Shown: in pieces, positions 1 through 64,000 of the stretch
How the letters are laid out: the number at the start of each line of letters is the position of its first letter
How positions within the stretch are numbered: position 1 is the stretch's first letter
NCBI GenBank assembly: GCA_005239175.1
Contig: ML241294.1
Span: 817,275-881,274 of the forward strand
Source: a halophilic archaeon SHRA6
GTDB taxonomy: Archaea > Halobacteriota > Halobacteria > Halobacteriales > Haloferacaceae
DNA length: 64,000 bases
Direction of reading: 5' to 3'
The notes under the pieces: generated by a model
Told to the model about the DNA's origin: nothing
Database searches by the model: none
The model's input: the letters and a program-made list of their open reading frames with translations, nothing else
Made by a program: the position numbers and the translations under genes

Positions 1-813
1 GCCGGCCATCTCGCCGAGTTCGTCGCCGTAGACGATCGTGATGTACAACAATCCAAGCAACACGGAGTTGTGCAGCCCGTGTAACAACGCCGGCACAACG
101 ATGTTACCAGTGTACTCGTAGATCGCCCCGAACACGAGGCTTGGTACAAACAGGATCGACACCGTGAGCGCCATCGCACCCGCACCGCCGGTCAGCGCCA
201 TCACGTGGACGACCGCGAAGATCGCAGAGGCGATGGCGATCGACGGGATCGCCGGCAGCGATTCTCGAAGCCGTCCCTGGACGACCCCACGGTAGAGAAT
301 CTCCTCACACGGACCGACGACGAGGAACATCGCAAGGATCAACGGCAGGATTATCCCTGGATTCTCGCCGGCCAGTACGGCGGTTTGGTTTTCCGCGGGC
401 TGGGTCCCGATCGCCTGGATGATTGTAGAAATGATCAAAATCAACGCGAAAATAACGATCCAGCCGCCGATCACCAGCCCGAACTCTTTGAGCGACGGGA
501 ATCGAACGCCGAAGTACGACCGGACGGCTGGCCACTCGAGCCCGCGGTACCGGAGGTACGCGATCGCAAGCCCCGCAAAAGCGACGTACTGACCGAAGAA
601 CAGCCCAAGCGCGAGGGCGACTCCAAGCGAGAGCTGGACCACCGTCGAGAGGAGTGCGATTCCAAGACTTGACAGGAGTGCGATTGCGGGACCGCCGAGA
701 CCGAGTCCAAGCGCTGCGGCGATCGCCCGGCCAGGCGAGTCGGTTGTCGTCTCGGCCGCAGGCGGTGCAGTGCCGGAGACGGTCTCACCGCCCGGCGGAG
801 GGGAGTCGTTCAT
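1..813 (-). CDS. CPBP (CAAX protease/Abi) family intramembrane metalloprotease, 3' end cut by the window
   Basis: Reading the minus strand from an ATG at 813 gives a Pro/Ser/Thr-rich cytoplasmic start followed by several hydrophobic segments. The family's three glutamate-zincin motifs are visible: EEILYRG (EExxxR), an F-x-x-x-H pair in IFAVVH, and HGLHN (HxxxN) near the window edge. These residues form the intramembrane active site in CPBP proteases (Rce1-like). Haloarchaea carry many paralogues and their substrates are mostly unknown. The C-terminus lies beyond base 1, so the full length cannot be given. The gene is divergent from tgtA, with a shared upstream region of about 130 bases. Confidence 0.85.
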   Translation of the reverse strand, partial: MNDSPPPGGETVSGTAPPAAETTTDSPGRAIAAALGLGLGGPAIALLSSLGIALLSTVVQLSLGVALALGLFFGQYVAFAGLAIAYLRYRGLEWPAVRSYFGVRFPSLKEFGLVIGGWIVIFALILIISTIIQAIGTQPAENQTAVLAGENPGIILPLILAMFLVVGPCEEILYRGVVQGRLRESLPAIPSIAIASAIFAVVHVMALTGGAGAMALTVSILFVPSLVFGAIYEYTGNIVVPALLHGLHNSVLLGLLYITIVYGDELGEMAG

Positions 814-945
814 ACGTCATATAACGCGGCCACGAAGAAAGGCTTTGTTTCACTTGTTCTGTCCAACAGAACACATCGGTGCGGTGGGACCGTCTTGAGC
901 GTCGCCGAACGCAATCCTTACTGACGCCCTCGGCGAACCGGTGGT

Positions 946-2442
946 ATGCGCGAGCACTTCGAGGTCCGAGACGCCGACGCCGCCGGGCGAATCGGCCGCC
1001 TCTCGGTTCCGCGACGAGGGGTCACCGTCGAGACGCCGGCGCTTTTGCCCGTCGTCAATCCAAACCTGATCACGATCGAGCCCGCCCGCCTCGAATCCGA
1101 CTTCGACGCGGAGATTCTCATCACCAACTCCTACATCATCCGCAACACGGAGGCGGTCAAAGAACGTGCGCTCGACGTTGGCCTCCACGAACTGCTCGGG
1201 TTCGACGGGGCGATCATGACCGACTCGGGATCGTTCCAGCTCGCGGAGTACGGCGACATTGACGTGACGACCGCCGAGATCATCGACTTTCAGCGGGCAA
1301 TCGGCTCGGATATCGCAACCCCAGTGGACATTCCGACCCCGCCAGACGTCTCCCGCGATCGCGCCCACAAAGAGCTACAGACGACACAGACGGCGTTGCA
1401 GGACGCCGAGGCCATTGACGCCGGCGACATGCTGCTCAACGCGCCAGTGCAGGGATCGACGTATCCAGCGCTCCGCGAGGAGGCGGGAGCATTCGCGGCC
1501 GAAACGTCGCTAGACGTGTTCCCGATCGGCGCGGTCGTCCCGCTGATGAACGGCTACCGCTACGCCGACATGATCGACGTCGTTGCAGCCGCCAAACGCG
1601 GCCTCGCGGTTGACTGTCCGGTCCACCTCTTCGGCGCGGGCCACCCGATGATGCTCGCGCTTGCGGTCGCCGCCGGCTGTGATCTGTTCGACTCCGCAGC
1701 GTACGCGCTGTACGCCCGCGACGATCGATACCTGACCGTCTCGGGAACCGAACACCTCGACGAACTCGAGTATCTGCCGTGTTCGTGTCCGATCTGTACG
1801 AGCCACAGCGCCGCAGAACTCCGATCGGCCGGCGAGAACGACCGCGAAAAGCTCCTGGCTGAACACAATCTGCACGTCACGTTCGAGGAGATCGATCGCA
1901 TCAAGGCGGCGATCCGCGCGGGCGACCTCCTCGAGTTGGTCGAACGCCGCGCGCGATCGCACCCGGCGATGTGGGACGGCTACCGCGCGCTGGTCGATCA
2001 CGCCGAGCAGCTCGAACGTGAAGACCCCGTCTCGAAGGGGACGTTCTTTTCATTGTCCGCTGAAAGTGCGCGCCGCCCGGAGGTGATTCGCCACCACGAT
2101 CGGCTCGATCGGCTGTCGGTGCCCGATCGGGTGCTCTTGACCGAAGGCGGCTCACCATCCGGAGATGGCTACGACGCCGACTGGGCGGTGAAGCCGCCGT
2201 TCGGACCGTACCCACGGGCGCTGTCGGATTCGTATCCGCTGACCGCCGAGGTGCCCGAGCGGGCCGATCGAGCGGCACAGGTAAGCGCTGCAAAAGGCGT
2301 CGCCCGACTCGTCGAGGCGAACCCAGCCAGTGCGTTCACGCTCGCACACAATGGCTGGCACGCCGACGCGCTGGCAATTGTCCCCGATCGGGTAACGATA
2401 GAGTCGCTTGCCGCGGTGCAGTCGACCGAAGCGTCACCCTGA
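946..2442 (+). CDS. tgtA: archaeal tRNA-guanine(15) transglycosylase (ArcTGT)
   Basis: This 498-residue protein is the archaeal tRNA-guanine transglycosylase. It swaps guanine at position 15 in the tRNA D-loop for preQ0, the first tRNA-level step to archaeosine. The N-terminus follows the family pattern. The TDSGSFQ motif at about residues 92-98 carries the expected nucleophilic Asp (D93). A zinc-binding CSCPIC stretch lies near residue 280. I see no C-terminal PUA domain; arcS downstream keeps one. The stop codon overlaps the 3' end of the convergent gene at 2434 by 9 bases. The partner enzymes arcS (4223) and RaSEA (24814) are also in the window. Confidence 0.95.
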
Positions 2443-2904
2443 GGTGTCCGGTTCCACGTCAGCCATCCGCTCGGTGAAGTCCCACGTATACACGCGTCTT
2501 GGATCGATCTCGATGTGGACTTCCTCGCGATCGCCCGAGAGCAGTCGTTGGGCCAGAGATGACTCTCGATCGCCGAGATAGCGGTCGATGAGCGATCGAA
2601 GCTGGCGTTTGTCCTCGTCGATCGACAGCGACGCGGTTCCGTTGCCCCGGACGCCCTTGTATGGCGGCTCGTTCGTCGAGACCTCGAAGGCAACCTCGTC
2701 GTCGCCTTCGAGATAGTCGACGACATCGGCGTGTGCGCTCGTCGCACAGTGGAGCCGCTCATCGCGGTATTCGAACCACAGCGAGAGCATCCACAGCCGT
2801 CCCCCGGTGCTGTGACACGCAAGCCGAATCGGCACAGTCGCCTCGCCGAGAAACGACGCAGTTCGATCGCGATCCCACGCACCGCGGAATGTCACCATGT
2901 ACAC
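2434..2904 (-). CDS. pyridoxamine 5'-phosphate oxidase-like FMN-binding protein
   Basis: This protein of about 156 residues is a small split-barrel flavin-binding type. Its core resembles haloarchaeal PPOX-family proteins: a [19 protein letters not shown] strand pair, an [14 protein letters not shown] segment typical of the FMN-binding barrel, and a C-terminal R-V-Y-T-W strand. The substrate is unknown; such proteins bind FMN or F420 and reduce or oxidise small molecules. Translation may start at Met3 (2898) instead of Met1. It is convergent with tgtA, overlapping by 9 bases, and sits with the HTH-10 gene at 3452 between two archaeosine genes that are adjacent in other haloarchaea. Confidence 0.7.
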
Positions 2905-3038
2905 ACTGGTTGGGTCGTCTCACTATTCAATATACTGCGTGCGTCGATTGCCAACAGTGGGTCGAATCGCCGGCGGGATAAATGGGTTATAGCGTTAAGC
3001 CAGAAACCAATGCCGTCAGGCGTCCTGTATCTATATGT

Positions 3039-3188
3039 ATGACAGAGAGAAACCGTGCCGCCGAGCAAGTCAGCGCGATCGAATCAAAGTTTTACGCCCC
3101 CGCCGGGTCCGATCCGTCATTCGTCACCAGCCGGTTGGAGGAGCTCTGGGCGAAACTGTTCAACCACGGCGTTAGCCCACCGCAGTAG
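3039..3188 (+). CDS. small hypothetical protein (49 residues), uncertain
   Basis: A short frame starts MTERNRAAEQVSAIES and ends in NHGVSPPQ. It is Ala/Glu-rich at first and shows no motif I recognise. An in-frame ATG at 2982 would give 68 residues. The composition is compatible with a haloarchaeal protein, but nothing proves it is translated. The following 263 bases to the HTH-10 gene contain no other credible gene. Confidence 0.3.
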   Translation: MTERNRAAEQVSAIESKFYAPAGSDPSFVTSRLEELWAKLFNHGVSPPQ

Positions 3189-3451
3189 TCTCGAACGAAT
3201 ACGTTGAAGTCGTCGCGCCGGTGTCGATTGTGCGATTTCTGCACAGTTCGTTCGGCCTAACCAACGCCAAGGGAACAGACGCACTTGAACGATATTCAGG
3301 TACTCAACACTCATCGACCATCTCAGTTAAGTTACCACACGGCCAATGCTACGACCTCCAGTAGCACGCACTGCAATGAAGATGTTCGTCACTCGCCGTA
3401 AACGACTATTAACCGAGTATAGTATGATACAAACGACCACCGTGGAGGGCA

Positions 3452-4120
3452 ATGGCCGATATTAAAGCGGTCGTCCGGGTCAAGCATCCAGACATCGTTC
3501 TCACAGGCGCAGTTTGTCACGACGAAAGTTCAAAAGCCAAATCCGTCTCAGACGCTGGAACTGACCCGACATCGGGGAAGTTCTTTTATCAAGTAGAGTC
3601 GTCTGATTTCTCTCAGTTCGAAGAGGGATTACGCAACGACACCACGATTAGCGAATTCGAACGAGTCATTGAAACCAGAGACGACGAGGCGATCTACAGC
3701 GTGGCGTATACAGACGAATCGAAGATCCTCTCACCAATTGTCTCGAGCGCAAACGGTGTCATAGTCGATATGGAGAACGATGGGGATGCGTGGATCCTCA
3801 CCATGTGGATGTCCGAGCGAGCGGGGCTGGCCCGGCTGTGGGACTATGCACAACAAAACGACATTGAGATCGAGTTACTGCGAGTGAACGACTACGCGAG
3901 TCTGGACAATACGGGCGACGGGTTAACCGATAGTCAACGAGAAGCACTCCTCGTCGCAGTCGAAACAGGATATTTCGAAGAGCCGCGGGATGCGACGCTT
4001 AGCGATGTCGCCGACGATCTGGGTATTTCTCAGCCTGCAGCCAGTGGCCTCCTTCGGCGTGGAATCAAGCGACTCATCATTTCGTCGCTGATGGATAACA
4101 GTACAACGACAAGAGAGTGA
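3452..4120 (+). CDS. HTH-10 family (Bat-like) transcriptional regulator
   Basis: This 222-residue protein has the two-part layout of haloarchaeal HTH-10 regulators. An N-terminal sensor-like region of about 150 residues has no clear named fold. The C-terminal helix-turn-helix (about 160-215) contains LTDSQREALLVAVETGYFEEPRDATL and DVADDLGISQPAASGLLRRGIKRLI, the signature of the Bat C-terminal DNA-binding domain. A GGAGG element lies 4 to 8 bases before the ATG, unusual in a lineage where many transcripts are leaderless. The coding sequence is less GC-rich than the neighbouring tRNA-modification genes. The target is unknown. Confidence 0.85.
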   Translation: MADIKAVVRVKHPDIVLTGAVCHDESSKAKSVSDAGTDPTSGKFFYQVESSDFSQFEEGLRNDTTISEFERVIETRDDEAIYSVAYTDESKILSPIVSSANGVIVDMENDGDAWILTMWMSERAGLARLWDYAQQNDIEIELLRVNDYASLDNTGDGLTDSQREALLVAVETGYFEEPRDATLSDVADDLGISQPAASGLLRRGIKRLIISSLMDNSTTTRE

Positions 4121-4222
4121 ACTATTCGAACTGTTCGGCGAGGGAATATTTTCTCAGCGGCGGCCCGAGCGCAACTCACCCGACAACGCAAGAGACTACA
4201 CGATCGCCCACCCACCACGGGT

Positions 4223-5980
4223 ATGACCGACTATTTCGAGGTGCTCGATCGGGACGGTCCGGCCCGTCTCGGCGAGTTGCGGCTCTCCGCGCCGGTGACG
4301 ACGCCGGCGTGTCTGGATGACGTACTGGAAGACGCCGGGAGTCTCTGGGCAGCCGACAGGGAGGTTCCGGCGGGATCGGATGAGAAGCTCACAATCTTGC
4401 CGCATCGATCGTTCCCGCCGGGAACCCGCGAGGAAGTTCGGGAGGCGTTCGCGGTCGAGCACCCGTCGGTGTCGTTTCCAAGCGCCGCGGTTGTGACCGC
4501 CGACACCGCCGCTGCTGTCGGCGCTGACGCGTACGTGCTTGCGGACGTTCGTGGCTTCGACGGCCACGCCGCGAAGCTCCGCGAGACGATCGTGACACTC
4601 AAATCGAAGCTGCCGGCCGACACCGCGCTTATCGCGTCGGGCATTGCGACGCCGGGCAACGTCGCGATGCTCGCGTACGCCGGGATCGACGGCTTCGATA
4701 CCGCTCGGGCGGTGGCGAAGGGCACACAGGGCAAGTATCTCACGAGTGACGGCGAGGTGTTCCTCGAGGATCTCAGGGAGTTGCCCTGTTCGTGTCCGGC
4801 CTGTCAGCGGCCACGCGAGGCGTTCACCCGCGAGGACTGCGTCGAGCACAACAAAAATGCCCTGCGCGCGGAGCTCCGGCGGGTCCGCGAACGGATCCGA
4901 GCCGGGCGGTTGCGCGACTACATCGAAGCCCAGACGCGACACGAACAGTGGCTAACAGCGGCGTTCCGTGAGTTCGACCAGCAGTACAGCTACCTCGAAG
5001 AGCGAACGCCAGTCATTCGTGACACGGAACTCACCGCAACGACTGGGGACACGATCCGCCGCGTCGAGATCCAGCGCTTTGCCGATCGGGTTACCACCCG
5101 GTACAAGAATCGGTTTCAGAACCCCCTCGTGTTGGTGCCGTGTTCGGCAACGAAACCCTACAGCGATTCACAGAGCCACAAACAGTTCCTCCGCGAGATC
5201 AACTTCCGCGGGCACGTGGTGTCGATGACCTCGCCGATCGGCGTCGTGCCAACCGAACTCGAACTCACCTACCCAGCCCAGCACTACGACACCGCTGTTA
5301 CCGGCCGGTGGTCCGAGGACGAGAAGGCGTTTGTCTCGGCTGTGTTACAGCGGTACCTCGAACGCAACGAGTATCCAAAGATCATCGCACACGTTCCGGA
5401 CCACGGCTACCGGGATATCTGCGAACGCGTCGAGGACGCGCTGGGACTGTCGTTCGAGTACACCGTCGCCGATCACCCAACGACCGACGAGTCGCTTTCG
5501 GCGCTCTCGGCGGCGCTCCACGGGGCTGAACAGTTCGGAAAGCGGGAACGCGAGCACAACACGGTCAAAGCGATCGCCGACTACCAACTCGGCGCCGGCG
5601 CCGGCGACGAGCTGTTCGGCGCGATCGAGATCCAGACCACCGGCCGCTATCCGAAGCTTCAGGTGCGAGACAGCGAGGGCGAACAGCTCGCGACGATGGT
5701 GCCCCAATACGGCATGTTGGCGTTCACCCTCGCGGGAGCCGAGCGGTGGGTCGACAGTGAGGCGCCACTCAAACGGGTGTCGATCGACGGTTTCGTTCCC
5801 CACGGGTCGGTGCTCGCACCCGGTGTCACCGATGCCGACGAGGAAATCCGCCCTGGCGACGAAGTCGTCATCGAAGGCCCGAAGGCGTTCGGCGTGGGCC
5901 GTGCGACGATGTCTGGTCCGGAGATGCGATCGTCCACGCGGGGAATTGCGACAGAGGTCCGCCACGTCGAATCAAAGTAG
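4223..5980 (+). CDS. arcS: archaeosine synthase subunit alpha (ArcS)
   Basis: This 585-residue paralogue of tRNA-guanine transglycosylase acts after TgtA. ArcS attaches lysine to the nitrile of preQ0 in tRNA, and RaSEA then cleaves the adduct to leave the amidine of archaeosine. Visible features are a TGT-like N-terminal half ending with a CSCPAC zinc-binding stretch (about residue 191), the ArcS-specific central motif PCSATKPYS (about residue 309), and a C-terminal PUA domain (about 505-580, FVPHGSVLAPGV then GDEVVIEGPKAFGVGRA). The TGT catalytic motif TDSGSF is absent, as expected for ArcS. The start ATG is 102 bases after the HTH-10 stop. Confidence 0.93.
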   Translation: MTDYFEVLDRDGPARLGELRLSAPVTTPACLDDVLEDAGSLWAADREVPAGSDEKLTILPHRSFPPGTREEVREAFAVEHPSVSFPSAAVVTADTAAAVGADAYVLADVRGFDGHAAKLRETIVTLKSKLPADTALIASGIATPGNVAMLAYAGIDGFDTARAVAKGTQGKYLTSDGEVFLEDLRELPCSCPACQRPREAFTREDCVEHNKNALRAELRRVRERIRAGRLRDYIEAQTRHEQWLTAAFREFDQQYSYLEERTPVIRDTELTATTGDTIRRVEIQRFADRVTTRYKNRFQNPLVLVPCSATKPYSDSQSHKQFLREINFRGHVVSMTSPIGVVPTELELTYPAQHYDTAVTGRWSEDEKAFVSAVLQRYLERNEYPKIIAHVPDHGYRDICERVEDALGLSFEYTVADHPTTDESLSALSAALHGAEQFGKREREHNTVKAIADYQLGAGAGDELFGAIEIQTTGRYPKLQVRDSEGEQLATMVPQYGMLAFTLAGAERWVDSEAPLKRVSIDGFVPHGSVLAPGVTDADEEIRPGDEVVIEGPKAFGVGRATMSGPEMRSSTRGIATEVRHVESK

Positions 5981-5994
5981 GTGGCGAATTCACG

Positions 5995-7494
5995 TTACGA
6001 TCCTTCAATAAGGCGATAGGCCCCGAATACGACTGTTGGCCAGCAACAGACACCCAGTACCAGCCCTGCAGCAACCGTTGATTCGGGTGGTGTTCCAGAG
6101 AGTACCCACAGCTGATTTCCAGCAAGGTGCCACCACCCAAGCAGCACGAACGGCACACTCGCGAGCAGTTCCCAACCAACGATGCGATGGCCTGTCCTGT
6201 TGGTATTGTCGCCGCGGAGGAGCGCTGAAAAAAGTCCCAACAGCGTTCCAATCCCGATACAGAGTGTTATACTCATAAGCAACGCCAACACGATATTGAC
6301 TGCCCACCAAACAGTAAATCCAGATGCAGCTCCGACATCGACCCATGGTGCGATCGTACTCGCAGGCTCGGTCCTAAGGGCAGTAAACGGGAACCAAAAT
6401 CGGTATGGAGTGAACTCGATCAAGAACATTCCGACGAGTACAACGACAGTACCGCCACCTGCGAGGCGTGGGTCGATATTTCCACCAATATAGAAGACGC
6501 CAAAGAGAATAATCCCGAGTGGGACAAATAGCCCTATATAAAACAACAGCACAAACCGACCGAGTAACAGGCCGCCGTTGGGGCTGCCGTGGCTAACGGC
6601 GATCGCCATCAAACCAGCTCCGATTCCACTACAGACCGCAATATACCCGGCATAGCGTGGAGAAAGCTGTGGATCGATCGATTCACTCTGCTGAGAATAT
6701 ACACGGAGTTCGTTACCGAACACAAAAGCGAGACTAAACCCGACAGCAATGGCGGAAATTGTGCCGGCAGACACTGCTAAAAACGTTCGAAGAGGGACTG
6801 CGATGGCGTATGCAAGAACAACGACGACGAGTACCCGCGGGACGACAAATCCAGAGCCATCGCTTGCGTGTGCAGTCTCGTCTTTGGGTTCACCGCGTGG
6901 CGGCCGCCTGGTCGACTCCGATGAATGGCTCTTGTCTCGGTTCGTACCTGCCGTATCGGCTGTATTGTCGTCGGTCGTTTCGTCGGTCGATCGCCCCGTT
7001 GTCTGCGTGCCCTCGGTCTTTCGATCAGATGCAGACGCAGAGTCAGTCCGACTGTACGATCGCGACTTGGAGGCAGTAGACGTCGATCCTTGATCGTCAG
7101 ACGATCGCTGTCTACCTGCGTTTGTGGCTCCTGTCGTCGAATTCGTGCTGCTCGCTTCTTGTCGATCACCCTGTTCAGTTTCAGTCTGCGTTGTTGTGTC
7201 AGCTGTTGGGTCGTCAGACGGCTCGGATGACTGCGTTTTGTCCCATGCGATCCACCGTTTTGCGCCGGTGGTTTTGACGTACGTATCGTGGCCGAGTCGA
7301 TCGTACCGCCGGCGTTCGGCGGGCGAACAGAGCGTTTCACGTGCCGTCTGGAGTCGGAGATACGCATCCTCGCTTCCACCCTGGTCAGGGTGGTACTGTT
7401 TTACCAGTCGCCGAAACTGCGTTTCGATCTCCTGTGTCGAGGCAGCCTCATCTACCCGTAACATCGCATAGAACGGCGCTGGATCGTCATTCAT
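5995..7494 (-). CDS. membrane-anchored J-domain (DnaJ-like) protein
   Basis: The ATG at 7494 gives MNDDPAPFYAMLRVDEAAS followed by a complete J domain (about residues 8-70) with the essential YHPDQGG motif, so it should stimulate an Hsp70 (DnaK). After it come about 120 residues of Ser/Thr/Asp-rich, low-complexity linker (about 90-220) and then a polytopic C-terminal half with several hydrophobic helices. It lacks the Gly/Phe and zinc-finger parts of DnaJ proper. Its start overlaps the stop of the upstream 187-residue gene by 8 bases, so the three genes 8844-5995 form a translationally coupled operon. The role is unknown; a membrane-tethered co-chaperone is the simple inference. Confidence 0.8.
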   Translation of the reverse strand: MNDDPAPFYAMLRVDEAASTQEIETQFRRLVKQYHPDQGGSEDAYLRLQTARETLCSPAERRRYDRLGHDTYVKTTGAKRWIAWDKTQSSEPSDDPTADTTTQTETEQGDRQEASSTNSTTGATNAGRQRSSDDQGSTSTASKSRSYSRTDSASASDRKTEGTQTTGRSTDETTDDNTADTAGTNRDKSHSSESTRRPPRGEPKDETAHASDGSGFVVPRVLVVVVLAYAIAVPLRTFLAVSAGTISAIAVGFSLAFVFGNELRVYSQQSESIDPQLSPRYAGYIAVCSGIGAGLMAIAVSHGSPNGGLLLGRFVLLFYIGLFVPLGIILFGVFYIGGNIDPRLAGGGTVVVLVGMFLIEFTPYRFWFPFTALRTEPASTIAPWVDVGAASGFTVWWAVNIVLALLMSITLCIGIGTLLGLFSALLRGDNTNRTGHRIVGWELLASVPFVLLGWWHLAGNQLWVLSGTPPESTVAAGLVLGVCCWPTVVFGAYRLIEGS

Positions 7495-8032
7495 ACTCGG
7501 GACCCTCCCACTCGAATGACGGTGTTTCGGGATACACGTCGACGGCGATGCGTACCGTGAGTTCATGATAGGTCAACCCGAGTGCCTTCTTCACATGCAG
7601 CACGTTGTGGTTATGGGCAGTAAGATACAGAGACATTGCACCGGGGCCATGGCGGGCAACACGAAGTGGAATCCTGGGCCGGTATGTTCCCGATGTGAAA
7701 TACATGCCAGCGTCTTCGACGTCGTGTCGGTATCGAAGTGGACCGACGAGTTCCTCCAGTTGCGCCCAATTTTCGGCTCTTAAGACCGCTCGCGTGCCAC
7801 CTCCGCTAAACGGAATGACGCCATCAATATGCAGGAGGTCTGCGATGGGTACGGCAACACACTCTCCCGCTTCGGCAGTCGGTGACCACACGTTTGTCCG
7901 CTTGAGTTCTGGCAGTGTTTCCGTTTGTGCAGGACACGGAGATGGCGACGACAGGGTCCGTGTCGGGACGTAGTATGCGCTCATATCTGCGGCCAATACA
8001 GTGCCAAATCGGGCGTTCACAACGACCTTCAT
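7487..8032 (-). CDS. hypothetical protein, middle gene of the J-domain operon
   Basis: The start was placed at MKVVVNARFGTVLAADMSAY (8032) because that ATG overlaps the stop of the upstream gene as ATGA. The predicted 181 residues are soluble, with no transmembrane segment or familiar motif. A central stretch with VAVPIADLLHIDGVIPFSGGG and a C-terminal V-Y-P-E-T-P-S-F-E-W-E segment look like beta-rich parts. I do not recognise the family. Its position between a polytopic membrane protein and a J-domain protein, with overlaps on both sides, suggests the three products act together. Confidence 0.65.
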   Translation of the reverse strand: MKVVVNARFGTVLAADMSAYYVPTRTLSSPSPCPAQTETLPELKRTNVWSPTAEAGECVAVPIADLLHIDGVIPFSGGGTRAVLRAENWAQLEELVGPLRYRHDVEDAGMYFTSGTYRPRIPLRVARHGPGAMSLYLTAHNHNVLHVKKALGLTYHELTVRIAVDVYPETPSFEWEGPEYE

Positions 8033-8844
8033 TCTCGGCCCTCCACGCCTCCAACATACGCGTGTTTCACTGACAGACAGAACGAACACCCGATGATGAG
8101 CAACACCGGTGCGGTCTCAATAATCGAGGCCAATTCCGCTGCAAGAGTAGTGAGTGCAATCGCACAGCCGACCTCAAAGCGCTGAATGTCGAGCAGCCGA
8201 ACGACAGTCGGGCGAAACAGGACCGCACCAACCGCAAGGACGAACCCCGAGCCGCCAGCGACGACCGATCGGCCGATGAGCGCGTGGTCGGTTGTCACGA
8301 CAGTAATCGTTTGGTCGATCACTGCTGAAAGTTCGATGCTCCCGGTTGCGATCGAGACCAGTACGTTGAGCACTATGACACCAATGAGGACGCCTCCGAT
8401 TGTTTGAACTGCTGGCACCCACCACGGAGGGTCCTGGTAGACCATTCGGATCGCGATCAAACCGATTACCACCGCAGTGAGGCGGTCCAGTACCTCCGAC
8501 CAGAGAACAGCGGCAACGACCGGGGCGATCACTGCTGACAGAGTCGTCCCCACCAGTAGTCCGACACCAATAACACCAACAATTTGGAGCCCTCGCCGGC
8601 GTGGCACATCTAATTCAGCGGTAACAATACCAAGGGTGGCCCCACCACCAAAAATGACAGTCCCGAGACCAACGGCGGTGCTCACTGATGACAGCGCACC
8701 GCCAACAATCAAGGCCTGATAGATGCCAGCCAACGGGAGCAACATCACCCACGCAAGTTGGCTTGCACCGTCAACTGAGAACAGCTCTGTGATCCACCGA
8801 TACAATCGGTCTACCACCGCGATGAGCGTCAAACTGACACTCAT
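8029..8844 (-). CDS. polytopic membrane protein resembling haloarchaeal DUF5794
   Basis: This 271-residue protein is mostly hydrophobic, with about seven or eight membrane segments. The N-terminal third (LLPLAGIYQALIVGGAL, then VIFGGGATLGIVTAEL) resembles a haloarchaeal family of unknown function that I recall as DUF5794; this is from memory and not checked. It is the first gene of the overlapping three-gene operon running toward 5995. The C-terminus carries an IGCSFCLSVKHAY stretch with two cysteines. No transport or catalytic motif is visible. Confidence 0.7.
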   Translation of the reverse strand: MSVSLTLIAVVDRLYRWITELFSVDGASQLAWVMLLPLAGIYQALIVGGALSSVSTAVGLGTVIFGGGATLGIVTAELDVPRRRGLQIVGVIGVGLLVGTTLSAVIAPVVAAVLWSEVLDRLTAVVIGLIAIRMVYQDPPWWVPAVQTIGGVLIGVIVLNVLVSIATGSIELSAVIDQTITVVTTDHALIGRSVVAGGSGFVLAVGAVLFRPTVVRLLDIQRFEVGCAIALTTLAAELASIIETAPVLLIIGCSFCLSVKHAYVGGVEGRE

Positions 8845-9107
8845 AGCGATCCTCCGTCAGTTGGGGTCGACGGACAGTTGTTCGTAAGAAAACAACGTAC
8901 CAGCTGGTACGCCGGTGTTGTGAGAGTTTGGAATCGGTTCGCCACAACGGTTGGCGTGGTGTGAAACACCATTAGGATATGCCGACCGGCGCTACCAGGG
9001 CACACTACCGAATACGTCGATTGTGGGTTATATTATGGCCTACAAAAATAAAAAACTCACGTATTATGGCCGACAATGTCTAACAAACACTAAGATAACA
9101 GTGTGAG

Positions 9108-10409
9108 TTACATAGCTTCGACAAGAGAATTAATTTTTGTTTCAAGCGATCGTTCAAGCTGGTTCGTATATGCTTCGTAGCTGTCTGTTTGTTGCCCAGT
9201 TGGCAGTTCGTATACGTCCAATGAATGGCCGCTCTCGATGGTATAGGACGTCTCTACGTGTCCACCTTGCTCAGGATAAATGAGCAACCCTGGCGTATTG
9301 TGAGCGATACAATAAGACACCATTTGATAGAGGTCCGAATTTCTGATCGGTTTCGACTTCGATGTGGGCGTTTTCCATTTTGAATCGCCCACCACGAGTG
9401 GCCGCTGGCTGTCCTCGAGAACGAAATCTGGTTTTAATGTAACCGGGGGGTTTCCACCGTGGAGAAGACTTGTTGTCTTTTTTTGTTCATAGGCAGCCCA
9501 CTGTGGATCGTCGGCATTTTGGGCGATTCGCTCTAGTGCACGCCCAATAACGGCCTCAAATATGTGACTCATATTCATAAACAACGAAAACGAAGAGACA
9601 TCGCCATCGTGGAGGCTATCAACGTAGGAATTTTGCAGTATTGGCCTCACGATCCGAAGAATATCCGTGTAGTACTCGTTTAATCGATTGAGGCTTAGCC
9701 CCTCGAGTTCGACAGATCGGACCGGACGAAATGTAACCTCTTTTTGTAGCCGCTGGTTGTACCACCGCAGATCCCGTTTGAGGGATTCGTCTGCGGTCAT
9801 TCGCTGGAGAACAGACGTTGCATAGAGGATTGCTTGATTAGCAACGGTATCTTTGGTCAGTTCATCGTACACACACTCGAACTTCGTTGGAAACGGGTGC
9901 TGGCGTTGAATCTGTGTATGTACGTCAAGTTGTCCCCGAAGCTGTGGCTCTCGTGTCTCGACACGTTCGTACTCGCTGTGCAGGCCACGGTGGAGAATTG
10001 TCTGAACTTCTTGACAGAACAACGCAGCCAGCGCATCAATAAACGAATCACCGCCACGGAGCTGTACATCCTGGTCCACGGTCTGTGGATCGATACCCTG
10101 TGAGTATCTGAGCAAATAGAAGAGATTATCTCCGGCAGCCTTCGGTTGGATCCGAACCGTTGGGCCGTCTGGGAGCGAAACAATCCCAACAAACTTCTGC
10201 GATTTAAAAATGGTGCCGCCGTCGCTGTCGTAGGATATTTTCAGCGGTGTCGGGCCATTAGTTCCCTCGATGTGTGTTGCGATGAACCGACGGTCAGTGT
10301 CTGTGAGCAAAATATCAGTTTCGACGCGATCGTGTTCGGATAGTTCGACAGTATTAGATTCAGTATTCAACTGTTCCGTAGCCATTAATTCGGTGTTAGG
10401 AGGACTCAT
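9108..10409 (-). CDS. mcrC: McrC-like nuclease subunit of a type IV restriction system
   Basis: This subunit partners McrB in cutting modified DNA. The chosen ATG (10409, MSPPNTELM) overlaps the end of mcrB by 14 bases; an ATG at 10385 is an alternative. The N-terminal region has the McrC-type beta domain (KFVGIVSLPDGPTVRIQPK). The C-terminal PD-(D/E)XK nuclease is visible with D328 in LKPDFVLE, D342 and K344 in VVGDSKWK, and a QMVSY motif at about 362-366 matching the RecB-type QxxxY. The glutamate of the classic motif is replaced by aspartate (DxK), as in several McrC proteins. The gene lies in a less GC-rich stretch. Confidence 0.9.
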   Translation of the reverse strand: MSPPNTELMATEQLNTESNTVELSEHDRVETDILLTDTDRRFIATHIEGTNGPTPLKISYDSDGGTIFKSQKFVGIVSLPDGPTVRIQPKAAGDNLFYLLRYSQGIDPQTVDQDVQLRGGDSFIDALAALFCQEVQTILHRGLHSEYERVETREPQLRGQLDVHTQIQRQHPFPTKFECVYDELTKDTVANQAILYATSVLQRMTADESLKRDLRWYNQRLQKEVTFRPVRSVELEGLSLNRLNEYYTDILRIVRPILQNSYVDSLHDGDVSSFSLFMNMSHIFEAVIGRALERIAQNADDPQWAAYEQKKTTSLLHGGNPPVTLKPDFVLEDSQRPLVVGDSKWKTPTSKSKPIRNSDLYQMVSYCIAHNTPGLLIYPEQGGHVETSYTIESGHSLDVYELPTGQQTDSYEAYTNQLERSLETKINSLVEAM

Positions 10410-12009
10410 CGTCGTTGCGTTGGTCCTGTGTAGCGGTCGAGTGAATGCCTGCGCGCTGGTTGAAACCCGCAAGCGTGTGGAGCGCTTGGGTGAGTTCCTC
10501 AAGACTGAAATCGTTGATTTCCTGTGTCGCGGAATTTATAAATATCTCACCCGCATCTCCCAAGATGTCTTGTTGGAGACGGTCGAGTTGGCCGAAAAAG
10601 TACTCCTCAAGAAGTGGAAGGATATCATATCGCCATGCGTCGTACAGTTCTTGTTCGCTTTTTCGATCTTGTAACAACAGATACGAGTGGCCAATTTGTT
10701 TTCCCTTTCCGAGGTCTGGCAGGTGAATAATACGGTTGTTGAGACGTTCGAGAGCCAATACCGAGAGACTTTGGAGCCCATTTAGCGTCTCGTAGTCTGA
10801 TGTCGCAATCGCTTTTGCCTGTTTCATAGAACCGAGGCCGAACTGTTCGATCAACGTGTCGTACGCTGGCGGAAACGAGAGGAACCGGAAGCGACGACGC
10901 AGTGCTGCATCAACGAGAGCGATCGATCGATCTGCAGTGTTCATTGTCCCGATGAGATAGAGATTCGAGGGGACAGTAAAGGGTTCTGAGGAGTGAGCGA
11001 GTTCACTGTATACCGTTTGGCGTTTGTCTGTTTCTAAAAGAGTAATCGTCTCGCCGAATATCTGTGCGATGTTTCCACGATTGATTTCATCGATGAGAAG
11101 GATATACGGTGGCGGATCGTGACCGTTCGCATGGGCATTCGCAGCGGCCATTGCTGCATCTTCACAGATCTGTTTGAATATCCCATCTTGTATCGTGTAC
11201 CGAACCCCGGTTCCGTTCGAATCGTGTGCCGCAGTCAGCCCTTCGAGAAAATCCTCGTATGTGAACGAGGGGTGGAACGTGACGAGTCTGAGTTGTGACT
11301 CTGTCGGTGCGATCGACTGTTCGCTAATCCACCATCGAGCGAAGTGACGAGCTGTGTAGGTCTTCCCAGTGCCTGGTGGACCGTGGAAAATTACCTGTTT
11401 GTTGACCTGCAGTTGGCGGGCGATCGACTCAAAACGGGGCTGGTATTCGAACGAATCCGAATCGATCAGTTCATCACTCATCGAATTGCGTGCAGCACCA
11501 CCTAGTGCCGTCTCAACTACTGCTCTGTTCGTGATGTATTGCTCCAGACTCCCGTGTGCATCGACAATTTGTTCGACACCTCGCTCAGCGAGTTTCGTAA
11601 AACCCACTGGGTGTGGTCGAAGTAGCTCGCCAGCGTCGCTGATCTCGTCTGCATCAATTTCGACCTCGATCACCGCGTCAAAAAAGATGAGATACTCCCA
11701 ACTGCTATTGGTATCGTCCCAAATTTCGGACGCAAGTGCTGGATTGTGTTCCGTCTGCTGTACTTTCCCAGCGTATTCGTACAGTCGGTTTCCGGTGTAA
11801 AATAAAACGAAGTCACCTGAAGCAACCTCATCCCAGTGTATTTGATTGCCAGCTTCGACACCCCAGATGGGCACAGGGTCCTCGATTGTCCGATCGGAGT
11901 GGGTGGTCACCGTTTCGGGTGCCACACCGCGACTGAGTTGCTGGTGGAGATGGCCGAGTGCGAGCGCGTTGTTGCACGGGGATAAAAAGAGTCGCTGGGG
12001 TGTGTCCAT
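10396..12009 (-). CDS. mcrB: McrB-like AAA+ GTPase with N-terminal EVE/PUA-like reader domain
   Basis: The ATPase/GTPase motor of the McrBC system has about 537 residues. Walker A is GPPGTGKT (about 210-217), Walker B is LLIDEINRGN (about 304-313), and the McrB signature MNTADRSI follows at about 356. In known McrB proteins this signature takes part in GTP hydrolysis and McrC coupling. The N-terminus (about 1-120) is not the E. coli DNA-binding domain. It reads as an EVE/PUA-like module with IWGV, then SGDFVLFYTGNRLYEYAGKV. An EVE/YTH-type N-domain of a Thermococcus McrB is reported to read N6-methyladenine. The gene overlaps mcrC downstream and is divergent from the channel gene at 12093. 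Confidence 0.9.
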   Translation of the reverse strand: MDTPQRLFLSPCNNALALGHLHQQLSRGVAPETVTTHSDRTIEDPVPIWGVEAGNQIHWDEVASGDFVLFYTGNRLYEYAGKVQQTEHNPALASEIWDDTNSSWEYLIFFDAVIEVEIDADEISDAGELLRPHPVGFTKLAERGVEQIVDAHGSLEQYITNRAVVETALGGAARNSMSDELIDSDSFEYQPRFESIARQLQVNKQVIFHGPPGTGKTYTARHFARWWISEQSIAPTESQLRLVTFHPSFTYEDFLEGLTAAHDSNGTGVRYTIQDGIFKQICEDAAMAAANAHANGHDPPPYILLIDEINRGNIAQIFGETITLLETDKRQTVYSELAHSSEPFTVPSNLYLIGTMNTADRSIALVDAALRRRFRFLSFPPAYDTLIEQFGLGSMKQAKAIATSDYETLNGLQSLSVLALERLNNRIIHLPDLGKGKQIGHSYLLLQDRKSEQELYDAWRYDILPLLEEYFFGQLDRLQQDILGDAGEIFINSATQEINDFSLEELTQALHTLAGFNQRAGIHSTATQDQRNDDESS

Positions 12010-12092
12010 CACACTATATCAGTTAGATTGACTACTTGAAACTTTACTCCTTTCCGGCGATTTTTATAAACAGTTTTTATAATAATACATAG
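12010..12092. promoter_or_regulatory. AT-rich divergent promoter region between mcrB and the channel gene
   Basis: This 83-base gap separates two divergently transcribed genes and is strikingly AT-rich. TTTTTATAAA at 12061-12070 is a good archaeal TATA candidate, about 23 to 32 bases before the rightward ATG (12093), fitting a leaderless transcript. A second T/A run at 12074-12083 is too close to that ATG to serve it. One shared control region makes coordinated expression of both transcripts plausible. Confidence 0.5.
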
Positions 12093-13865
12093 ATGGGTAA
12101 CCAAGACGATTCTCGATGTGGGCACACATTCGATCCGGAGCAGTGGGAATCTGATCTCCCGGGAGTAGAAAGCGACCTAGACAGCGAGTGGACCTGCCAC
12201 CGCGACTCGCATGCAGACGCCGATCGGTGTGTGTTCCATATGTCGACTGAAACACAACACGAGCTTGGGATCACCAATCAGGAAGTCGTTGATCAGTTTC
12301 TCAAAGAGATACAAACGAGCGGACCAGAGTCAAAACAGTTTATTGACGCGACGTTCGACACACTGGACCTGCGCGATCACGTTATTTCTCCGCCGGATAA
12401 CGGTACCCTCGATTTTCGACATACAACGTTCGAAGGGAAACTACGTCTGGAAAATGCCACAATAACGAATGAGATCTCGTTTCATGGGAGCAGGTTCCAA
12501 CAAGTGTGGATGAACGGTGTCCAGTTTGCCAAAGAAGCAAACTGGTACGGTTGTGAATTCGACGGGACAGTGAAAGCAGACAAGGCAACGTTTGGCGGGA
12601 AGGTGTTGTTTGCGCGGTCTGTATTTCGGTACGGGGTCAGGTTTCGAAAATCCCCCACATTTGAGGGGAAAGCAGTGTTTACTGGAGCGTCTTTCAATAG
12701 TTACGCACGAATTACCGGGGGACGTTTCGGGGCGTTGGTGTACTTCCGTGATGTTACGTTCCACGGAGCGAACTTCACAAACACCAGATTTTCTGAGGCG
12801 GTTTATTTTGGGGATGCAATATTCGAAACGAAAGCACATTTCGCTGAAACTGTTTTTGAGGGACGGACATACTTCGGTAGCAAAGACAGAGACGACGATC
12901 GGGACGCTGCGACTATCGCGTGTCAACTCAACTTTACGGGCGCCACGATTCGATCGCTGATGGATTTCGATGATGTAGCGTTTCGTGATCGACAGGACAG
13001 TTCTGACAGGGACTCTACGGCCGATGTACTGTTAGATGGGTTGACGTGTACCGGAAGATTGAATTTTGCGCCAAGTGTGTCCGGAGATCAGTACATCAAA
13101 ATCAACGTAACCGACGCCCGGGTTGACGGAGGGACGTTGGCGCAACCAACGAATGGAACGGCAGTGTACGATTTCCACCGGACAACAGTCGGTGACATTA
13201 CATTGACTGCCGATACGTATGACGAGTCTGCGCTGGATGCGATTCGGTTTGTCGAGTGTGATTTCACAGAGTTCGACTTTTCACGGTATCGGCCTGCGCT
13301 CGAACCCGACTATCAGATCCACCAATTCTCAGCGATTGCTGCGGTACCAGACAACGATCTGTTGCCGGCGATCGAGGAGACCACGTATCAAAAGGCAAAA
13401 ACCGGTGCCGATAGTATTGGAGACAACCGGGCGGCATCGGCGTTTTTTATTCGAGAGATGCGCGCTCGAAAGCGTCGATTGGCCGCACAGATCAGTCAAA
13501 ATACGACTGGAAAAAAGCGCTTCGAGTACCGGCTTCGATACGAGACAAATCGGTTCTTCGATCTTATCGCAAACTACGGCGAGAGTGCGAGGCGAGTGAT
13601 CGCGTTTTCGCTTGTAACCGTACTTGGATACACCGGAATATACGGACTACTGTACGGAATTTCCGGAAACGAACCATACTCATCGAGCCCGCGATTCATT
13701 AGTTACCTATTGTTGAGCCTCGAATCGTTCACCGGACTCGTTCACGAAGGTGGCACATCGGTGGACAGTTGGTTCATCCGGTTGGTAGCAGCCAGTGAGG
13801 GATTCGTGGGGGCATTTCTCATTGCCCTGTTCTTATTTGCATTGACCCGCTCTGTCTATCGATGA
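12093..13865 (+). CDS. pentapeptide-repeat protein with C-terminal two-helix ion-channel-like pore
   Basis: This 590-residue protein starts with a Cys/His-rich region (C9-G-H, C35-H, C46-x-x-H) that could bind zinc, as in other haloarchaeal pentapeptide proteins. A long block of degenerate A(D/N)LXX-type repeats follows (about 80-330; for example NFTNTRFSEAVYFGDAIFETKAHFAE), which should fold as a right-handed quadrilateral helix. A charged linker leads to two C-terminal membrane helices (about 500-525 and 565-588). Between them is a SLESFTGLVHEG pore-helix-like segment, the layout of Ion_trans_2 channels, but without a TVGYG filter. It is divergent from mcrB. A role as a membrane-permeabilising effector is inference. 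Confidence 0.8.
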   Translation: MGNQDDSRCGHTFDPEQWESDLPGVESDLDSEWTCHRDSHADADRCVFHMSTETQHELGITNQEVVDQFLKEIQTSGPESKQFIDATFDTLDLRDHVISPPDNGTLDFRHTTFEGKLRLENATITNEISFHGSRFQQVWMNGVQFAKEANWYGCEFDGTVKADKATFGGKVLFARSVFRYGVRFRKSPTFEGKAVFTGASFNSYARITGGRFGALVYFRDVTFHGANFTNTRFSEAVYFGDAIFETKAHFAETVFEGRTYFGSKDRDDDRDAATIACQLNFTGATIRSLMDFDDVAFRDRQDSSDRDSTADVLLDGLTCTGRLNFAPSVSGDQYIKINVTDARVDGGTLAQPTNGTAVYDFHRTTVGDITLTADTYDESALDAIRFVECDFTEFDFSRYRPALEPDYQIHQFSAIAAVPDNDLLPAIEETTYQKAKTGADSIGDNRAASAFFIREMRARKRRLAAQISQNTTGKKRFEYRLRYETNRFFDLIANYGESARRVIAFSLVTVLGYTGIYGLLYGISGNEPYSSSPRFISYLLLSLESFTGLVHEGGTSVDSWFIRLVAASEGFVGAFLIALFLFALTRSVYR

Positions 13866-13919
13866 AAAAACCAAAGAGTAGACGCGAGTTCTGAGCCGAT
13901 CGAGCGGTTCTCGGAGCAA

Positions 13920-14606
13920 TTAATCGTGGGTCTCTGAATGAAGCGGGACAATAGAAATCGAGGGTTCGGTCGGTGGGAGTTCAACATCGTTGGAGTGTGT
14001 CGCCTCAAACGGAGATTCAGTATCGTGCTCACGGAGTAGTACAATCTCGCATCTGTTCGGGTCCGTCCAGAACCATTCACCGACGGTCGAATCTTCAACG
14101 ACAGAATCAACAGTAGCCTGACCGAGATACCGGTCATCATGGACGAAGATGAGTGTATCCCCAGACTGCAAAGATGAAATCGGCGCCCGTTCATCGAACG
14201 CCCAAAATCGGATCGTGCCTGTTGTGTGAAGCAACGCTGGGACGTCGTCCAGTCGGTTCGGATCGACGGCACTGTTTACAATTTGATTGTAGGCCCGTCG
14301 TTCGTCGTCGTCAAGCGGGACAAGATACTGAGAAGAATCGGTGTCTTCGGTGTCTGTAGGATATGTAGATTCGGCAAGTTGCTTGATATTGTACCGCCCT
14401 TTTTTTACCGTGTTGAGTTCGTTGGCAGCCTGAAGCTCCTGAAGCTTCTGTCGAATTTGGGCCTTTGGGTGATCGTTGTTCGGAAACGTCTCACGCGCCG
14501 CAGGGAGGACGATGTCGTACACGTGGTCGATATCGACGATATCTTCATTTGTTTTTTTATGATAGGCGACAAGCCTATCACGCACCATATCGCGCCAAGC
14601 ACTCAT
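13920..14606 (-). CDS. DpnI/DRP-type winged-helix protein fused to an EVE/PUA-like domain
   Basis: Residues about 20-75 (VDIDHVYDIVLPAARETFP, NDHPKAQIRQKLQELQ, then KKGRYNI) match the winged helix at the C-terminus of DpnI and Dam-replacing proteins, which in DpnI contacts methylated GATC. The C-terminal half (about 125-195) reads IRFWAFDERAPISSLQSGD, then LIFVHDDRYLGQATVDSV. It follows the same W / SGD-x-x-(L/I)-F / R-Y-L-G-x-x-x-V plan as the N-domain of the McrB at 12009. No nuclease motif is visible, so this looks like a stand-alone modified-DNA sensor. It is convergent with the channel gene (54-base gap). The domain assignment is by eye. Confidence 0.6.
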   Translation of the reverse strand: MSAWRDMVRDRLVAYHKKTNEDIVDIDHVYDIVLPAARETFPNNDHPKAQIRQKLQELQAANELNTVKKGRYNIKQLAESTYPTDTEDTDSSQYLVPLDDDERRAYNQIVNSAVDPNRLDDVPALLHTTGTIRFWAFDERAPISSLQSGDTLIFVHDDRYLGQATVDSVVEDSTVGEWFWTDPNRCEIVLLREHDTESPFEATHSNDVELPPTEPSISIVPLHSETHD

Positions 14607-14759
14607 ACGCAGATATTATTGCACATCGTGTTATGAGTTACTGACAGCAATCTGTGAAAGTGATGGCTGAAAGGAATCTACTAGATGAATCAATCACGAT
14701 GACAAATTCTGAGCACCAATCGCGCGAACGCTTTTGCCGCCCGACGACAACGATGTCGT

Positions 14760-15281
14760 ATGCGCGACGATGGAACGACGGTTTCGAATATTACTGCACC
14801 GATCGCAACGCCGGCGGCGGCTGCCGCGGCCGATCGAGGATCCTACTCGACAAGCGATATTGAGGCACAATCCCTTGCTGCAGCAGCCGCAGATAGCCCG
14901 CTCACCCTCGCATTCTTTCCAGGGGTGTACTCGCGGACGTGCACAAAGGAACTGTGTCAGCTCCGCGATTGGACTGACGACGTCACAGATATGAATGGAG
15001 TGCTCTACGGCGTGAGTGCAGATACCCCGTGGTCTCACCTCGCGTTCATTGACGAGTACGACATCTCGTATCCGCTCATGTCGACGTTCAATAACACGCT
15101 CGCCGCGGAGTTCGACGTCGAGCGGACTGAGAGTGTCCTAGCCGGGATTACCGATCGGGCGGTATTCGTCCTCGATCCAGAACTGACTATCAGATACGCG
15201 TGGACGACGACCGAATCGCTCGTCTTTCCGGATCTCGAGGCGATCGAGTCGACAATCGAGACGATCACCGCCAAACAATGA
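14760..15281 (+). CDS. peroxiredoxin-like (AhpC/TSA, redoxin) protein
   Basis: This 173-residue thioredoxin-fold protein probably reduces peroxides. The active-site stretch FFPGVYSRTCTKELCQLRD carries the peroxidatic cysteine (about C61) in a P-x-x-x-S-x-x-C form of the family motif, with a second cysteine (about C66) that could resolve it. An unusual Ala-rich run (APIATPAAAAAADRG) lies in the N-terminal tail where relatives have TAP. It overlaps the following yqeC by ATGA, so the two are co-transcribed. Confidence 0.8.
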   Translation: MRDDGTTVSNITAPIATPAAAAAADRGSYSTSDIEAQSLAAAAADSPLTLAFFPGVYSRTCTKELCQLRDWTDDVTDMNGVLYGVSADTPWSHLAFIDEYDISYPLMSTFNNTLAAEFDVERTESVLAGITDRAVFVLDPELTIRYAWTTTESLVFPDLEAIESTIETITAKQ

Positions 15282-16219
15282 CGCTGCAACAGTCACATCC
15301 CTGCGTTCGCTGTGGCGTGACGATCGAGCCCGGCAATGTCTTTTCAGCAGTCGACGTGCTCGACGGTGACGGCGATTTGCGGGCACTGTTGTGCGAGGAT
15401 TGTGGAGACGGCCTTCGAGCGTACGTCGACGGCGGACACGTCGAGCCGGATGCCCCAGCGGAGGGCCAAAGCGGGTATTCGATCGTCGAGGCACTCGGCG
15501 CCGATCGCGGCGTGACCTGCGTTGTCGGAGCAGGCGGCAAGAAGACGACGCTGTACGCGCTCGCCGCGCGGCTCTCGAACGCGATCGTCACCGCAACCGT
15601 CCGCATCCCGATCTTCGACAGCCACGTCTCTCGGGTGGCCGTTGGTGAGGACCCGCTGTCAGCCCTGCCAGCGGGTGCGGACGGGCCGCTCGGGCTCGTC
15701 GCCGAGCGGGAGGGCGACAGGTACCGCGGCTTTTCGCCGGAGACGATCGATTCGATCGCCGCGTTACACACCGGACCGGTACTGGTCAAAGCCGACGGCG
15801 CGCGAACGCGGGAGTTCAAAGCGCCAAACGCGAGCGAGCCACGGATTCCGGCCGCAACGCGAACCGTCGTCCCGATCGTCAGCGCCCACGCTGTCGGCGA
15901 GCCACTGACCGAGGCAGCCGTCCATCGCCCCGAGCGGGTCGCGTCGCTGACTGATCTCGAACTCGGCGACGAGATCACGCCCGGAGCGATCGCTGAGGTG
16001 CTCGCCTCTCCAGAGGGCGGGCTGAAGGACGTGCCGCGGGGCGCAACAGTCGTGCCACTTATCAATAAGGTCGATACCGACGAAGACGCCGCGGCAGCCC
16101 ACGAGATCGCCGATCGACTCTTCGAGACGGTCGCGGCGAATCCCTTCGGTCCGGACGTGCGGCGGATTGTGTTGGCCCGGATGGTCGACGCCGCGGTCGT
16201 CTCGGTTCGACTGGCGTGA
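15278..16219 (+). CDS. yqeC: YqeC-like molybdenum/selenium cofactor accessory protein with N-terminal zinc ribbon
   Basis: The chosen ATG (15278) overlaps the peroxiredoxin stop. Residues about 10-50 form a zinc ribbon (CVRC then CEDC). A YqeC P-loop region follows, with VVGAGGKKTTLYALAARL (GxGKKT, about residues 84-90) and a LVKADGARTREFKAPNASEP segment characteristic of the family. YqeC proteins are linked to molybdenum hydroxylase maturation. The gene is convergent with mobA: its TGA is followed directly by the mobA stop, fitting a shared cofactor theme. The zinc-ribbon fusion is not part of bacterial YqeC as I know it. Confidence 0.8.
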   Translation: MTLQQSHPCVRCGVTIEPGNVFSAVDVLDGDGDLRALLCEDCGDGLRAYVDGGHVEPDAPAEGQSGYSIVEALGADRGVTCVVGAGGKKTTLYALAARLSNAIVTATVRIPIFDSHVSRVAVGEDPLSALPAGADGPLGLVAEREGDRYRGFSPETIDSIAALHTGPVLVKADGARTREFKAPNASEPRIPAATRTVVPIVSAHAVGEPLTEAAVHRPERVASLTDLELGDEITPGAIAEVLASPEGGLKDVPRGATVVPLINKVDTDEDAAAAHEIADRLFETVAANPFGPDVRRIVLARMVDAAVVSVRLA

Positions 16220-16843
16220 TCACTCCTTCAGACGGGTTTGGGCTGCCTCGAACTCCGCTTGTGTATTCAGGTTCTCAAAGCTCTCTTCGCCGCCATGAGC
16301 GGCGATCGCCGCGTCGTCGACAACCCGATAGTCGAGTTCGAAAAGCGGCGGGAGAATCTTGCGATCGCCGCGTTCGATCGCCGCCTCGCACGCCGCAGTC
16401 ATTCGATCGACGTGGTACACCGCGTGGGTTGTCTGATACCACTCGTCGTCAACCCGCGGCACTGCTGCCTCAGCGGTTTCGGCAACCGTAAAGAGGTGTT
16501 CGACGAGTGAGGGCTGGACAAACGGCATGTCGCAGGCGACGACAAACGCGTACTCGGCGTCCGTGTCAGAAAGCGCGTCGAGGCCGGTGTGGATGCCGAC
16601 CATCGGACCGCCGTCTGGGTCAGGATCGATCCCGTAGCGCACCGCATACGGATAGCCGTTCATCGCGGCCTCGATCGCCGCCTGCTGGTCGGCCCGGCAG
16701 TTGACAACCAGCGTGTCGATCACGCCGGTCAGTCGGTCAGCGACCCGTCGGATCATCGGTGTCCCAGCCAGTTCAGCGACGGCCTTGTCGGCATCGCCAA
16801 AGCGGGTCGATCGGCCGCCTGCGATAATGACGCCAGCGCGCAT
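16220..16843 (-). CDS. mobA: MobA-like molybdenum cofactor guanylyltransferase
   Basis: This 207-residue nucleotidyltransferase begins with MRAGVIIAGGRSTRFGDADKAVAELAGTP, the N-terminal GTP-binding signature (GGxSxRFGxxKA) of MobA, which attaches GMP to molybdopterin. The metal-binding VACDMPF at about residue 98 is also present. The product would serve molybdopterin enzymes; the window also has a tungstopterin-type aldehyde ferredoxin oxidoreductase at 22168. It is convergent with yqeC with no gap. Confidence 0.88.
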   Translation of the reverse strand: MRAGVIIAGGRSTRFGDADKAVAELAGTPMIRRVADRLTGVIDTLVVNCRADQQAAIEAAMNGYPYAVRYGIDPDPDGGPMVGIHTGLDALSDTDAEYAFVVACDMPFVQPSLVEHLFTVAETAEAAVPRVDDEWYQTTHAVYHVDRMTAACEAAIERGDRKILPPLFELDYRVVDDAAIAAHGGEESFENLNTQAEFEAAQTRLKE

Positions 16844-16970
16844 GGACGACTGTTGCGGGCGGGCAGTCTTGTGAGTTGCGGCAGGTCCTGACGCGGGCCG
16901 AAAGCCGCGCTACCGCGCGTGCCCGAGTCGAAGCGCGAGGTTTCTTTGGCGTTCGATCCGAAGCCAATCC

Positions 16971-17366
16971 ATGGACAGAGAGCCACTCTCACTTGGCGTG
17001 CCGCGACAGATCCTCGAATCGTTGCCAGACGACGAAGGAGCGGCGGCCATGGACATGCAACGGGCCGTCGAGGGGATCGAAAGCCGAATCAACCGGGCGA
17101 TCGACGCGACGGATGACGAAAGCGAGGCCGTCTCGATTGCCGTCGACGCGATCGAACACATGGAGACACAGATCGAGACGTACGACGAGTTCGTCCCCGA
17201 ACTGCGCGCATGGGGGCAGTCGCCGATCTATGCGATCGCCTGGCGGAACCTCCATGCCGATCTCATCATGCAGCTCTATGAGGTCGAGTGGCTCGCCGAA
17301 TCGCTGGATACCGAACGGAACTACCGGATGGTCGAAGATGGAATCCGATTTGGCAAGCGCGACTGA
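16971..17366 (+). CDS. conserved-looking hypothetical protein
   Basis: This acidic, mostly helical 131-residue protein starts MDREPLSLGVPRQILESLPDDEG and has heptad-like helices in the middle (SRINRAIDATDDESEAV, AIEHMETQIETYDEFV). It has a WRNLHADLIMQLYEVEWLAESL segment near the end. I do not recognise the family and see no cofactor motif. Codon use and composition match its neighbours, so it is probably a real chromosomal gene, between mobA and the MoaD-like gene. Confidence 0.65.
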   Translation: MDREPLSLGVPRQILESLPDDEGAAAMDMQRAVEGIESRINRAIDATDDESEAVSIAVDAIEHMETQIETYDEFVPELRAWGQSPIYAIAWRNLHADLIMQLYEVEWLAESLDTERNYRMVEDGIRFGKRD

Positions 17367-17454
17367 CCGAACGTGACAGGACAACCGACACAGGTCGTCG
17401 GCTGTCGGTTGTCGGAGAACGCAGCTTTTTACTCTCGGCCGGCGTGTGTCTGGT

Positions 17455-17751
17455 ATGGAATTGACGCTTCGGTTTTTTGCGACCTTCCGGGAGTACGCCG
17501 GACAAAAGGTCGTCGAGAAGTCCTACGACGAGGGACTGACGATCGGTGAGCTCCTCGCGTCGCTCGAGTCGGAGTATCCTGAGATGGAGGGTGAGCTCCT
17601 CGTCGACGGCGATCTCAAACCGCAGATCAACGTGCTCAAAAACGGCCGCGAGGTGTTGCACATGGAGGGCATCGAGACGACGCTTGCAGACGAGGATACG
17701 GTGTCGATCTTTCCACCGGTTGCGGGCGGTGTCGACGGGTGTGAACGATGA
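17455..17751 (+). CDS. MoaD/SAMP ubiquitin-like sulfur carrier with extended C-terminus
   Basis: Starting at the ATG (17455; an in-frame GTG lies 9 bases upstream) this is a 98-residue beta-grasp protein: MELTLRFFATFREYAG, a central INVLKNGREVLHMEG and a terminal SIFPPVAGG. MoaD and archaeal SAMP proteins are adenylated at a C-terminal Gly-Gly and then carry sulfur for molybdopterin or form protein conjugates. Here six residues (VDGCER) follow the GG before the stop, so the GG is internal. It would need trimming, or its role differs. The end overlaps the next gene as ATGA. Confidence 0.85.
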   Translation: MELTLRFFATFREYAGQKVVEKSYDEGLTIGELLASLESEYPEMEGELLVDGDLKPQINVLKNGREVLHMEGIETTLADEDTVSIFPPVAGGVDGCER

Positions 17752-18059
17752 CCGACGAGTATCAGGTCGAAAAGGCGTTCCGCGGGATCTCCCAGCGGCT
17801 TGCGGTCCACTACCTCCGGAACCTTGAGGGCCGGCCGATCGTGGACGGGGTCGAACATCCCGCCGAGTCCGACGTCGAAAGCGAAGGCGTTTCAACGGTC
17901 GTCGGCGACGGGTGGAAAGCAACGCTCGACAGCAAGAAGGTCAATCCTGCGGGGTCGCTGATGCTGACAGAGGTGGCAGTCACGTTTGTCGGTGAACCCG
18001 AGGTTGTCGATCCGCTCGTCAAGGCGTTCTCTCAGAAAGCGATGCGGGCAGGCGGATAG
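17748..18059 (+). CDS. hypothetical protein co-transcribed with the MoaD/SAMP-like gene
   Basis: This 103-residue soluble protein starts MTDEYQVEKAFRGISQRLAVHYLRNLEG and ends RAGG. Overlap with the sulfur-carrier gene (ATGA) indicates translational coupling. The sequence ends in Gly-Gly itself, but nothing else suggests a beta-grasp fold. I do not recognise a catalytic motif. From memory, similar genes follow the SAMP3-type gene in haloarchaea; this was not checked. Confidence 0.7.
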   Translation: MTDEYQVEKAFRGISQRLAVHYLRNLEGRPIVDGVEHPAESDVESEGVSTVVGDGWKATLDSKKVNPAGSLMLTEVAVTFVGEPEVVDPLVKAFSQKAMRAGG

Positions 18060-18060
18060 A

Positions 18061-18435
18061 ATGAGCAACGAGGACCCGGGACCGTTTCCGATCGACGGCC
18101 AACCGCTGCTTTTGGCTGGCGCAAAGGCAAGCCTCGCACCGAGCCGGCTGCCAAAGCTGCTCGCAGACGTCCAACGGTACCTCAGCGGAGAGCTGGAGAC
18201 GTATCGTCGCTCATATGAGCAAATCTACGCTGACGACGATCGTGAGGTGTTTGTGGTGCCGAGCGACCACTGGGAGTCGATCGGCGAGGCCTGCGACTTG
18301 GACCGCCGCGAGACCGACGGCGTCCGCCGTGGCCACGTCGAACAGTTCCGGCGGCTCGGTTCGACGACCGATCGTCGCGAGGAGTTCGAGACGACGCTCG
18401 AGATTAGAAGTGTCGTGGTTATTGGCTGTAGCTGA
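18061..18435 (+). CDS. hypothetical protein, third gene of the SAMP-like cluster
   Basis: The ATG at 18061 follows the previous stop by one base. The 124-residue product (MSNEDPGPFPIDGQPLLLAGAKASLAPSRL) is charged and probably helical (LLADVQRYLSGELETYRRSYEQIY), with a short hydrophobic tail ending LEIRSVVVIGCS. No known motif is seen. The last codons and stop (TGA at 18433-18435) form the first unit of the downstream tandem-repeat array, so the C-terminus may have been altered by repeat expansion. Confidence 0.65.
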   Translation: MSNEDPGPFPIDGQPLLLAGAKASLAPSRLPKLLADVQRYLSGELETYRRSYEQIYADDDREVFVVPSDHWESIGEACDLDRRETDGVRRGHVEQFRRLGSTTDRREEFETTLEIRSVVVIGCS

Positions 18436-18600
18436 GCGGCCCGAATAGAGTGAGAAGCAGAGCGGTCCGATTGGACTGTGGAGCCGAGTGGTCCGATCGG
18501 AACGAGGAGCCGAGCGGCCCGATTGAAACGAGGAGCCGAGCGGACCGATTGAAACGAGGAGCCGAGCGGACCGATTGGACTGTGGAGCCGAGCGGCCAAC
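18430..18600. repeat. 26/27-bp tandem repeat array seeded on a gene 3' end
   Basis: Six to seven degenerate head-to-tail units occupy the gap between the 18061 gene and azlC. Units begin at about 18430, 18454, 18481, 18507, 18533, 18559 and 18585. The core is GAGCCGAGCGGCCCGATT, with tails alternating between GAAACGAG and GGACTGTG. The first unit includes the upstream gene's stop codon. The 26-base period is not a multiple of three, which argues against a coding repeat. There are no unique spacers, so it is not CRISPR. Confidence 0.85.
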
Positions 18601-18667
18601 CGACAGCCCTGCCGGCGATCGCCGCAGGGATCGGCAGCGTTTCATGTATCGACACGGGATCTCGAAT

Positions 18668-19366
18668 ATGGACCGTCGATTCCCCCATCCGGATCTGCTC
18701 GCCGGGATCCGTGTGTCTGGACCAATCCTCCTCGGTATCATTCCGTTTGCGCTGGTCGCCGGGATCTCTGCAGCCAACGCCGGAATGACGGTCATCGAGG
18801 CGGTGGGAATGTCGGTGTTCGTGTTTGCGGGTGCCTCACAGCTCGCAGCGATCGACCTCATCGACTCGAACGCGCCCTTCGTCGTCGTCGTCGCGACCGC
18901 AGTGATCATCAACGTGCGAATGCTCATGTACTCGGCCTCGATCGCGCCGTATTTTCAGGCATTTTCGACGCGGGTTCGGGCGCTGTTGGCGTACGTACTG
19001 ACTGACCAGGCATACGCCATGTCCGTCGCCGAATACGAGCGGACACCGGATCGCAACCGGCTGTGGTACTACACTGGAATCGGGTTCACCCTGTGGATCG
19101 TCTGGCAGCTCGGCACGTTCGCCGGTGCGGTTATCGGGGCTGGGGTTCCCGAGGCGCTCGGGCTCGAATTCGCGCTTCCGCTCGTCTTTCTCGCACTCTT
19201 GGTGCCCGCGATGAAGGATCGTGGGACCACGACTGCGGCGATCGTTGCGGGTGCGGTCGGGTTAGGCGCCGCTGTCGCCGGCGTCCCACTGAGTCTCGAT
19301 CTTCCGATCGCCGCAGTGTGTGGCATCCTCGCGGGTGTCACTGTCGACGCATGGAGGAACATATGA
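18668..19366 (+). CDS. azlC: AzlC-type branched-chain amino-acid exporter, large subunit
   Basis: The ATG at 18668 (MDRRFPHPDLLAGIRVSG) begins 232 residues with the AzlC layout: GPILLGIIPFALVAGI, FVFAGASQLAAIDLI, then NVRMLMYSASIAPYF and LTDQAYAMSV, which are diagnostic family segments. About seven to eight membrane helices are visible. It pairs with the overlapping azlD (ATGA). AzlCD complexes export branched-chain amino acids or analogues; the substrate here is unknown. Longer starts at 18575 or 18644 would read from the repeat array and are unlikely. Confidence 0.9.
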   Translation: MDRRFPHPDLLAGIRVSGPILLGIIPFALVAGISAANAGMTVIEAVGMSVFVFAGASQLAAIDLIDSNAPFVVVVATAVIINVRMLMYSASIAPYFQAFSTRVRALLAYVLTDQAYAMSVAEYERTPDRNRLWYYTGIGFTLWIVWQLGTFAGAVIGAGVPEALGLEFALPLVFLALLVPAMKDRGTTTAAIVAGAVGLGAAVAGVPLSLDLPIAAVCGILAGVTVDAWRNI

Positions 19367-19713
19367 CCACCTGGTCTTCAACAGCGATCTGGGCGGCGAT
19401 CGGCGTCATCGGCCTGTGCACGTTCGCGATCCGCCTGTCGTTCATCTACCTGTTCGGCCGGATCGACACCGTCCCCGATCGGGTCGAACACGTCCTGCGA
19501 TACGTCCCCGCAGCCGTGCTCGCCGCGCTTGTCATTCCTGCCGTCATCACAATCCAGCCGACGATCGAAGCGACGCTCGTCGACGATCGAGTAGCCGCGG
19601 CGATCGTCGCGGGAGTGGTAGCCTGGCGGACCGAGGACGTCTTTGCAACGATCGCCCTCGGCATGGGCACGCTGTGGGCGATCCGGTTCGGGCCGTCGCT
19701 TCTGGGGCTATGA
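19363..19713 (+). CDS. azlD: AzlD-type branched-chain amino-acid exporter, small subunit
   Basis: This 116-residue membrane protein overlaps azlC. It has the AzlD pattern of four hydrophobic helices, with FAIRLSFIYLFGRI, then VLRYVPAAVLAALVIPAVI and VAWRTEDVFATIALGMG. The TGA stop (19711-19713) is immediately followed by the stop of the convergent EamA gene, leaving no intergenic base. Confidence 0.88.
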   Translation: MTTWSSTAIWAAIGVIGLCTFAIRLSFIYLFGRIDTVPDRVEHVLRYVPAAVLAALVIPAVITIQPTIEATLVDDRVAAAIVAGVVAWRTEDVFATIALGMGTLWAIRFGPSLLGL

Positions 19714-20613
19714 TCAGAGGCGAGCGCCCGCCAACTCGGCAAGCGCGCGGCGTTTCAACAGTCCAAAGCCGAGCGCGACAAGCCCGAATCCAACGAACGT
19801 CGGCCACCCGATCGCCTCTCCGAGTACCACCACCCCAACCGTCGTGGCGACGATCGGGACGAGATAGCCGACAAGCGCGGCCTGAAACGCGCCGTATCTC
19901 CCGAGAATGCTAAAGTACAGCAGGAACGCAATCGCGGTCGAAAAGACGCCGAGATACAGAATCGAGCCAACCGCGATCGGTTCTGCAATCGCAATTGTCG
20001 GGCGCTCGCCGGCCACCGCGCTCAACAGGTGCAACACGACGGCACCAAGTCCCATCGACCAGCCGACGAGTGGGAGGCGATCGAGCGTTGGGCCAGCGCG
20101 TTGGATGATGACCCCACCGAGTGAGACGCTTGCGACCTGACCGAGGATGATCAGTCGGCCGATTGTGTCACCACCGAGGAGGTTCGCTGGATCCGGCTGA
20201 ATGACGAAGGCGAGTCCGACGAAGCCAAGCCCAACACCGACGACACCCACGCGAGAGAGCCGCTCGCCGAGCAGCACGAACGCCCACAGCGCGGTCACGA
20301 TCGGAACGAGCGAGGTCATGATCGCCGCGACGCTGCTTGGAACCGTCTGTTGGCCGATAAACAACAGCCCGTTACCGGCGACGAGAAAGAGTCCCCCGCC
20401 AGCGATCGCCTGGAGGTTGTTCATCCCGCGCGGCCGCCAGCCGTCTGTTCGGAGGATTGCGTACGTCAGGAGGACGATCGCCGCGGTATCGTAGCGAAAC
20501 GCCGCCAAAAGCAGCGGTGGTACAAATCCCAAACCGACTGAGATCGCCGGAAACGACAGCCCCCACAGCGCTGCAAGCGCCAAGAACATCGAGGCGTCGG
20601 TGAGCCGAGACAC
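19714..20613 (-). CDS. EamA/DMT-family transporter
   Basis: This 299-residue protein has about ten membrane helices in two homologous EamA halves (for example ALWGLSFPAISVGLGFVPPLLLAAFRY at the start and LYLGVFSTAIAFLLYFSILGRYGAFQAALVGYLVPI in the second half). Drug/metabolite transporters move amino acids, sugars or metabolites; the substrate cannot be told. It is convergent with azlCD. The 345 bases upstream hold no gene I can see. Confidence 0.88.
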   Translation of the reverse strand: MSRLTDASMFLALAALWGLSFPAISVGLGFVPPLLLAAFRYDTAAIVLLTYAILRTDGWRPRGMNNLQAIAGGGLFLVAGNGLLFIGQQTVPSSVAAIMTSLVPIVTALWAFVLLGERLSRVGVVGVGLGFVGLAFVIQPDPANLLGGDTIGRLIILGQVASVSLGGVIIQRAGPTLDRLPLVGWSMGLGAVVLHLLSAVAGERPTIAIAEPIAVGSILYLGVFSTAIAFLLYFSILGRYGAFQAALVGYLVPIVATTVGVVVLGEAIGWPTFVGFGLVALGFGLLKRRALAELAGARL

Positions 20614-20958
20614 GCTGAACGTAGTCGACTATCGGTGAAATAGCCACCGTTCGGCGATCGCGATCGGTGGAAAGCAGAAACGGGTGTTTGGACGCTGCGG
20701 TTGGGTTGAGTGGTGGCAACGAAAGTATTGGAGAATGAGGATCTGTTACGATCGAGAATTGGTGATAGATTCAATAGCTGTGCGGCATACAGCGGATACA
20801 TGCAGCAAATTGACAATGTTTCTGCCAAGAGATTCGGGCAGGACCATCCAACCAGTTGTTCTGTATATTTGTCCTTTTCGGGCTTCAAAGAGACGAGCAC
20901 GAGGCGCTCGCACTCCCCCCAACCAACAAGCACGTTCGGGACGATGGGCTAACGAGAA
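20614..20958. other. intergenic region without recognisable gene
   Basis: These 345 bases lie between the divergent starts of the EamA gene and the HTH-10 gene. Short frames on both strands lack haloarchaeal protein composition. I see no repeat, tRNA or stable hairpin. It presumably holds the two promoters. Confidence 0.4.
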
Positions 20959-21624
20959 ATGAGCCTCATCGCCGAGTACACGCTGCAGACACCCCTTTTG
21001 CTCGATGCATTGGAATCTACTCCCGAGATGATGGTGCAGATTGAAACACTGCACACGGACTCGAAGGGTGCCTCGAAGGTGATGTTCTGGGCGTGGGGTG
21101 ATGACTTTCACACGTTTGAACGGAGTATGGACGCTGATTCGATCATCATAGAGTATAGTTGTCTGACCGAATTCAACGAGCAACGCCTCTACCGTATTAT
21201 CCCGAGTGAGGAGGGCGAAGAAGTATTCACCTACCGTATCATGGCGGAATATGATATCGTCTCTTTGCACGAAATCGGCAATTACGAAGGGTTGACGATT
21301 CGTGCTCGGTTTCCGGGACGCGAGGCGTTAGCCGCGTATCATGATTTCTGTGAAGAGAAGGGGCTCACATTCCAGATTCGGAATCTCTATCCAGAGGAAC
21401 AACAGGTCGCCCGTGGAGAAGCGAGTGGAGCAGTCCACGATCCACACGGACTCACACCTCCGCAACGCGAGGTGCTGCAAATCAGTCTCAAACAGGGCTA
21501 CTTTGCCATCCCACGACAGAGTACGCTCGAAGAAATTGCCGACGAACTTGATGTCTCAGTCCAGGCCGTCTCAACACGGCTTCGTCGCGCACTACAAAAA
21601 CTCCTGCAAAGTACGATCGATTGA
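20959..21624 (+). CDS. HTH-10 family (Bat-like) transcriptional regulator
   Basis: This 221-residue regulator starts MSLIAEYTLQTPLLLDALESTPEMMVQIE, the N-terminal bacterio-opsin-activator-type sensor region of many haloarchaeal HTH-10 proteins. The C-terminal domain (about 160-215) contains LTPPQREVLQISLKQGYFAIPRQSTL and EIADELDVSVQAVSTRLRRALQKLLQ, the HTH-10 recognition region. The next gene encodes a HalOD1 protein. The two are closely spaced (70 bases) and may be one signalling unit. Confidence 0.88.
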   Translation: MSLIAEYTLQTPLLLDALESTPEMMVQIETLHTDSKGASKVMFWAWGDDFHTFERSMDADSIIIEYSCLTEFNEQRLYRIIPSEEGEEVFTYRIMAEYDIVSLHEIGNYEGLTIRARFPGREALAAYHDFCEEKGLTFQIRNLYPEEQQVARGEASGAVHDPHGLTPPQREVLQISLKQGYFAIPRQSTLEEIADELDVSVQAVSTRLRRALQKLLQSTID

Positions 21625-21694
21625 TAAACCCTATATAAAACATTGACCGGGTAAATTCAAGCGGCTTTGCGTACAACCACAGTATGTATTACTA

Positions 21695-22009
21695 ATGTCT
21701 GCACAGGAACAATCAGAGTGTTCTTCAGCTGTATATATACTCCGTAAGGAAGCTGGGCAATCGGTCACCCAGACAATTCTCGAAGCCGTTGCAGAATTGT
21801 CGAATCGACCCGTTATCCCGGACGATACATCCCCCAAAGGCGATGCGAGCACACCGCTTCCACCGCTATATGAGGCGATCAATCCCGATGCACTGAATAC
21901 GATCTGTCAGTCAGCTACTGATGATACTGAGATAACCGTGTCATTCACCTATTGTGGATATGAGGTGACCGTTGAAAATGGAGACGAGATAGTAGTTTTT
22001 GAGAGATAG
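21695..22009 (+). CDS. HalOD1 output-domain protein
   Basis: This 104-residue protein contains the PPLYEAINPDALNTIC segment followed by a beta hairpin (EITVSFTYCGYEVTVENGDEIVV), diagnostic of the haloarchaeal output domain HalOD1. The domain appears alone or fused to sensor and response-regulator modules. Here it stands alone after an HTH-10 regulator. Its biochemical action is unknown. Confidence 0.8.
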   Translation: MSAQEQSECSSAVYILRKEAGQSVTQTILEAVAELSNRPVIPDDTSPKGDASTPLPPLYEAINPDALNTICQSATDDTEITVSFTYCGYEVTVENGDEIVVFER

Positions 22010-22167
22010 GCGATTACCCGGTCTTATTACACATCTTCAAGCAGGAAACCCACGACTGCAGTTGTGGGAGAGATCACACTGCACACTGTCCGACCAACGA
22101 CTGGTCGATACTACTGATTCGTCGTGGTGTGAGGACCAACAAAAAAGCGTAGGTGGCGATCGCTCGC

Positions 22168-24090
22168 TCAGTCGTCGGCGGGCGCAGCCGCGTCGCCTGA
22201 GGAGACGCCGGTACCGGGGCCGACGTCGATGCCGAGCTCGTCGAGTTTCTCGTCGGGGACGACCCCGTCGACCCAGCCGCGATGGCTGTAGTACTCGTCT
22301 TTCATCTCTTCGAGCTCACAGTACTCGCCCTCGGAGGCACCCTGTCCGGCGATTCCGTCTTTGAGGAACCGTGCCGGCAACGAGTCGTCCGTCCCGTCGA
22401 AGCCTGCGAGGTTGTTGTAGTACCGTTCGAGGGTGTAGATCCGCTCGCCGGCGGTCCACAGGTCCTCTTCGGACACGTCGAGACCGGTCATGCCGTTGTA
22501 CTGCAGGACGTACTCTTCGATACCCTCTGCGAAGGCGTTGAACTTGCAGATGTCGAAAGAATCGCTCACCGCGTGCAAGTCCTGGAAGGTGGCGGTCAGT
22601 TCGCCTTTGCCCTCCCACTCGTAGGGATCGACCTTCTCTGGGATCCCGAGAATCTCTGCAGCCGGCGTGTACGCCCGCAGGTGACAGGCACCGCGGTTCG
22701 AAGTCGCGTAGGCGATCCCCATTCCCTTCATGCAGCGCGGATCGTAGGCAGGAATCGTCTGGCCTTTGACCGCGAGGGAGTTCTCGTGGGCGTCGCGCGC
22801 CTCGGCGACGCGGCGGGCACCCTCTGCGAGCAGATCGGCAAGGTCGCCGTCGCGGCGGGAAATCGACTCGATCATGTCGACCATCGTCTCCGAGTCGCCC
22901 CAGTCGAGGCCGCCGACATCGTCGAGTTTGCCCTCCTCTGTCATCTCCATAGCCATCGCCATCATGTTGCCGACCTCGATCGTGTCGACGCCCATGTCGT
23001 TGCAGCGATCGATCATGAGGGCGATGTCGTCACGTTCGGTGTGCCCGGAGTTCGGTCCCAGCGCGAAGGCGGACTCGTACTCGTAGGACTCCATCCGGAG
23101 GTTCATCTCCTCGCCTTTGTGCATCGTCTGCACCTCGACCTCCTTCTTGCAGGCGACCGGACAGGAGTGACACGTCGGCTCGTCGACGAGAATGTTCTCG
23201 CGGACGTTCTCCCCGGAGACGCGTTCGGCGTCAATGTCAGGACCGCCGTCGTCGCGGTACGCCCGCGTCGAGGTGTACTTGGCGTTTCGGGTTGGCAGGC
23301 CGTCCATCTCTTCGGTGATGTTCATCAGCACGTTCGTGCCGTACATCGAGAGCCCGCCCTCGTTCGGGGCGGTCACGTCGGACTCCTGGATGACCTGCAG
23401 GGCCTGCTGGTAGCCTTTCTTGAACGTCTCCGAATCCGCCGGTTTCGGCATCTTTGTGCCGGATTTGATCACGACCGCTTTGAGGTTCTTCGACCCCATC
23501 ACGCAGCCGGTCCCACCACGCCCGGAGGCGCGATCGTCCTCGTTGACGATACAGGCGTACTTGACGCCGTTCTCGCCGCCGGGGCCGATCGCCATGATGC
23601 TGAGGTTCTTGCCATAGGCACCATCGACCTCTTCTTCAAGCGTGTCACGTGTCTCGTGGACGCCTTTGCCCCACAGGTGTGAGGCGTCTCGCAGTTCGAC
23701 CTCGCCGTCTTCGACGACAGCGTACACCGGGTTGTCGGCTTTGCCGTCGAACACGAGCCCGTCCATGCCGGCCCACTTGAGCCGTGCGCCAGACCAGCCG
23801 CCGTGGTGTGAGTCTGTGACCGTTCCCGTGAGCGGGGATTTCGTCACGATCGCAACCCGTCCGCTCATTGTTACCTGTGTTCCCGTGAGCGGTCCGGTCA
23901 TGATCGCGAGGCGATTGTCCTCGCTCATCGGATCGATCGTTGGATCCTCCTCAAAGAGGTATCGGACCCCAAGCCCCCGAGCGCCGATGTATTTTTTCGC
24001 GTCCTCGTCGTCGATCGAGGAATAGTTCACCTCGCCCGACGAGAGGTCGATCTCTCCAACTCTGTCTTGATATCCACCGAGTTCAGTCAT
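22168..24090 (-). CDS. aldehyde ferredoxin oxidoreductase (tungstopterin type)
   Basis: This protein of about 640 residues starts at the ATG at 24090 (MTELGGYQDRVGEIDLS). N-terminal AOR segments are clear (YIGARGLGVRYLF, MTGPLTGTQVTMSGRVAIVTKSP, DSHHGGWSGARLKWAG). The 4Fe-4S ligands are CHSCPVAC plus a distal Cys in DICKFNAF. GPGGENGVKYACIVNEDDRASGRGGTG is the pterin/metal-binding region. It should oxidise aldehydes to acids with reduction of ferredoxin in the cytoplasm. The tail is acidic and Ala-rich. It needs the pterin cofactor whose maturation genes lie at 15278-17751. Confidence 0.93.
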   Translation of the reverse strand: MTELGGYQDRVGEIDLSSGEVNYSSIDDEDAKKYIGARGLGVRYLFEEDPTIDPMSEDNRLAIMTGPLTGTQVTMSGRVAIVTKSPLTGTVTDSHHGGWSGARLKWAGMDGLVFDGKADNPVYAVVEDGEVELRDASHLWGKGVHETRDTLEEEVDGAYGKNLSIMAIGPGGENGVKYACIVNEDDRASGRGGTGCVMGSKNLKAVVIKSGTKMPKPADSETFKKGYQQALQVIQESDVTAPNEGGLSMYGTNVLMNITEEMDGLPTRNAKYTSTRAYRDDGGPDIDAERVSGENVRENILVDEPTCHSCPVACKKEVEVQTMHKGEEMNLRMESYEYESAFALGPNSGHTERDDIALMIDRCNDMGVDTIEVGNMMAMAMEMTEEGKLDDVGGLDWGDSETMVDMIESISRRDGDLADLLAEGARRVAEARDAHENSLAVKGQTIPAYDPRCMKGMGIAYATSNRGACHLRAYTPAAEILGIPEKVDPYEWEGKGELTATFQDLHAVSDSFDICKFNAFAEGIEEYVLQYNGMTGLDVSEEDLWTAGERIYTLERYYNNLAGFDGTDDSLPARFLKDGIAGQGASEGEYCELEEMKDEYYSHRGWVDGVVPDEKLDELGIDVGPGTGVSSGDAAAPADD

Positions 24091-24363
24091 TGTAATGTAC
24101 AATAGTTAGGTTGGTTCTACAGCGTGTTAGCTGTTCTCACCGAGAAGTAACCAGATATAGTTACCTTCGGATTACGTGTTGAAATCGCTCGCCGCGGACC
24201 GATTCAGTACCGTCAGTTGGAAACCGACAGCGGGCATCTGTTGACCGATCGACGTTACGCGTTCGATGGGTTTCCAGCAGGCCGAAATTGGGAATTTTGC
24301 GGCGGTCGGTCGAGCTCACAGTGCTTCGAAAAGGGTTTGCGTCGATCCACACAATCGGCGCGC

Positions 24364-24720
24364 ATGGTGTCCGCTCGCGTTGCCGTTGGGGCGTGGTGTG
24401 CCGCGCTCGTGGTCGCCTCAGTCATTCCAGTTTCACTGTTGGGGTCGCCCGCCGGCCCGTCGGTTCTGCCGGTCAGTCCGACCGCACCGTTTCACCTCAT
24501 CGGATACGCCGTGCTCGGGGCACTTGCAGTCGACGCGATCGGCCCCCAACGCGGGGCGTTCGTCTTCGCAGTCGTATTTGCGGCGGGCGTTGGGGCGGGG
24601 ATCGAGGTCCTGCAGTCGACGATCCCATGGCGGACCTTCGCGATCGCTGATCTCGCGATCAATACGCTCGGCGCCCTCGTTGGGGTATCGATTCGAGCGA
24701 TCCGACAAACCGATGGGTGA
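24364..24720 (+). CDS. VanZ-like membrane protein
   Basis: Starting at the ATG 24364 (MVSARVAVGAWCAALVVASVIPVSLLGSP) the 118 residues form about four membrane helices. The HLIGYAVLGALAVDAI and GIEVLQSTIPWRTFAIADLAINTLGALVG segments are typical of VanZ/teicoplanin-resistance-like proteins. Their function in archaea is unknown. An upstream in-frame start at 24217 would add a Cys-containing, non-homologous segment and is unlikely. Confidence 0.75.
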   Translation: MVSARVAVGAWCAALVVASVIPVSLLGSPAGPSVLPVSPTAPFHLIGYAVLGALAVDAIGPQRGAFVFAVVFAAGVGAGIEVLQSTIPWRTFAIADLAINTLGALVGVSIRAIRQTDG

Positions 24721-24813
24721 GGTGTCGAGAGAAAACCGCCCCGACCGATCAGCCACTCGTTCGGGTCAGGCCGTGTCGGTGTCGTTTTACCCGTTGATCG
24801 GGTACGAACGGTA

Positions 24814-25890
24814 ATGAGCAAGCCGAGCCCCGAGGTCTACGAGACGGGGCGCGGGATGGACGCGCACAATCAGGTGATGCGCGAGATCCGCGCCGAGAAA
24901 CAGCGGACGTACGACCCTCACGAGCCAACCCGCGTGTGGATCGACGAGGACAACACGCCGACCGGCGTCTACGAGAGCCTCACGATCATCCTCAACACCG
25001 GCGGCTGTCGGTGGGCCCGCGCCGGCGGCTGTACCATGTGCGGCTACGTCGCCGAGTCTGTCGAGGGCGGCACCGTCGCCCACGAGGCGCTCATGGACCA
25101 GATCGACGCCTGTCTCGACCACGAAGCCGAGCAGGCCGAAAGCAAGTGTGACCTCGTGAAAATCTACACCTCGGGATCGTTCCTCGACGAGCGAGAGGTG
25201 CCCGCCGAGACACGGGCGGCGATCGCCGAGACGTTTGCCGATCGCGAGCGGATCGTCGTCGAATCGCTCCCCGACTTCGTGACCGCCGAAAAGCTCGCGG
25301 ACTTCACCGAGCGTGGACTCGAAACCGACGTGGCGATCGGGCTCGAAACCGCGACCGATCGGGTGCGACGCGACTGCGTGAACAAGTACTTTGACTTTGC
25401 GGACTTCGAGGCCGCCTGCGCAGAGGCCGAGACCGCGGATGCGGGCGTGAAGGCGTACCTGCTCATGAAACCGCCGTTCCTCGCCGAACCGGAAGCCGCC
25501 GCGGACATGATTTCCTCGATCGAGCGCTGTGCGGCTGTTGCGGGCTGTCACACGGTGTCAATGAACCCGTGTAACGTCCAGCGGTACACGATGGTCGACG
25601 AGCTGTTCTTCGAGGGGGGCTACCGACCGCCGTGGCTGTGGTCGGTTGCCCACGTTCTCGAGTCGACTGCCGATGTCGACGCGATCGTCGTCTCCGATCC
25701 GGTCGGCCACGGCAGCGATCGCGGTGCACACAACTGCGGAGAGTGTGACGATCTCGTCCAGAAGGCGATCAAGGACTTCGATCTGCGGCAAGACCCCTCG
25801 GTGTTCTCACAGGTGTCCTGTGAGTGTGAAACGACGTGGGAGCACGTGATGGCAGCTGAGACGAGTTTCAACATGCCGCTCGTTCGGTAG
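24814..25890 (+). CDS. raSEA: archaeosine biosynthesis radical SAM protein RaSEA
   Basis: This 358-residue radical S-adenosylmethionine enzyme carries its cluster cysteines in GCRWARAGGCTMCGY: C65, C73 and C76 in the CX7CX2C spacing used by Elp3-like enzymes. The order is N-terminal cap, SAM barrel, and a C-terminal Cys-rich tail (NCGECDDL, CECETTWEH). RaSEA acts on the preQ0-lysine adduct made by ArcS to give archaeosine at tRNA position 15. tgtA and arcS lie about 20 kb away in this window, so the pathway is present but not one operon. Confidence 0.9.
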   Translation: MSKPSPEVYETGRGMDAHNQVMREIRAEKQRTYDPHEPTRVWIDEDNTPTGVYESLTIILNTGGCRWARAGGCTMCGYVAESVEGGTVAHEALMDQIDACLDHEAEQAESKCDLVKIYTSGSFLDEREVPAETRAAIAETFADRERIVVESLPDFVTAEKLADFTERGLETDVAIGLETATDRVRRDCVNKYFDFADFEAACAEAETADAGVKAYLLMKPPFLAEPEAAADMISSIERCAAVAGCHTVSMNPCNVQRYTMVDELFFEGGYRPPWLWSVAHVLESTADVDAIVVSDPVGHGSDRGAHNCGECDDLVQKAIKDFDLRQDPSVFSQVSCECETTWEHVMAAETSFNMPLVR

Positions 25891-26030
25891 CTCTGCGGCG
25901 ACCACCGGGCTGAGACGCGCACAGCGAGCAGATAGCGGTTCTGGTCGAGCCAACGGCATAGGGATATCAGATGTGATATTTAAACGCGAGAGTTTATATT
26001 GGAGTACAGTGGTGATAAACCACTAGACGA

Positions 26031-27575
26031 ATGGCGGCCTCATATGGCGAGCCCGAATCGGAGTTGACGCAGGTGAGCTCCGGCGATAGCGGACTCGACG
26101 GTCTTCTCGACGGCGGATTTCCGGCAAATCGATCGATTCTCGTCGCCGGCGGTCCCGGAACCGGCAAGAGTACGCTCGCAATGCAGTTCCTCCAGGCCGG
26201 GCTTGAAGCCGGCGAACGTGCACTGTACGTCACAACCGAACAGACTGCCGACGAGCTCCGAGATTCATTCGCGCCGTTCTCGTTTGACCTAGACGATCCT
26301 CGGCTGTCTATTGCCTCCGTGCACGCCCGTCCTGGCCAGCGGATCGACGGCGCTGAGGGGTTGATGTTGAGTGAGCTCCAACGCGATGAGAGCCGTCCGC
26401 ACGATTTTTATGCGCCATTTACCACCGAGTATCTCGAAGAACATCTGGCCGAATACACGCCCGTCGATCGAGTCGTCGTCGACAGCCTCTCGGGGATTGC
26501 GCCGATGGAAGAGTCGCCAGACCTACTTCGGCGCGACCTCCTCGAGATCATCCGGCTGTTCGCCGATCGATTCGGTGCAACGACACTTCTCATCGCCGAA
26601 GAGCCCGAACACGGCAGCGTCACCGGCTCAGCCGCACCGGAGCTGCTTCGATTCGCCGCCCACGGCGTAATCTACCTCAGCCACGAGCCAATTCACGGCG
26701 ACTATCACCGATACCTCCGAGTAGAGAAGCTCAGGGGAGTCAACCACGACACCAGAAAACACGAGTTCGAGATCACCGACGACGGGCCATCAGTCGTCTC
26801 TCGGTGGTCGCCGAACCAGCCGGTCGGGCGAGTCTGGCGAACGGGCGTGCCGGGGCTGGACGAACTCGGCGGCGGCGGGCTCTCGAAAGGTGGATCGGTG
26901 GTGTTGTCTCACGACGGCCGAGCGCGAGTGAGCGACATCGTCGCCGAAATCGCCGTCGAGTCGTTGCTTGCAGGGGCCGCGGTACCGATCTTCGTTCCGG
27001 GGACACTCGGTCGCGAGTGGGTCGAAACAAAGATCGCCAATCGGATTTCCTCGCTCGAACAGCTCCTCGATGAGAACCGACTGTTCATCATCGACTGGTA
27101 CGCCGACTGGGACTTCGATCACCCGAACATCTACCGAGTCCACAAACGCGGGCTCGCGGGGCTTTTGACCCACAACCGACTGTACGTCATGCAGCGGATC
27201 TTCCGGATCTACCGCTCGATCGACGAGCGTCGTGGCTCCAGAGATACGGTCCCGATCGTCTACTCCGAAACTGCCCTCCAGGAGCTGTCAGCGACGGATC
27301 TTCGGTTTCAACACGGCTGGATCCAGGCAAACCTGCTCACCGACGACGACACCATCGTCTTCGTTCAGAATCCGGCAACGATGAACGATCGGCTCTCAGA
27401 GTTCTACGTCTACGACGCCCAGCAGGTGTTCGAGACGTGGATCGAAGCCGAGAGCGACCTCCAGTACATCCGACTCGACAAGGGAGCCCACGGCAAGACA
27501 GGCGTCACTCGACTGGTCAAGCGGTCCAGCGGAACGCCGGCGATCGAGGTACAATCGAATCATCGAGCCGAGTAA
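26031..27575 (+). CDS. KaiC-like RecA-superfamily ATPase with degenerate second domain
   Basis: This 514-residue protein has two KaiC-type domains. The first (about 10-250) is intact, with Walker A GGPGTGKS (about 40-47), VDRVVVDSLSGIAP as the Walker B strand, and a YHRYLRVEKLRGVNHDTRKHEFEI end. The second (about 260-500) keeps the fold signature (GVPGLDELGGGGLSKG), but its P-loop reads SHDGRARV, with no GKT/S, so it probably does not hydrolyse ATP. Family members act in signalling in haloarchaea. The target is unknown; it stands alone. Confidence 0.85.
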   Translation: MAASYGEPESELTQVSSGDSGLDGLLDGGFPANRSILVAGGPGTGKSTLAMQFLQAGLEAGERALYVTTEQTADELRDSFAPFSFDLDDPRLSIASVHARPGQRIDGAEGLMLSELQRDESRPHDFYAPFTTEYLEEHLAEYTPVDRVVVDSLSGIAPMEESPDLLRRDLLEIIRLFADRFGATTLLIAEEPEHGSVTGSAAPELLRFAAHGVIYLSHEPIHGDYHRYLRVEKLRGVNHDTRKHEFEITDDGPSVVSRWSPNQPVGRVWRTGVPGLDELGGGGLSKGGSVVLSHDGRARVSDIVAEIAVESLLAGAAVPIFVPGTLGREWVETKIANRISSLEQLLDENRLFIIDWYADWDFDHPNIYRVHKRGLAGLLTHNRLYVMQRIFRIYRSIDERRGSRDTVPIVYSETALQELSATDLRFQHGWIQANLLTDDDTIVFVQNPATMNDRLSEFYVYDAQQVFETWIEAESDLQYIRLDKGAHGKTGVTRLVKRSSGTPAIEVQSNHRAE

Positions 27576-27608
27576 GCGCTGCAAAGTAGCGACAAGAAAG
27601 CTAAGCGA

Positions 27609-28283
27609 TCAGGCGAACGCGCGGAGCACACCGGCGCCGTCAGTGCCGCCAATGTCGGGCAGCGTCGCCCGCTCTGGGTGTGGCATCAACACCGCCACGT
27701 GATCGGACTCACCGAGAATACCCGCGACGTTGCCGATCGAGCCGTTCGGGTTGGCCGCCTCAGTCACCGAGCCGTCTGGCGCACAGTACCGAAACAGGAT
27801 CCGATCGTCGGCCTCGAGGCGATCGTAGCGCTCGTCGGTGATCTCAAACCGGCCCTCGCCGTGGGCGATCGGGACCTCGATCACGTCACCAGCCTCGTAG
27901 GCTGCGGTCCAGGGGGTGTCTGCGCGTTCGACGCGGAGGTGGACCGGCTCACACTGGAACCGGGCCCGCTCGTTGGTCGTGAACGCCCCCTCGGTAAGCC
28001 CCGACTCACAACCGATCTGTGCGCCGTTACAGACCCCGAGAACAGGCGTTCCGGCATCAGCGGCCGATCGAATTTCGTTCATAATCGGCGAGCGGGCGGC
28101 CATCGCACCGGCACGGAGATAGTCGCCGTAGGAGAACCCACCAGGGAGGATGACGCCCGTCGTCTCGGACGGGAGTCCGTCCTCGTGCCAGACTCGCTCG
28201 GCGTCGATTCCGAGATGTGTGAGTGCACGAACCGCGTCGCGATCGCAGTTCGAGCCGCCGAACTGCACGACAGCGACCGTCAC
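27609..28283 (-). CDS. purQ: phosphoribosylformylglycinamidine synthase subunit PurQ
   Basis: This 224-residue class I glutamine amidotransferase supplies ammonia for FGAM synthesis in purine biosynthesis. The nucleophile elbow VLGVCNGAQIG holds the catalytic Cys (about C86), with GGFSYGDYLRAGA upstream and the MPHPERA His-x-Glu pair near the end. It overlaps purS (ATGA), so both subunits are co-translated. purC is about 0.8 kb away. Confidence 0.94.
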   Translation of the reverse strand: MTVAVVQFGGSNCDRDAVRALTHLGIDAERVWHEDGLPSETTGVILPGGFSYGDYLRAGAMAARSPIMNEIRSAADAGTPVLGVCNGAQIGCESGLTEGAFTTNERARFQCEPVHLRVERADTPWTAAYEAGDVIEVPIAHGEGRFEITDERYDRLEADDRILFRYCAPDGSVTEAANPNGSIGNVAGILGESDHVAVLMPHPERATLPDIGGTDGAGVLRAFA

Positions 28284-28540
28284 GATTGCCCCGCCGCCGC
28301 GACCGACACCTCGTAGTCGTGGATCGTCGGATTCGCTAACAGTCGCTCTGTCATCTCTGTTGCCGTTTCTTTGGCCGCCGCCGGGCTGTCGGCCTCGAGG
28401 TCGATTTCGAAGCGATCCGCCGAGCGAAGCCCAGACAGCTCGAACCCGAGGCGTTCGAGCGATCGCTTCGTCGTTTCGGCCTCCGGGTCGAGTACGCCGC
28501 GTTTGAGCCGAACAGTCACCGTTGCGGTGTAGGCGGTCAT
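28280..28540 (-). CDS. purS: phosphoribosylformylglycinamidine synthase subunit PurS
   Basis: This 86-residue partner of PurQ starts at MTAYTATVTVRLKRGVLDPEAE. The RSLERLGFELSGLRSADRFEIDLEA pattern and the beta-alpha-beta arrangement are typical of PurS, which bridges PurQ and PurL. A longer frame upstream is not homologous. The end overlaps purQ by 4 bases. Confidence 0.92.
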   Translation of the reverse strand: MTAYTATVTVRLKRGVLDPEAETTKRSLERLGFELSGLRSADRFEIDLEADSPAAAKETATEMTERLLANPTIHDYEVSVAAAGQS

Positions 28541-28721
28541 CGCCCGAGAGTGCGTATCCGTGGTCAAAAGCTCTTTTGGATATCGTCTGTGATGCACATA
28601 TATGTATATCTCGGAGGGTGCGCGCTCAAGCAGGCGAGCCGACGCAGATCCGTCGGTATTGTGGACCGTTTGGTCGACTACTGCGATCGACCCGGACTCT
28701 ATCGGCCGTTTTTGTGGGTAG

Positions 28722-28730
28722 TTTTATTAT
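28722..28730 (+). promoter_or_regulatory. TATA-like element upstream of MC1
   Basis: The AT run TTTTATTAT sits about 33 to 41 bases before the MC1 ATG, compatible with an archaeal TATA box and a short leader. There is no transcript evidence. Confidence 0.35.
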
Positions 28731-28762
28731 GTTGACCGCTGTATGTATCAAGAGAGTTGCCT

Positions 28763-29074
28763 ATGTCCGACGATAGCTCAACCCGAAACTTCGCGCTGCG
28801 CGACGAGAACGGCGAGGAAGACAGCGTCTTCACCGGTCGATATCCCCGACAGGCTGCGCTCAAGGCCGCCCGCCGGCTGCATCCCGCACCGAGCGAAGAC
28901 GAGATCAACGATCGAGCAACCCTTCGACTCCGCGAACACGGCACCGACAAGGTCCACATCTACGAGGGATGGGCCTGGAAAGAATCGGCCGACGATGATT
29001 CACCTGATTGGATCGGCGACACGGTGACCAAAGCGAACGTCGAAAAACAGGGTATCGAACACCTCGACGAGTAG
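28763..29074 (+). CDS. MC1 family non-histone chromosomal protein
   Basis: This 103-residue chromatin protein has the MC1 signature: RNFALRDENGEEDSVFTGRYPRQAALKAARRL, then RLREHGTDKVHIYEGWAWKE. MC1 bends DNA as a monomer and is a main chromatin protein in methanogens and many haloarchaea. The start ATG (28763) is chosen from the conserved length; upstream bases are noncoding. It lies between purS and purC on the opposite strand. Confidence 0.9.
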   Translation: MSDDSSTRNFALRDENGEEDSVFTGRYPRQAALKAARRLHPAPSEDEINDRATLRLREHGTDKVHIYEGWAWKESADDDSPDWIGDTVTKANVEKQGIEHLDE

Positions 29075-29119
29075 CGGGACTCGACGTCGAACGACCACGG
29101 TGAACGCCGTATTCGGATC

Positions 29120-30163
29120 CTACAGCGATCGAACCGCCGCAACGGCCTCCGCAAGCGGAGGCGCGTCGAAGCGATCGCTCCCGGTGTAGGCGTTCGCACC
29201 AGCGGCATACATGTCCGAAGCGGCCGCAAGCACCGCATCGGGCAAAGACATCGGCTCGATATCACAGAGCGGTCGCCAGTCTGCATCCGCCGAAAGCGCG
29301 ACCTCCCGTTTCGCCGCCGAAACCGCAGCAACCCAGTCGGGCTGTTCGCGTTTGTAATACTGTCGAATGACCTCTTTTGAGACCTGCTGGCCGTCGTAGG
29401 AGAACCGATTCTCGTCGAATGTCCCGAGGACATCGGCGACTTTGATCGTCCCGTCGTGGTACAGACACTCGATCTTGCCGTCTTCGTGGGTCAATCCAAC
29501 CGACGCAGCCCGCTCGGTGATGATATGGTTGACAGCGAGCGCAAGTTCTTCGAGCCGATCGAGCTCGGCGGCACCGGCGATCGTCGCGGCCTCTTCGCGG
29601 TCGAGATAGCGATCCTGTTCTTCATACTTCGTCGAGAACTCGACGATCGGCTCGGGCAGCGACACCGGTTCGTCGGGCCACGTCTCAACATCGAGGCCGT
29701 ACGCTTCGGGGGTACCTCGCGTTCGGAGACTCGAGCCAACCGGGACGGTGTTTCGGAAGACGATCTCCAGGGGGATCAGGTAGTTTTCGCCGGCAGCGTC
29801 GTGGTAGGCCTCGTAATCATATCCCTCGTGGTCGGCGGCCGGTCCCTCGTAGGGAAGCGCTGGAACCTGGGTGAGTTCGATCGCCATCTCCGTCGGCAGC
29901 CCCTCGGTGTTCTCGAGGTCGACAGGCTCCTCGCCGCCCGCCGGATCGATGACGCCGCGGTAGTGCGTCGGAATGTGGTTTTCTTCCAGCAGTTCGAAGT
30001 TGAACGCCCCCATCGTACAGAGGCTTGCACCCTTGTGCTCGATCGGATCAGGCATCTGCCCCCAGTCGAACACCGAGTACGCGTCGGTGAAGACGAACCG
30101 CCCGCGACCGAGGTCGGTCCCGTCGGCGGGGCGATCGATCAGGAATTCCTTGACGCTCGTCAT
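29120..30163 (-). CDS. purC: phosphoribosylaminoimidazole-succinocarboxamide synthase
   Basis: This 347-residue SAICAR synthetase catalyses aspartate addition in purine synthesis. Conserved segments include LGRGRFVFTDAYSVFDWGQMPD, IPLEIVFRNTVPVGSSLR and EDGKIECLYHDGTIKVADVLGTFDENRF. The length is longer than typical bacterial PurC (about 240 residues), as expected for the haloarchaeal form. It is transcribed in the same direction as purQS, with MC1 between on the other strand. Confidence 0.93.
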   Translation of the reverse strand: MTSVKEFLIDRPADGTDLGRGRFVFTDAYSVFDWGQMPDPIEHKGASLCTMGAFNFELLEENHIPTHYRGVIDPAGGEEPVDLENTEGLPTEMAIELTQVPALPYEGPAADHEGYDYEAYHDAAGENYLIPLEIVFRNTVPVGSSLRTRGTPEAYGLDVETWPDEPVSLPEPIVEFSTKYEEQDRYLDREEAATIAGAAELDRLEELALAVNHIITERAASVGLTHEDGKIECLYHDGTIKVADVLGTFDENRFSYDGQQVSKEVIRQYYKREQPDWVAAVSAAKREVALSADADWRPLCDIEPMSLPDAVLAAASDMYAAGANAYTGSDRFDAPPLAEAVAAVRSL

Positions 30164-30266
30164 ATCTCAATCGCCGGCCGCCTGGCGTAAGTATCTTTCA
30201 GTTCTGTGCGTATTCACTCGTCTTAAGAGACAATTATACCCACGTTGTTGCATATTCTGGCCAGTT

Positions 30267-30387
30267 GATCAACAGACGCCCGCACGTTCAAGTAGGGCCG
30301 TCGGGCGATCAACAGACGCCTGTATGCGCAAGGAGGGACTCAGGCGATCACCGGACGCCTGCACGCTCAAGCAGGGCGTTCGCCCGA
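30267..30387. repeat. 39/40-bp tandem repeats overlapping the 3' end of the deaminase gene
   Basis: Three units begin at GATC 30267, 30307 and 30346. The third unit is the coding end of the deaminase gene on the minus strand. Read on the minus strand, the outermost copy again spells ALLERAGV followed by a stop, so the gene's last codons plus stop have been copied downstream. The middle copy has diverged. Confidence 0.8.
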
Positions 30388-31643
30388 TCGGTCGCCTCGC
30401 GCGTAATGGTCCGTTCTTCGAGCGTCAACAGCTCTCGCTCGTGCATGAGCAGCCGGCCGTCGCAGATCGTGTGGCGGACATCGCCGGCGTTGGCCGTGTA
30501 GACGAGATCGTCGATCGGATCGTGGCCGGGGTGGAACTTCGGCGCACTGCGGTCGATGACCGCGAGATCGGCGTTCGCACCCGGTTCGATTCGACCGCTG
30601 TCGATCCCGAGCGCCCGCGCGCCGTTTACCGTCGCCATCTCGAAGGCAGTCTCAGCGGCGATTGCCGTTGGATCGTCGGCGGCGATTTTGCCGATCATCG
30701 CGGCGTCACACATCTCGTCAAACATATCAAGGTCGTTGTTCGAGGCCGGCCCGTCGGTCGCGAGCGCGACGTTCACGCCTCGATCGAGCAGCCGCTGGAC
30801 TGGTGCGAGCCCGCTTGCAATTTTCATATTCGCCGCCGGACAGTGCAGCGCCGTGACGCCGCGATCGGCGAGCAGGTCGATCTCTGCGTCGCTGACGTGG
30901 ACACAATGCGAGAGCGTGTCCCCCGGCGCGAGCATGTCGAGGCTGTCTGCGTACTCGATCGGCCGTACGCCGTGCTCGTCGACGATGCGATCGACATCTG
31001 CTGCGGTCTCGTTGGTGTGGTAGTGTAGTGGGTGGCCGCCAGCCCTCGCTTTTGGAATGTACGTTTCGAGGTACTCGGTACCCACGGTCGTCGTGCTGTG
31101 GGGCTGAACCGTCGTTTGGATCCGACCGTCGGCGGCCCCGTCAAGTGCTGTTGCCACGTCGATGCTCCGTTGCATGTCCGCGTGGGCGGCCTCGTCGTCC
31201 TTGCCGATCGTGATCGCGGTGTGGCCGAGCGCGGCACGGAGGCCAGCCTGTTCGACGACGGCGGCAGTCTCGTCGACTTCGAAGTACATGTCAGAGAAGG
31301 TGGTGACCCCCGATCGGATCATCTCGGCGATGCCGAGCGCCGCGCCCGCGCGGACGTCGGCCGGTTCGAGTTCGGCCTCGACGGGCCAGACATCCTCGCG
31401 AAGCCACGCGTCGAGCGGCTTGTCGCCGGCGTGTCCACGGAGCAGCGTCATCGCGACGTGGGTGTGTGCATTGATGAGTCCCGGAATGACGAGCGAATCG
31501 GCGGCGTCGACGATCGTCTGGCCGCCGGAGACATCGCCGACTTCGAGGATCGTGCCGTCCGATTGATCGACCAGCACGTCGGCCTCGTCGATCGTCAGGT
31601 CCGGGCGGACAACGTGACCGCCAGAGATGCGAAGCGTTGACAT
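30348..31643 (-). CDS. 5-methylthioadenosine/S-adenosylhomocysteine/5'-deoxyadenosine deaminase-like amidohydrolase
   Basis: This protein of about 431 residues starts at MSTLRISGGHVVRPD (31643). It is an ATZ/TRZ-type metal-dependent amidohydrolase with the zinc motif INAHTHVAMTLLRG (HxH), a substrate-binding YHTNETAADVD, a later histidine in LSHCVHVSD, and the metal Asp in LATDGPASNNDLDMF. Relatives deaminate adenosine-type nucleosides released from S-adenosylmethionine. Because it is divergent from cofH and near other radical-SAM genes, recycling of 5'-deoxyadenosine (DadD-like) is plausible. Its final codons lie in the tandem repeat at 30346-30387. Confidence 0.88.
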   Translation of the reverse strand: MSTLRISGGHVVRPDLTIDEADVLVDQSDGTILEVGDVSGGQTIVDAADSLVIPGLINAHTHVAMTLLRGHAGDKPLDAWLREDVWPVEAELEPADVRAGAALGIAEMIRSGVTTFSDMYFEVDETAAVVEQAGLRAALGHTAITIGKDDEAAHADMQRSIDVATALDGAADGRIQTTVQPHSTTTVGTEYLETYIPKARAGGHPLHYHTNETAADVDRIVDEHGVRPIEYADSLDMLAPGDTLSHCVHVSDAEIDLLADRGVTALHCPAANMKIASGLAPVQRLLDRGVNVALATDGPASNNDLDMFDEMCDAAMIGKIAADDPTAIAAETAFEMATVNGARALGIDSGRIEPGANADLAVIDRSAPKFHPGHDPIDDLVYTANAGDVRHTICDGRLLMHERELLTLEERTITREATDRANALLERAGVR

Positions 31644-31777
31644 ACCGACTCTTTTTTGTGTGAACGCAAAAAGGCGCAGCACCCGTGGCTGTCTCAGCAA
31701 CAGCGATCCCGAAGCTTGCGATCGATCCACGCGGCACGACCGGCTGTTTTTTGCCCCTCGACCCGGTTGATATATCG

Positions 31778-33175
31778 ATGACGCGTCCGTCCGCCGCTGA
31801 GCTCGATCCCGACGAGTTCGGCTTCGATCGCCCTCGTACCGACCAGTCGTTCGAAAACGCCCTCGAGAAGGCACGAAACGGCGATCGGCTCACAGTCGAC
31901 GACGGGATCGAACTGATGGCGACCGGGACAGCCACCCAGGGAATCGATCGTGAGCGCAAAGAGCGGGTGCTGGAACTGGCAGACCGCCGCCGCGCCGAGG
32001 TCGTCGGCGAGGACGTGACGTTCGTGACGAACCTCAACAACAACGTCACGACCGCCTGCAACGTCGGCTGTCTGTTCTGTAATTTCAAAAACAGCGCTCA
32101 CCGGTTCGAAGCCGATCACGAGGGCGACCACGACGGCTTCACCAAAACCCCCGCCGAGTCGCGGGCGATCGTCGACGAAGCGCTTGATCTCGGGATCTCT
32201 GAGGTCTGTTCGGTCTCGGGACTGCACCCGGCGTTCGCGCTGAACGACGAACACCACGAGATTCTCTCGGGGTACGACCGTCCCGCAAGCGAGGTCAACT
32301 ACAAGCCGCCCGAGCGCTACGAGACGGATCCCGGCACGTACCGCGAGCAGATCGAGGCGATGTCGATCGACGGGATCCACGTCCACTCGATGACCCCCGA
32401 GGAGGCCTATCACGCCAAACGCGGCACCGACTGGAGCTACGAGTCGATCTATCGGGAGCTTCGGGCCGCCGGCCTCGACTCCGCGCCCGGTACCGCCGCC
32501 GAGATCCTCGTCGACGAGGTTCGCGACGTAATCTGTCCGGGGAAAATCACAACCCAACAGTGGGTTGATGCGATCGAGGGCGCGATCGCTGCGGGACTGG
32601 ACGTGACCTCGACAATCATGTACGGCCACGTCGAAACGGTCGCCCACCGCGTAGCTCACCTGGAGGTGATCCGCGATATCCAGGATCGAACCGGCGGCAT
32701 CACCGAGTTCGTCCCGCTGTCGTTCATCCATCAAAACACCCCGCTTTTCGAACACGGCGTGGTCGACGGCGGCGCGAGCGACGCCGAAGACGAGTTGATG
32801 ATCGCCGTCGCCCGGCTGTTTTTGGACAACATCGAGAACATCCAGTCGTCGTGGGTCAAATACGGCAACGCGAAAGGGCTCAAGCTGCTCAATTGCGGCG
32901 CCAACGACTTCATGGGGACAATCCTCTCCGAAGAGATCACAAAGCGCGCCGGCGGCACCTATGGCGAGTACCGGACAGTCGACGAGTACGCCGACATGAT
33001 CGCCGCGATCGGTCGGCCAGCCGTCGAGCGATCGACCGACTATCGGACCCGCGTCAGCGTCGATCCAGCCGACGATCCGATCGGTCCACGGCTGGGCCCC
33101 AGAGCGGATGGGTCGCCGATGTTCCCGCCGGGCCATCGTGAAAAGCCCCTTGGAGCGGCAACAGCGGACGATTAA
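31778..33175 (+). CDS. cofH: CofH, 5-amino-6-(D-ribitylamino)uracil-tyrosine 4-hydroxyphenyl transferase
   Basis: This 465-residue radical-SAM enzyme starts at MTRPSAAELDPDEF (31778). The cluster motif is TACNVGCLFCNF (C94, C98, C101; CX3CX2C). The distal segments KYGNAKGLKLLNCGANDFMGT and SEEITKRAGGTYGEY are typical of CofH. With CofG it makes the deazaflavin chromophore Fo of coenzyme F420 from tyrosine and a pyrimidine. It is divergent from the deaminase gene. The partners cofG (36548) and cofC (37232) are a few kilobases away. Confidence 0.92.
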   Translation: MTRPSAAELDPDEFGFDRPRTDQSFENALEKARNGDRLTVDDGIELMATGTATQGIDRERKERVLELADRRRAEVVGEDVTFVTNLNNNVTTACNVGCLFCNFKNSAHRFEADHEGDHDGFTKTPAESRAIVDEALDLGISEVCSVSGLHPAFALNDEHHEILSGYDRPASEVNYKPPERYETDPGTYREQIEAMSIDGIHVHSMTPEEAYHAKRGTDWSYESIYRELRAAGLDSAPGTAAEILVDEVRDVICPGKITTQQWVDAIEGAIAAGLDVTSTIMYGHVETVAHRVAHLEVIRDIQDRTGGITEFVPLSFIHQNTPLFEHGVVDGGASDAEDELMIAVARLFLDNIENIQSSWVKYGNAKGLKLLNCGANDFMGTILSEEITKRAGGTYGEYRTVDEYADMIAAIGRPAVERSTDYRTRVSVDPADDPIGPRLGPRADGSPMFPPGHREKPLGAATADD

Positions 33176-33214
33176 TCCTGCTCGATGCCGTACCAGCCGA
33201 TAGTACTCGCCCGC

Positions 33215-33763
33215 ATGATGAGCCCCACCCACATTGGTATCGGTATCGCCCTCGCAACTCCCGTTTGGTTTGTCGCCCCCGAACTGGCCGTCCCGGCAGC
33301 ACTTGGCGGAATCGCCGGCGGCATCGGTCCTGACCTCGACATGTTCGTCGGCGAGCACCGACGGACCCTGCATTTTCCGGTGTACTACTGGATCGCTGCG
33401 CTGCCGGCGATCGCGCTCGCGTGGGTATCGATGCATCCGATCGCCGTCTTTGCGGCCCTCGTGCTCGTGTCCGCAGCAGTGCACTCTGTCATGGACTGGT
33501 TCGGGGCGGGCCCAGAGGCTCGTCCGTGGCTCCGAACGGCGCCGCACGCAGTGTACGTCCACCCGATCAACCGGTGGCTCGAGGCGAAATACTGGGTTCG
33601 CTACGACGGATCGCCGGGTGACCTCGTGTTGTCGCTCGTGTGTTTGCTCCCGGCGATCGTCCTCTACGACGGCGCGGTCGAAGCGATCGCCGTGATCGCG
33701 ATCGCGTTTGGGCTCGTCTACAGCGTCGGCAGAAAACGGATTCCCGACTACGTAACGCTGTAG
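33215..33763 (+). CDS. YdjM-like membrane-bound metal-dependent hydrolase family protein
   Basis: This membrane protein has about 182 residues, starting MMSPTHIGIGIALATPVW. A longer start at 33185 would add 10 residues. A His-rich LexA-binding/YdjM-like pattern is visible: THIGIG at the N-terminus, PDLDMFVGEHRRTLHFPVYYW in the first loop, and AAVHSVMDWFG between helices. These His/Asp residues are conserved in the family and could bind metal. Four to five membrane segments are present. Its role is unknown. It follows cofH closely. Confidence 0.7.
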   Translation: MMSPTHIGIGIALATPVWFVAPELAVPAALGGIAGGIGPDLDMFVGEHRRTLHFPVYYWIAALPAIALAWVSMHPIAVFAALVLVSAAVHSVMDWFGAGPEARPWLRTAPHAVYVHPINRWLEAKYWVRYDGSPGDLVLSLVCLLPAIVLYDGAVEAIAVIAIAFGLVYSVGRKRIPDYVTL

Positions 33764-33904
33764 CCGGAGACGACGATGCAAACCACGCAGAGGACGTTTA
33801 AAGCCGAGAACGTTGCGTCAGCAAGCGAAACCGACAGTCACCCAGACTTTCGGCCCCGCTGGGATTAAATAAACTATTTCTGATTTTAGTCTAAGGCGTA
33901 AATT

Positions 33905-34285
33905 ATGACCGAAGAGACGCTGTACGATCGGTTGGGTGGCTACGAGGGTATTCGGGCTGTAGTCGATGATTTTTACGACAGACTGCTCGACGATAACCAA
34001 CTGGGGCCGTTCTTTGCGGACGCAGATATGGAGCGGCTACGAAAGACACAGGCTGATTTTTTGTGTGAGGCCGCGGGTGGCCCAGAGACCTACGACGCTG
34101 GGCCGATCCGCGAAGCCCACCTTCACGTTCCCTTCACCCCAGCGCACATCCAGCGAGCAGTCGAACTGTTGTATGAGAGCCTAGCCGAGTTCAACGTGCC
34201 TGAAGCGGACGCAGAGGCTGTCGTGCAGGCGGTGGCCAAATACGAACAGGACTTGTTGGCGAGGCCTGAAGACGAGAATCAGTAG
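33905..34285 (+). CDS. group I truncated haemoglobin
   Basis: This 126-residue truncated globin begins MTEETLYDRLGGYEGIRAVVDDFYDRLLDD, with the FFADADMERLRKTQADFLCEAAGGP helices and the proximal-His helix REAHLHVPFTPAHIQRAVELL. Such globins bind O2 or NO. A short AT-rich stretch upstream (33866-33880) could hold the promoter. It is convergent with mscS. Confidence 0.88.
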   Translation: MTEETLYDRLGGYEGIRAVVDDFYDRLLDDNQLGPFFADADMERLRKTQADFLCEAAGGPETYDAGPIREAHLHVPFTPAHIQRAVELLYESLAEFNVPEADAEAVVQAVAKYEQDLLARPEDENQ

Positions 34286-34438
34286 CCCACGACAGGGCTA
34301 GCCAGGTTGGGAGCGTTGTACAGAACCAACGTGATTGGAAGATTCGTATGAATAATTGCGGCCACCAGTGGCTCTCGCGAGCGCGTCCACTGGTTCGTCG
34401 TGTCGAAAAAATAACCGAAATGGCGGCTTACAGCGCGT

Positions 34439-35299
34439 TCAGGCCTCGTCGGCGACCGATTCGATAACCTCAACCTCGCCGGTGAGCTGGGTGTGCGCGT
34501 ACGGGATGTCGATTCCTTCGGCGTCAAAGCGCTCTTTGACTGCCTGGACATACTCCGATCGGACCCGAGCAAAGTCCCCGCGAGTCGGGTCCTCAATCCA
34601 GAATCGCGACTGTAACCCCACGTCTGAGCCACCCAGCTCGACGAGTCGAACTGACGGTCCCGGATCGGACATGATCTCCGGATGTGACTCGGCCTCCTCG
34701 ATGATGTACTCAGTCGCCTCGTTGATGTCGTCGTCGTAGCCGATCCCGAAGACGAACTTCTGTCGCAGCGTATCGTACGCAACCGGGTTTTTGACCGCGT
34801 TGTTCGCGAGGTCGCCGTTCGGGACGGTGATCTGTTCGTTGTCGAACGTGCGGACCCGCGAGACCCGCAGGTCGATGTCTTCGACGCGACCGCTTTGGCC
34901 GTCCCACTCGATCCAGTCGCCGACCACGAACGGCTTGTCTTTCAGAATGAACACACCCGCGACGAAGTTGCCGATCAGATCCTGTGCAGCGAAGCCGATC
35001 GCGAGCGCGAGTGCACCGCCAAGCGTCGCGAACGCAGCGAGAAACGCCCCAAACCCGCCGAGGGTGAACGCCACCGCGATCGCAGCAAACCATATCAACG
35101 CCCGCGTAACGCTCTCGCCGAGGCTTCGGACCGCCGAGTCGAATCCTCGGTTTTCCAGCGCTTTTACCACCAGTGGGACGATGAGAATTCGTCCCAACAA
35201 CAACACCACGATCAGCCCGATAAGAAATGCCACCACTCGCTGGGCGATCGGGACCACGTTGATTGAATCAACCACTCCCTGGAGTACGGTTGTCTGCAT
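34439..35299 (-). CDS. MscS family mechanosensitive channel
   Basis: This 286-residue protein starts MQTTVLQGVVDSINVVPIAQRVVAFL. Three membrane helices are visible. The pore-lining helix GGALALAIGFAAQDLIGNFVAGVFI is Gly/Ala-rich as in MscS TM3, followed by the beta domain VGDWIEWDGQSGRVEDIDLRVSRVRTFDNEQITVPN. The channel should release solutes under hypo-osmotic shock. Confidence 0.92.
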   Translation of the reverse strand: MQTTVLQGVVDSINVVPIAQRVVAFLIGLIVVLLLGRILIVPLVVKALENRGFDSAVRSLGESVTRALIWFAAIAVAFTLGGFGAFLAAFATLGGALALAIGFAAQDLIGNFVAGVFILKDKPFVVGDWIEWDGQSGRVEDIDLRVSRVRTFDNEQITVPNGDLANNAVKNPVAYDTLRQKFVFGIGYDDDINEATEYIIEEAESHPEIMSDPGPSVRLVELGGSDVGLQSRFWIEDPTRGDFARVRSEYVQAVKERFDAEGIDIPYAHTQLTGEVEVIESVADEA

Positions 35300-35399
35300 G
35301 AATACCGATCAGTATATGTAGAAAGAATAGTAAAAATCTGCCGACAGCAGCAGGATTATCCAATCGTTGGTTCAAAACCGATTCTGCTGACAAGATAGC

Positions 35400-36548
35400 T
35401 CAACGCGGTGCTGACGATAGCGGCCCGTCGCGATCGGCGACCCCGCGGTATCGCTGTCCGTGGACATCCGCCGCCGAAAGTGCTGTTTTGATTCGATCGG
35501 AGAGCCACCCCGACGCGGTCGGTTCCGCTGGCGTGACCGCGGATCGACGGTGGACCGCGGGCAGATACCGGTCATACACCGGCAAGCGTTCGTACAGCGG
35601 CACACCGGCCGTCTCCGCGAGCGATCGAAGCTCAGAAAGCGCCGGCCACGCGTACGCGGGATTGATGTAGTCGTCCGTCACCGGCGAGACGCCGCCGAGG
35701 TCGTCAACCCCACAGTCCAGAAGCTGCTCGGTCGGCGAAAGGTTCGGCGGGACCTGCACCGAGACCGAGTCGGGCAGTGCCGCCCGCGCCATCGCAACAA
35801 CGCGGCGCATGGTCTCGACAGATGGCCGATCGAAGTCTGACCTGTCGTTTGGCACTACGTTCTGGACGATCACTTCCTGGATATGGTCGTAGCGCTCGGC
35901 CAGCGCGGCGATCGCGAGCAGGCTCTCAGCACGATCGCGCCAGGACTCCCCGATCCCGACGAGGATGCCGGTGGTGAACGGCATGCCAGCCTCCCCGGCG
36001 GCCTCGATCGTCCGGAGCCGCTGGGCAGGCTCTTTGCGGCGGGTGCCCGAGTGTGCGTCCACGTCGGCGGTCGTCTCCAGCATGACACCCATCGAGGCGT
36101 TGACCTCCTTCAGCCGGCGGAATTCGGATTCAGTCACGTCACCGGGGTTTGAGTGTGGGAGTAATCCCTCCTCAAGTGCGATCTCGCAGGCCCGATAGAG
36201 GTAGTCGATGATCGACTCGTGACCAAGTTCCGACAGTTGAGCGTGAATGTCGGTGTACCGATCGTCGGGTTTGTCTCCAAACGTAAACAGCGCCTCCGTG
36301 CAGCCGGCATCCGCGCCGAGCCGAACGGTTTCTCTGATCTCCTCGGGGGATAACAGCGTCGCCTCGCCGGGAACGTCGTAGAACGTGCAGTACGTACAGG
36401 TGTATCGACACGCCGTCGTCAACGGCAAGAAGACATTCCGTGCGAACGTCAACGCAGGGGCAGCCGCGACATCCGCGGGACGGACTGTGAGGAGCCGATC
36501 GACGGCTGGCTCAGGAATCTCGACCCCCACGCTCTCGAACGACACCAT
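35400..36548 (-). CDS. cofG: CofG, 7,8-didemethyl-8-hydroxy-5-deazariboflavin synthase
   Basis: This 382-residue radical-SAM enzyme starts at MVSFESVGVEIPEPAV (36548). The cluster motif is TACRYTCTYCTF (C47, C51, C54). CofG closes the deazaflavin ring after CofH. LGGVSPVTDDYINPAYAWP is a conserved CofG segment. It lies 66 bases downstream of cofC on the same strand, so cofC-cofG is probably one transcript. Confidence 0.93.
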   Translation of the reverse strand: MVSFESVGVEIPEPAVDRLLTVRPADVAAAPALTFARNVFLPLTTACRYTCTYCTFYDVPGEATLLSPEEIRETVRLGADAGCTEALFTFGDKPDDRYTDIHAQLSELGHESIIDYLYRACEIALEEGLLPHSNPGDVTESEFRRLKEVNASMGVMLETTADVDAHSGTRRKEPAQRLRTIEAAGEAGMPFTTGILVGIGESWRDRAESLLAIAALAERYDHIQEVIVQNVVPNDRSDFDRPSVETMRRVVAMARAALPDSVSVQVPPNLSPTEQLLDCGVDDLGGVSPVTDDYINPAYAWPALSELRSLAETAGVPLYERLPVYDRYLPAVHRRSAVTPAEPTASGWLSDRIKTALSAADVHGQRYRGVADRDGPLSSAPR

Positions 36549-36614
36549 ACAGTTGGCTTGCGAGCGGAGCGTAAAAAACGTCGGAATCGCCGCGAAATCG
36601 ACCACAGTCGCCGG

Positions 36615-37232
36615 CTACTCGAGTTTGCGATCGGCCGAAACCCGCCCTGAAGAGACAGCGATCGAAAAGTCTCGATCCTGGAGCCAGCGCGCCGCACGGC
36701 CGTCCGTGTGGAGTAACACCTCGCGGAGGTCTGCGGGCTCGTCAATGTCAGTCGCCAATCGTCGCGAATCACACTCGGTGACTGATAAGCCAAGCCGATC
36801 GGCGATCTCACGGTGTTTTCGACAGGATGCGCCGTGATAGTCAACGTGGAACGCCGGGGTGCGGATCACGAGCGCGTTCGTCCCGCCACCGAGTCCTGGT
36901 GCGATGACGAGGTCGCCCTCGGCGTCGAAGAGCCGAGATACCGTGTGGGAGGTTACTAACGGAAGGTCAGCCATCACGATCGCGACCGGCCGATCGACCG
37001 TCGAGAGTGCGTCGTTCAGCGCGGTCGATAGCGGCCGGGTGTCGACGGTCGTGGGGGTGGGAACGTCAACCTCGGCTGTTGTGATCACATGAGCGTCGTG
37101 GCCGGCTCGATCGATCGCCGCGAGCACGTCCGAGAGCATCGCGTCGGCGAACGCTCGGCGCTCCTGTGCGGAAAGCACCGGTGCGAGCCGAGTCTTCGGA
37201 TCGCTCGCGTCGAACGGAACGATGACTCTCAT
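36615..37232 (-). CDS. cofC: CofC, 2-phospho-L-lactate (or enolpyruvyl) guanylyltransferase
   Basis: This 205-residue nucleotidyltransferase starts MRVIVPFDASDPKTRLAPVLSAQERRAFADAM. Family segments VAIVMADLPLVT and VIAPGLGGGTNALVIR are clear. CofC activates the side-chain precursor that is joined to Fo to make F420. It is upstream of cofG in the same direction. An in-frame extension upstream to 37493 lies inside cetZ and is rejected. Confidence 0.92.
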   Translation of the reverse strand: MRVIVPFDASDPKTRLAPVLSAQERRAFADAMLSDVLAAIDRAGHDAHVITTAEVDVPTPTTVDTRPLSTALNDALSTVDRPVAIVMADLPLVTSHTVSRLFDAEGDLVIAPGLGGGTNALVIRTPAFHVDYHGASCRKHREIADRLGLSVTECDSRRLATDIDEPADLREVLLHTDGRAARWLQDRDFSIAVSSGRVSADRKLE

Positions 37233-37293
37233 CGGATGAGGTACGTCGTCAAGGGGAAAAACCGATCCGATCGCTAGTCGCAGCGATCGGGAC

Positions 37294-38472
37294 TTAGAAC
37301 AGCGATTCCAGCTCGTCTTCGCTGTCGTTGACGAGGCTGTCGAGGTTTTCGTCGCTTTCGGCGCGAATCTCTTCGAGGTTATCCTGTGCCTCGATCGCGA
37401 CCTGTTGGAGTTCCTTGATCCGTGGAACGTTCGTGACGCCCGAAAGCAGGATGACGCTCGCGACAAAGCCGCGTCCTTTGAGCGGGTAGTCACCGCCGCG
37501 GACCTCCATGCTGCCGGTCTGCTCTTCGATCCACTTGCGACCGCGCTCGATCCCTTTCCGGTTGAGGTACTCGGAGGGACCAGCCATCACGAGCAGTGCC
37601 CGCTCGGCCCCGTCGATCTCACACGGAAGCGTGAGCCGCCCGAGTGCGGCCTTGCGAACGAGGCTAGTGATGCGGTTTGTGGTGTGAGCAGTGTCGAGGT
37701 CGTCTGCAGTATTGTCGCCGCGGAGTCGCGAGAGGAGTCCGCCGGTCGATCGCTCTTCGACTTCCTCTTCGGCGTAGCCAACTGTCGAGACGCCGCCGCC
37801 CGAGAGCGTGTTGATGATCTCCGAGGAGTCGACAACGCTCTCTGCAACCTCCTGATCTGCGCGGACCTCGCCAGCGCCAAAGAGGATGCCAAATCGCTTG
37901 ACGATCTCTTCGTTGATCTCGTCGTATCCACCCTGGACCGACTCGCCGGTCTTCCGCCAGGCATCGTTGTCAAAGACGAGCAGGTTGTCGACCTCGCGGA
38001 CGAACGTCTGGAACGATCGCGCCGCGTTCAGCGTGTAGATTCCCCCCTCATCGCTGCCGGGCAGCACACCGAGGCCGTACACTGGTTCGGTGTAGATCCG
38101 CTGCAGGTGCTTTGCGAGCACCGGTGCGCCGCCGGAACCGGTACCGCCGCCGAGCCCTGCAACGACGAGGAACGCGTCGACCTCGTGGACCGGAATGCCG
38201 TCGATCGCACCCTGAACCTCGTCGATGTCCTCTTCGGCGACCTCTGCGCCAAGTTCGTTGTCCGCGCCGACGCCGTGACCCTTGACGCGCGATTGGCCGA
38301 TGAGCACGCGCTGGTCTTTTGGAATGTTTTTGATTCCCATCAGGTCGGCCTTCGCGGAGTTGACCGCGACCGCCGCACGGACGATCTCCGATCCCGTCCG
38401 CTTGTCGTACTCGACGAACTTGTCGACAATCTTGCCGCCTGCCTGGCCGAACCCGATCATTGCCAGTTTCAT
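37294..38472 (-). CDS. cetZ: CetZ family tubulin-like protein
   Basis: This 392-residue protein starts MKLAMIGFGQAGGKIVDKFVEYDKRTGSEIV, the CetZ form of the tubulin/FtsZ GTPase. The tubulin signature LGGGTGSGGAP is present, and the N-terminus is that of CetZ1-type proteins, which shape haloarchaeal cells and support motility. The C-terminus is acidic (SEDELESLF). It lies just upstream of cofC on the same strand but belongs to a different pathway. Confidence 0.93.
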   Translation of the reverse strand: MKLAMIGFGQAGGKIVDKFVEYDKRTGSEIVRAAVAVNSAKADLMGIKNIPKDQRVLIGQSRVKGHGVGADNELGAEVAEEDIDEVQGAIDGIPVHEVDAFLVVAGLGGGTGSGGAPVLAKHLQRIYTEPVYGLGVLPGSDEGGIYTLNAARSFQTFVREVDNLLVFDNDAWRKTGESVQGGYDEINEEIVKRFGILFGAGEVRADQEVAESVVDSSEIINTLSGGGVSTVGYAEEEVEERSTGGLLSRLRGDNTADDLDTAHTTNRITSLVRKAALGRLTLPCEIDGAERALLVMAGPSEYLNRKGIERGRKWIEEQTGSMEVRGGDYPLKGRGFVASVILLSGVTNVPRIKELQQVAIEAQDNLEEIRAESDENLDSLVNDSEDELESLF

Positions 38473-38656
38473 GTGTACCGTCCCCTTGTCATTAAAAAGA
38501 AGACAGTGCAAAAACGGGTATAAACCTTGTGATCACCGTATCGCCCCTGATAACCGGACACTTAAACGGTCGCCAAAACGGGGTCGCAATCACGTGATTT
38601 GCGTGGTCGGCACAGAATACGTTGCCGAGTGGTGAGCGCCCAGTGCTGGGCGTCGA

Positions 38657-39556
38657 TCACCCCTGTAGATAGGCAGAAAACCGCGTTAGTTTCCCTTGAT
38701 CGATGTCGAACGCGCTGACGTCGTTGTCGGCAGTCGTGTTGTCGAAGCGTAACGATCGGTACTGGTCTTTGCCCATTGGGAACCCAGGGACTGCGCCGAG
38801 TACCGAGAGCCCGATTCCGGCCATCGCCATCGGGAGCGGGACGATCGAGATCGATTTGCCTTCGGCCTCGTAGACGAGTTCGGTGATCTCTCGCAGCGTC
38901 AGCGTCTCAGGCCCGCCGATCTCGTAGATCTGGCCGACGTGTTCGTCTTCTTCGACTGCGTCCGCGAGCATGGGGACGAGGTCGCCAACCCAGATCGGCT
39001 GGAATCGGGTCTTACCGCCGCCAGGGAGGGGATACACCGGTAGACCCGGCGCGAACATCTTTTTCAGGCGTTTGGTGAAGTAGACGAACTCACCGCCCTC
39101 GCCGAAGACGACCGACGGCCGGAAGATGACCCAATTGAGGTCGCTGTCGGTGACGTGGCCTTCTGCACGACCCTTCGCACGGATGTAGGCGGTCTCGCCG
39201 TTGGGATCTGCGCCCAGCGCGCTCAGCTGGATGAACTGTGAGACATCGCCAGCTTCGGCCGCTTTGACGAGGTTTTCGGTGCCGTGGCGGTGGACCTCGT
39301 CGTGCATCTCGTTGCCACCCTCGGGTTCGAAAAGCGGTGACAACGCGACGAGATTGACAACGGCGTCGTGGCCCGAAACGGCTGACTCGATCGAATCGTA
39401 CGCGGAGACATCGCCGGTCGCCGTGGAGACGCCGTCGGGGAGGTCATCCTCGCCGGGCGATCGCGACAGGACAGTCACGTCGTGGCCACGATCGAGCAGT
39501 TCGCGGCTGAGGTGTGTGCCAATGAATCCGCTGCCGCCAGCAACTATGATCTTCAT
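38657..39556 (-). CDS. NAD-dependent epimerase/dehydratase-like protein (NDUFA9 type)
   Basis: This 299-residue Rossmann protein starts with [27 protein letters not shown] (GxxGxxG). The catalytic Tyr-x-x-x-Lys form is weakly conserved ([13 protein letters not shown]), matching the atypical SDR group that includes complex I NDUFA9-like proteins. [18 protein letters not shown] segment follows. The substrate is unknown. Confidence 0.82.
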
Positions 39557-39718
39557 ACCGCTTATTCGAGGGGTAGAAACCTAAAAGTACCGTACGCGAC
39601 GGTGGGTGCGACGCAAACACCGCCAGAGAGTGCCGTGATCGAAGCGGCTCTCAGAGCGCGTGGGAGCCTCGCCGGACCGATCGCAGGGTTCTTTGAGAGC
39701 GGGCGGCTCACCTCGTCC

Positions 39719-40309
39719 ATGCTCATCACGCTCGAGGGCCTCGACGGGAGCGGCAAGACGACCGTCTGGGAGGCGCTACATGCCACGTATCCCGAGGCGG
39801 TCTTTACCCGCGAGCCGACTGATTCGTGGTACGGCGAGGCCGTTCAGCGGTCGATCGACGACGACGGGGCAGATCCACTCGCAGGCCTGTTTTTGTTCAC
39901 CGCCGATCACGCCGATCACCTCTCGCGGGTAATTCGACCAGCGCTTGCAGACGACGAACTCGTGATCTCCGATCGATATTCGGATTCACGATATGCCTAT
40001 CAGGGCGCGGCGCTCACAGAGACTGACCTCGCCCGCCCGATGGAGTATATCAAAGGAGTGCACCAGGCATTTAGTCGGACGCCCGATCTGACGCTGTATC
40101 TCGACATCGATCCCGAACTTGCTGCGGCTCGCAGCGGCTCGACAAACAAATACGAGCAGGTGTCACATCTCACGGCGGTGCAGGAAAACTACGAACGATT
40201 GATCAGCGCCGAACCAGGACGGTTCGTCCGAATCGACGCCACCAACCCCCCCGAGACGGTGATCGACCACGCCGAGGCGTCGATCGAGCGGTTCCGCGCA
40301 GAACAGTAA
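39719..40309 (+). CDS. tmk: thymidylate kinase
   Basis: This 196-residue kinase starts [34 protein letters not shown]. The P-loop GLDGSGKTT, an [16 protein letters not shown](Y/H)-type motif, and [17 protein letters not shown] are diagnostic. It phosphorylates dTMP to dTDP. The 3' end (RAEQ and stop) forms the first unit of the downstream tandem-repeat array. Confidence 0.9.
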
Positions 40310-40436
40310 CACGCAGCTATCGATTACCACTACCGCACAGAACAATAACACGCAGCTATCGATCCTAAACACGCAGCGATCGATTACCACTACCGCGCAG
40401 CGATCGTCACACTACCGCGCAGCGATCGTCACACTA
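40294..40436. repeat. tandem repeats bridging two convergent gene 3' ends
   Basis: Five degenerate units begin at 40294, 40333, 40369, 40393 and 40415. Units 1 and 2 share CCGC(G/A)CAGAACA(G/A)TAACACGC, while units 4 and 5 are identical over 22 bases. The tmk stop sits in unit 1 and the stop of the convergent membrane gene (40434-40436) in unit 5. There are no spacers. Confidence 0.82.
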
Positions 40437-40751
40437 CCGCGGTTCCGGGAGATCGACGTTTTCGGGCGCTGGGATGTACAACACGTCGATCGTGAATCCG
40501 ATCGCGAGCGGGAGGCCGATCATCACACCCAGCGCGACCGTCGAACTCCCGAGGTTGATTCCGATTCCGAGGACGCCGGTGAAAACCAGCGTCGAGATGA
40601 AGAGAACGACTGGGATGAAAAACGCGGTGAAAAACAGCCAGCCGCCGGTGGTCTCGAGTCGAATGCGGAAGAATCGGGTCATGACCGCCGAAAGGAACGT
40701 GTGGACGACTAACACGAAGACGAAGAGCACGACACCGATCACGGAAGCCAT
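40434..40751 (-). CDS. small three- to four-helix membrane protein
   Basis: This 105-residue protein starts MASVIGVVLFVFVLVVHTFLSAVMTRFF and has strongly hydrophobic segments separated by a short Arg/Thr loop (RIRLETTGG). It ends in an acidic/Pro tail ENVDLPEPR. The family is not recognised with confidence. It is convergent with tmk across the repeat array. Confidence 0.7.
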   Translation of the reverse strand: MASVIGVVLFVFVLVVHTFLSAVMTRFFRIRLETTGGWLFFTAFFIPVVLFISTLVFTGVLGIGINLGSSTVALGVMIGLPLAIGFTIDVLYIPAPENVDLPEPR

Positions 40752-40846
40752 ACATTCTGTAGGGCGCGGGTGCTCTTGTTCGTGTCGACTTGTAGGGCTA
40801 TGGAGCGCGACGAATCACTTATTGTACCGGTGGCTGATGGTCGGGC

Positions 40847-41869
40847 ATGCACAGCGTCATTCGGGAGGGGGCCTTCGACACCGGGCCCTATAGCGAGGCG
40901 GCGGCGATCGAACTCTATCGGGATATGGTTCGGACCCGTCGGTTCGACGATCGCGCGCTCGCGCTGCAGCGCCGCGGCTGGATGAGCGGCTACCCGCCGT
41001 TTCGTGGCCAGGAAGCCGCACAGGTCGGGGCCGCCCACGCGATGAGCACGGACGATTGGTTGTTCCCGACGTATCGATCGAACGCGGTACAGATCGCCCG
41101 CGGCGTCCCGATGAGCGACATTCTGGCGTTCCGCCGAGGGAGACCGGAGTATACCTCCGAGCACGAAATTCCGATCTTTCCGCAGGCCGTCCCGATCGCG
41201 ACGCAGATTCCACACGCGACGGGGGCGGCGATGGCCAGCAACTACCGGGATAATGCGGAAGCAATGCTTGTCTGCTTCGGCGATGGAGCCACGAGCGAGG
41301 GAGATTTCCACGAAGGGCTCAACTTCGCGGGCGTCTTCGACGCGCCGGTCGTGTTCTTCTGTGAAAACAACGGCTGGGCGATTTCCCACCCGACCACGCG
41401 GCAGACGGCTGCGGCGTCGATCGCGGCGAAAGCCGACGCGTACGGGATTGACGCCATGCAGGTGGACGGCAACGATCCGCTCGCGGTTCGAGAGACCGTC
41501 GAGGCGGCGATCGCAGACGCAAAAGCCGGGACGCCGGTGCTGGTCGAGGCACTGACGTACAGACAGGGCGCACACACGACCGCCGACGATCCCTCTCGGT
41601 ATCGCGACGATGAGCCCGATCTGCCGGCGTGGCGGACCCGTGATCCGCTCGATCGGTACCGTGAGTACCTCCTCGAGGGCGGTGTGCTTTCGACGGCGAC
41701 GATCGACGAAATTAGCGAGGAAGCCGACGCGGAGCTCTCAGCAGCGGTCCAGACAGTCGAATCCTTGCCCGAGCCGGATCCCTCCGAACTGTTCACCCAT
41801 GCCTACGCGAGCCCGACGATGGCCGTCGATCGGAGCGAGCAGGAGTTTCGAACCGACCACAACGGATAG
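40847..41869 (+). CDS. thiamine-diphosphate-dependent dehydrogenase E1 component, alpha subunit
   Basis: This 340-residue protein has the pyruvate/branched-chain 2-oxoacid dehydrogenase E1-alpha layout. The TPP motif is CFGDGATSEGDFHEGLNFAGVFDAPVVFFCENN (GDG...NN), with the N-terminal Y-R-D-M-V-R-T-R-R-F-D-D-R entry helix and a late YRQGAHTTADDPSRYR loop. The alpha subunit needs a beta subunit plus E2 and E3, and none is next to it. The substrate may be pyruvate or a branched-chain 2-oxoacid. Confidence 0.9.
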   Translation: MHSVIREGAFDTGPYSEAAAIELYRDMVRTRRFDDRALALQRRGWMSGYPPFRGQEAAQVGAAHAMSTDDWLFPTYRSNAVQIARGVPMSDILAFRRGRPEYTSEHEIPIFPQAVPIATQIPHATGAAMASNYRDNAEAMLVCFGDGATSEGDFHEGLNFAGVFDAPVVFFCENNGWAISHPTTRQTAAASIAAKADAYGIDAMQVDGNDPLAVRETVEAAIADAKAGTPVLVEALTYRQGAHTTADDPSRYRDDEPDLPAWRTRDPLDRYREYLLEGGVLSTATIDEISEEADAELSAAVQTVESLPEPDPSELFTHAYASPTMAVDRSEQEFRTDHNG

Positions 41870-41900
41870 TCGCGATCAGGGTGGTTCCCAGCACCCCTGC

Positions 41901-42134
41901 TCACGCCTCAAGCGAGATGTACGTCTTTGTGTCGGCGACGCCGGCGAGCGACTGGATCTCGCTGGCGGCCGTTTGTAACACCTCGTGGACGTCCGTCGTT
42001 TCAACCTCCGCGATGATGTCGAACTCCCCGGCGACAACGTGTGCCTCCGCGACAAGATCGAGGCCGCGAATTCTATCGACGAGTTCGGTCGAGGAGCCCG
42101 TTTGGGTCTTGACAAAGATGTATGCATAAACCAT
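41901..42134 (-). CDS. stand-alone Lrp/AsnC ligand-binding (RAM) domain protein
   Basis: This 77-residue protein starts MVYAYIFVKTQTGSSTELVDRIRGLDLVAEAHVVAGEFDIIAEVE. It is the RAM effector-binding fold without the DNA-binding helix-turn-helix. Such proteins bind amino acids or other ligands and associate with other RAM proteins. It is adjacent to, and divergent from, the trkA at 42248, with a similar RAM gene on the other side of that trkA. Confidence 0.85.
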   Translation of the reverse strand: MVYAYIFVKTQTGSSTELVDRIRGLDLVAEAHVVAGEFDIIAEVETTDVHEVLQTAASEIQSLAGVADTKTYISLEA

Positions 42135-42247
42135 GCGACCTACTACCACACCATTCGAGAAAAGCGTTCTGACGGCTGTGCCGACAGGCGATCGCTTGGA
42201 TCACCACAGGGATACAGTTATTCCCTTGCGTGACAATAGCATACCAC

Positions 42248-42934
42248 ATGCGATTTATCGTTATTGGTGGCGGACGGGTCGGGCTCAGAACGGCCCGGGT
42301 GCTGACGGAGGAGGGACACGAGGTGACGATCGTCGAGCGAGACGCCACGAAAGCCACTCACGCGTCGTCAGCGGGCTTTCGGGTAATCGAAGGCGACGGC
42401 TCCCGCGAGGATATCCTCACCGAAGCCGGCGTTGATGAAGCTGACGCTGTTGGGGCGTTGACCGGCGATCTAAACGCCAACTTCGCGGCGTGTCTCATCG
42501 CAAAACACCATGGCTGTTGGACCGTGATGCGGATCGACGAGGACTACCGCGAAGAGATCTACCAGCAGTACGCGACCGAGGTCGACGAGATTGTCTATCC
42601 CGAGCGACTGGGCGCGATCGGGGCGAAAAACGCCCTGCTCGGCGGGTCGATCAGGGCGATCGCCGACGTGGCCCAGAACATTCAGATCCTCCTTGTCACC
42701 GTCACAGAAGAGTCACCCATGAAAGGATACTCTCTCAGCGAGGTCGCGCTGCCGTCGGATTCACGGGTCCTCGCGTTCGGCAAGGCCGGAGAACCACTCG
42801 GAATTCCGCTTCAGGACGATTCACTGGAGGCAGGCGATCGCGTCGCCGTCATCGCCGATTTCGACGTCTTAGACGAGGTTCGACAGCTGCTCGTCGGGAC
42901 CGCCAAACCTGCTGCAGCGGCCGGAGGTGCCTGA
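42248..42934 (+). CDS. trkA: TrkA-like potassium uptake regulator (RCK_N plus RCK_C)
   Basis: This 228-residue protein starts MRFIVIGGGRVGLRTARVLTEEGHEVTIVERDATKA, an NAD-binding Rossmann domain. A TrkA-C domain follows (KGYSLSEVALPSDSRVLAFGKAG and LEAGDRVAVIADF). TrkA gates TrkH-type K+ uptake in response to nucleotides. It is flanked by two RAM-domain genes. Confidence 0.9.
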   Translation: MRFIVIGGGRVGLRTARVLTEEGHEVTIVERDATKATHASSAGFRVIEGDGSREDILTEAGVDEADAVGALTGDLNANFAACLIAKHHGCWTVMRIDEDYREEIYQQYATEVDEIVYPERLGAIGAKNALLGGSIRAIADVAQNIQILLVTVTEESPMKGYSLSEVALPSDSRVLAFGKAGEPLGIPLQDDSLEAGDRVAVIADFDVLDEVRQLLVGTAKPAAAAGGA

Positions 42935-42935
42935 G

Positions 42936-43169
42936 ATGACAGTGACCGCGTACGTGTTAGTCAAATCGAATACCGGCGAGGCCGATCGCGTCAAAGAGTC
43001 GATCGAGGCGATCGACGGCGTCATCGATGCCCACATCGTCGCGGGCGACGTGGATTTCATCGTCAAACTGTCTGTCGAGTCGCCCGCACACGTCAAAGAC
43101 ATCGCTGCGAGCGGGATCTTGGGTATTGAGGGCGTCGAAGATACCCAAACCTACATTGCAATGGGATAA
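42936..43169 (+). CDS. stand-alone Lrp/AsnC ligand-binding (RAM) domain protein
   Basis: This 77-residue protein starts MTVTAYVLVKSNTGEADRVKESIEAIDGVIDAHIVAGDVDFIVKL, clearly a RAM domain related to the 41901 gene. The ATG follows the trkA stop by one base, so it is co-transcribed with trkA. A shared ligand sensor for K+ transport is an inference. Confidence 0.87.
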   Translation: MTVTAYVLVKSNTGEADRVKESIEAIDGVIDAHIVAGDVDFIVKLSVESPAHVKDIAASGILGIEGVEDTQTYIAMG

Positions 43170-43206
43170 CGATCGCGTCTATCTGGACGAAATAGCACCC
43201 ACTTGT

Positions 43207-43698
43207 TCACTCTGCGCCGGCGGCGCGTCGACCCCGAGAAATGAGCGCAGTCACTGGCTCGGTGTACTCGTATCCAGGGATGATACCCTGTACGTACGTC
43301 CCTTCAACGAAGTCGATGATCGCACCCGCATCGTCGACGCCACGGCGCTCGTTGATATCTGTAAACTCGACGGAGACAATCGCCTCGCGATCGGCGCGCT
43401 CAGTTTCGGGGGAGATATCGCGATCGACTTTTGTCACGCCGTAGAGATCTGCAACACGGAGTTCGAACGTCTCGTACCATCCCTCTTCGACGACATCAGC
43501 CACGTGATCTTCGGTGACCTCGTTCAACATCGGGACGGAGACAGTGACGTCGAAGCGGATCTGGCCATCATCGCCCGGGCGTGGGCGGACGCGTCCGTCG
43601 AAGACTGTGGTTGTTGATTCGTACGTGTCGTCGTCGCGTCGTTCGAACGAGTCGTGGTCGCGAAACGCTCGGTGGACGCGATCGGGGAGTTCACTCAT
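43207..43698 (-). CDS. hypothetical protein resembling haloarchaeal DUF5813
   Basis: From the ATG at 43698, 163 residues begin MSELPDRVHRAFRDHDSFERRDDDTYESTTTVFDGRV and continue with a beta-rich, acidic domain ending in RRAAGAE. I recall this as the haloarchaeal family DUF5813; this is unchecked. It is convergent with the RAM gene and is followed by the trkH region on the other strand. Confidence 0.65.
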   Translation of the reverse strand: MSELPDRVHRAFRDHDSFERRDDDTYESTTTVFDGRVRPRPGDDGQIRFDVTVSVPMLNEVTEDHVADVVEEGWYETFELRVADLYGVTKVDRDISPETERADREAIVSVEFTDINERRGVDDAGAIIDFVEGTYVQGIIPGYEYTEPVTALISRGRRAAGAE

Positions 43699-43889
43699 GT
43701 ACGCACACGTACGTTGTGGTCGGAGAAAAACGCCCCGTCCACACAACGAGACGCAAAAACCCAATGGCTATACGACATCGCTGTCGAACGTAGAGACATG
43801 AGGCGTCGATCGCAACGCTACTGTCGAAACGTGCACCCGTCGATTGACACGGTTGAGCTGAAACAGCGTCTGTCAACAGCATTGAACGT

Positions 43890-45458
43890 ATGACGTGGCG
43901 GACTGATTGGCGATCAAGCATCAGCCTCGTCGGGACAGTCGTCAAATACCTCGCGTTGACGATGCTCGTGCCCCTCGTCGTCTCGCTCGTGTACATGGAA
44001 GACGTGTGGGTGTTCGTCGTCTCGATCGTCATTGCGGTCCTCATCGGCGTGTCGCTGGAGCGACTCGAATCCGACCCAGACTTAGGTCCAGACGAGGCGT
44101 TGTTGCTCGTTTCTGTCGTCTGGTTCGCAGCCGCGTTCATCGGGATGATCCCGTACCTGTTAGCCGGCTACGGCACCGAATCGACGGTCGGGGCGGATCT
44201 CTCGTCGGCATCGGCGTTTTCGGGGTCGATCATAAACGCGCTGTTCGAGTCGATGAGCGGGTTTACGACGACCGGATCGACGCTTCTCGGAGAGATCAGC
44301 GTTGAGCGACACTCACACGCACTGTTGATGTGGCGTCAGCTCACCCAGTGGCTCGGCGGGATGGGTATCATCGTGTTAATGATCGCGATCCTCCCTGAGC
44401 TGGCAGTTAACGGCGCGCAGCTGATGCAGTCGGAAGCACCCGGCCCAGAGCTACAGAAGCTCACTCCGAGAATTGCCGAAACAGCCCGGGCGCTTTGGAT
44501 TATTTACTTCGGGTTCACCGTGGCGCTGGCGTGTCTGCTATACGGGTTACACCTGCTTGGATACGCCCCGAATATGGATCTGTACAACGCGATCGCCCAC
44601 GCGTTCACGACGATGCCGACCGGCGGGTTCTCCCCGCAAGCGGACAGCATCGCCGCGTTCAGTGCGGCCGTCCAGTGGGCGATCATCCCGTTCATGGTCG
44701 CGGCGGGCGTCAACTTCGCGCTGTTTTGGCACGTGCTCCGCGGCGAGGCGCGGACAATAGTGGGAAACGCCGAGTTCCGAGTCTACGCCGGCGCGATCGC
44801 CGTGTTCATCGGCGTCGTCGCGTTCTTGTTGTTCCGCGGGGCCGCCCCACCGACGGCGATCGGGGGCGCGACCGAGGGTGTAACGGAAAACACACTCAGG
44901 CAGGCCGCCTTCCAGATCGGCTCGTTGCTGAATTCGACCGGGTATGCCACCGCTGATTTCGCGACGTGGGATACCCACGCACAGATCGTGTTGTTGTTCG
45001 CAATGTTCGTCGGCGGCTCTGCGGGTTCGACCGGCGGCGGAATCAAAGTGATCCGCTGGCTCGTGGTGCTGAAAGCGATCCGTCGAGAGCTGTTCGTCTC
45101 GGCAAACCCGGATACGATCAAACCCGTTCGGCTCAACGGGCTGGTCGTCGACGAGGACGCGATCCGCGGGATCATGGTATTTACGCTTTTGTACATCGTG
45201 CTGTTCGGCCTCTCTGCAGTGTTCATTACGCTCGATTCGGCCCGGGTCGGGATTGAGCTCACCGCGCTCGAGGGGATCAGTGCAGCACTGGCGACGCTGG
45301 GGAACATCGGCCCCGGGTTTGGCCAGTTGGGACCGTTCGGGAGCTTCCTGTTCTTTTCAGACACCTCGAAGCTACTGATGGTCTTTTTGATGTGGATCGG
45401 CCGACTGGAAATCGTCCCGGTATTGGCGCTGTTCATCAACAGCCTCGATCGGTCGTAG
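43890..45458 (+). CDS. trkH: TrkH family potassium uptake membrane protein
   Basis: This 522-residue K+ transporter has about ten helices in an M1-P-M2-like repeat. Pore-loop segments with selectivity-filter-like glycines are visible (MSGFTTTGST, FTTMPTGGFSPQ, NSTGYATADF, TLGNIGPGFG), as are the WRQLTQWLGGMGI and GGSAGSTGGGIKVIRW loops that Trk/Ktr proteins share. It works with TrkA proteins such as those at 42248 and 45647. Confidence 0.93.
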   Translation: MTWRTDWRSSISLVGTVVKYLALTMLVPLVVSLVYMEDVWVFVVSIVIAVLIGVSLERLESDPDLGPDEALLLVSVVWFAAAFIGMIPYLLAGYGTESTVGADLSSASAFSGSIINALFESMSGFTTTGSTLLGEISVERHSHALLMWRQLTQWLGGMGIIVLMIAILPELAVNGAQLMQSEAPGPELQKLTPRIAETARALWIIYFGFTVALACLLYGLHLLGYAPNMDLYNAIAHAFTTMPTGGFSPQADSIAAFSAAVQWAIIPFMVAAGVNFALFWHVLRGEARTIVGNAEFRVYAGAIAVFIGVVAFLLFRGAAPPTAIGGATEGVTENTLRQAAFQIGSLLNSTGYATADFATWDTHAQIVLLFAMFVGGSAGSTGGGIKVIRWLVVLKAIRRELFVSANPDTIKPVRLNGLVVDEDAIRGIMVFTLLYIVLFGLSAVFITLDSARVGIELTALEGISAALATLGNIGPGFGQLGPFGSFLFFSDTSKLLMVFLMWIGRLEIVPVLALFINSLDRS

Positions 45459-45646
45459 GCTCGACGCGTCCGTTTTCGACGACAAAACCGACCGATATCG
45501 GCGAGCTGTTCGGACGCTGTGGCTTCGATACGTGTGTTTATTACTCTCGGAGCATCAATCGCGTACCAGACGAGACACATGGACGCCACGACACACACGA
45601 GTGACACTGCGATCGACGCCGAGGGCGTCCGCCCGGGTCGATATCG

Positions 45647-46984
45647 ATGAAAATCGTTATCGTTGGCGCGGGAGCCGTGGGAACGACTGTCGCCGCCAGC
45701 CTCTGTGCGGAACACGACGTGACCGTGATCGACATCGATCCCGCGCGGGCCGACGAGCTAAAGTACGAACTCGACGTGTTGACCCTCGCCGGCGACGGCA
45801 CGACGTGTTCGACGCTCGAGGAAGCGAGCGTCGAAAATGCGGACCTGTTCATCGCCTGTACGGACAACGATCAGGCGAACCTCGTGGCCAGTGGAACCGC
45901 AAAGGCACTGTCAGACGTCTTCACCATCGCCCGGAGCAAAAACGTCGATCATCTCCGGACGTGGCAGCGGACAGAGGAGGCCTTCGGCGTCGACTTTCTT
46001 GTCTGTACGGACCTCTTCGCCGCCGAGAACGTGGTCCGGTTGATCGGACTGCCGGCGTCGATCGACGTCGACCCGTTCGCCGGGGGACTTGTCCAGATGG
46101 CGGAGTTCGAGGTGACGGCAGACGCGCCGATCGCCGACAAAACGATCGCCGAAGCTGACCGATACGACTCACTCACGTTCGCCGGCGTCTTCAAGAACGG
46201 TGAAATTGTGCTTCCGAGCGGCGATACGCGGATCGAAGCCGGCTATCGCGTCGTGGTCATTGGCACCCCCGAGAGCATTCAGGCCTTTGCGATGGACCTC
46301 GCGCCGGCGGAGACACCAGATGAAGCCGACGAGATCGTCATCATCGGCGGGAGCGAGATCGGCTATCAGGTCGCCCGCTTGCTCGAAGATCGGGGATTTT
46401 CCCCGCGGCTGGTCGAAGGCGACGCCGATCGGGCCCGCTGGCTGGCCGAGAAGCTTCCGGATACGACGGTGTTACACCACGACGAAACCGACACCGAATT
46501 TCTGCTGCGCGAGCATATCGATCGGGCCGATGTCGTGGTCTCGGCGCTCGAAAGCGACGAGCGAAACCTGCTGGCGTCGGTCCTTGCGAAACGCGTCGGC
46601 GCGGGACGGGTCATCTCGATCGTCGACAGCGCCGACTACGTCACGCTGTTCGAGGAGGTCGGCATTGACGTGGCCGTCAATCCCCGACAGGTCGCTGCTG
46701 AAGAGATTATTCGGTTCAGCTACGAGACGATCGCCGAAAACATCGCGGTGCTCGAAGACGACAAGGCAGAGGTAATCGAACTACAGGTGAGCGCCAACAG
46801 CGAGCTAATTGGCAAGACGATCGCCGAGATGGACCGTGAGGTCGACACGCCGTTCGTCGTCGGAGCGATCACTCGGGAGGGCTCGGTGATCACCCCACGG
46901 GGAGAGACAACGCTCAAACTCGGCGATCGAGTCGTTGCGTTCGTCGAGATCGAGCGGGCGAACGCGGTCACGTCGTTGTTTTGA
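45647..46984 (+). CDS. trkA: TrkA, two-copy RCK potassium uptake regulator
   Basis: This 445-residue protein contains tandem RCK_N/RCK_C units. The first is MKIVIVGAGAVGTTVAASLCAEHDVTVID with a TrkA-C at about 140-215. The second is IVIIGGSEIGYQVARLLEDRGFSPRLVEGD with a C-terminal TrkA-C at about 365-445 (LIGKTIAEMDREVDTPFVVGAI). It is the full-length TrkA partner for the trkH upstream. A 188-base gap precedes it. Confidence 0.92.
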   Translation: MKIVIVGAGAVGTTVAASLCAEHDVTVIDIDPARADELKYELDVLTLAGDGTTCSTLEEASVENADLFIACTDNDQANLVASGTAKALSDVFTIARSKNVDHLRTWQRTEEAFGVDFLVCTDLFAAENVVRLIGLPASIDVDPFAGGLVQMAEFEVTADAPIADKTIAEADRYDSLTFAGVFKNGEIVLPSGDTRIEAGYRVVVIGTPESIQAFAMDLAPAETPDEADEIVIIGGSEIGYQVARLLEDRGFSPRLVEGDADRARWLAEKLPDTTVLHHDETDTEFLLREHIDRADVVVSALESDERNLLASVLAKRVGAGRVISIVDSADYVTLFEEVGIDVAVNPRQVAAEEIIRFSYETIAENIAVLEDDKAEVIELQVSANSELIGKTIAEMDREVDTPFVVGAITREGSVITPRGETTLKLGDRVVAFVEIERANAVTSLF

Positions 46985-47009
46985 TAGCCCCGCATAGAGT
47001 GGACACCAT

Positions 47010-48665
47010 ATGGAAGATATCAAGCGCCGGGCAGGGTATTATGTTCTGTCCGCGGGTATAATCGTTCTCGTCTCCGCGATCGCGTACGACTTTGGCATGC
47101 GCACGTTCGAGCCACGACCGTACCCGCCGCCAGATGTCGAGGTTGGGTTTTTACACTCACTGCAAGTCGTTGTCGAGACGTTCACCGCGACGGGCTACGG
47201 CTCTGATTCGCCGTGGTACAGCACAGAGATGAACGTCCTCGTCATGGTGCTTGATCTAACCGGCGTCGCGCTGTTTTTCCTCGCGCTGCCGGCGGTGTTC
47301 CTGCCGCTGTTTCGTGACGCACTGTCTGAGTCGCCGCCAACGACGTTAGACACGCCACTTTCAGGGCACGTCGTGATCTGTACGTACTCAAAACGGGCGG
47401 AAACACTCATTTCGGAGCTTCGATCGAACGACGTCGAGTACGTCCTCGTCGAACCCGATGGCGATCGGGCAGTCGCACTCGAAAAGGAGGGCCATCACGT
47501 TGTTCACGCGGACCCCGAATCGATTGCTGGATTAAAACGAGCAGGACTCGAAGACGCTGACGCGCTCGTCGCGGACGTCTCTGATAAGGTCGACGCCAGT
47601 ATCGTGCTCGCCGCCCGCGAAATCAGCGAATCGATCCGGATCATCAGTGTTGTCGAGGACCCGAACTACGCGGCCTATCACGAACTCGCCGGGGCAGACG
47701 AGGTCGTCACCCCGAGACAGCTGCTCGGCGTGGGACTTTCACAGAAAGTGACGAGCGTAATCGACACCGACCTCACCGACGACGTTGGACTCACCGACGA
47801 GTTCGACATCGCAGAGCTGCCGGTCCACCGCGAGAGCTCGCTGGTCGGGCAGACGATCGCTGAGAGCGATCTGGGCAACACCTACGGCGTGAACATCATC
47901 GGAATCTGGCGCGATGGCGAGTTTCAACCGGCCCCGCGACCAGAGACGCGGCTAGAAGACGGGACAATCCTCCTCGTTACCGGGAGCGAAGCACAGCTCC
48001 AGCGTCTGCGGACAGCGACAATTTCGACGCGTCGACAGTTTCGAACGGGGCGGACGGTCGTGCTCGGCTACGGCGAGGTGGGCCAGGCGGTCGATCGCGC
48101 GCTCGAGCGCGAGGAGGAACCGTGCACTGTCGTCGATATCAACGATATCGAGGGCGTGGACATCGTCGGCGATGCGACCGACAGAGCGGTGCTCAAGAAA
48201 GCCGGCGTTCCCTCGGCCGACTCAGTCGTGCTCGCGATTCCAGATCCGACGGTTGCGGAGTTCGCCACGCTCATCATGCGTGACCTGAGCGAGACCATCG
48301 AGATCATCGCCCGAGCGGAGTCAGCAGAGGGCGTACAGAAACTGTACCGCGCGGGGGCAGACTACGTGCTCTCGATCGCAAGCGTGAGCGGCCGGGCGAT
48401 CGCAACGAAGTTGATCGAGTCCGAAGAGATCCTCTCGCTCGGGACGAACGTCGAAATCATCCGGACGACCGCCCCCGCGCTGGCCGGCCGGACGCTCGCC
48501 GACGCCCGGATCCGCGAGCGAACGGCCTGTACGATCATCGGCGTCGAACGGAACGGAACGACGATCGTCGAACTCCTCGCGTCGTTCCGGTTCGAGCCCG
48601 ACGATACGGTCATCGTCGCGGGGACTGATGAGGGGACGAACCGGTTCGTCGAGCTGTTCTGTTGA
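47010..48665 (+). CDS. potassium channel with two RCK domains
   Basis: This 551-residue protein starts MEDIKRRAGYYVLSAGIIVLVSAIAYDFGM. Two membrane helices flank a pore helix with the filter TATGYGSD (K+ selective TxGYG). The rest is two cytoplasmic RCK_N domains (HVVICTYSKRAETLISEL, then TVVLGYGEVGQAVDRAL) and two TrkA-C parts, an MthK-like architecture. It lies in the same direction as trkA and trkH. Confidence 0.92.
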   Translation: MEDIKRRAGYYVLSAGIIVLVSAIAYDFGMRTFEPRPYPPPDVEVGFLHSLQVVVETFTATGYGSDSPWYSTEMNVLVMVLDLTGVALFFLALPAVFLPLFRDALSESPPTTLDTPLSGHVVICTYSKRAETLISELRSNDVEYVLVEPDGDRAVALEKEGHHVVHADPESIAGLKRAGLEDADALVADVSDKVDASIVLAAREISESIRIISVVEDPNYAAYHELAGADEVVTPRQLLGVGLSQKVTSVIDTDLTDDVGLTDEFDIAELPVHRESSLVGQTIAESDLGNTYGVNIIGIWRDGEFQPAPRPETRLEDGTILLVTGSEAQLQRLRTATISTRRQFRTGRTVVLGYGEVGQAVDRALEREEEPCTVVDINDIEGVDIVGDATDRAVLKKAGVPSADSVVLAIPDPTVAEFATLIMRDLSETIEIIARAESAEGVQKLYRAGADYVLSIASVSGRAIATKLIESEEILSLGTNVEIIRTTAPALAGRTLADARIRERTACTIIGVERNGTTIVELLASFRFEPDDTVIVAGTDEGTNRFVELFC

Positions 48666-48812
48666 CATTTTCGTTCGATTCAGTAGTCGTCGGTTTTCGA
48701 TACGCACGACGAACCAATCGCCGAAACAGCGGCGTGTAAAGAACAGACTGGTAACCAGTCGTCGATCGAGTGCCGTACTGCGATTTTATACAAATAGTGA
48801 GGTGGCCGGCAT

Positions 48813-48822
48813 GTTTAAGTAA
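48813..48822 (+). promoter_or_regulatory. TATA-like element for the candidate RNA
   Basis: The AT-rich stretch GTTTAAGTAAA lies about 22 to 31 bases before the start of the two-hairpin region (48840), the spacing expected of an archaeal TATA box. No other gene starts there. Confidence 0.4.
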
Positions 48823-48839
48823 ATCCGACGAGATTGCTT

Positions 48840-48937
48840 AGGTGACGCTTCGCTTGGAGGGCCGAAGCGTCAGCGGGGACCAACTGGCCGATCGCCTGCG
48901 CGATCTATTCACTTTTCACGCGGGCGATCGGCCGTTT
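48840..48937 (+). ncRNA. candidate structured RNA with two perfect hairpins and a terminator-like end
   Basis: The first stem is TGACGCTTCG (48843-48852) with CGAAGCGTCA (48863-48872), with a 10-base loop. The second is GGCCGATCGCC (48886-48896) with GGCGATCGGCC (48923-48933), extended by CGCG/CGCG and followed by GTTTTCC, which would end transcription. The neighbouring uspA has its own start 83 bases later. The RNA assignment is inference. An alternative is a long leader of uspA. Confidence 0.4.
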
Positions 48938-49018
48938 TCCTTACTGAACTTCTGAGCGACGGCTGCGGTGTTCAGTGCGATCCGTATCTTCTTTGCGGAG
49001 TCGACAGTATCGCCCCGT

Positions 49019-49459
49019 ATGGATGACCCGCAAGCCGATCAGTCCGAGGAGTTGCTTTCACACGTGCTCGTCCCGGTCGCAAATGAATCCGATGCGCTAG
49101 CCACCGCAGCGGCATTGGCTCCGTACGATCCAGCACACGTCACCGTGGTACACGTCGTCGAAAAAGGAGAAGGTGTGCCCGACAAGACACCAGTTGAACA
49201 ATCCGAACAGGTCGCCGAAGCGTCTTTTTCGGCCGTTCGGACGGTGTTTCCGGACGCAGACGATCACACCGCCTACGCGCGCGACGTCGCCGAGGCGATT
49301 CTCAATGCCGCTGCGGAGGTCGATGCCAGCGCGATCGCATACCGTGCCCGCGATGGCAACCGAGTCATGCGATTTCTCTCTGGAGACCTCTCGTTGGAGC
49401 TCGTCACGCAGGCCGATCGGCCGGTGATTGCGCTTCCCCGAGTCGATCGCGACGAGTAG
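49019..49459 (+). CDS. UspA-like universal stress protein
   Basis: This 146-residue protein starts MDDPQADQSEELLSHVLVPVANESDALATAAALA, with an acidic lead, a beta-alpha fold (THVTVVHVVEKGEG), and a late FLSGDLSLELVTQADRPVIAL segment. The usual ATP-binding G-2x-G-9x-G-S/T is weak, so nucleotide binding is uncertain. The start is chosen at the ATG after the hairpin region. Confidence 0.78.
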   Translation: MDDPQADQSEELLSHVLVPVANESDALATAAALAPYDPAHVTVVHVVEKGEGVPDKTPVEQSEQVAEASFSAVRTVFPDADDHTAYARDVAEAILNAAAEVDASAIAYRARDGNRVMRFLSGDLSLELVTQADRPVIALPRVDRDE

Positions 49460-49500
49460 CGGCGGCCCAGAGACGATTCCTGTACGGCGTGTGCGAAGCG

Positions 49501-49836
49501 TCAATACTCGTGGAACGTTTCGCCGCAGCGCCGACACTCGATCGTCGTCGATCGAAACCACCGCGAGACTTTCTCGACGGGGCCGTGACACTCCGGGCAG
49601 ACGCCGATTCCCTGTCCATCAGCGGCACGAACCGAGAGATCCAAAAGCAGGTCTTCCAGCTCTTCGATCTGTTCGGACTGTTCTTCCAGGGTCTCTTCGA
49701 GCTGGTCAATCCGTTGCTCGTACGCCTGTGCGGAGTCGAGATCCACGATGATGTCTTCGGTCGTCGATTCGCTCGTCTCGACCGCCTCGTCTGTCTGTGT
49801 CTCCACTTCGATCGTCTCCTCGTCGTCGTTACTCAT
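49501..49836 (-). CDS. coiled-coil protein with C-terminal zinc ribbon
   Basis: From the ATG at 49836, 111 residues open with an acidic region (DDEETIEVETQTDEAVE). A heptad coiled coil follows (AYEQRIDQLEETLEEQSEQIEELEDLLLDL), then a zinc ribbon of two CxxC pairs: CPECHGPV and CRRCGETF. The domains suggest a nucleic-acid- or protein-binding dimer. The function is unknown. Longer upstream starts would run through the neighbouring small gene. Confidence 0.75.
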   Translation of the reverse strand: MSNDDEETIEVETQTDEAVETSESTTEDIIVDLDSAQAYEQRIDQLEETLEEQSEQIEELEDLLLDLSVRAADGQGIGVCPECHGPVEKVSRWFRSTTIECRRCGETFHEY

Positions 49837-49958
49837 ATGTACAGATACGTCGTCTGGCTCTTGAATGACAGACCAAGCTAGTTTGGTTAGTGGCCGGTCA
49901 CGAATACCGAGGAAGTCAGATCCGATGCGCCAGCCGGTCGTACCGGCACCGGTGCCGA

Positions 49959-50126
49959 TCAAGCCAGTTGTTTGACGTAGGCACCGACCGCGACAACGGC
50001 GAGGCCCATCGCCACATTGAGTGCCCCGAGAATGGCCTGCCCAAGCGAGATACGGTACACTCCGAAGGTGAACAAACCGATCGCGACGACGACGTGTACA
50101 GCCAGCACTACCGTCTCTTTGTCCAT
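49959..50126 (-). CDS. small two-helix membrane protein
   Basis: This 55-residue protein starts MDKETVVLAVHVVVAIGLFTFGVYRISLG and has two hydrophobic helices separated by a short turn. Length and composition fit a haloarchaeal small membrane protein. No family is recognised. Confidence 0.55.
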   Translation of the reverse strand: MDKETVVLAVHVVVAIGLFTFGVYRISLGQAILGALNVAMGLAVVAVGAYVKQLA

Positions 50127-50213
50127 ACAGATACTGTGGACTGACAACGCTTGAATGTAGGACCAAATGACAGAGGTACAATACGAGTGTCTCGCCGGTC
50201 CCGAAGCGGGTCA

Positions 50214-52322
50214 CTAAGCGGAGTCATGCCGGTCTGCTGGGTCGACAGAAGGATGACTGTGTTCGATGGCCTCTCGGAGGTGGCGCTGTTCAATCATCAG
50301 TCCGTCGAGGGTCTCGACGTCTCCGGCAGCGGTGAGATACGCTTCCATCCCAGCGAGGGCAGCTTCGCGGACGACACCCGCCAGGTCGCTGCCGGAGTAG
50401 CCAGCCGTCGCCGCGGCGAGGGCATCCAGATCGACATCGGTGGCTGTCGGGACATCCGCGAGGTGGATCGCGAGAATCTCTCGCCGCGCGGGCCGATCGG
50501 GAAGCGGCACTTCGACGCGTTTTTCGATGCGACCGGGGCGCAACAGCGCGCGATCGATCGACTCCGGCCGGTTCGTCGCCGCGAGTACGGCGACTTCGCC
50601 GCGTCCGGAGAGTCCGTCGAGTTCCGTCAGCAACTGTGAGACGACCCGTTCGGCAGCACCGGTGTCGGTGTCCCGACGCGCCGGGGCCAGCGCATCCAAC
50701 TCGTCGAGAAAGACGATCGACGGTCCGCTCCGGCGGGCGCGCTCAAATACCTCCCTGACGCCGCGTTCGCTTTCGCCGACGTAGCGGTTCATCAGCTCCG
50801 GCCCTTCGACCGCGATGAAGTTCGCGTCCGTCGAGTTGGCAACTGCCTTCGCGAGCAGTGTCTTGCCGGTGCCGGGCGGCCCATACAGCAACACACCTGT
50901 CGGCGCGTCTGTCGAGAGCCGTTCGAACAACTCGGGGTAGCTGAGAGGCCACTCGACAGTCCGAATCACCTCCCGAAGGGCCGGCTTCTGTCCGCCGATA
51001 TCCCGGTAGGAGACCGACGGCCGTTCGATCCGAACCTCCCGAAGTGTGGTCGGCCCCACGGCTTCGACGGCAGCATCGATATCCTCGTGGCGTAGTTTGG
51101 CTGCGACCCCGGGCTGATCGGCCGTCTTCGTCTCTGTATTGAGACGATCGGCCGCGCGGGTTGCCGCCTCGACCAGAACGGCTTCGAGATCAGCGCCGGT
51201 GTAGCCGTGGGTACGCGCCGCCAGCGCGTCCAAGTCGATATCGTCGGCGAGTCTGACCCCGGCCGCGTGGACATCGAGCACCTCCCGGCGGTCATCTGGG
51301 CCGAGCAGCCCGACCCGAAGCTCACTGTCGAAGCGCCCGCCGCGCCGTAACGCCGGATCGACCGCGTCGGCCCGTGAGGCCTCACCAACGACCACGAGGT
51401 CGGGGCGTTCGCGGGTTTGATCGAGCAGCCACCCGAGCGCGGACTGGGTTCGACGTCCACTATTCTCGTTGGGATTCGGGGCAGCGCGCTCTACGTCCGT
51501 AATGTGGATGATTGCGGGCGCAACATCCTCAACATCGCGGAGAATCGGCGCAAGCAACTCGCGGCTTTCGCAGTCCGAGGGTTCGATCTCCTGAACAGGG
51601 AGAGCAGCCTCCGACGCGACGGCCCGCACGAGCCGTGTTTTGCCCGATCCAGACGGCCCGTACACGAGGATGCCCGCAGGCGTCCGTGCGCCGATCGTCC
51701 GATAGGTGTCCGGATCCGAGAGCGGGCCGGAAACGAGTCGGCGAAGGGTCGATCGTTCCTCGCTGAGACCGCCGATAGCGTTTGCGGAGCTCTGTGGCAC
51801 CGACGGGTGCGGTTTCTCACCAGGTATCGAGTCGCTGATGACGATCGCCGTGTCGTCGGTGGCAACGACCGGACCACTCGGCACGGTGTCAACAATCGCC
51901 AGCGAGACGACCACCGTGCCGCCGAACAGACGCACCTCGATGCGGTCGCCGTGGGTCAGGTAGCGACCGGCGAGTGCCTGTGAGAGCGCGTCGGTGTCGC
52001 CTGTGAGCGAGAACGATCGCGTCGGCCGAACCGTGACCGATTGCGCCTCTCGAGGAGTTACCGTCGAGACGGCGACCGACTCACCGATGTCCGCTCCGGC
52101 GTTCTGTCTGACGGCCGTGCCGGCGAGCGCGCCCCGATCGGACAACCACGGGCAGTCCTTCTCGATAGACGCCACCGTCGTTTCCTTGCCATCAACGATG
52201 ACCGGATCGCCGATATCGGCATCCAGTCGGTGCCGGCCGGTCGACGAGAGCCGGATACCGTCGTCGCGTACCACGATCGTCTCGTCGGCGTCCGGATCCG
52301 CGAGCGTGAACGAGGTCGTCAT
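50214..52322 (-). CDS. Cdc48/VAT-like AAA ATPase with degenerate D1 domain
   Basis: This 702-residue protein has an N-domain (about 1-180) and two AAA modules. D1 (about 185-400) keeps Walker A GPSGSGKT (about 222-229) and RRGGRFD, but its Walker B reads [12 protein letters not shown]. The catalytic Asp-Glu pair is replaced by Thr-Asp and sensor-1 Asn is gone. D2 (about 445-680) is intact: GPPGTGKT (about 481-488), [22 protein letters not shown]. Cdc48 proteins unfold substrates. Here D2 must supply the motor. The ATG at 52322 is chosen; an upstream Met adds 9 residues. Confidence 0.88.
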
Positions 52323-52477
52323 ATCTGAGTTGGGTGTTGGTTCGTACACGGACAGTTAGCGCTCTCGAGGGTCAAATGCTGAACCAAACCTGTGGGGTAG
52401 GTGCCGGGGACGTGTGAGGAGATGCCAAACTGATGGGGGGTGGCACTTACGCGTTCGGCAGACGACCATTAGAACGA

Positions 52478-52909
52478 ATGTTTACCGTCGAGCAACAGAT
52501 CCGGGTGGCGGCGACACCGGCAGAGGTGTTTGCGTTCATCGATACCCCACGCAACCACGTGAAGATCACGCCCGGACTGATCGACGTCACTAACGTGAAA
52601 GCGCTGCCCGACGGAGGCAAACGAGCCGAATACCAGTACAAGCTCGCGGGGGTCACACTCGTCGGGACTGTCGAGGACACAAAGCGCTCGCCCGAATCCG
52701 AACTCGTCCAGGAGCTGTCAGGAGCGATCGAAGGAACGATCAGCTACCAATTGGCGGCCGATAACGGAGCGACCAAACTCCAGTACGACGCGGAGTACGA
52801 CCTCCCCGACACCGTCATCGAATCCGTCCTTGCGCCGATCGCCGAGGCGTACAACCGCCGAGAAGCGGAGGCGACCGTCAAGAACCTCAAGCTGTTCCTC
52901 GAGCACTGA
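52478..52909 (+). CDS. SRPBCC (START-like) family protein
   Basis: This 143-residue protein starts MFTVEQQIRVAATPAEVFAFIDTPRNHVKITPGLIDVTNV, typical of SRPBCC proteins that bind hydrophobic ligands in a helix-grip fold. The length fits a stand-alone domain. It is convergent with the bat gene, with a 2-base gap between stops. Confidence 0.85.
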   Translation: MFTVEQQIRVAATPAEVFAFIDTPRNHVKITPGLIDVTNVKALPDGGKRAEYQYKLAGVTLVGTVEDTKRSPESELVQELSGAIEGTISYQLAADNGATKLQYDAEYDLPDTVIESVLAPIAEAYNRREAEATVKNLKLFLEH

Positions 52910-52911
52910 CG

Positions 52912-54900
52912 CTATTCGGTAAAGAAGGCCTCGAAGACTTTGCGTTTCGCCGTCTGTAAGTGCTGGTGGTACGTCGACGGGACGATATCCATCGACTCAG
53001 CCAGTTGTGCGCCCTCAACGCGACGAGGCCACTCGAAGTAGCCGCTGACGTACGCCTTCTTGAGTGCGGTGTATTGGCGATCGGTGAGCTGGTTTCGGAG
53101 CTCCTCTCGGAAGCCGTGTGGTGTCTCTCGAACCTCGTCCTCGTGGTAGGCCACGAGTTCGACGTGGTCATAGCGCTCCTCGAGAACGTCGAGCAGCGAC
53201 CGGGCAGTGTCCTCGGTGCCGATCCGGAACTCGAGTGATAGCGTGTTCCCGTTTGCGTGCATCGAGGTTATGCGGCCGCCGTACTCTGAGAGCACGTCCA
53301 CGAGCGGCACGTTGCGCAGCCGAAACTGCAACACGCTGCCCTCGTCGGTGGTGACAAGCGTCTCAGCTTCGAGAACATTGTCGTCTGTGTGAGCCTGCGC
53401 GACAATTTCGTCGGGATCGGCGTATTCGGTACTGACGAGCCAGAGCACGCCCCGACCCCGATCGTCGTCGATGAGCGCCTGGTGTTCGAACTCAGTCCCG
53501 ACCGCGGCGGCGAGTTCCACGAGAAAGAGCCCGTCGTCGGAGAGCTCCACACCGATGGTCAAAACGGTATCAGTCGTGATCGTTCGCTTCGTCAAGACGG
53601 CGTTGATTGCCATCCCAATGCTTCGACCGATCGAACCGAGCAGGACCCGCTCGCGGTCGTCGATTGTCGCCTCGCGTTCGATCACCGCGAGCACCCCGTA
53701 CGTTGTCGATCGATATGATAGGGGAATGAAGACACAGCTCTCGTCGGCTTCAAGCTCATAAATCGCGTTTGCGTCTCCAAGGAGCCGTGGTTCCTGTGTC
53801 TCGATTACCTCCCGAAGTGTCTGCACTGCCGACCCGTCGTCGAGATCGATCGTCTCGACGTGAGGATCTTGTTCGCCCGCCCGTTCGGTTACAGTCACGC
53901 GATTCTCGGTCGCGTCGTACCGACCGAGACAGGCAGCCGCGTACTCTTTGCCCGAGCCGATGCGATCGGTGATCGACTGTTCGATCTCTGCGCGGGTTTC
54001 TGCACGGACGAGGGTCTCTGTGACGTCGTTGGCCAGTCCGTTGATGCGATCGAGCAGCCTTTCCAGCGATTCGCGCTCTGCATGCAACTGCTTTTCCGCA
54101 CGCTTTCGCTCGGTGACGTCCATCTGGAACCCCACGTAGTGGGTGACCTCCCCCGCCTCGTCGTAGATTGGGCTCACGTCGACTTGATTCCAGAATTCCG
54201 TTCCGTCTTTGGTGTAGTTTCGCAGGACGACCCGAGTCGGTCGCTCGTCGGCAATTCCCTCCGCAAGCTCGGCGGTTTTGTCCGGATCGGTGTTGGGACC
54301 CTGCAGAAAGCGGTGATTGACGCCGACTGCGTCCTCGGGTAAGTAGCCCGTAATCTCCGCGAAGGAATCGTTCAGGTAGATGATCGGTTGATCAGGGTCA
54401 TTCGCGTCAGAAATCGTGATTCCGATCGGTGCCTCGTCAAGCGCGCGCTCTTTGAGTCGGCGTTCGGCCCGGAGGGTAAGATCGGAGATCGGCATCCGGG
54501 TCTCAGGTGCCTGTGTGTGCGTCGAGACGTTGGATTCGATCGCTTCGAGGATCGACTCGAGCGCGTCCGGGTCGGCCGCCGGGACGAGCGCAGTGGCGTC
54601 GGCGGCAACCGCGCGGCTGGCAACGCGATCGTCTGCTGCCGTCACCACGAGTACAACCGGGAGTTCAGCACGCGAGCGGCGGACGCTCTCGAGGAACGCG
54701 ACGCCGTCGAAACCGTCGTCTCGGTGGGTCGTGACGACACAGTCGACGGTGGTGGCGTCAAGTTGCTCGCGAGCCGTAACGAAGTCCCGCGACACGGAGA
54801 CGTCGAGTGGATCCGCCGCCGCGAGGGCAGCCGCAGCCGGCCCATCTTTGAGGTCCTCACCCGCAAACAGGACCTCGATCGCACGCGACTCAGTCGACAT
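52912..54900 (-). CDS. bat: Bat, bacterio-opsin activator (pseudo-receiver, PAS/LOV-like, GAF, HTH-10)
   Basis: This 662-residue regulator has the Bat architecture: a receiver-like domain (about 5-125), PAS/PAC (about 150-270), GAF (about 285-430) and C-terminal HTH-10 (about 600-660; LTDRQYTALKKAYVSGYFEWPRR and QLAESMDIVPSTYHQHLQTAKRK). The receiver has T57-T58 where the phosphorylated Asp belongs. The PAS is LOV-like, with GVNHRFLQGPNTD (about 193-205), but His196 stands at the photo-active Cys of LOV domains. In Halobacterium Bat drives bop under light and low oxygen. bop lies 0.6 kb away. Confidence 0.9.
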   Translation of the reverse strand: MSTESRAIEVLFAGEDLKDGPAAAALAAADPLDVSVSRDFVTAREQLDATTVDCVVTTHRDDGFDGVAFLESVRRSRAELPVVLVVTAADDRVASRAVAADATALVPAADPDALESILEAIESNVSTHTQAPETRMPISDLTLRAERRLKERALDEAPIGITISDANDPDQPIIYLNDSFAEITGYLPEDAVGVNHRFLQGPNTDPDKTAELAEGIADERPTRVVLRNYTKDGTEFWNQVDVSPIYDEAGEVTHYVGFQMDVTERKRAEKQLHAERESLERLLDRINGLANDVTETLVRAETRAEIEQSITDRIGSGKEYAAACLGRYDATENRVTVTERAGEQDPHVETIDLDDGSAVQTLREVIETQEPRLLGDANAIYELEADESCVFIPLSYRSTTYGVLAVIEREATIDDRERVLLGSIGRSIGMAINAVLTKRTITTDTVLTIGVELSDDGLFLVELAAAVGTEFEHQALIDDDRGRGVLWLVSTEYADPDEIVAQAHTDDNVLEAETLVTTDEGSVLQFRLRNVPLVDVLSEYGGRITSMHANGNTLSLEFRIGTEDTARSLLDVLEERYDHVELVAYHEDEVRETPHGFREELRNQLTDRQYTALKKAYVSGYFEWPRRVEGAQLAESMDIVPSTYHQHLQTAKRKVFEAFFTE

Positions 54901-54985
54901 CGCAAGCGCTCCATCTCTGTTGGCCGTCGGTCATGAGACGCATCACGTTTTGAAGAGGAAAGTAATAAAAACAGTCCTACACAGT

Positions 54986-55096
54986 TATAGTAGCGTTTGC
55001 AATTAATTACTCACTCTTGTGCAGAAACTGTCGAATCACGTCTTCTCGAACTGGTTATCGTGGTCGCTGCTGCAAAGAGTTGCAAACGCTACTATA
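54986..55096. mobile_element. MITE-like element with 17-bp perfect inverted terminal repeats
   Basis: TATAGTAGCGTTTGCAA at 54986-55002 and TTGCAAACGCTACTATA at 55080-55096 are perfect inverted repeats enclosing 77 bases with no gene. No target-site duplication is apparent. It lies upstream of bat and before the small zinc-finger gene and bop. No transposase is present; a cruciform or transposon-derived element is equally possible. Confidence 0.55.
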
Positions 55097-55153
55097 GGTG
55101 TCTGCACCCACGTGGGCGAAAAAAATTAACAACCCTCACGTCGTGGTCTACTC

Positions 55154-55336
55154 GTGGCCATCACAGAGTTCGAATGCCCGCTGTGCGGCACAGCGGTCAG
55201 AATGGGGCTGCCGAGCGGCGCTGTGGTGATGTCGATTACGGCGGCCGAGCGACCCGAGCCCGATGACCCAAGACAGAAAACACGGCCACTCCGGTGTCAG
55301 AACGGCCACGAGTTCTTTGTGCGTTTCAAGTGGTGA
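55154..55336 (+). CDS. small zinc-finger protein between bat and bop (Brz-like position)
   Basis: This 60-residue protein uses a GTG start (55154). It has CPLCG at residues 8-12 and C-Q-N-G-H near residue 48, a treble-clef or zinc-ribbon pattern. In Halobacterium a CPxCG zinc-finger protein of similar length, Brz, regulates bop and bat from near the bop gene. The position is suggestive, but I cannot confirm orthology, and CPxCG proteins are common in haloarchaea. Confidence 0.6.
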   Translation: MAITEFECPLCGTAVRMGLPSGAVVMSITAAERPEPDDPRQKTRPLRCQNGHEFFVRFKW

Positions 55337-55471
55337 CGCTCTCAGGTGACTGCGAACCGATCGGGACGTACTCCTCGGTATCGCATGATAGCCGGATACT
55401 GATTCGAGACTGGATCCCACGGCGCTTCGGCTGGCGGCAGTAGTGTCTAGATACCGTCACAACTCAGACAT

Positions 55472-55486
55472 ACCGAACTGTTTGGG
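55472..55486 (+). promoter_or_regulatory. candidate Bat upstream activating sequence of bop
   Basis: ACCGAACTGTTTGGG matches the Halobacterium bop activator site (ACCTGACTAGTTGGG, from memory) at 11 of 15 positions, including both ends (ACC, TTGGG). It lies upstream of a TATA-like TTATATTC (55512-55519) and 44 bases before the bop ATG. Confidence 0.55.
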
Positions 55487-55510
55487 CTGTGGAGTTACCC
55501 TATACTGGTC

Positions 55511-55519
55511 GTTATATTC
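55511..55519 (+). promoter_or_regulatory. TATA-like element of bop
   Basis: GTTATATTC lies about 12 to 20 bases before the ATG. This spacing is short for a leaderless transcript, so the true start may be slightly upstream or another element is used. Confidence 0.35.
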
Positions 55520-55530
55520 TATCGCACAGT

Positions 55531-56328
55531 ATGATGACGACGCTGCAATCCTCGGCAGGTATCGTACTACAGGCGGCCGAGATAACTGGACGTCCAGAGT
55601 GGATCTGGCTCGCGCTCGGGACGGCACTCATGGGACTGGGCACGTTGTACTTCATGATCCGTGCCATGGGGGTCACTGATGCGGGCGCGAAGAAGTTCTA
55701 CGCGATCACGACGCTGATCCCAGCGATCGCGTTCACGATGTACCTCGCGATGCTCCTGGGGTTCGGCCTCACGGAGGTTTCATTCGCGGGCGCAGAACAC
55801 CCGATCTACTGGGGACGGTACGCAGACTGGCTGTTAACGACGCCGCTTCTGTTACTCGACCTCGCATTACTCGTTGACGCCGATCGTGGGACGATCCTCG
55901 GCCTCGTCGGCGCTGACGTGATCATGATCGGAACCGGGCTCATCGGTGCACTGACCGAAGTCTTCGCGTTCCGGTTCATCTGGTGGGCCGTCAGCACGGC
56001 AGCGATGCTGTACATCCTGTACGTGCTGTTCTTCGGATTCACGAAGAAGGCAGCCGACATGGACGAGGACGTCGCCTCGACGTTCCGCGTCCTGCGGAAC
56101 CTAACGATCGTGCTCTGGTCGGCATACCCGATCGTCTGGCTGATCGGAACTGAGGGTGTCGGTGCTGTGCCGCTTTTCGTCGAGACCCTCATCTTCATGA
56201 TTCTCGACGTGAGCGCAAAAGTCGGCTTCGGGCTGTTGTTGCTCCGCAGCCGTGCCATCTTCAGTGGCACCTCCGTCCCTGAACCCTCTGCGGGCGGTGA
56301 GGGGACCACAGCCGCAGCGGGCGACTAA
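55531..56328 (+). CDS. bop: bacteriorhodopsin (light-driven proton pump)
   Basis: This 265-residue retinal protein has seven helices and is close to Halobacterium bacteriorhodopsin. A short N-terminal leader precedes ITGRPEWIWLALGTALMGLGTLYF. With a constant offset of 14, key residues are present: D85 and D96 as D99 and D110 (RYADWLLTTPLLLLD), D115 as D129, E194 and E204 as E208 and E218, D212 and K216 as D226 and K230 (DVSAKVGFG; retinal Schiff base). These support an outward proton pump. Start choices at 55531 or 55534 differ by one Met. An upstream Met at 55489 adds an unlikely 14 residues. Confidence 0.97.
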   Translation: MMTTLQSSAGIVLQAAEITGRPEWIWLALGTALMGLGTLYFMIRAMGVTDAGAKKFYAITTLIPAIAFTMYLAMLLGFGLTEVSFAGAEHPIYWGRYADWLLTTPLLLLDLALLVDADRGTILGLVGADVIMIGTGLIGALTEVFAFRFIWWAVSTAAMLYILYVLFFGFTKKAADMDEDVASTFRVLRNLTIVLWSAYPIVWLIGTEGVGAVPLFVETLIFMILDVSAKVGFGLLLLRSRAIFSGTSVPEPSAGGEGTTAAAGD

Positions 56329-56815
56329 CGGACACGCGGTTCCGGGCAGCTCATTTTTTATCGATCGCAGGTTGGTACCCAGCGCCGATCTCGCCGTCTC
56401 CGATGACGCAGACCACAAATTAGTTCTAGATCTTGTAGCCGTCACCAAGATCTTGAATCCGTCAGCCAGGCGGGAACCGTCCGATCGTGTGAACGGCTCC
56501 TACCGTAGACGCCAATGAAAGCCACCGACACATTCGGTTGGTAGCGATCTCCGAGAGAACTGCTGGACTTTCACTGCGTGTTTCGGGGAGGAAGCCAGCC
56601 CGGTGCGCGCGACACAGCCACGGGGGCTGAGCAGTCAGATCGATGCAATCGTGTGAGGAGGTATACAGACACACAGTAACAGATACCACACAGTTGCAGT
56701 CGTGCGATTAATCCGAATTAGGCTGGATTGCGATGCTGAATCCGGTGGAATACGGTCGAATTCTGGTGCAGCGTCTGGACGGTTCATACGGGTTGGTGAG
56801 TGAAGTGCAGATACA
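56329..56815. other. 487-base intergenic region without a convincing gene
   Basis: The region lies between bop and the glycosyltransferase. A weak 20-base tandem pair (AGATCTTG start) occurs at 56428-56467, matching at 16 of 20 positions. One Cys-containing minus-strand frame (56462-56689) lacks recognisable domains. I see no tRNA or promoter beyond AT-rich spots near 56700. Confidence 0.4.
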
Positions 56816-58063
56816 ATGAACACCGAACGTATCGCACTGATCGCGGTCACCCTGACACTCATCGTCGGTGGTGCCGCAACCGTGTTCGCACCGACGGTTG
56901 TCTCTGGGCCGGGGACTGCTCCCGAGCAAGCGGCGGCAACGACTGCTGCGGTCGCCGATGGTGGTCTCGCATCGTTACTCGGGATCGCCTTGTGGGGCGT
57001 GACACTCCTCTTTGGGGCGACCGCGCTCGTCTGGCTCGGCCTGACGACCGTTATCGGGGCAGGATACGAGGCGCCGCCGAACGAATACGGCCTCGACGAC
57101 ATGCAGGTCCGGATCATGACTGTCGATGCCGCCGAGGTCGTCCAGGAGACCGTGGATTCGCTGCCTGCAGGGCTCGATGACGTGCACGTGATCGCGGAAG
57201 CACCGATCGACGTGGCTGGGGCGACAGTGCACGTCGTTCCCGAGGAGTTCACGTGCCGGGCGGTGCGGAAGGGCCGCGCACAGGAGTGGGCCCGGCAGGC
57301 GTTGGACTGCCAGAAGGAGTTCGTGGTGTATCTCGATGAGGACAGCATCGTCGAGTCACTCACGGGACTGCCGGACGCTGATATTGTCCAGCTTCGGGAA
57401 AAACCGCGCCGTACGGGCTCGAATCTCAGCTACCTCGCCGACATGTACCGGATGGGCGTGCAGTTCGAACAGCGCGCGTTCGCGCGACTGTCGATTCCGC
57501 TGTTCGCGTGGGGTGGCGGGATCGCGGTTCGTACAGAGGTAGAGGAGATGACGACGTGGGATCGCGAGACACTGGTCGAGGATACCGCGTTCGTCTGGGC
57601 GGCGTTTCAGGAGTTGGACGTGACGTTCGAGCTATCGGATGCAGTCTGCCGGAACGAGGCACCGCCGTCGCTGTACGAGATCCTCCAGCAGCGTCGCCGC
57701 TGGGCCGCTGGAAACGTGCAGGCGTCGAAGATGCTGCCGTTGCGCTATGAGCTGTTGACCCGGGTGCGGAACTACACCTGGGCGCTTTCGCCGATCGTCA
57801 CCCTGCTCGTCATCCCGCTGTCGCTTTTGAGCGTGACGATCGTCTACAGCGGCTGGTTCTTTGCGGCGTCGATGGGGCTGGGGCTGTGCACGCTCGGGTG
57901 GTTCCTGCTGGGCGTCGCCTACTACGGTGACGATCATCGCCAGTGGGCACTGGCACTGCCGCTGGCGCCGGTGATCACGGTGATTCACTCCATGGGAACG
58001 GTCGCGGGTATTCTCAACCCACCGGAGACGTTCCGAGTGACGACGAAGGTCGGAAGCAAGTGA
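56816..58063 (+). CDS. membrane glycosyltransferase family 2
   Basis: This 415-residue protein has two N-terminal hydrophobic segments (about 5-28 and 50-78). A GT2-like catalytic domain contains YLDEDSIVES (DxD-like) and an EDTAFVWAAF ED-type acid. It has the processive-type QQRRRW motif at about residue 296 and three C-terminal helices (SPIVTLLVIPLSLLSVTIVY onward). It resembles cellulose/hyaluronan synthase-like enzymes. The acceptor is unknown. Confidence 0.85.
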   Translation: MNTERIALIAVTLTLIVGGAATVFAPTVVSGPGTAPEQAAATTAAVADGGLASLLGIALWGVTLLFGATALVWLGLTTVIGAGYEAPPNEYGLDDMQVRIMTVDAAEVVQETVDSLPAGLDDVHVIAEAPIDVAGATVHVVPEEFTCRAVRKGRAQEWARQALDCQKEFVVYLDEDSIVESLTGLPDADIVQLREKPRRTGSNLSYLADMYRMGVQFEQRAFARLSIPLFAWGGGIAVRTEVEEMTTWDRETLVEDTAFVWAAFQELDVTFELSDAVCRNEAPPSLYEILQQRRRWAAGNVQASKMLPLRYELLTRVRNYTWALSPIVTLLVIPLSLLSVTIVYSGWFFAASMGLGLCTLGWFLLGVAYYGDDHRQWALALPLAPVITVIHSMGTVAGILNPPETFRVTTKVGSK

Positions 58064-58263
58064 CTCAGCACCACCTCGGTACTTCCGTAGTAGAGTCGGA
58101 TCCCGAGGCTGCGGATTGACAGGCGTTGCAACGGAGCTCGGGATCCTGCTTCAAGCGGCGATCGAATAGCTGCTTCTTGACATCTGAACACTTACTTCGG
58201 GAATACGGAGTACTCTGTGTCCGGTGTGTTGAGCAATTACGCTCTCTCACTGATGTGCACCTT

Positions 58264-58300
58264 GGTTCAAATATTTGAGTTATACTAAATTATTTGAACC
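58264..58300. promoter_or_regulatory. inverted-repeat operator overlapping the promoter of the wHTH gene
   Basis: GGTTCAAATA at 58264-58273 is mirrored by TATTTGAACC at 58291-58300, and CAAATATTTG (58268-58277) is itself palindromic. Between them is TTATACTAAATTA, a TATA-like element. The wHTH gene starts 22 bases later, so self-repression by its product is a natural guess. Confidence 0.55.
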
Positions 58301-58322
58301 GAGATGAACAAGAGTTATTCGA

Positions 58323-58862
58323 ATGACTGAATCGAATCCGCGATCGTGGACAGAGACCATGAGTGGGCGCGAACGCGTCCGGCACGTCGTGGAGTTGCTG
58401 GAAGAACCAACGCCGGTACAGGAGATCGCAGGCCGAGCAGACGTCTCGCGCGCGACAGCTGACGACGAACTCCAGCGACTGCAGAGCGACGATTGGGTCA
58501 CCGAGACGACCGTCGACGGGACGAAGGCGTACGATCTGAATCCAGTGCGGATGCTCTTCGACGAAGTGACGAACCTGATCGAGGCCCACTCGCGTGACGA
58601 ACTGGAGAGCCAACTCACGGAGGTGAAGCAGGAACAGGAAGAACTAGCCACCGAGTACGACGTGAGTTCACTCGATGAGTTCCGGGAACAAATCGCGGAC
58701 GAGGACTTCTCGGCTGAGGAGCTTCGTGAGCGTCGCAACATAATCGCCACGTGGGAGGCGATTAACACGGAACTCGGACTCGTGAAGCACGCCCTCCAAC
58801 TGTACGATGACGTTGTAGAACTCTCGTCACCGCGGACTGACTCTCCCTCGACACTCGCCTAA
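58323..58862 (+). CDS. winged-helix regulator of a two-gene accessory module (DUF7342-like)
   Basis: This 179-residue protein has a winged helix at the N-terminus (RERVRHVVELLEEPTPVQEIAGRADVSRATADDELQRLQSDDWV). A helical region of about 100 residues, possibly coiled coil (ESQLTEVKQEQEELATEYDV, ELRERRNIIATWEAI), follows. I recall the haloarchaeal family DUF7342 for this layout; this is unchecked. Its stop codon TAA overlaps the start of the next gene by one base. Confidence 0.75.
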   Translation: MTESNPRSWTETMSGRERVRHVVELLEEPTPVQEIAGRADVSRATADDELQRLQSDDWVTETTVDGTKAYDLNPVRMLFDEVTNLIEAHSRDELESQLTEVKQEQEELATEYDVSSLDEFREQIADEDFSAEELRERRNIIATWEAINTELGLVKHALQLYDDVVELSSPRTDSPSTLA

Positions 58863-59371
58863 TGGTCGTTTTCCTCGCTAACCGGGCGAACCTACAGAGC
58901 AAGCGGCTCCACGATCGCATCCAGAACCGACTCAGCGGTGAGTTCGAGAGCGTTCGGCGGCGACGTGCTGAGCCGCGTGAAGCTGGCCCATACCGGGTCG
59001 TCGCTGAGGTAAACCCACGCCAGTTCCTTGATACCGACGAGTACCCAGTGACGACCGCACGGATCGAAATCGGCTTTCAACTGCAGACTGGAGAGTCCTA
59101 CGAGTACTACTGGTTCAACTGGATCGAGCCAGAGCGAAGTTTGCTGGTCGGCTGGCATCAGGACGACACGCACGGCGACCTCGGGCCAGTTCATCTGCAG
59201 GTGAACGACGGCGCGACGCCCGTCGCGCACGAACCGGCGGAGTTCATCGATTCACATCCGCTGGATGTCGTCGAGCGCAGACGCAACTCGCTTCGAGACG
59301 CGATCCTCGCTGTCGAGTGGGAGGAGGGACGGCCCGTCGGACTTGATTCCACTGCCACGGGAAGCGAGTAG
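58862..59371 (+). CDS. hypothetical partner protein of the wHTH regulator
   Basis: This 169-residue protein is translationally coupled to the regulator. It starts MVVFLANRANLQSKRLHDRIQ and has a beta-rich core (VTTARIEIGFQLQTGESYEYYWFNWIEPERSLLVGWHQDD). No nuclease, toxin or nucleotide motif is visible. The pair is probably a mobile accessory module. Whether it is a toxin-antitoxin system cannot be said. Confidence 0.65.
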   Translation: MVVFLANRANLQSKRLHDRIQNRLSGEFESVRRRRAEPREAGPYRVVAEVNPRQFLDTDEYPVTTARIEIGFQLQTGESYEYYWFNWIEPERSLLVGWHQDDTHGDLGPVHLQVNDGATPVAHEPAEFIDSHPLDVVERRRNSLRDAILAVEWEEGRPVGLDSTATGSE

Positions 59372-59742
59372 GCCCGTATTTTCGTGAGTTCTGAGCGACA
59401 CCAGAAGTCAGGTAGTAACTCATGTACCTGGTTAGGTACACGGGTACGTACCTGAGTACGTATTCGAGATTCTCTGCGCAGTACCACCTGTGTGGATCGA
59501 AGTGCACCCACAGTCGCAGCTCGCGGTCGGTGAATCGGTTCGAAGAATCCCTGGAAAATCACCCGCGCAGCACCGCAGGCATTTGAACTCTGAGTCTAAT
59601 GCCGCCTCCCGGATTGTGAACTACGCCTGAGAACCTGCTCGCTCCGCTCGCAGAACCTCAGTCTAGTTCAAATCCGTCCGTCGTTGCATTTTCACTGCTC
59701 ACAGCTCAGTCGCTATGCTCCTTCGTGTTGTTCGCAGGAAAA
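59372..59742. other. 371-base region with integration scar
   Basis: No gene is visible. It contains nested GTACGT-type palindromes near 59430-59465 and, at 59598-59615, an 18-base copy of the 3' end of the tRNA-Phe gene that lies downstream. Confidence 0.6.
59598..59615. repeat. partial tRNA-Phe 3'-end copy (att-like direct repeat)
   Basis: AATGCCGCCTCCCGGATT occurs here and again at 59741-59758, within the tRNA gene. A tRNA 3'-end copy a short distance away is the usual footprint of an integrase-mediated insertion. Only about 125 bases lie between the copies, so any element is mostly gone or extends left. Confidence 0.6.
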
Positions 59743-59816
59743 TGCCGCCTCCCGGATTTGAACCGGGGACAGCTCGATCTTCAGTCGAGTGCTCTCCCAG
59801 TCTGAGCTAAGGCGGC
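59743..59816 (-). tRNA. tRNA-Phe (GAA anticodon)
   Basis: On the minus strand the 74 bases fold as a cloverleaf. The acceptor stem is GCCGCCT with AGGCGGC, plus discriminator A. The D-arm is TAGCTCAGACTGGGAGAGC. The anticodon stem is CTCGA / TCGAG around loop CTGAAGA (anticodon GAA). The T-arm is CCCCGG / CCGGG with TTCAAAT. No intron and no encoded CCA. Confidence 0.93.
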
Positions 59817-60058
59817 GCACTCGGAGGGAAGCCGATCGGAAACAAAAGGATTTCGAATGACGGCGATCCGACGCCCAGTGTTGATGCTCGGTATCAGAGC
59901 GGCCGTCCGCGCTTTCGAGGGATCGAACAGCAATCTTCCACGCCCTCGTCATCGTGGTTGCCACCCGCAGGCGTACCCGCTATGGCACGAACCGATCGGG
60001 CGACCAGTCAGCGACTGACAGAAGCCATCGTTTTGTCGATCGGGACCCAAACCCGAAC

Positions 60059-60856
60059 GTGTCCGCGACGACGACGCACCGGCCGACCCACCGCGAGGCG
60101 CTGTGGGCGCTCGAAGCTGCCTTCGATCGCGGCGACCTCATTACAGTCTTCGGTCGCTGCACTGTCGAGTACAACGGCCGCGCGAGCGCCGAACTCGGGG
60201 CCGGCGATCGTCTGGTGATCCTCAAACCGGACGGAACCGCGTTAGTACACACCGACGAGAATCAAAAGCCGGTGAACTGGCAGCCGCCGGGATGTACCCA
60301 CTACGCGGCCGTCCGGGACGGCCGGCTGCGGATCCGGAGTGAGCGATCGACGCCCGAGGAACGCCTCGACGTCCGCTTCGAACGGATTGAGCAGCTCTGT
60401 GCGTATCCGGTGACTGGCGGCCGATCGCCCGATTTACTGGGTAGCGAGGCCGATCTCAAAGACTACCTCCTCGCACATCCGGACCGCATCGAGCCCGGGT
60501 TCACGCCGATCGAGGCCGAACGCAAAAGTACCGCCGGCCCGATGGACATCTTTGGCCGAGATGCAGATGGGGTTCCTGTGGTCGTCGAGTTGAAACGCCG
60601 CCGGGTGGGCCCGAGTGCGGTGAGCCAACTGGAGCGGTACGTCAATGCCCTGCGGCGAGAAGTCGGCGACAAGGCCGCCGTTCGTGGGGTGCTTGTTGCG
60701 CCCTCTGTGACCGATCGAACCGCCGAACTGCTCGAACAACGCGGCTTTGGGTTTGTCGCGCTCGATCCGACGGCCCCTGAATCCGACGAGCAGGGGCGCG
60801 AGTCGATCGAAAAGGCCGACGAGGACGATCGATCTGGCGACGAAACCGGCGTGTGA
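60059..60856 (+). CDS. nucS: endonuclease NucS
   Basis: NucS cuts mismatched or branched DNA. The N-domain ([50 protein letters not shown]) is followed by a PD-(D/E)XK nuclease with [18 protein letters not shown] (E-x-K) and QLERYV (QxxxY). NucS works with the DNA sliding clamp. No clear clamp-binding box is seen in the acidic tail ([17 protein letters not shown]). The start is uncertain: a GTG at 60059 fits family length (265 residues), while an upstream GTG at 59954 gives 300. Confidence 0.9.
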
Positions 60857-60935
60857 GCCCGTCACACTCCCGATGATCGCCGAACGGCATCGAAGGGTTT
60901 ATTCAACGCACGAGCATTTGCCTTCACAAGTAACC

Positions 60936-61466
60936 ATGTCAGACAAACCGGCCTCTATGTACCGGGAGATCGACAAACCGTCGTACACGCGACGGGAGTA
61001 CATCACCGGTATCCCTGGATCGAAGATCGCACAGCACAACATGGGGGACCTGCAGGCAGACCCCGACGACTACCCCGTGCAGATCAACCTCGTGGTCGAA
61101 GAGGACGTCCAAATTCGGCACGGCTCGCTCGAATCCGCGCGACTGTCGGCGAACCGTCACCTCATCAAGACCCTCGGTGAGGGTCAGTACAAGATGATCC
61201 TCCGAAAGTTCCCCCACCAGGTCCTCAGAGAGAACAAACAGGCGACCGGTGCAGGTGCAGACCGTGTCTCCGACGGAATGCGTCAGTCCTTCGGAAAGAT
61301 CGTCGGCACCGCTGCACGAATGAACAAAGGTGAGATCGTCTTTACCGCCTACTGCGACGTCGATCAGGCCCCCGTCGTCAAGGAAGCGTTCCGTCGTGCG
61401 TACAACAAGATGTCCCCGCCGTGTCGGATCGTCGTCGAGCGCGGTGAGGAACTGCTCGTCGCCTGA
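60936..61466 (+). CDS. rpl10e: 50S ribosomal protein L10e (uL16)
   Basis: This 176-residue protein starts [37 protein letters not shown], with [39 protein letters not shown] and [26 protein letters not shown]. It is the archaeal counterpart of bacterial L16, located near the tRNA-binding region of the large subunit. A T-rich run follows the stop and could both end transcription and serve as a TATA box for the next gene. Confidence 0.95.
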
Positions 61467-61533
61467 GCAGTCGGGTCGCGCTCAGGACCCGGGGTCGGAT
61501 CCCTTTTTATTGTCGACCGCTAACGCCGAGCGT

Positions 61534-62421
61534 ATGCTACGGCTCGCGGTGACGACCCGGGCGGAGACATTCGATCGCATGGCTGGCCCACTGGGCGACC
61601 GCGAGATCAGGGTCGAACACCTCCAGACAGATGGGCGGACCTATACCCTCGGGACAGAGCCCGACGATCGCTTCGATGCTGGGTTCGTGTATCCCTCGCG
61701 GATCAGCGAAGGAGCCGTCATCGATGCACAGTATGGAATTGCCTGGGTCAACGATCGGGCAGCGATCCTCGCCTCGCGAAACAAGGCGGGTGTGCTCGCG
61801 ACGCTGGCTCGAGCGGGCATCGCAGTGCCACAGAGCGTTTTTGTCTCGAACCCCGTTTCGTCGACGGACATTGCGGCGGCGATCGACGACGCCGGGCTCT
61901 CCTATCCGATCGTGGTCAAACCGAACTCGACGACCCGGGGAATTGGGATCGCAAAAGCCGAGGATCCGGATTCGCTGTCGGGGATTGTCGACTATCTCGA
62001 TCTAATCCACGACTTCCCGGCGACGGGCGACAAAACCTACCTCCTACAAGAGTATTTGCCCGACGCCCGCGACTATCGGGCGATGGTGATCGACGGGGAG
62101 TACATGGGGGCCGTCGAACGACGGTTGCCGGAGGGCGATCGCGCCAAAGGACGCTGGAAGCACAACGTTCACCGCGGTGCAGCGGCCGAGGGCGTCTCGT
62201 TGCCCGACGAACAGCGACAGATCGCAGAACAGACAGCACAGGCGCTCGGAATCGGGTATCTGGGTGTTGATCTGCTTGTAACCGACGATCGAACCCTCGT
62301 CGGTGAAACGAACGCGCGGCCGACGATCGACGCGGCAACAAAGTACGAGCCGGGCTTTTACGATCGACTCGCAGGGCTCATCAAACGGACTGCACAGACA
62401 CAAAAAACCGAACCCCGGTGA
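61534..62421 (+). CDS. RimK/LysX-like ATP-grasp ligase
   Basis: This 295-residue protein starts MLRLAVTTRAETFDRMAGPLGDREIRVEHL. The ATP-grasp region includes SYPIVVKPNSTTRGIGIAKAEDPD, LLQEYLPDARDYRAMVIDGEYMGAVERRL, GRWKHNVHRGAAAEG and the metal-binding GVDLLVTDDRTLVGETNARPTI. RimK-type ligases add amino acids to carboxyl groups, including glutamate tails. The substrate cannot be named. Confidence 0.85.
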   Translation: MLRLAVTTRAETFDRMAGPLGDREIRVEHLQTDGRTYTLGTEPDDRFDAGFVYPSRISEGAVIDAQYGIAWVNDRAAILASRNKAGVLATLARAGIAVPQSVFVSNPVSSTDIAAAIDDAGLSYPIVVKPNSTTRGIGIAKAEDPDSLSGIVDYLDLIHDFPATGDKTYLLQEYLPDARDYRAMVIDGEYMGAVERRLPEGDRAKGRWKHNVHRGAAAEGVSLPDEQRQIAEQTAQALGIGYLGVDLLVTDDRTLVGETNARPTIDAATKYEPGFYDRLAGLIKRTAQTQKTEPR

Positions 62422-62423
62422 AC

Positions 62424-62795
62424 TTACCGAACGTCGATCGATGCGGAGTCGTCGGCCTTCTCAAAGGAGACCTCAAGAACGCCGTTGTTGAACGTCGCAG
62501 TCGCGGAGTGTTCGTCGACGCGAACCGGGAGCCGAACGCGCTCGTCGTATTCGCGACGATCGTTGGCAGCGCTGATGGTGAGCGTCTCGCCGTCGCACTG
62601 GAGGTTCAACTCCGATTTTTCGATGCCAGGGAGATCAGCGACGAGTCGGACGTGGTCGGTTTCGTCGTACACGTCGACGTGCGTCTCGGACGCAAAGCCC
62701 GATCGGTCGTCGTAGCCGCCGGTCATCCCGTGCATCATCCGCTCGATCTCGTCGAAAATGTCGCCGAACGGATCGTCGCGGTCGTCTCTACTCAT
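62424..62795 (-). CDS. Hsp20/alpha-crystallin small heat-shock protein
   Basis: This 123-residue chaperone starts MSRDDRDDPFGDIFDEIERMMHGMTGGYDDRSGF. The alpha-crystallin domain (about 42-115) has the typical VRLVADLPGIEKSELNLQCDGETLTISA and ATFNNGVLEVSFEK. The family holds unfolding proteins. It is convergent with the ATP-grasp gene (2-base gap). Confidence 0.92.
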   Translation of the reverse strand: MSRDDRDDPFGDIFDEIERMMHGMTGGYDDRSGFASETHVDVYDETDHVRLVADLPGIEKSELNLQCDGETLTISAANDRREYDERVRLPVRVDEHSATATFNNGVLEVSFEKADDSASIDVR

Positions 62796-62905
62796 GGATC
62801 CTGATAGGAACCTCGCTATCAAAAGCGTTCTGTCCGTGGGGCAATTCCGCCGTATTACCTTCCGAGACCTATGCTCATGATAAACTATCGACAACGTGAC
62901 TGCCG

Positions 62906-62914
62906 ATTTTAAGT
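62906..62914 (+). promoter_or_regulatory. TATA-like element of gap
   Basis: TTTTAAGTA lies about 24 to 32 bases before the GAPDH ATG (62938), the usual distance for a leaderless haloarchaeal transcript. Confidence 0.5.
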
Positions 62915-62937
62915 ATCTGGGGATCGCTTTTTCGGAT

Positions 62938-63996
62938 ATGAGTAAATCGTACCTCAACGCAGGCGAAGCTGTCGCCGAGGAGGATGTCGTTCGCATCGGT
63001 CTCAACGGCTTCGGGCGGATCGGTCGCAGCGTGTTCCGTGCGGTACTAGAGAGTCCGCACATCGAGCTTGCAGGGATCAACGACGTCATGGATCCCGAAG
63101 ACATGCGGTATCTCGCAAAGTACGATACCATCATGGGGCGGCTCGACGGGCTCGAGCTCACCGACGGCGCGCTGACGATCGGCGACACCTCGACCCCGGT
63201 GTACAACATCCAGAGCCCGGCTGAACTCCCGTGGGACGATCTCGATGTCGACGTTGCCTTCGAGTGTACCGGAATCTTCCGAACGAAAGACGACGCGAGC
63301 GCCCACCTCGATGCAGGCGCAGACACAGTCATCATCTCCGCGCCGCCGAAGGGTGACAAGCCGGTCAAACAGCTCGTCTACGGAGTCAACCACGAAGAGT
63401 ACGACGGCGAAGACGTGATCTCGAACGCCTCCTGTACCACCAACAGCGTGACGCCCGTGGCAAAGGTGCTCGACGAGGAGTTCGGCATCCGATCGGGAAC
63501 GCTCACCACCGTCCACGCCTACACCGGTTCGCAGAACCTCATCGACAGCCCGAAGGCCAAACAGCGCCGGGGTCGCGCAGCCGCCGAGAACATCGTCCCG
63601 ACGACGACCGGCGCAGCCCAGGCGGCAACCAAGATCCTCCCGCAACTGGAAGGCAAACTCGACGGAATGGCGATCCGGGTGCCGATCCCGAACGGCTCGC
63701 TCACTGAACTCGTCGTCGATCTCGAATCGAGCGTCACGGTTGAGGACGTCAACGACGCGTTCCGCGCGGCCGCCGATTCAGGGCCACTCGCCGGCGTGCT
63801 CGGCTACACGGACGATGAGGTCGTCTCCTCAGACATCGTCGGCCTGCCGTTTTCCTCGTACGCGGATCTGAACTCGACGGACGTCGTCGGCGACGACGGC
63901 GACGGCCTCGTGAAGATCCTGACGTGGTACGACAACGAGTACGGCTTCTCGAGCCGAATGCTCGACATGGCCGAGTACGTCACGAACGAAGCGTAA
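62938..63996 (+). CDS. gap: glyceraldehyde-3-phosphate dehydrogenase (type I)
   Basis: This 352-residue enzyme starts MSKSYLNAGEAVAEEDVVRIGLNGFGRIGRSVFRAVL. The NAD-binding GFGRIGR, catalytic Cys motif SNASCTTNS, GAAQAATKILPQLEGKLDGMAIRVPIPNGS and the terminal WYDNEYGFSSRM identify the bacterial-type class I GAPDH used in the lower part of glycolysis and gluconeogenesis. The start is chosen at the ATG after the TATA element. The gene ends a few bases before the window edge. Confidence 0.95.
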   Translation: MSKSYLNAGEAVAEEDVVRIGLNGFGRIGRSVFRAVLESPHIELAGINDVMDPEDMRYLAKYDTIMGRLDGLELTDGALTIGDTSTPVYNIQSPAELPWDDLDVDVAFECTGIFRTKDDASAHLDAGADTVIISAPPKGDKPVKQLVYGVNHEEYDGEDVISNASCTTNSVTPVAKVLDEEFGIRSGTLTTVHAYTGSQNLIDSPKAKQRRGRAAAENIVPTTTGAAQAATKILPQLEGKLDGMAIRVPIPNGSLTELVVDLESSVTVEDVNDAFRAAADSGPLAGVLGYTDDEVVSSDIVGLPFSSYADLNSTDVVGDDGDGLVKILTWYDNEYGFSSRMLDMAEYVTNEA

Positions 63997-64000
63997 GGCC

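Follow-up and report, generated by a model that had tools for sequence, protein, structure and literature searches.

The tandem array at 18430-18597 of the window (the 64,000-nucleotide stretch of the halophilic archaeon SHRA6 that we analyzed) is a minisatellite (VNTR), and by itself one of an ordinary kind. Taking all of the evidence together, we consider it likely that this minisatellite is neutral, that it was born by slippage or unequal recombination, and that it has been kept because an array is tolerated at a gene end.

The array is contiguous and begins inside a stop codon

As delimited by TRF in the window, the array consists of six 26-bp units followed by a 12-bp partial copy (~6.4 copies). 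The units adjoin one another head-to-tail without spacers, the layout of a minisatellite or VNTR with its units of ~10 to 100 bp. An earlier note on this DNA had counted six to seven units of 26 or 27 bp; the number stands, whereas the size needs correction, since every full unit is exactly 26 bp. The same note had placed the stop codon of the gene at 18061 in the first unit, which is where the TGA lies, and it had rejected a CRISPR for want of spacers. We agree, as the repeats are not separated by unique spacers and no CRISPR-like layout is present. The components of the array are as follows.

18430..18455, + strand: unit 1, AGCTGAGCGGCCCGAATAGAGTGAGA, the most diverged of the units
18433..18435, + strand: P0001 stop codon (TGA), which occupies bases 4-6 of unit 1
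18456..18481, + strand: unit 2, AGCAGAGCGGTCCGATTGGACTGTGG
18482..18507, + strand: unit 3, AGCCGAGTGGTCCGATCGGAACGAGG
18508..18533, + strand: unit 4, AGCCGAGCGGCCCGATTGAAACGAGG
18534..18559, + strand: unit 5, AGCCGAGCGGACCGATTGAAACGAGG, 1 difference from unit 4
18560..18585, + strand: unit 6, AGCCGAGCGGACCGATTGGACTGTGG, 2 differences from unit 2
18586..18597, + strand: partial unit 7, AGCCGAGCGGCC, 12 bp

The unit had zero matches in dinucleotide shuffles, and 40 shuffled windows (2.56 Mb) yielded 7 TRF arrays with a best score of 89, compared with a score of 204 for the array. A chance origin is therefore excluded.

The array occupies the spacer between two conserved neighbors

The following features flank the array.

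18061..18435, + strand: P0001, a 124-aa gene conserved across haloarchaea and often found beside azlC
18633..18645, + strand: possible promoter element, GGCAGCGTTTCAT, downstream of the array end
18668..19366, + strand: azlC-like transporter gene, named by its sequence and by a match to an annotated AzlC on a Natrinema plasmid

The P0001 protein was found in 65 of the 99 genomes searched and matched no Pfam or NCBIfam family. Among 36 loci compared (two of which, L066 and L095, are the same Halalkalirubrum salinum locus), azlC follows the P0001 homologue in 19. The azlC start at 18668 fits H. salinum, where the upstream ATG, here at 18644, is missing. The resulting spacer is 232 bp long, compared with 27 to 134 bp in 14 of the 16 other loci that have the pair (both species of the genus itself excluded); longer spacers occur in L080 (292 bp) and L083 (260 bp). 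A GACAG..GTTTC-like stretch ahead of azlC, recognized by eye, recurs in many relatives; it is a possible promoter element, upstream of which the array ends.

We also considered whether the array had cut short a longer reading frame and so created the P0001 stop by a frameshift. This origin was rejected: the alignments of array-free relatives of P0001 reach to within ~2 residues of its end, and arrays that overlap stops carry at most 1.5 units of coding sequence.

Copy number differs in the sister species

The nearest named genome found for this 3.36-Mb haloarchaeal genome is that of its sister H. salinum N1521, and G001 in our comparisons is this record, as coordinates that match show. The orthologous site there has the same stop position, a recognizable unit 1, and ~4.4 units rather than ~6.4, so that copy number at this site varies among related genomes, a variation observed between species only. 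In the sister, unit 1 is interrupted by a 102-bp MITE-like insertion, after which come three more units and the same end. Units 4 and 5 differ here by 1 base and units 2 and 3 of the sister by 3 bases, whereas units differ by 5 to 14 bases between the species; such a pattern usually indicates local re-copying once species have separated. No array was present in G008, a member of a more distant genus that ranked next among the relatives searched.

The window contains two further arrays, which the earlier note had described as having the same design. Both are indeed anchored at gene ends.

30267..30377, no strand assigned: second array, 39 bp x 2.8, with the stop of an amidohydrolase gene (30348-30350, minus strand) in copy 3
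40294..40441 (approximate end), no strand assigned: third array, compound 22/39-bp units running from the 3' end of a thymidylate-kinase gene, whose TAA (40307-40309) lies in copy 1

Six arrays other than the one at 18430 were compared with H. salinum; four had changed in copy number or were absent there, and two were unchanged. The second array has 2.8 copies here and ~1.8 in H. salinum, and the third is absent at the H. salinum site. On the second contig examined, C2, the array at 779678 has 5.1 copies and corresponds to a single-copy 51-bp stretch, while the one at 809024 has 2.8 copies and corresponds to less than one.

The MITE-like element in the sister array (locus L066, G001:C41:57345-57446, 102 bp) has inverted ends of about ATAGTAGCGTTTGCAATT. 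It has many relatives in both genomes, including approximately nine near-full-length copies with 72 to 87% identity in contigs C1 and C2 of SHRA6.

Slippage is the best-fitting mechanism

Among clean arrays in the SHRA6 genome, 37 of 67 have a partial end unit of at least 4 bp, compared with 1.6% expected for blunt duplication. Slippage at short direct repeats, or recombination between them, leaves partial end units of this kind. Of the three mechanisms offered in the earlier note (replication slippage, terminator duplication, or an unknown element), slippage fits best, given the partial end units and the copy number change between species; the other two are disfavored for reasons given below.

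We propose that an ancestor of SHRA6 and H. salinum underwent duplication of a 26-bp segment comprising the final bases of P0001, stop included, and the adjoining part of the spacer. This first duplication would have come about by slippage or unequal recombination at short imperfect direct repeats, of which AGCTGAGCGGCC at the array start and AGCCGAGCGGCC at the array end may be a candidate pair. Further copying and partial homogenization would then have proceeded separately in each species. The array would have persisted as a nearly neutral sequence, presumably without effect on azlC, since its first copy retains the original stop and its far end lies ahead of the azlC start and the probable promoter.

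Arrays overlap stop codons and avoid start codons genome-wide

We surveyed contigs C1 and C2 (2.31 Mb) with TRF, with genes called by a home-made codon-usage caller. The survey produced 311 merged arrays, of which about 166 to 167 are mostly noncoding. Among the latter, 62 overlap a stop and 4 overlap a start (61 stop only, 3 start only, and 1 both), whereas random noncoding placement would give 23 ± 5 stop-only and 33 ± 5 start-only overlaps. A genome-wide search for enrichment at gene ends was the check set beforehand for the earlier note, and the enrichment was found.

Periods of the coding arrays (n = 145) are almost all multiples of three (137, 4, and 4 in mod-3 classes 0, 1, and 2), while those of the noncoding arrays (n = 166) are spread evenly (60, 54, and 52), which indicates that selection filters arrays in genes. 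Stop-overlapping arrays have a median of 0.61 unit within the coding sequence (maximum, 1.5), so that the stop lies in or beside the original copy. Array edges are nearly lacking within 20 bp upstream of starts and become more frequent beyond 20 to 40 bp. These patterns are consistent with a scheme in which duplications would arise all over a repeat-rich genome and selection would remove those within genes, unless in frame, and those before starts. Arrays would be tolerated between the last codons of a gene and the promoter that follows, and would for this reason be seen at gene 3' ends.

Noncoding arrays number 72 per Mb here. The corresponding densities are 32 per Mb in H. salinum (348 kb), 16 in short relative loci (125 kb), 13 in a Natronococcus megaplasmid (300 kb), and 10 in E. 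coli (300 kb), although these samples are small and the H. salinum assembly is a draft of 60 contigs whose repeats may have been collapsed. The high density in SHRA6 is the one feature for which tolerance does not account.

The top-scoring stop-overlapping array, at C1:1216486-1216805 (26 bp x 12.3, 98% match), is probably very young.

Tolerance probably accounts for most of the stop overlap

The earlier note had suggested a general process acting at gene ends. The pattern is general in the genome, but most of it can be explained without any special process at gene ends. In our tolerance model, arrays are barred from gene bodies (unless the first copy keeps the stop) and from the 40 to 60 bp before starts, with no attraction to stops. 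The numbers of stop overlaps were as follows.

Spacers up to 150 bp (padding of 40 to 60 bp): 50 to 58 expected, 56 observed
Spacers up to 250 bp: 45 to 51 expected, 60 observed
Spacers up to 400 bp (padding of 40 to 60 bp): 41 to 45 expected, 62 observed
All spacers: 27 expected, 62 observed

The padding was picked after seeing where the edges rise before starts, and the fit depends on this choice: with 20 bp of padding, 40 overlaps are expected in short spacers, compared with 56 observed. Because the model matches the stop count in spacers of up to 150 bp, which hold 91 of the 166 arrays, these spacers need no hot spot. Longer spacers are relatively empty; they may contain functional sequence that is not annotated, or gene ends may be a genuine hot spot. 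A modest true preference for gene ends is possible once long spacers count.

A mutational hot spot, in which a process at transcript 3' ends (termination, R-loops, or replication-transcription conflict) would make tandem duplications beyond what tolerance allows, has two observations in its favor. Array edges occur at a flat rate of ~1 per kb between 20 bp inside the coding sequence and 40 to 60 bp beyond the stop; from -20 to +40 the rate is about 0.8 to 1.3 per kb, while farther into these spacers it averages well below 0.5 per kb. Furthermore, 62 stop overlaps were observed, as opposed to the 27 expected when all spacers are counted. This excess, however, is gone in the short spacers that house most arrays, and long spacers may contain unannotated genes and regulatory DNA, which would depress their rate. 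Divergent spacers, which have no stops, still carry arrays, though at a lower density (0.35 per kb, compared with 0.55 to 0.61 per kb). On balance, we think a hot spot unlikely. We are similarly doubtful about a wider version, in which the lineage would be prone throughout its genome to tandem duplications of ~20 to 40 bp, several times more so than the other prokaryotes in our samples, and a genuine surplus at transcript 3' ends would tie duplication to transcription termination.

Functional roles and mobility are less probable

In principle, azlC expression downstream could be tuned by the number of units, whether by way of spacing, RNA structure, or binding of a protein. A parallel is ETR-F (VNTR3239), which lies between rnc and fpg1 of Mycobacterium tuberculosis and whose length correlates with fpg1 mRNA (PMC2734929). 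The array here likewise lies between two genes that are frequent neighbors and differs in copy number between sister species, and its predicted RNA fold is better than that of shuffled sequences (z = -4.3). Nevertheless, the predicted structure is not shared by the H. salinum array (z = -0.24), the sister tolerates the MITE-like insertion within the array, and in relatives the gene pair lacks an array and is mostly separated by a short spacer. From this comparison, a regulatory VNTR appears quite improbable. The two z scores also rule out a conserved RNA structure, and an Rfam search of the array gave nothing above the gathering score, so that neither a structure shared between species nor a known RNA family marks it as a structured RNA element.

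Duplication of a terminator or 3'-UTR element, whose copies would multiply a termination or RNA 3'-processing signal, would suit the position of the arrays just past stops, within the range of haloarchaeal 3' UTRs (median, 58 to 97 nt in Haloferax volcanii [PMC7237163]). T stretches signal intergenic termination in that species (PMC7237163), but TTTT in the sense of the gene is found in only 3 of 63 stop-overlapping arrays, compared with 25% of array-free 3' windows. The units of the array at 18430 have no T-tract in gene sense, and the array may lie inside an operon. We regard this explanation as highly improbable.

A repeat element that is mobile or spreads by itself, or else a remnant of a CRISPR, might account for many arrays in one genome, but this reading can be dismissed for practical purposes: the unit, unlike that of a dispersed (MIRU-like, mobile) family with homologous copies at several sites, had no match in its own genome outside this locus or in 59 relatives, the arrays of the genome are unrelated in sequence, single-copy or shorter sequences occupy orthologous sites in the sister, and spacers are absent.

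Comparison with known repeat systems

Tolerated minisatellites of this kind have several counterparts. The extrachromosomal Borg elements of archaea carry tandem repeats with flanking partial repeats (PMC9879509). The SHRA6 arrays resemble them in their unrelated unit sequences, fast change between relatives, flanking partials, and in-gene units divisible by three. Borg units, in contrast, are perfect and A-rich, whereas the units here have diverged and show no A-richness, and they belong to a cellular genome, on a contig of 1.08 Mb. ETR-F is similar in that the array fills a stop-to-start spacer and varies in copy number, and outside the M. tuberculosis complex its site holds a short spacer only (PMC2734929). 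The two are unrelated in sequence, and a correlation of length with downstream expression is reported for ETR-F. In Haloquadratum walsbyi, the part of the genome study that deals with 'Indel_PolyRepeat' describes short tandem repeats with strain-variable copy number and repeat-mediated deletions (PMC3119063), and thus another haloarchaeal case of copy number change at short direct repeats. The changes in that part of the study are between strains and are mostly deletions between dispersed short repeats, and it includes no gene-end analysis.

More useful than the single array is the genome-wide picture of dense noncoding arrays with a stop/start asymmetry. With several arrays changed since the split, SHRA6 and its sister form a natural system for studying the origin of tandem duplications and the places that tolerate them. 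These data also caution against inferring function from repeats that start inside a stop codon, since much of the stop pattern is explained by survivorship.

One sequence motif was also considered in connection with the arrays. CGATCG occurs at 11.6 per kb in array units but is common genome-wide (4 to 5 per kb), so a mechanism linked to it was set aside as unspecific. The hexamer is over-represented throughout C1 and C2, at 4.1 per kb in intergenic and 5.2 per kb in coding sequence, compared with ~0.26 per kb expected from intergenic base composition. This excess is reminiscent of HIP1 in cyanobacteria.
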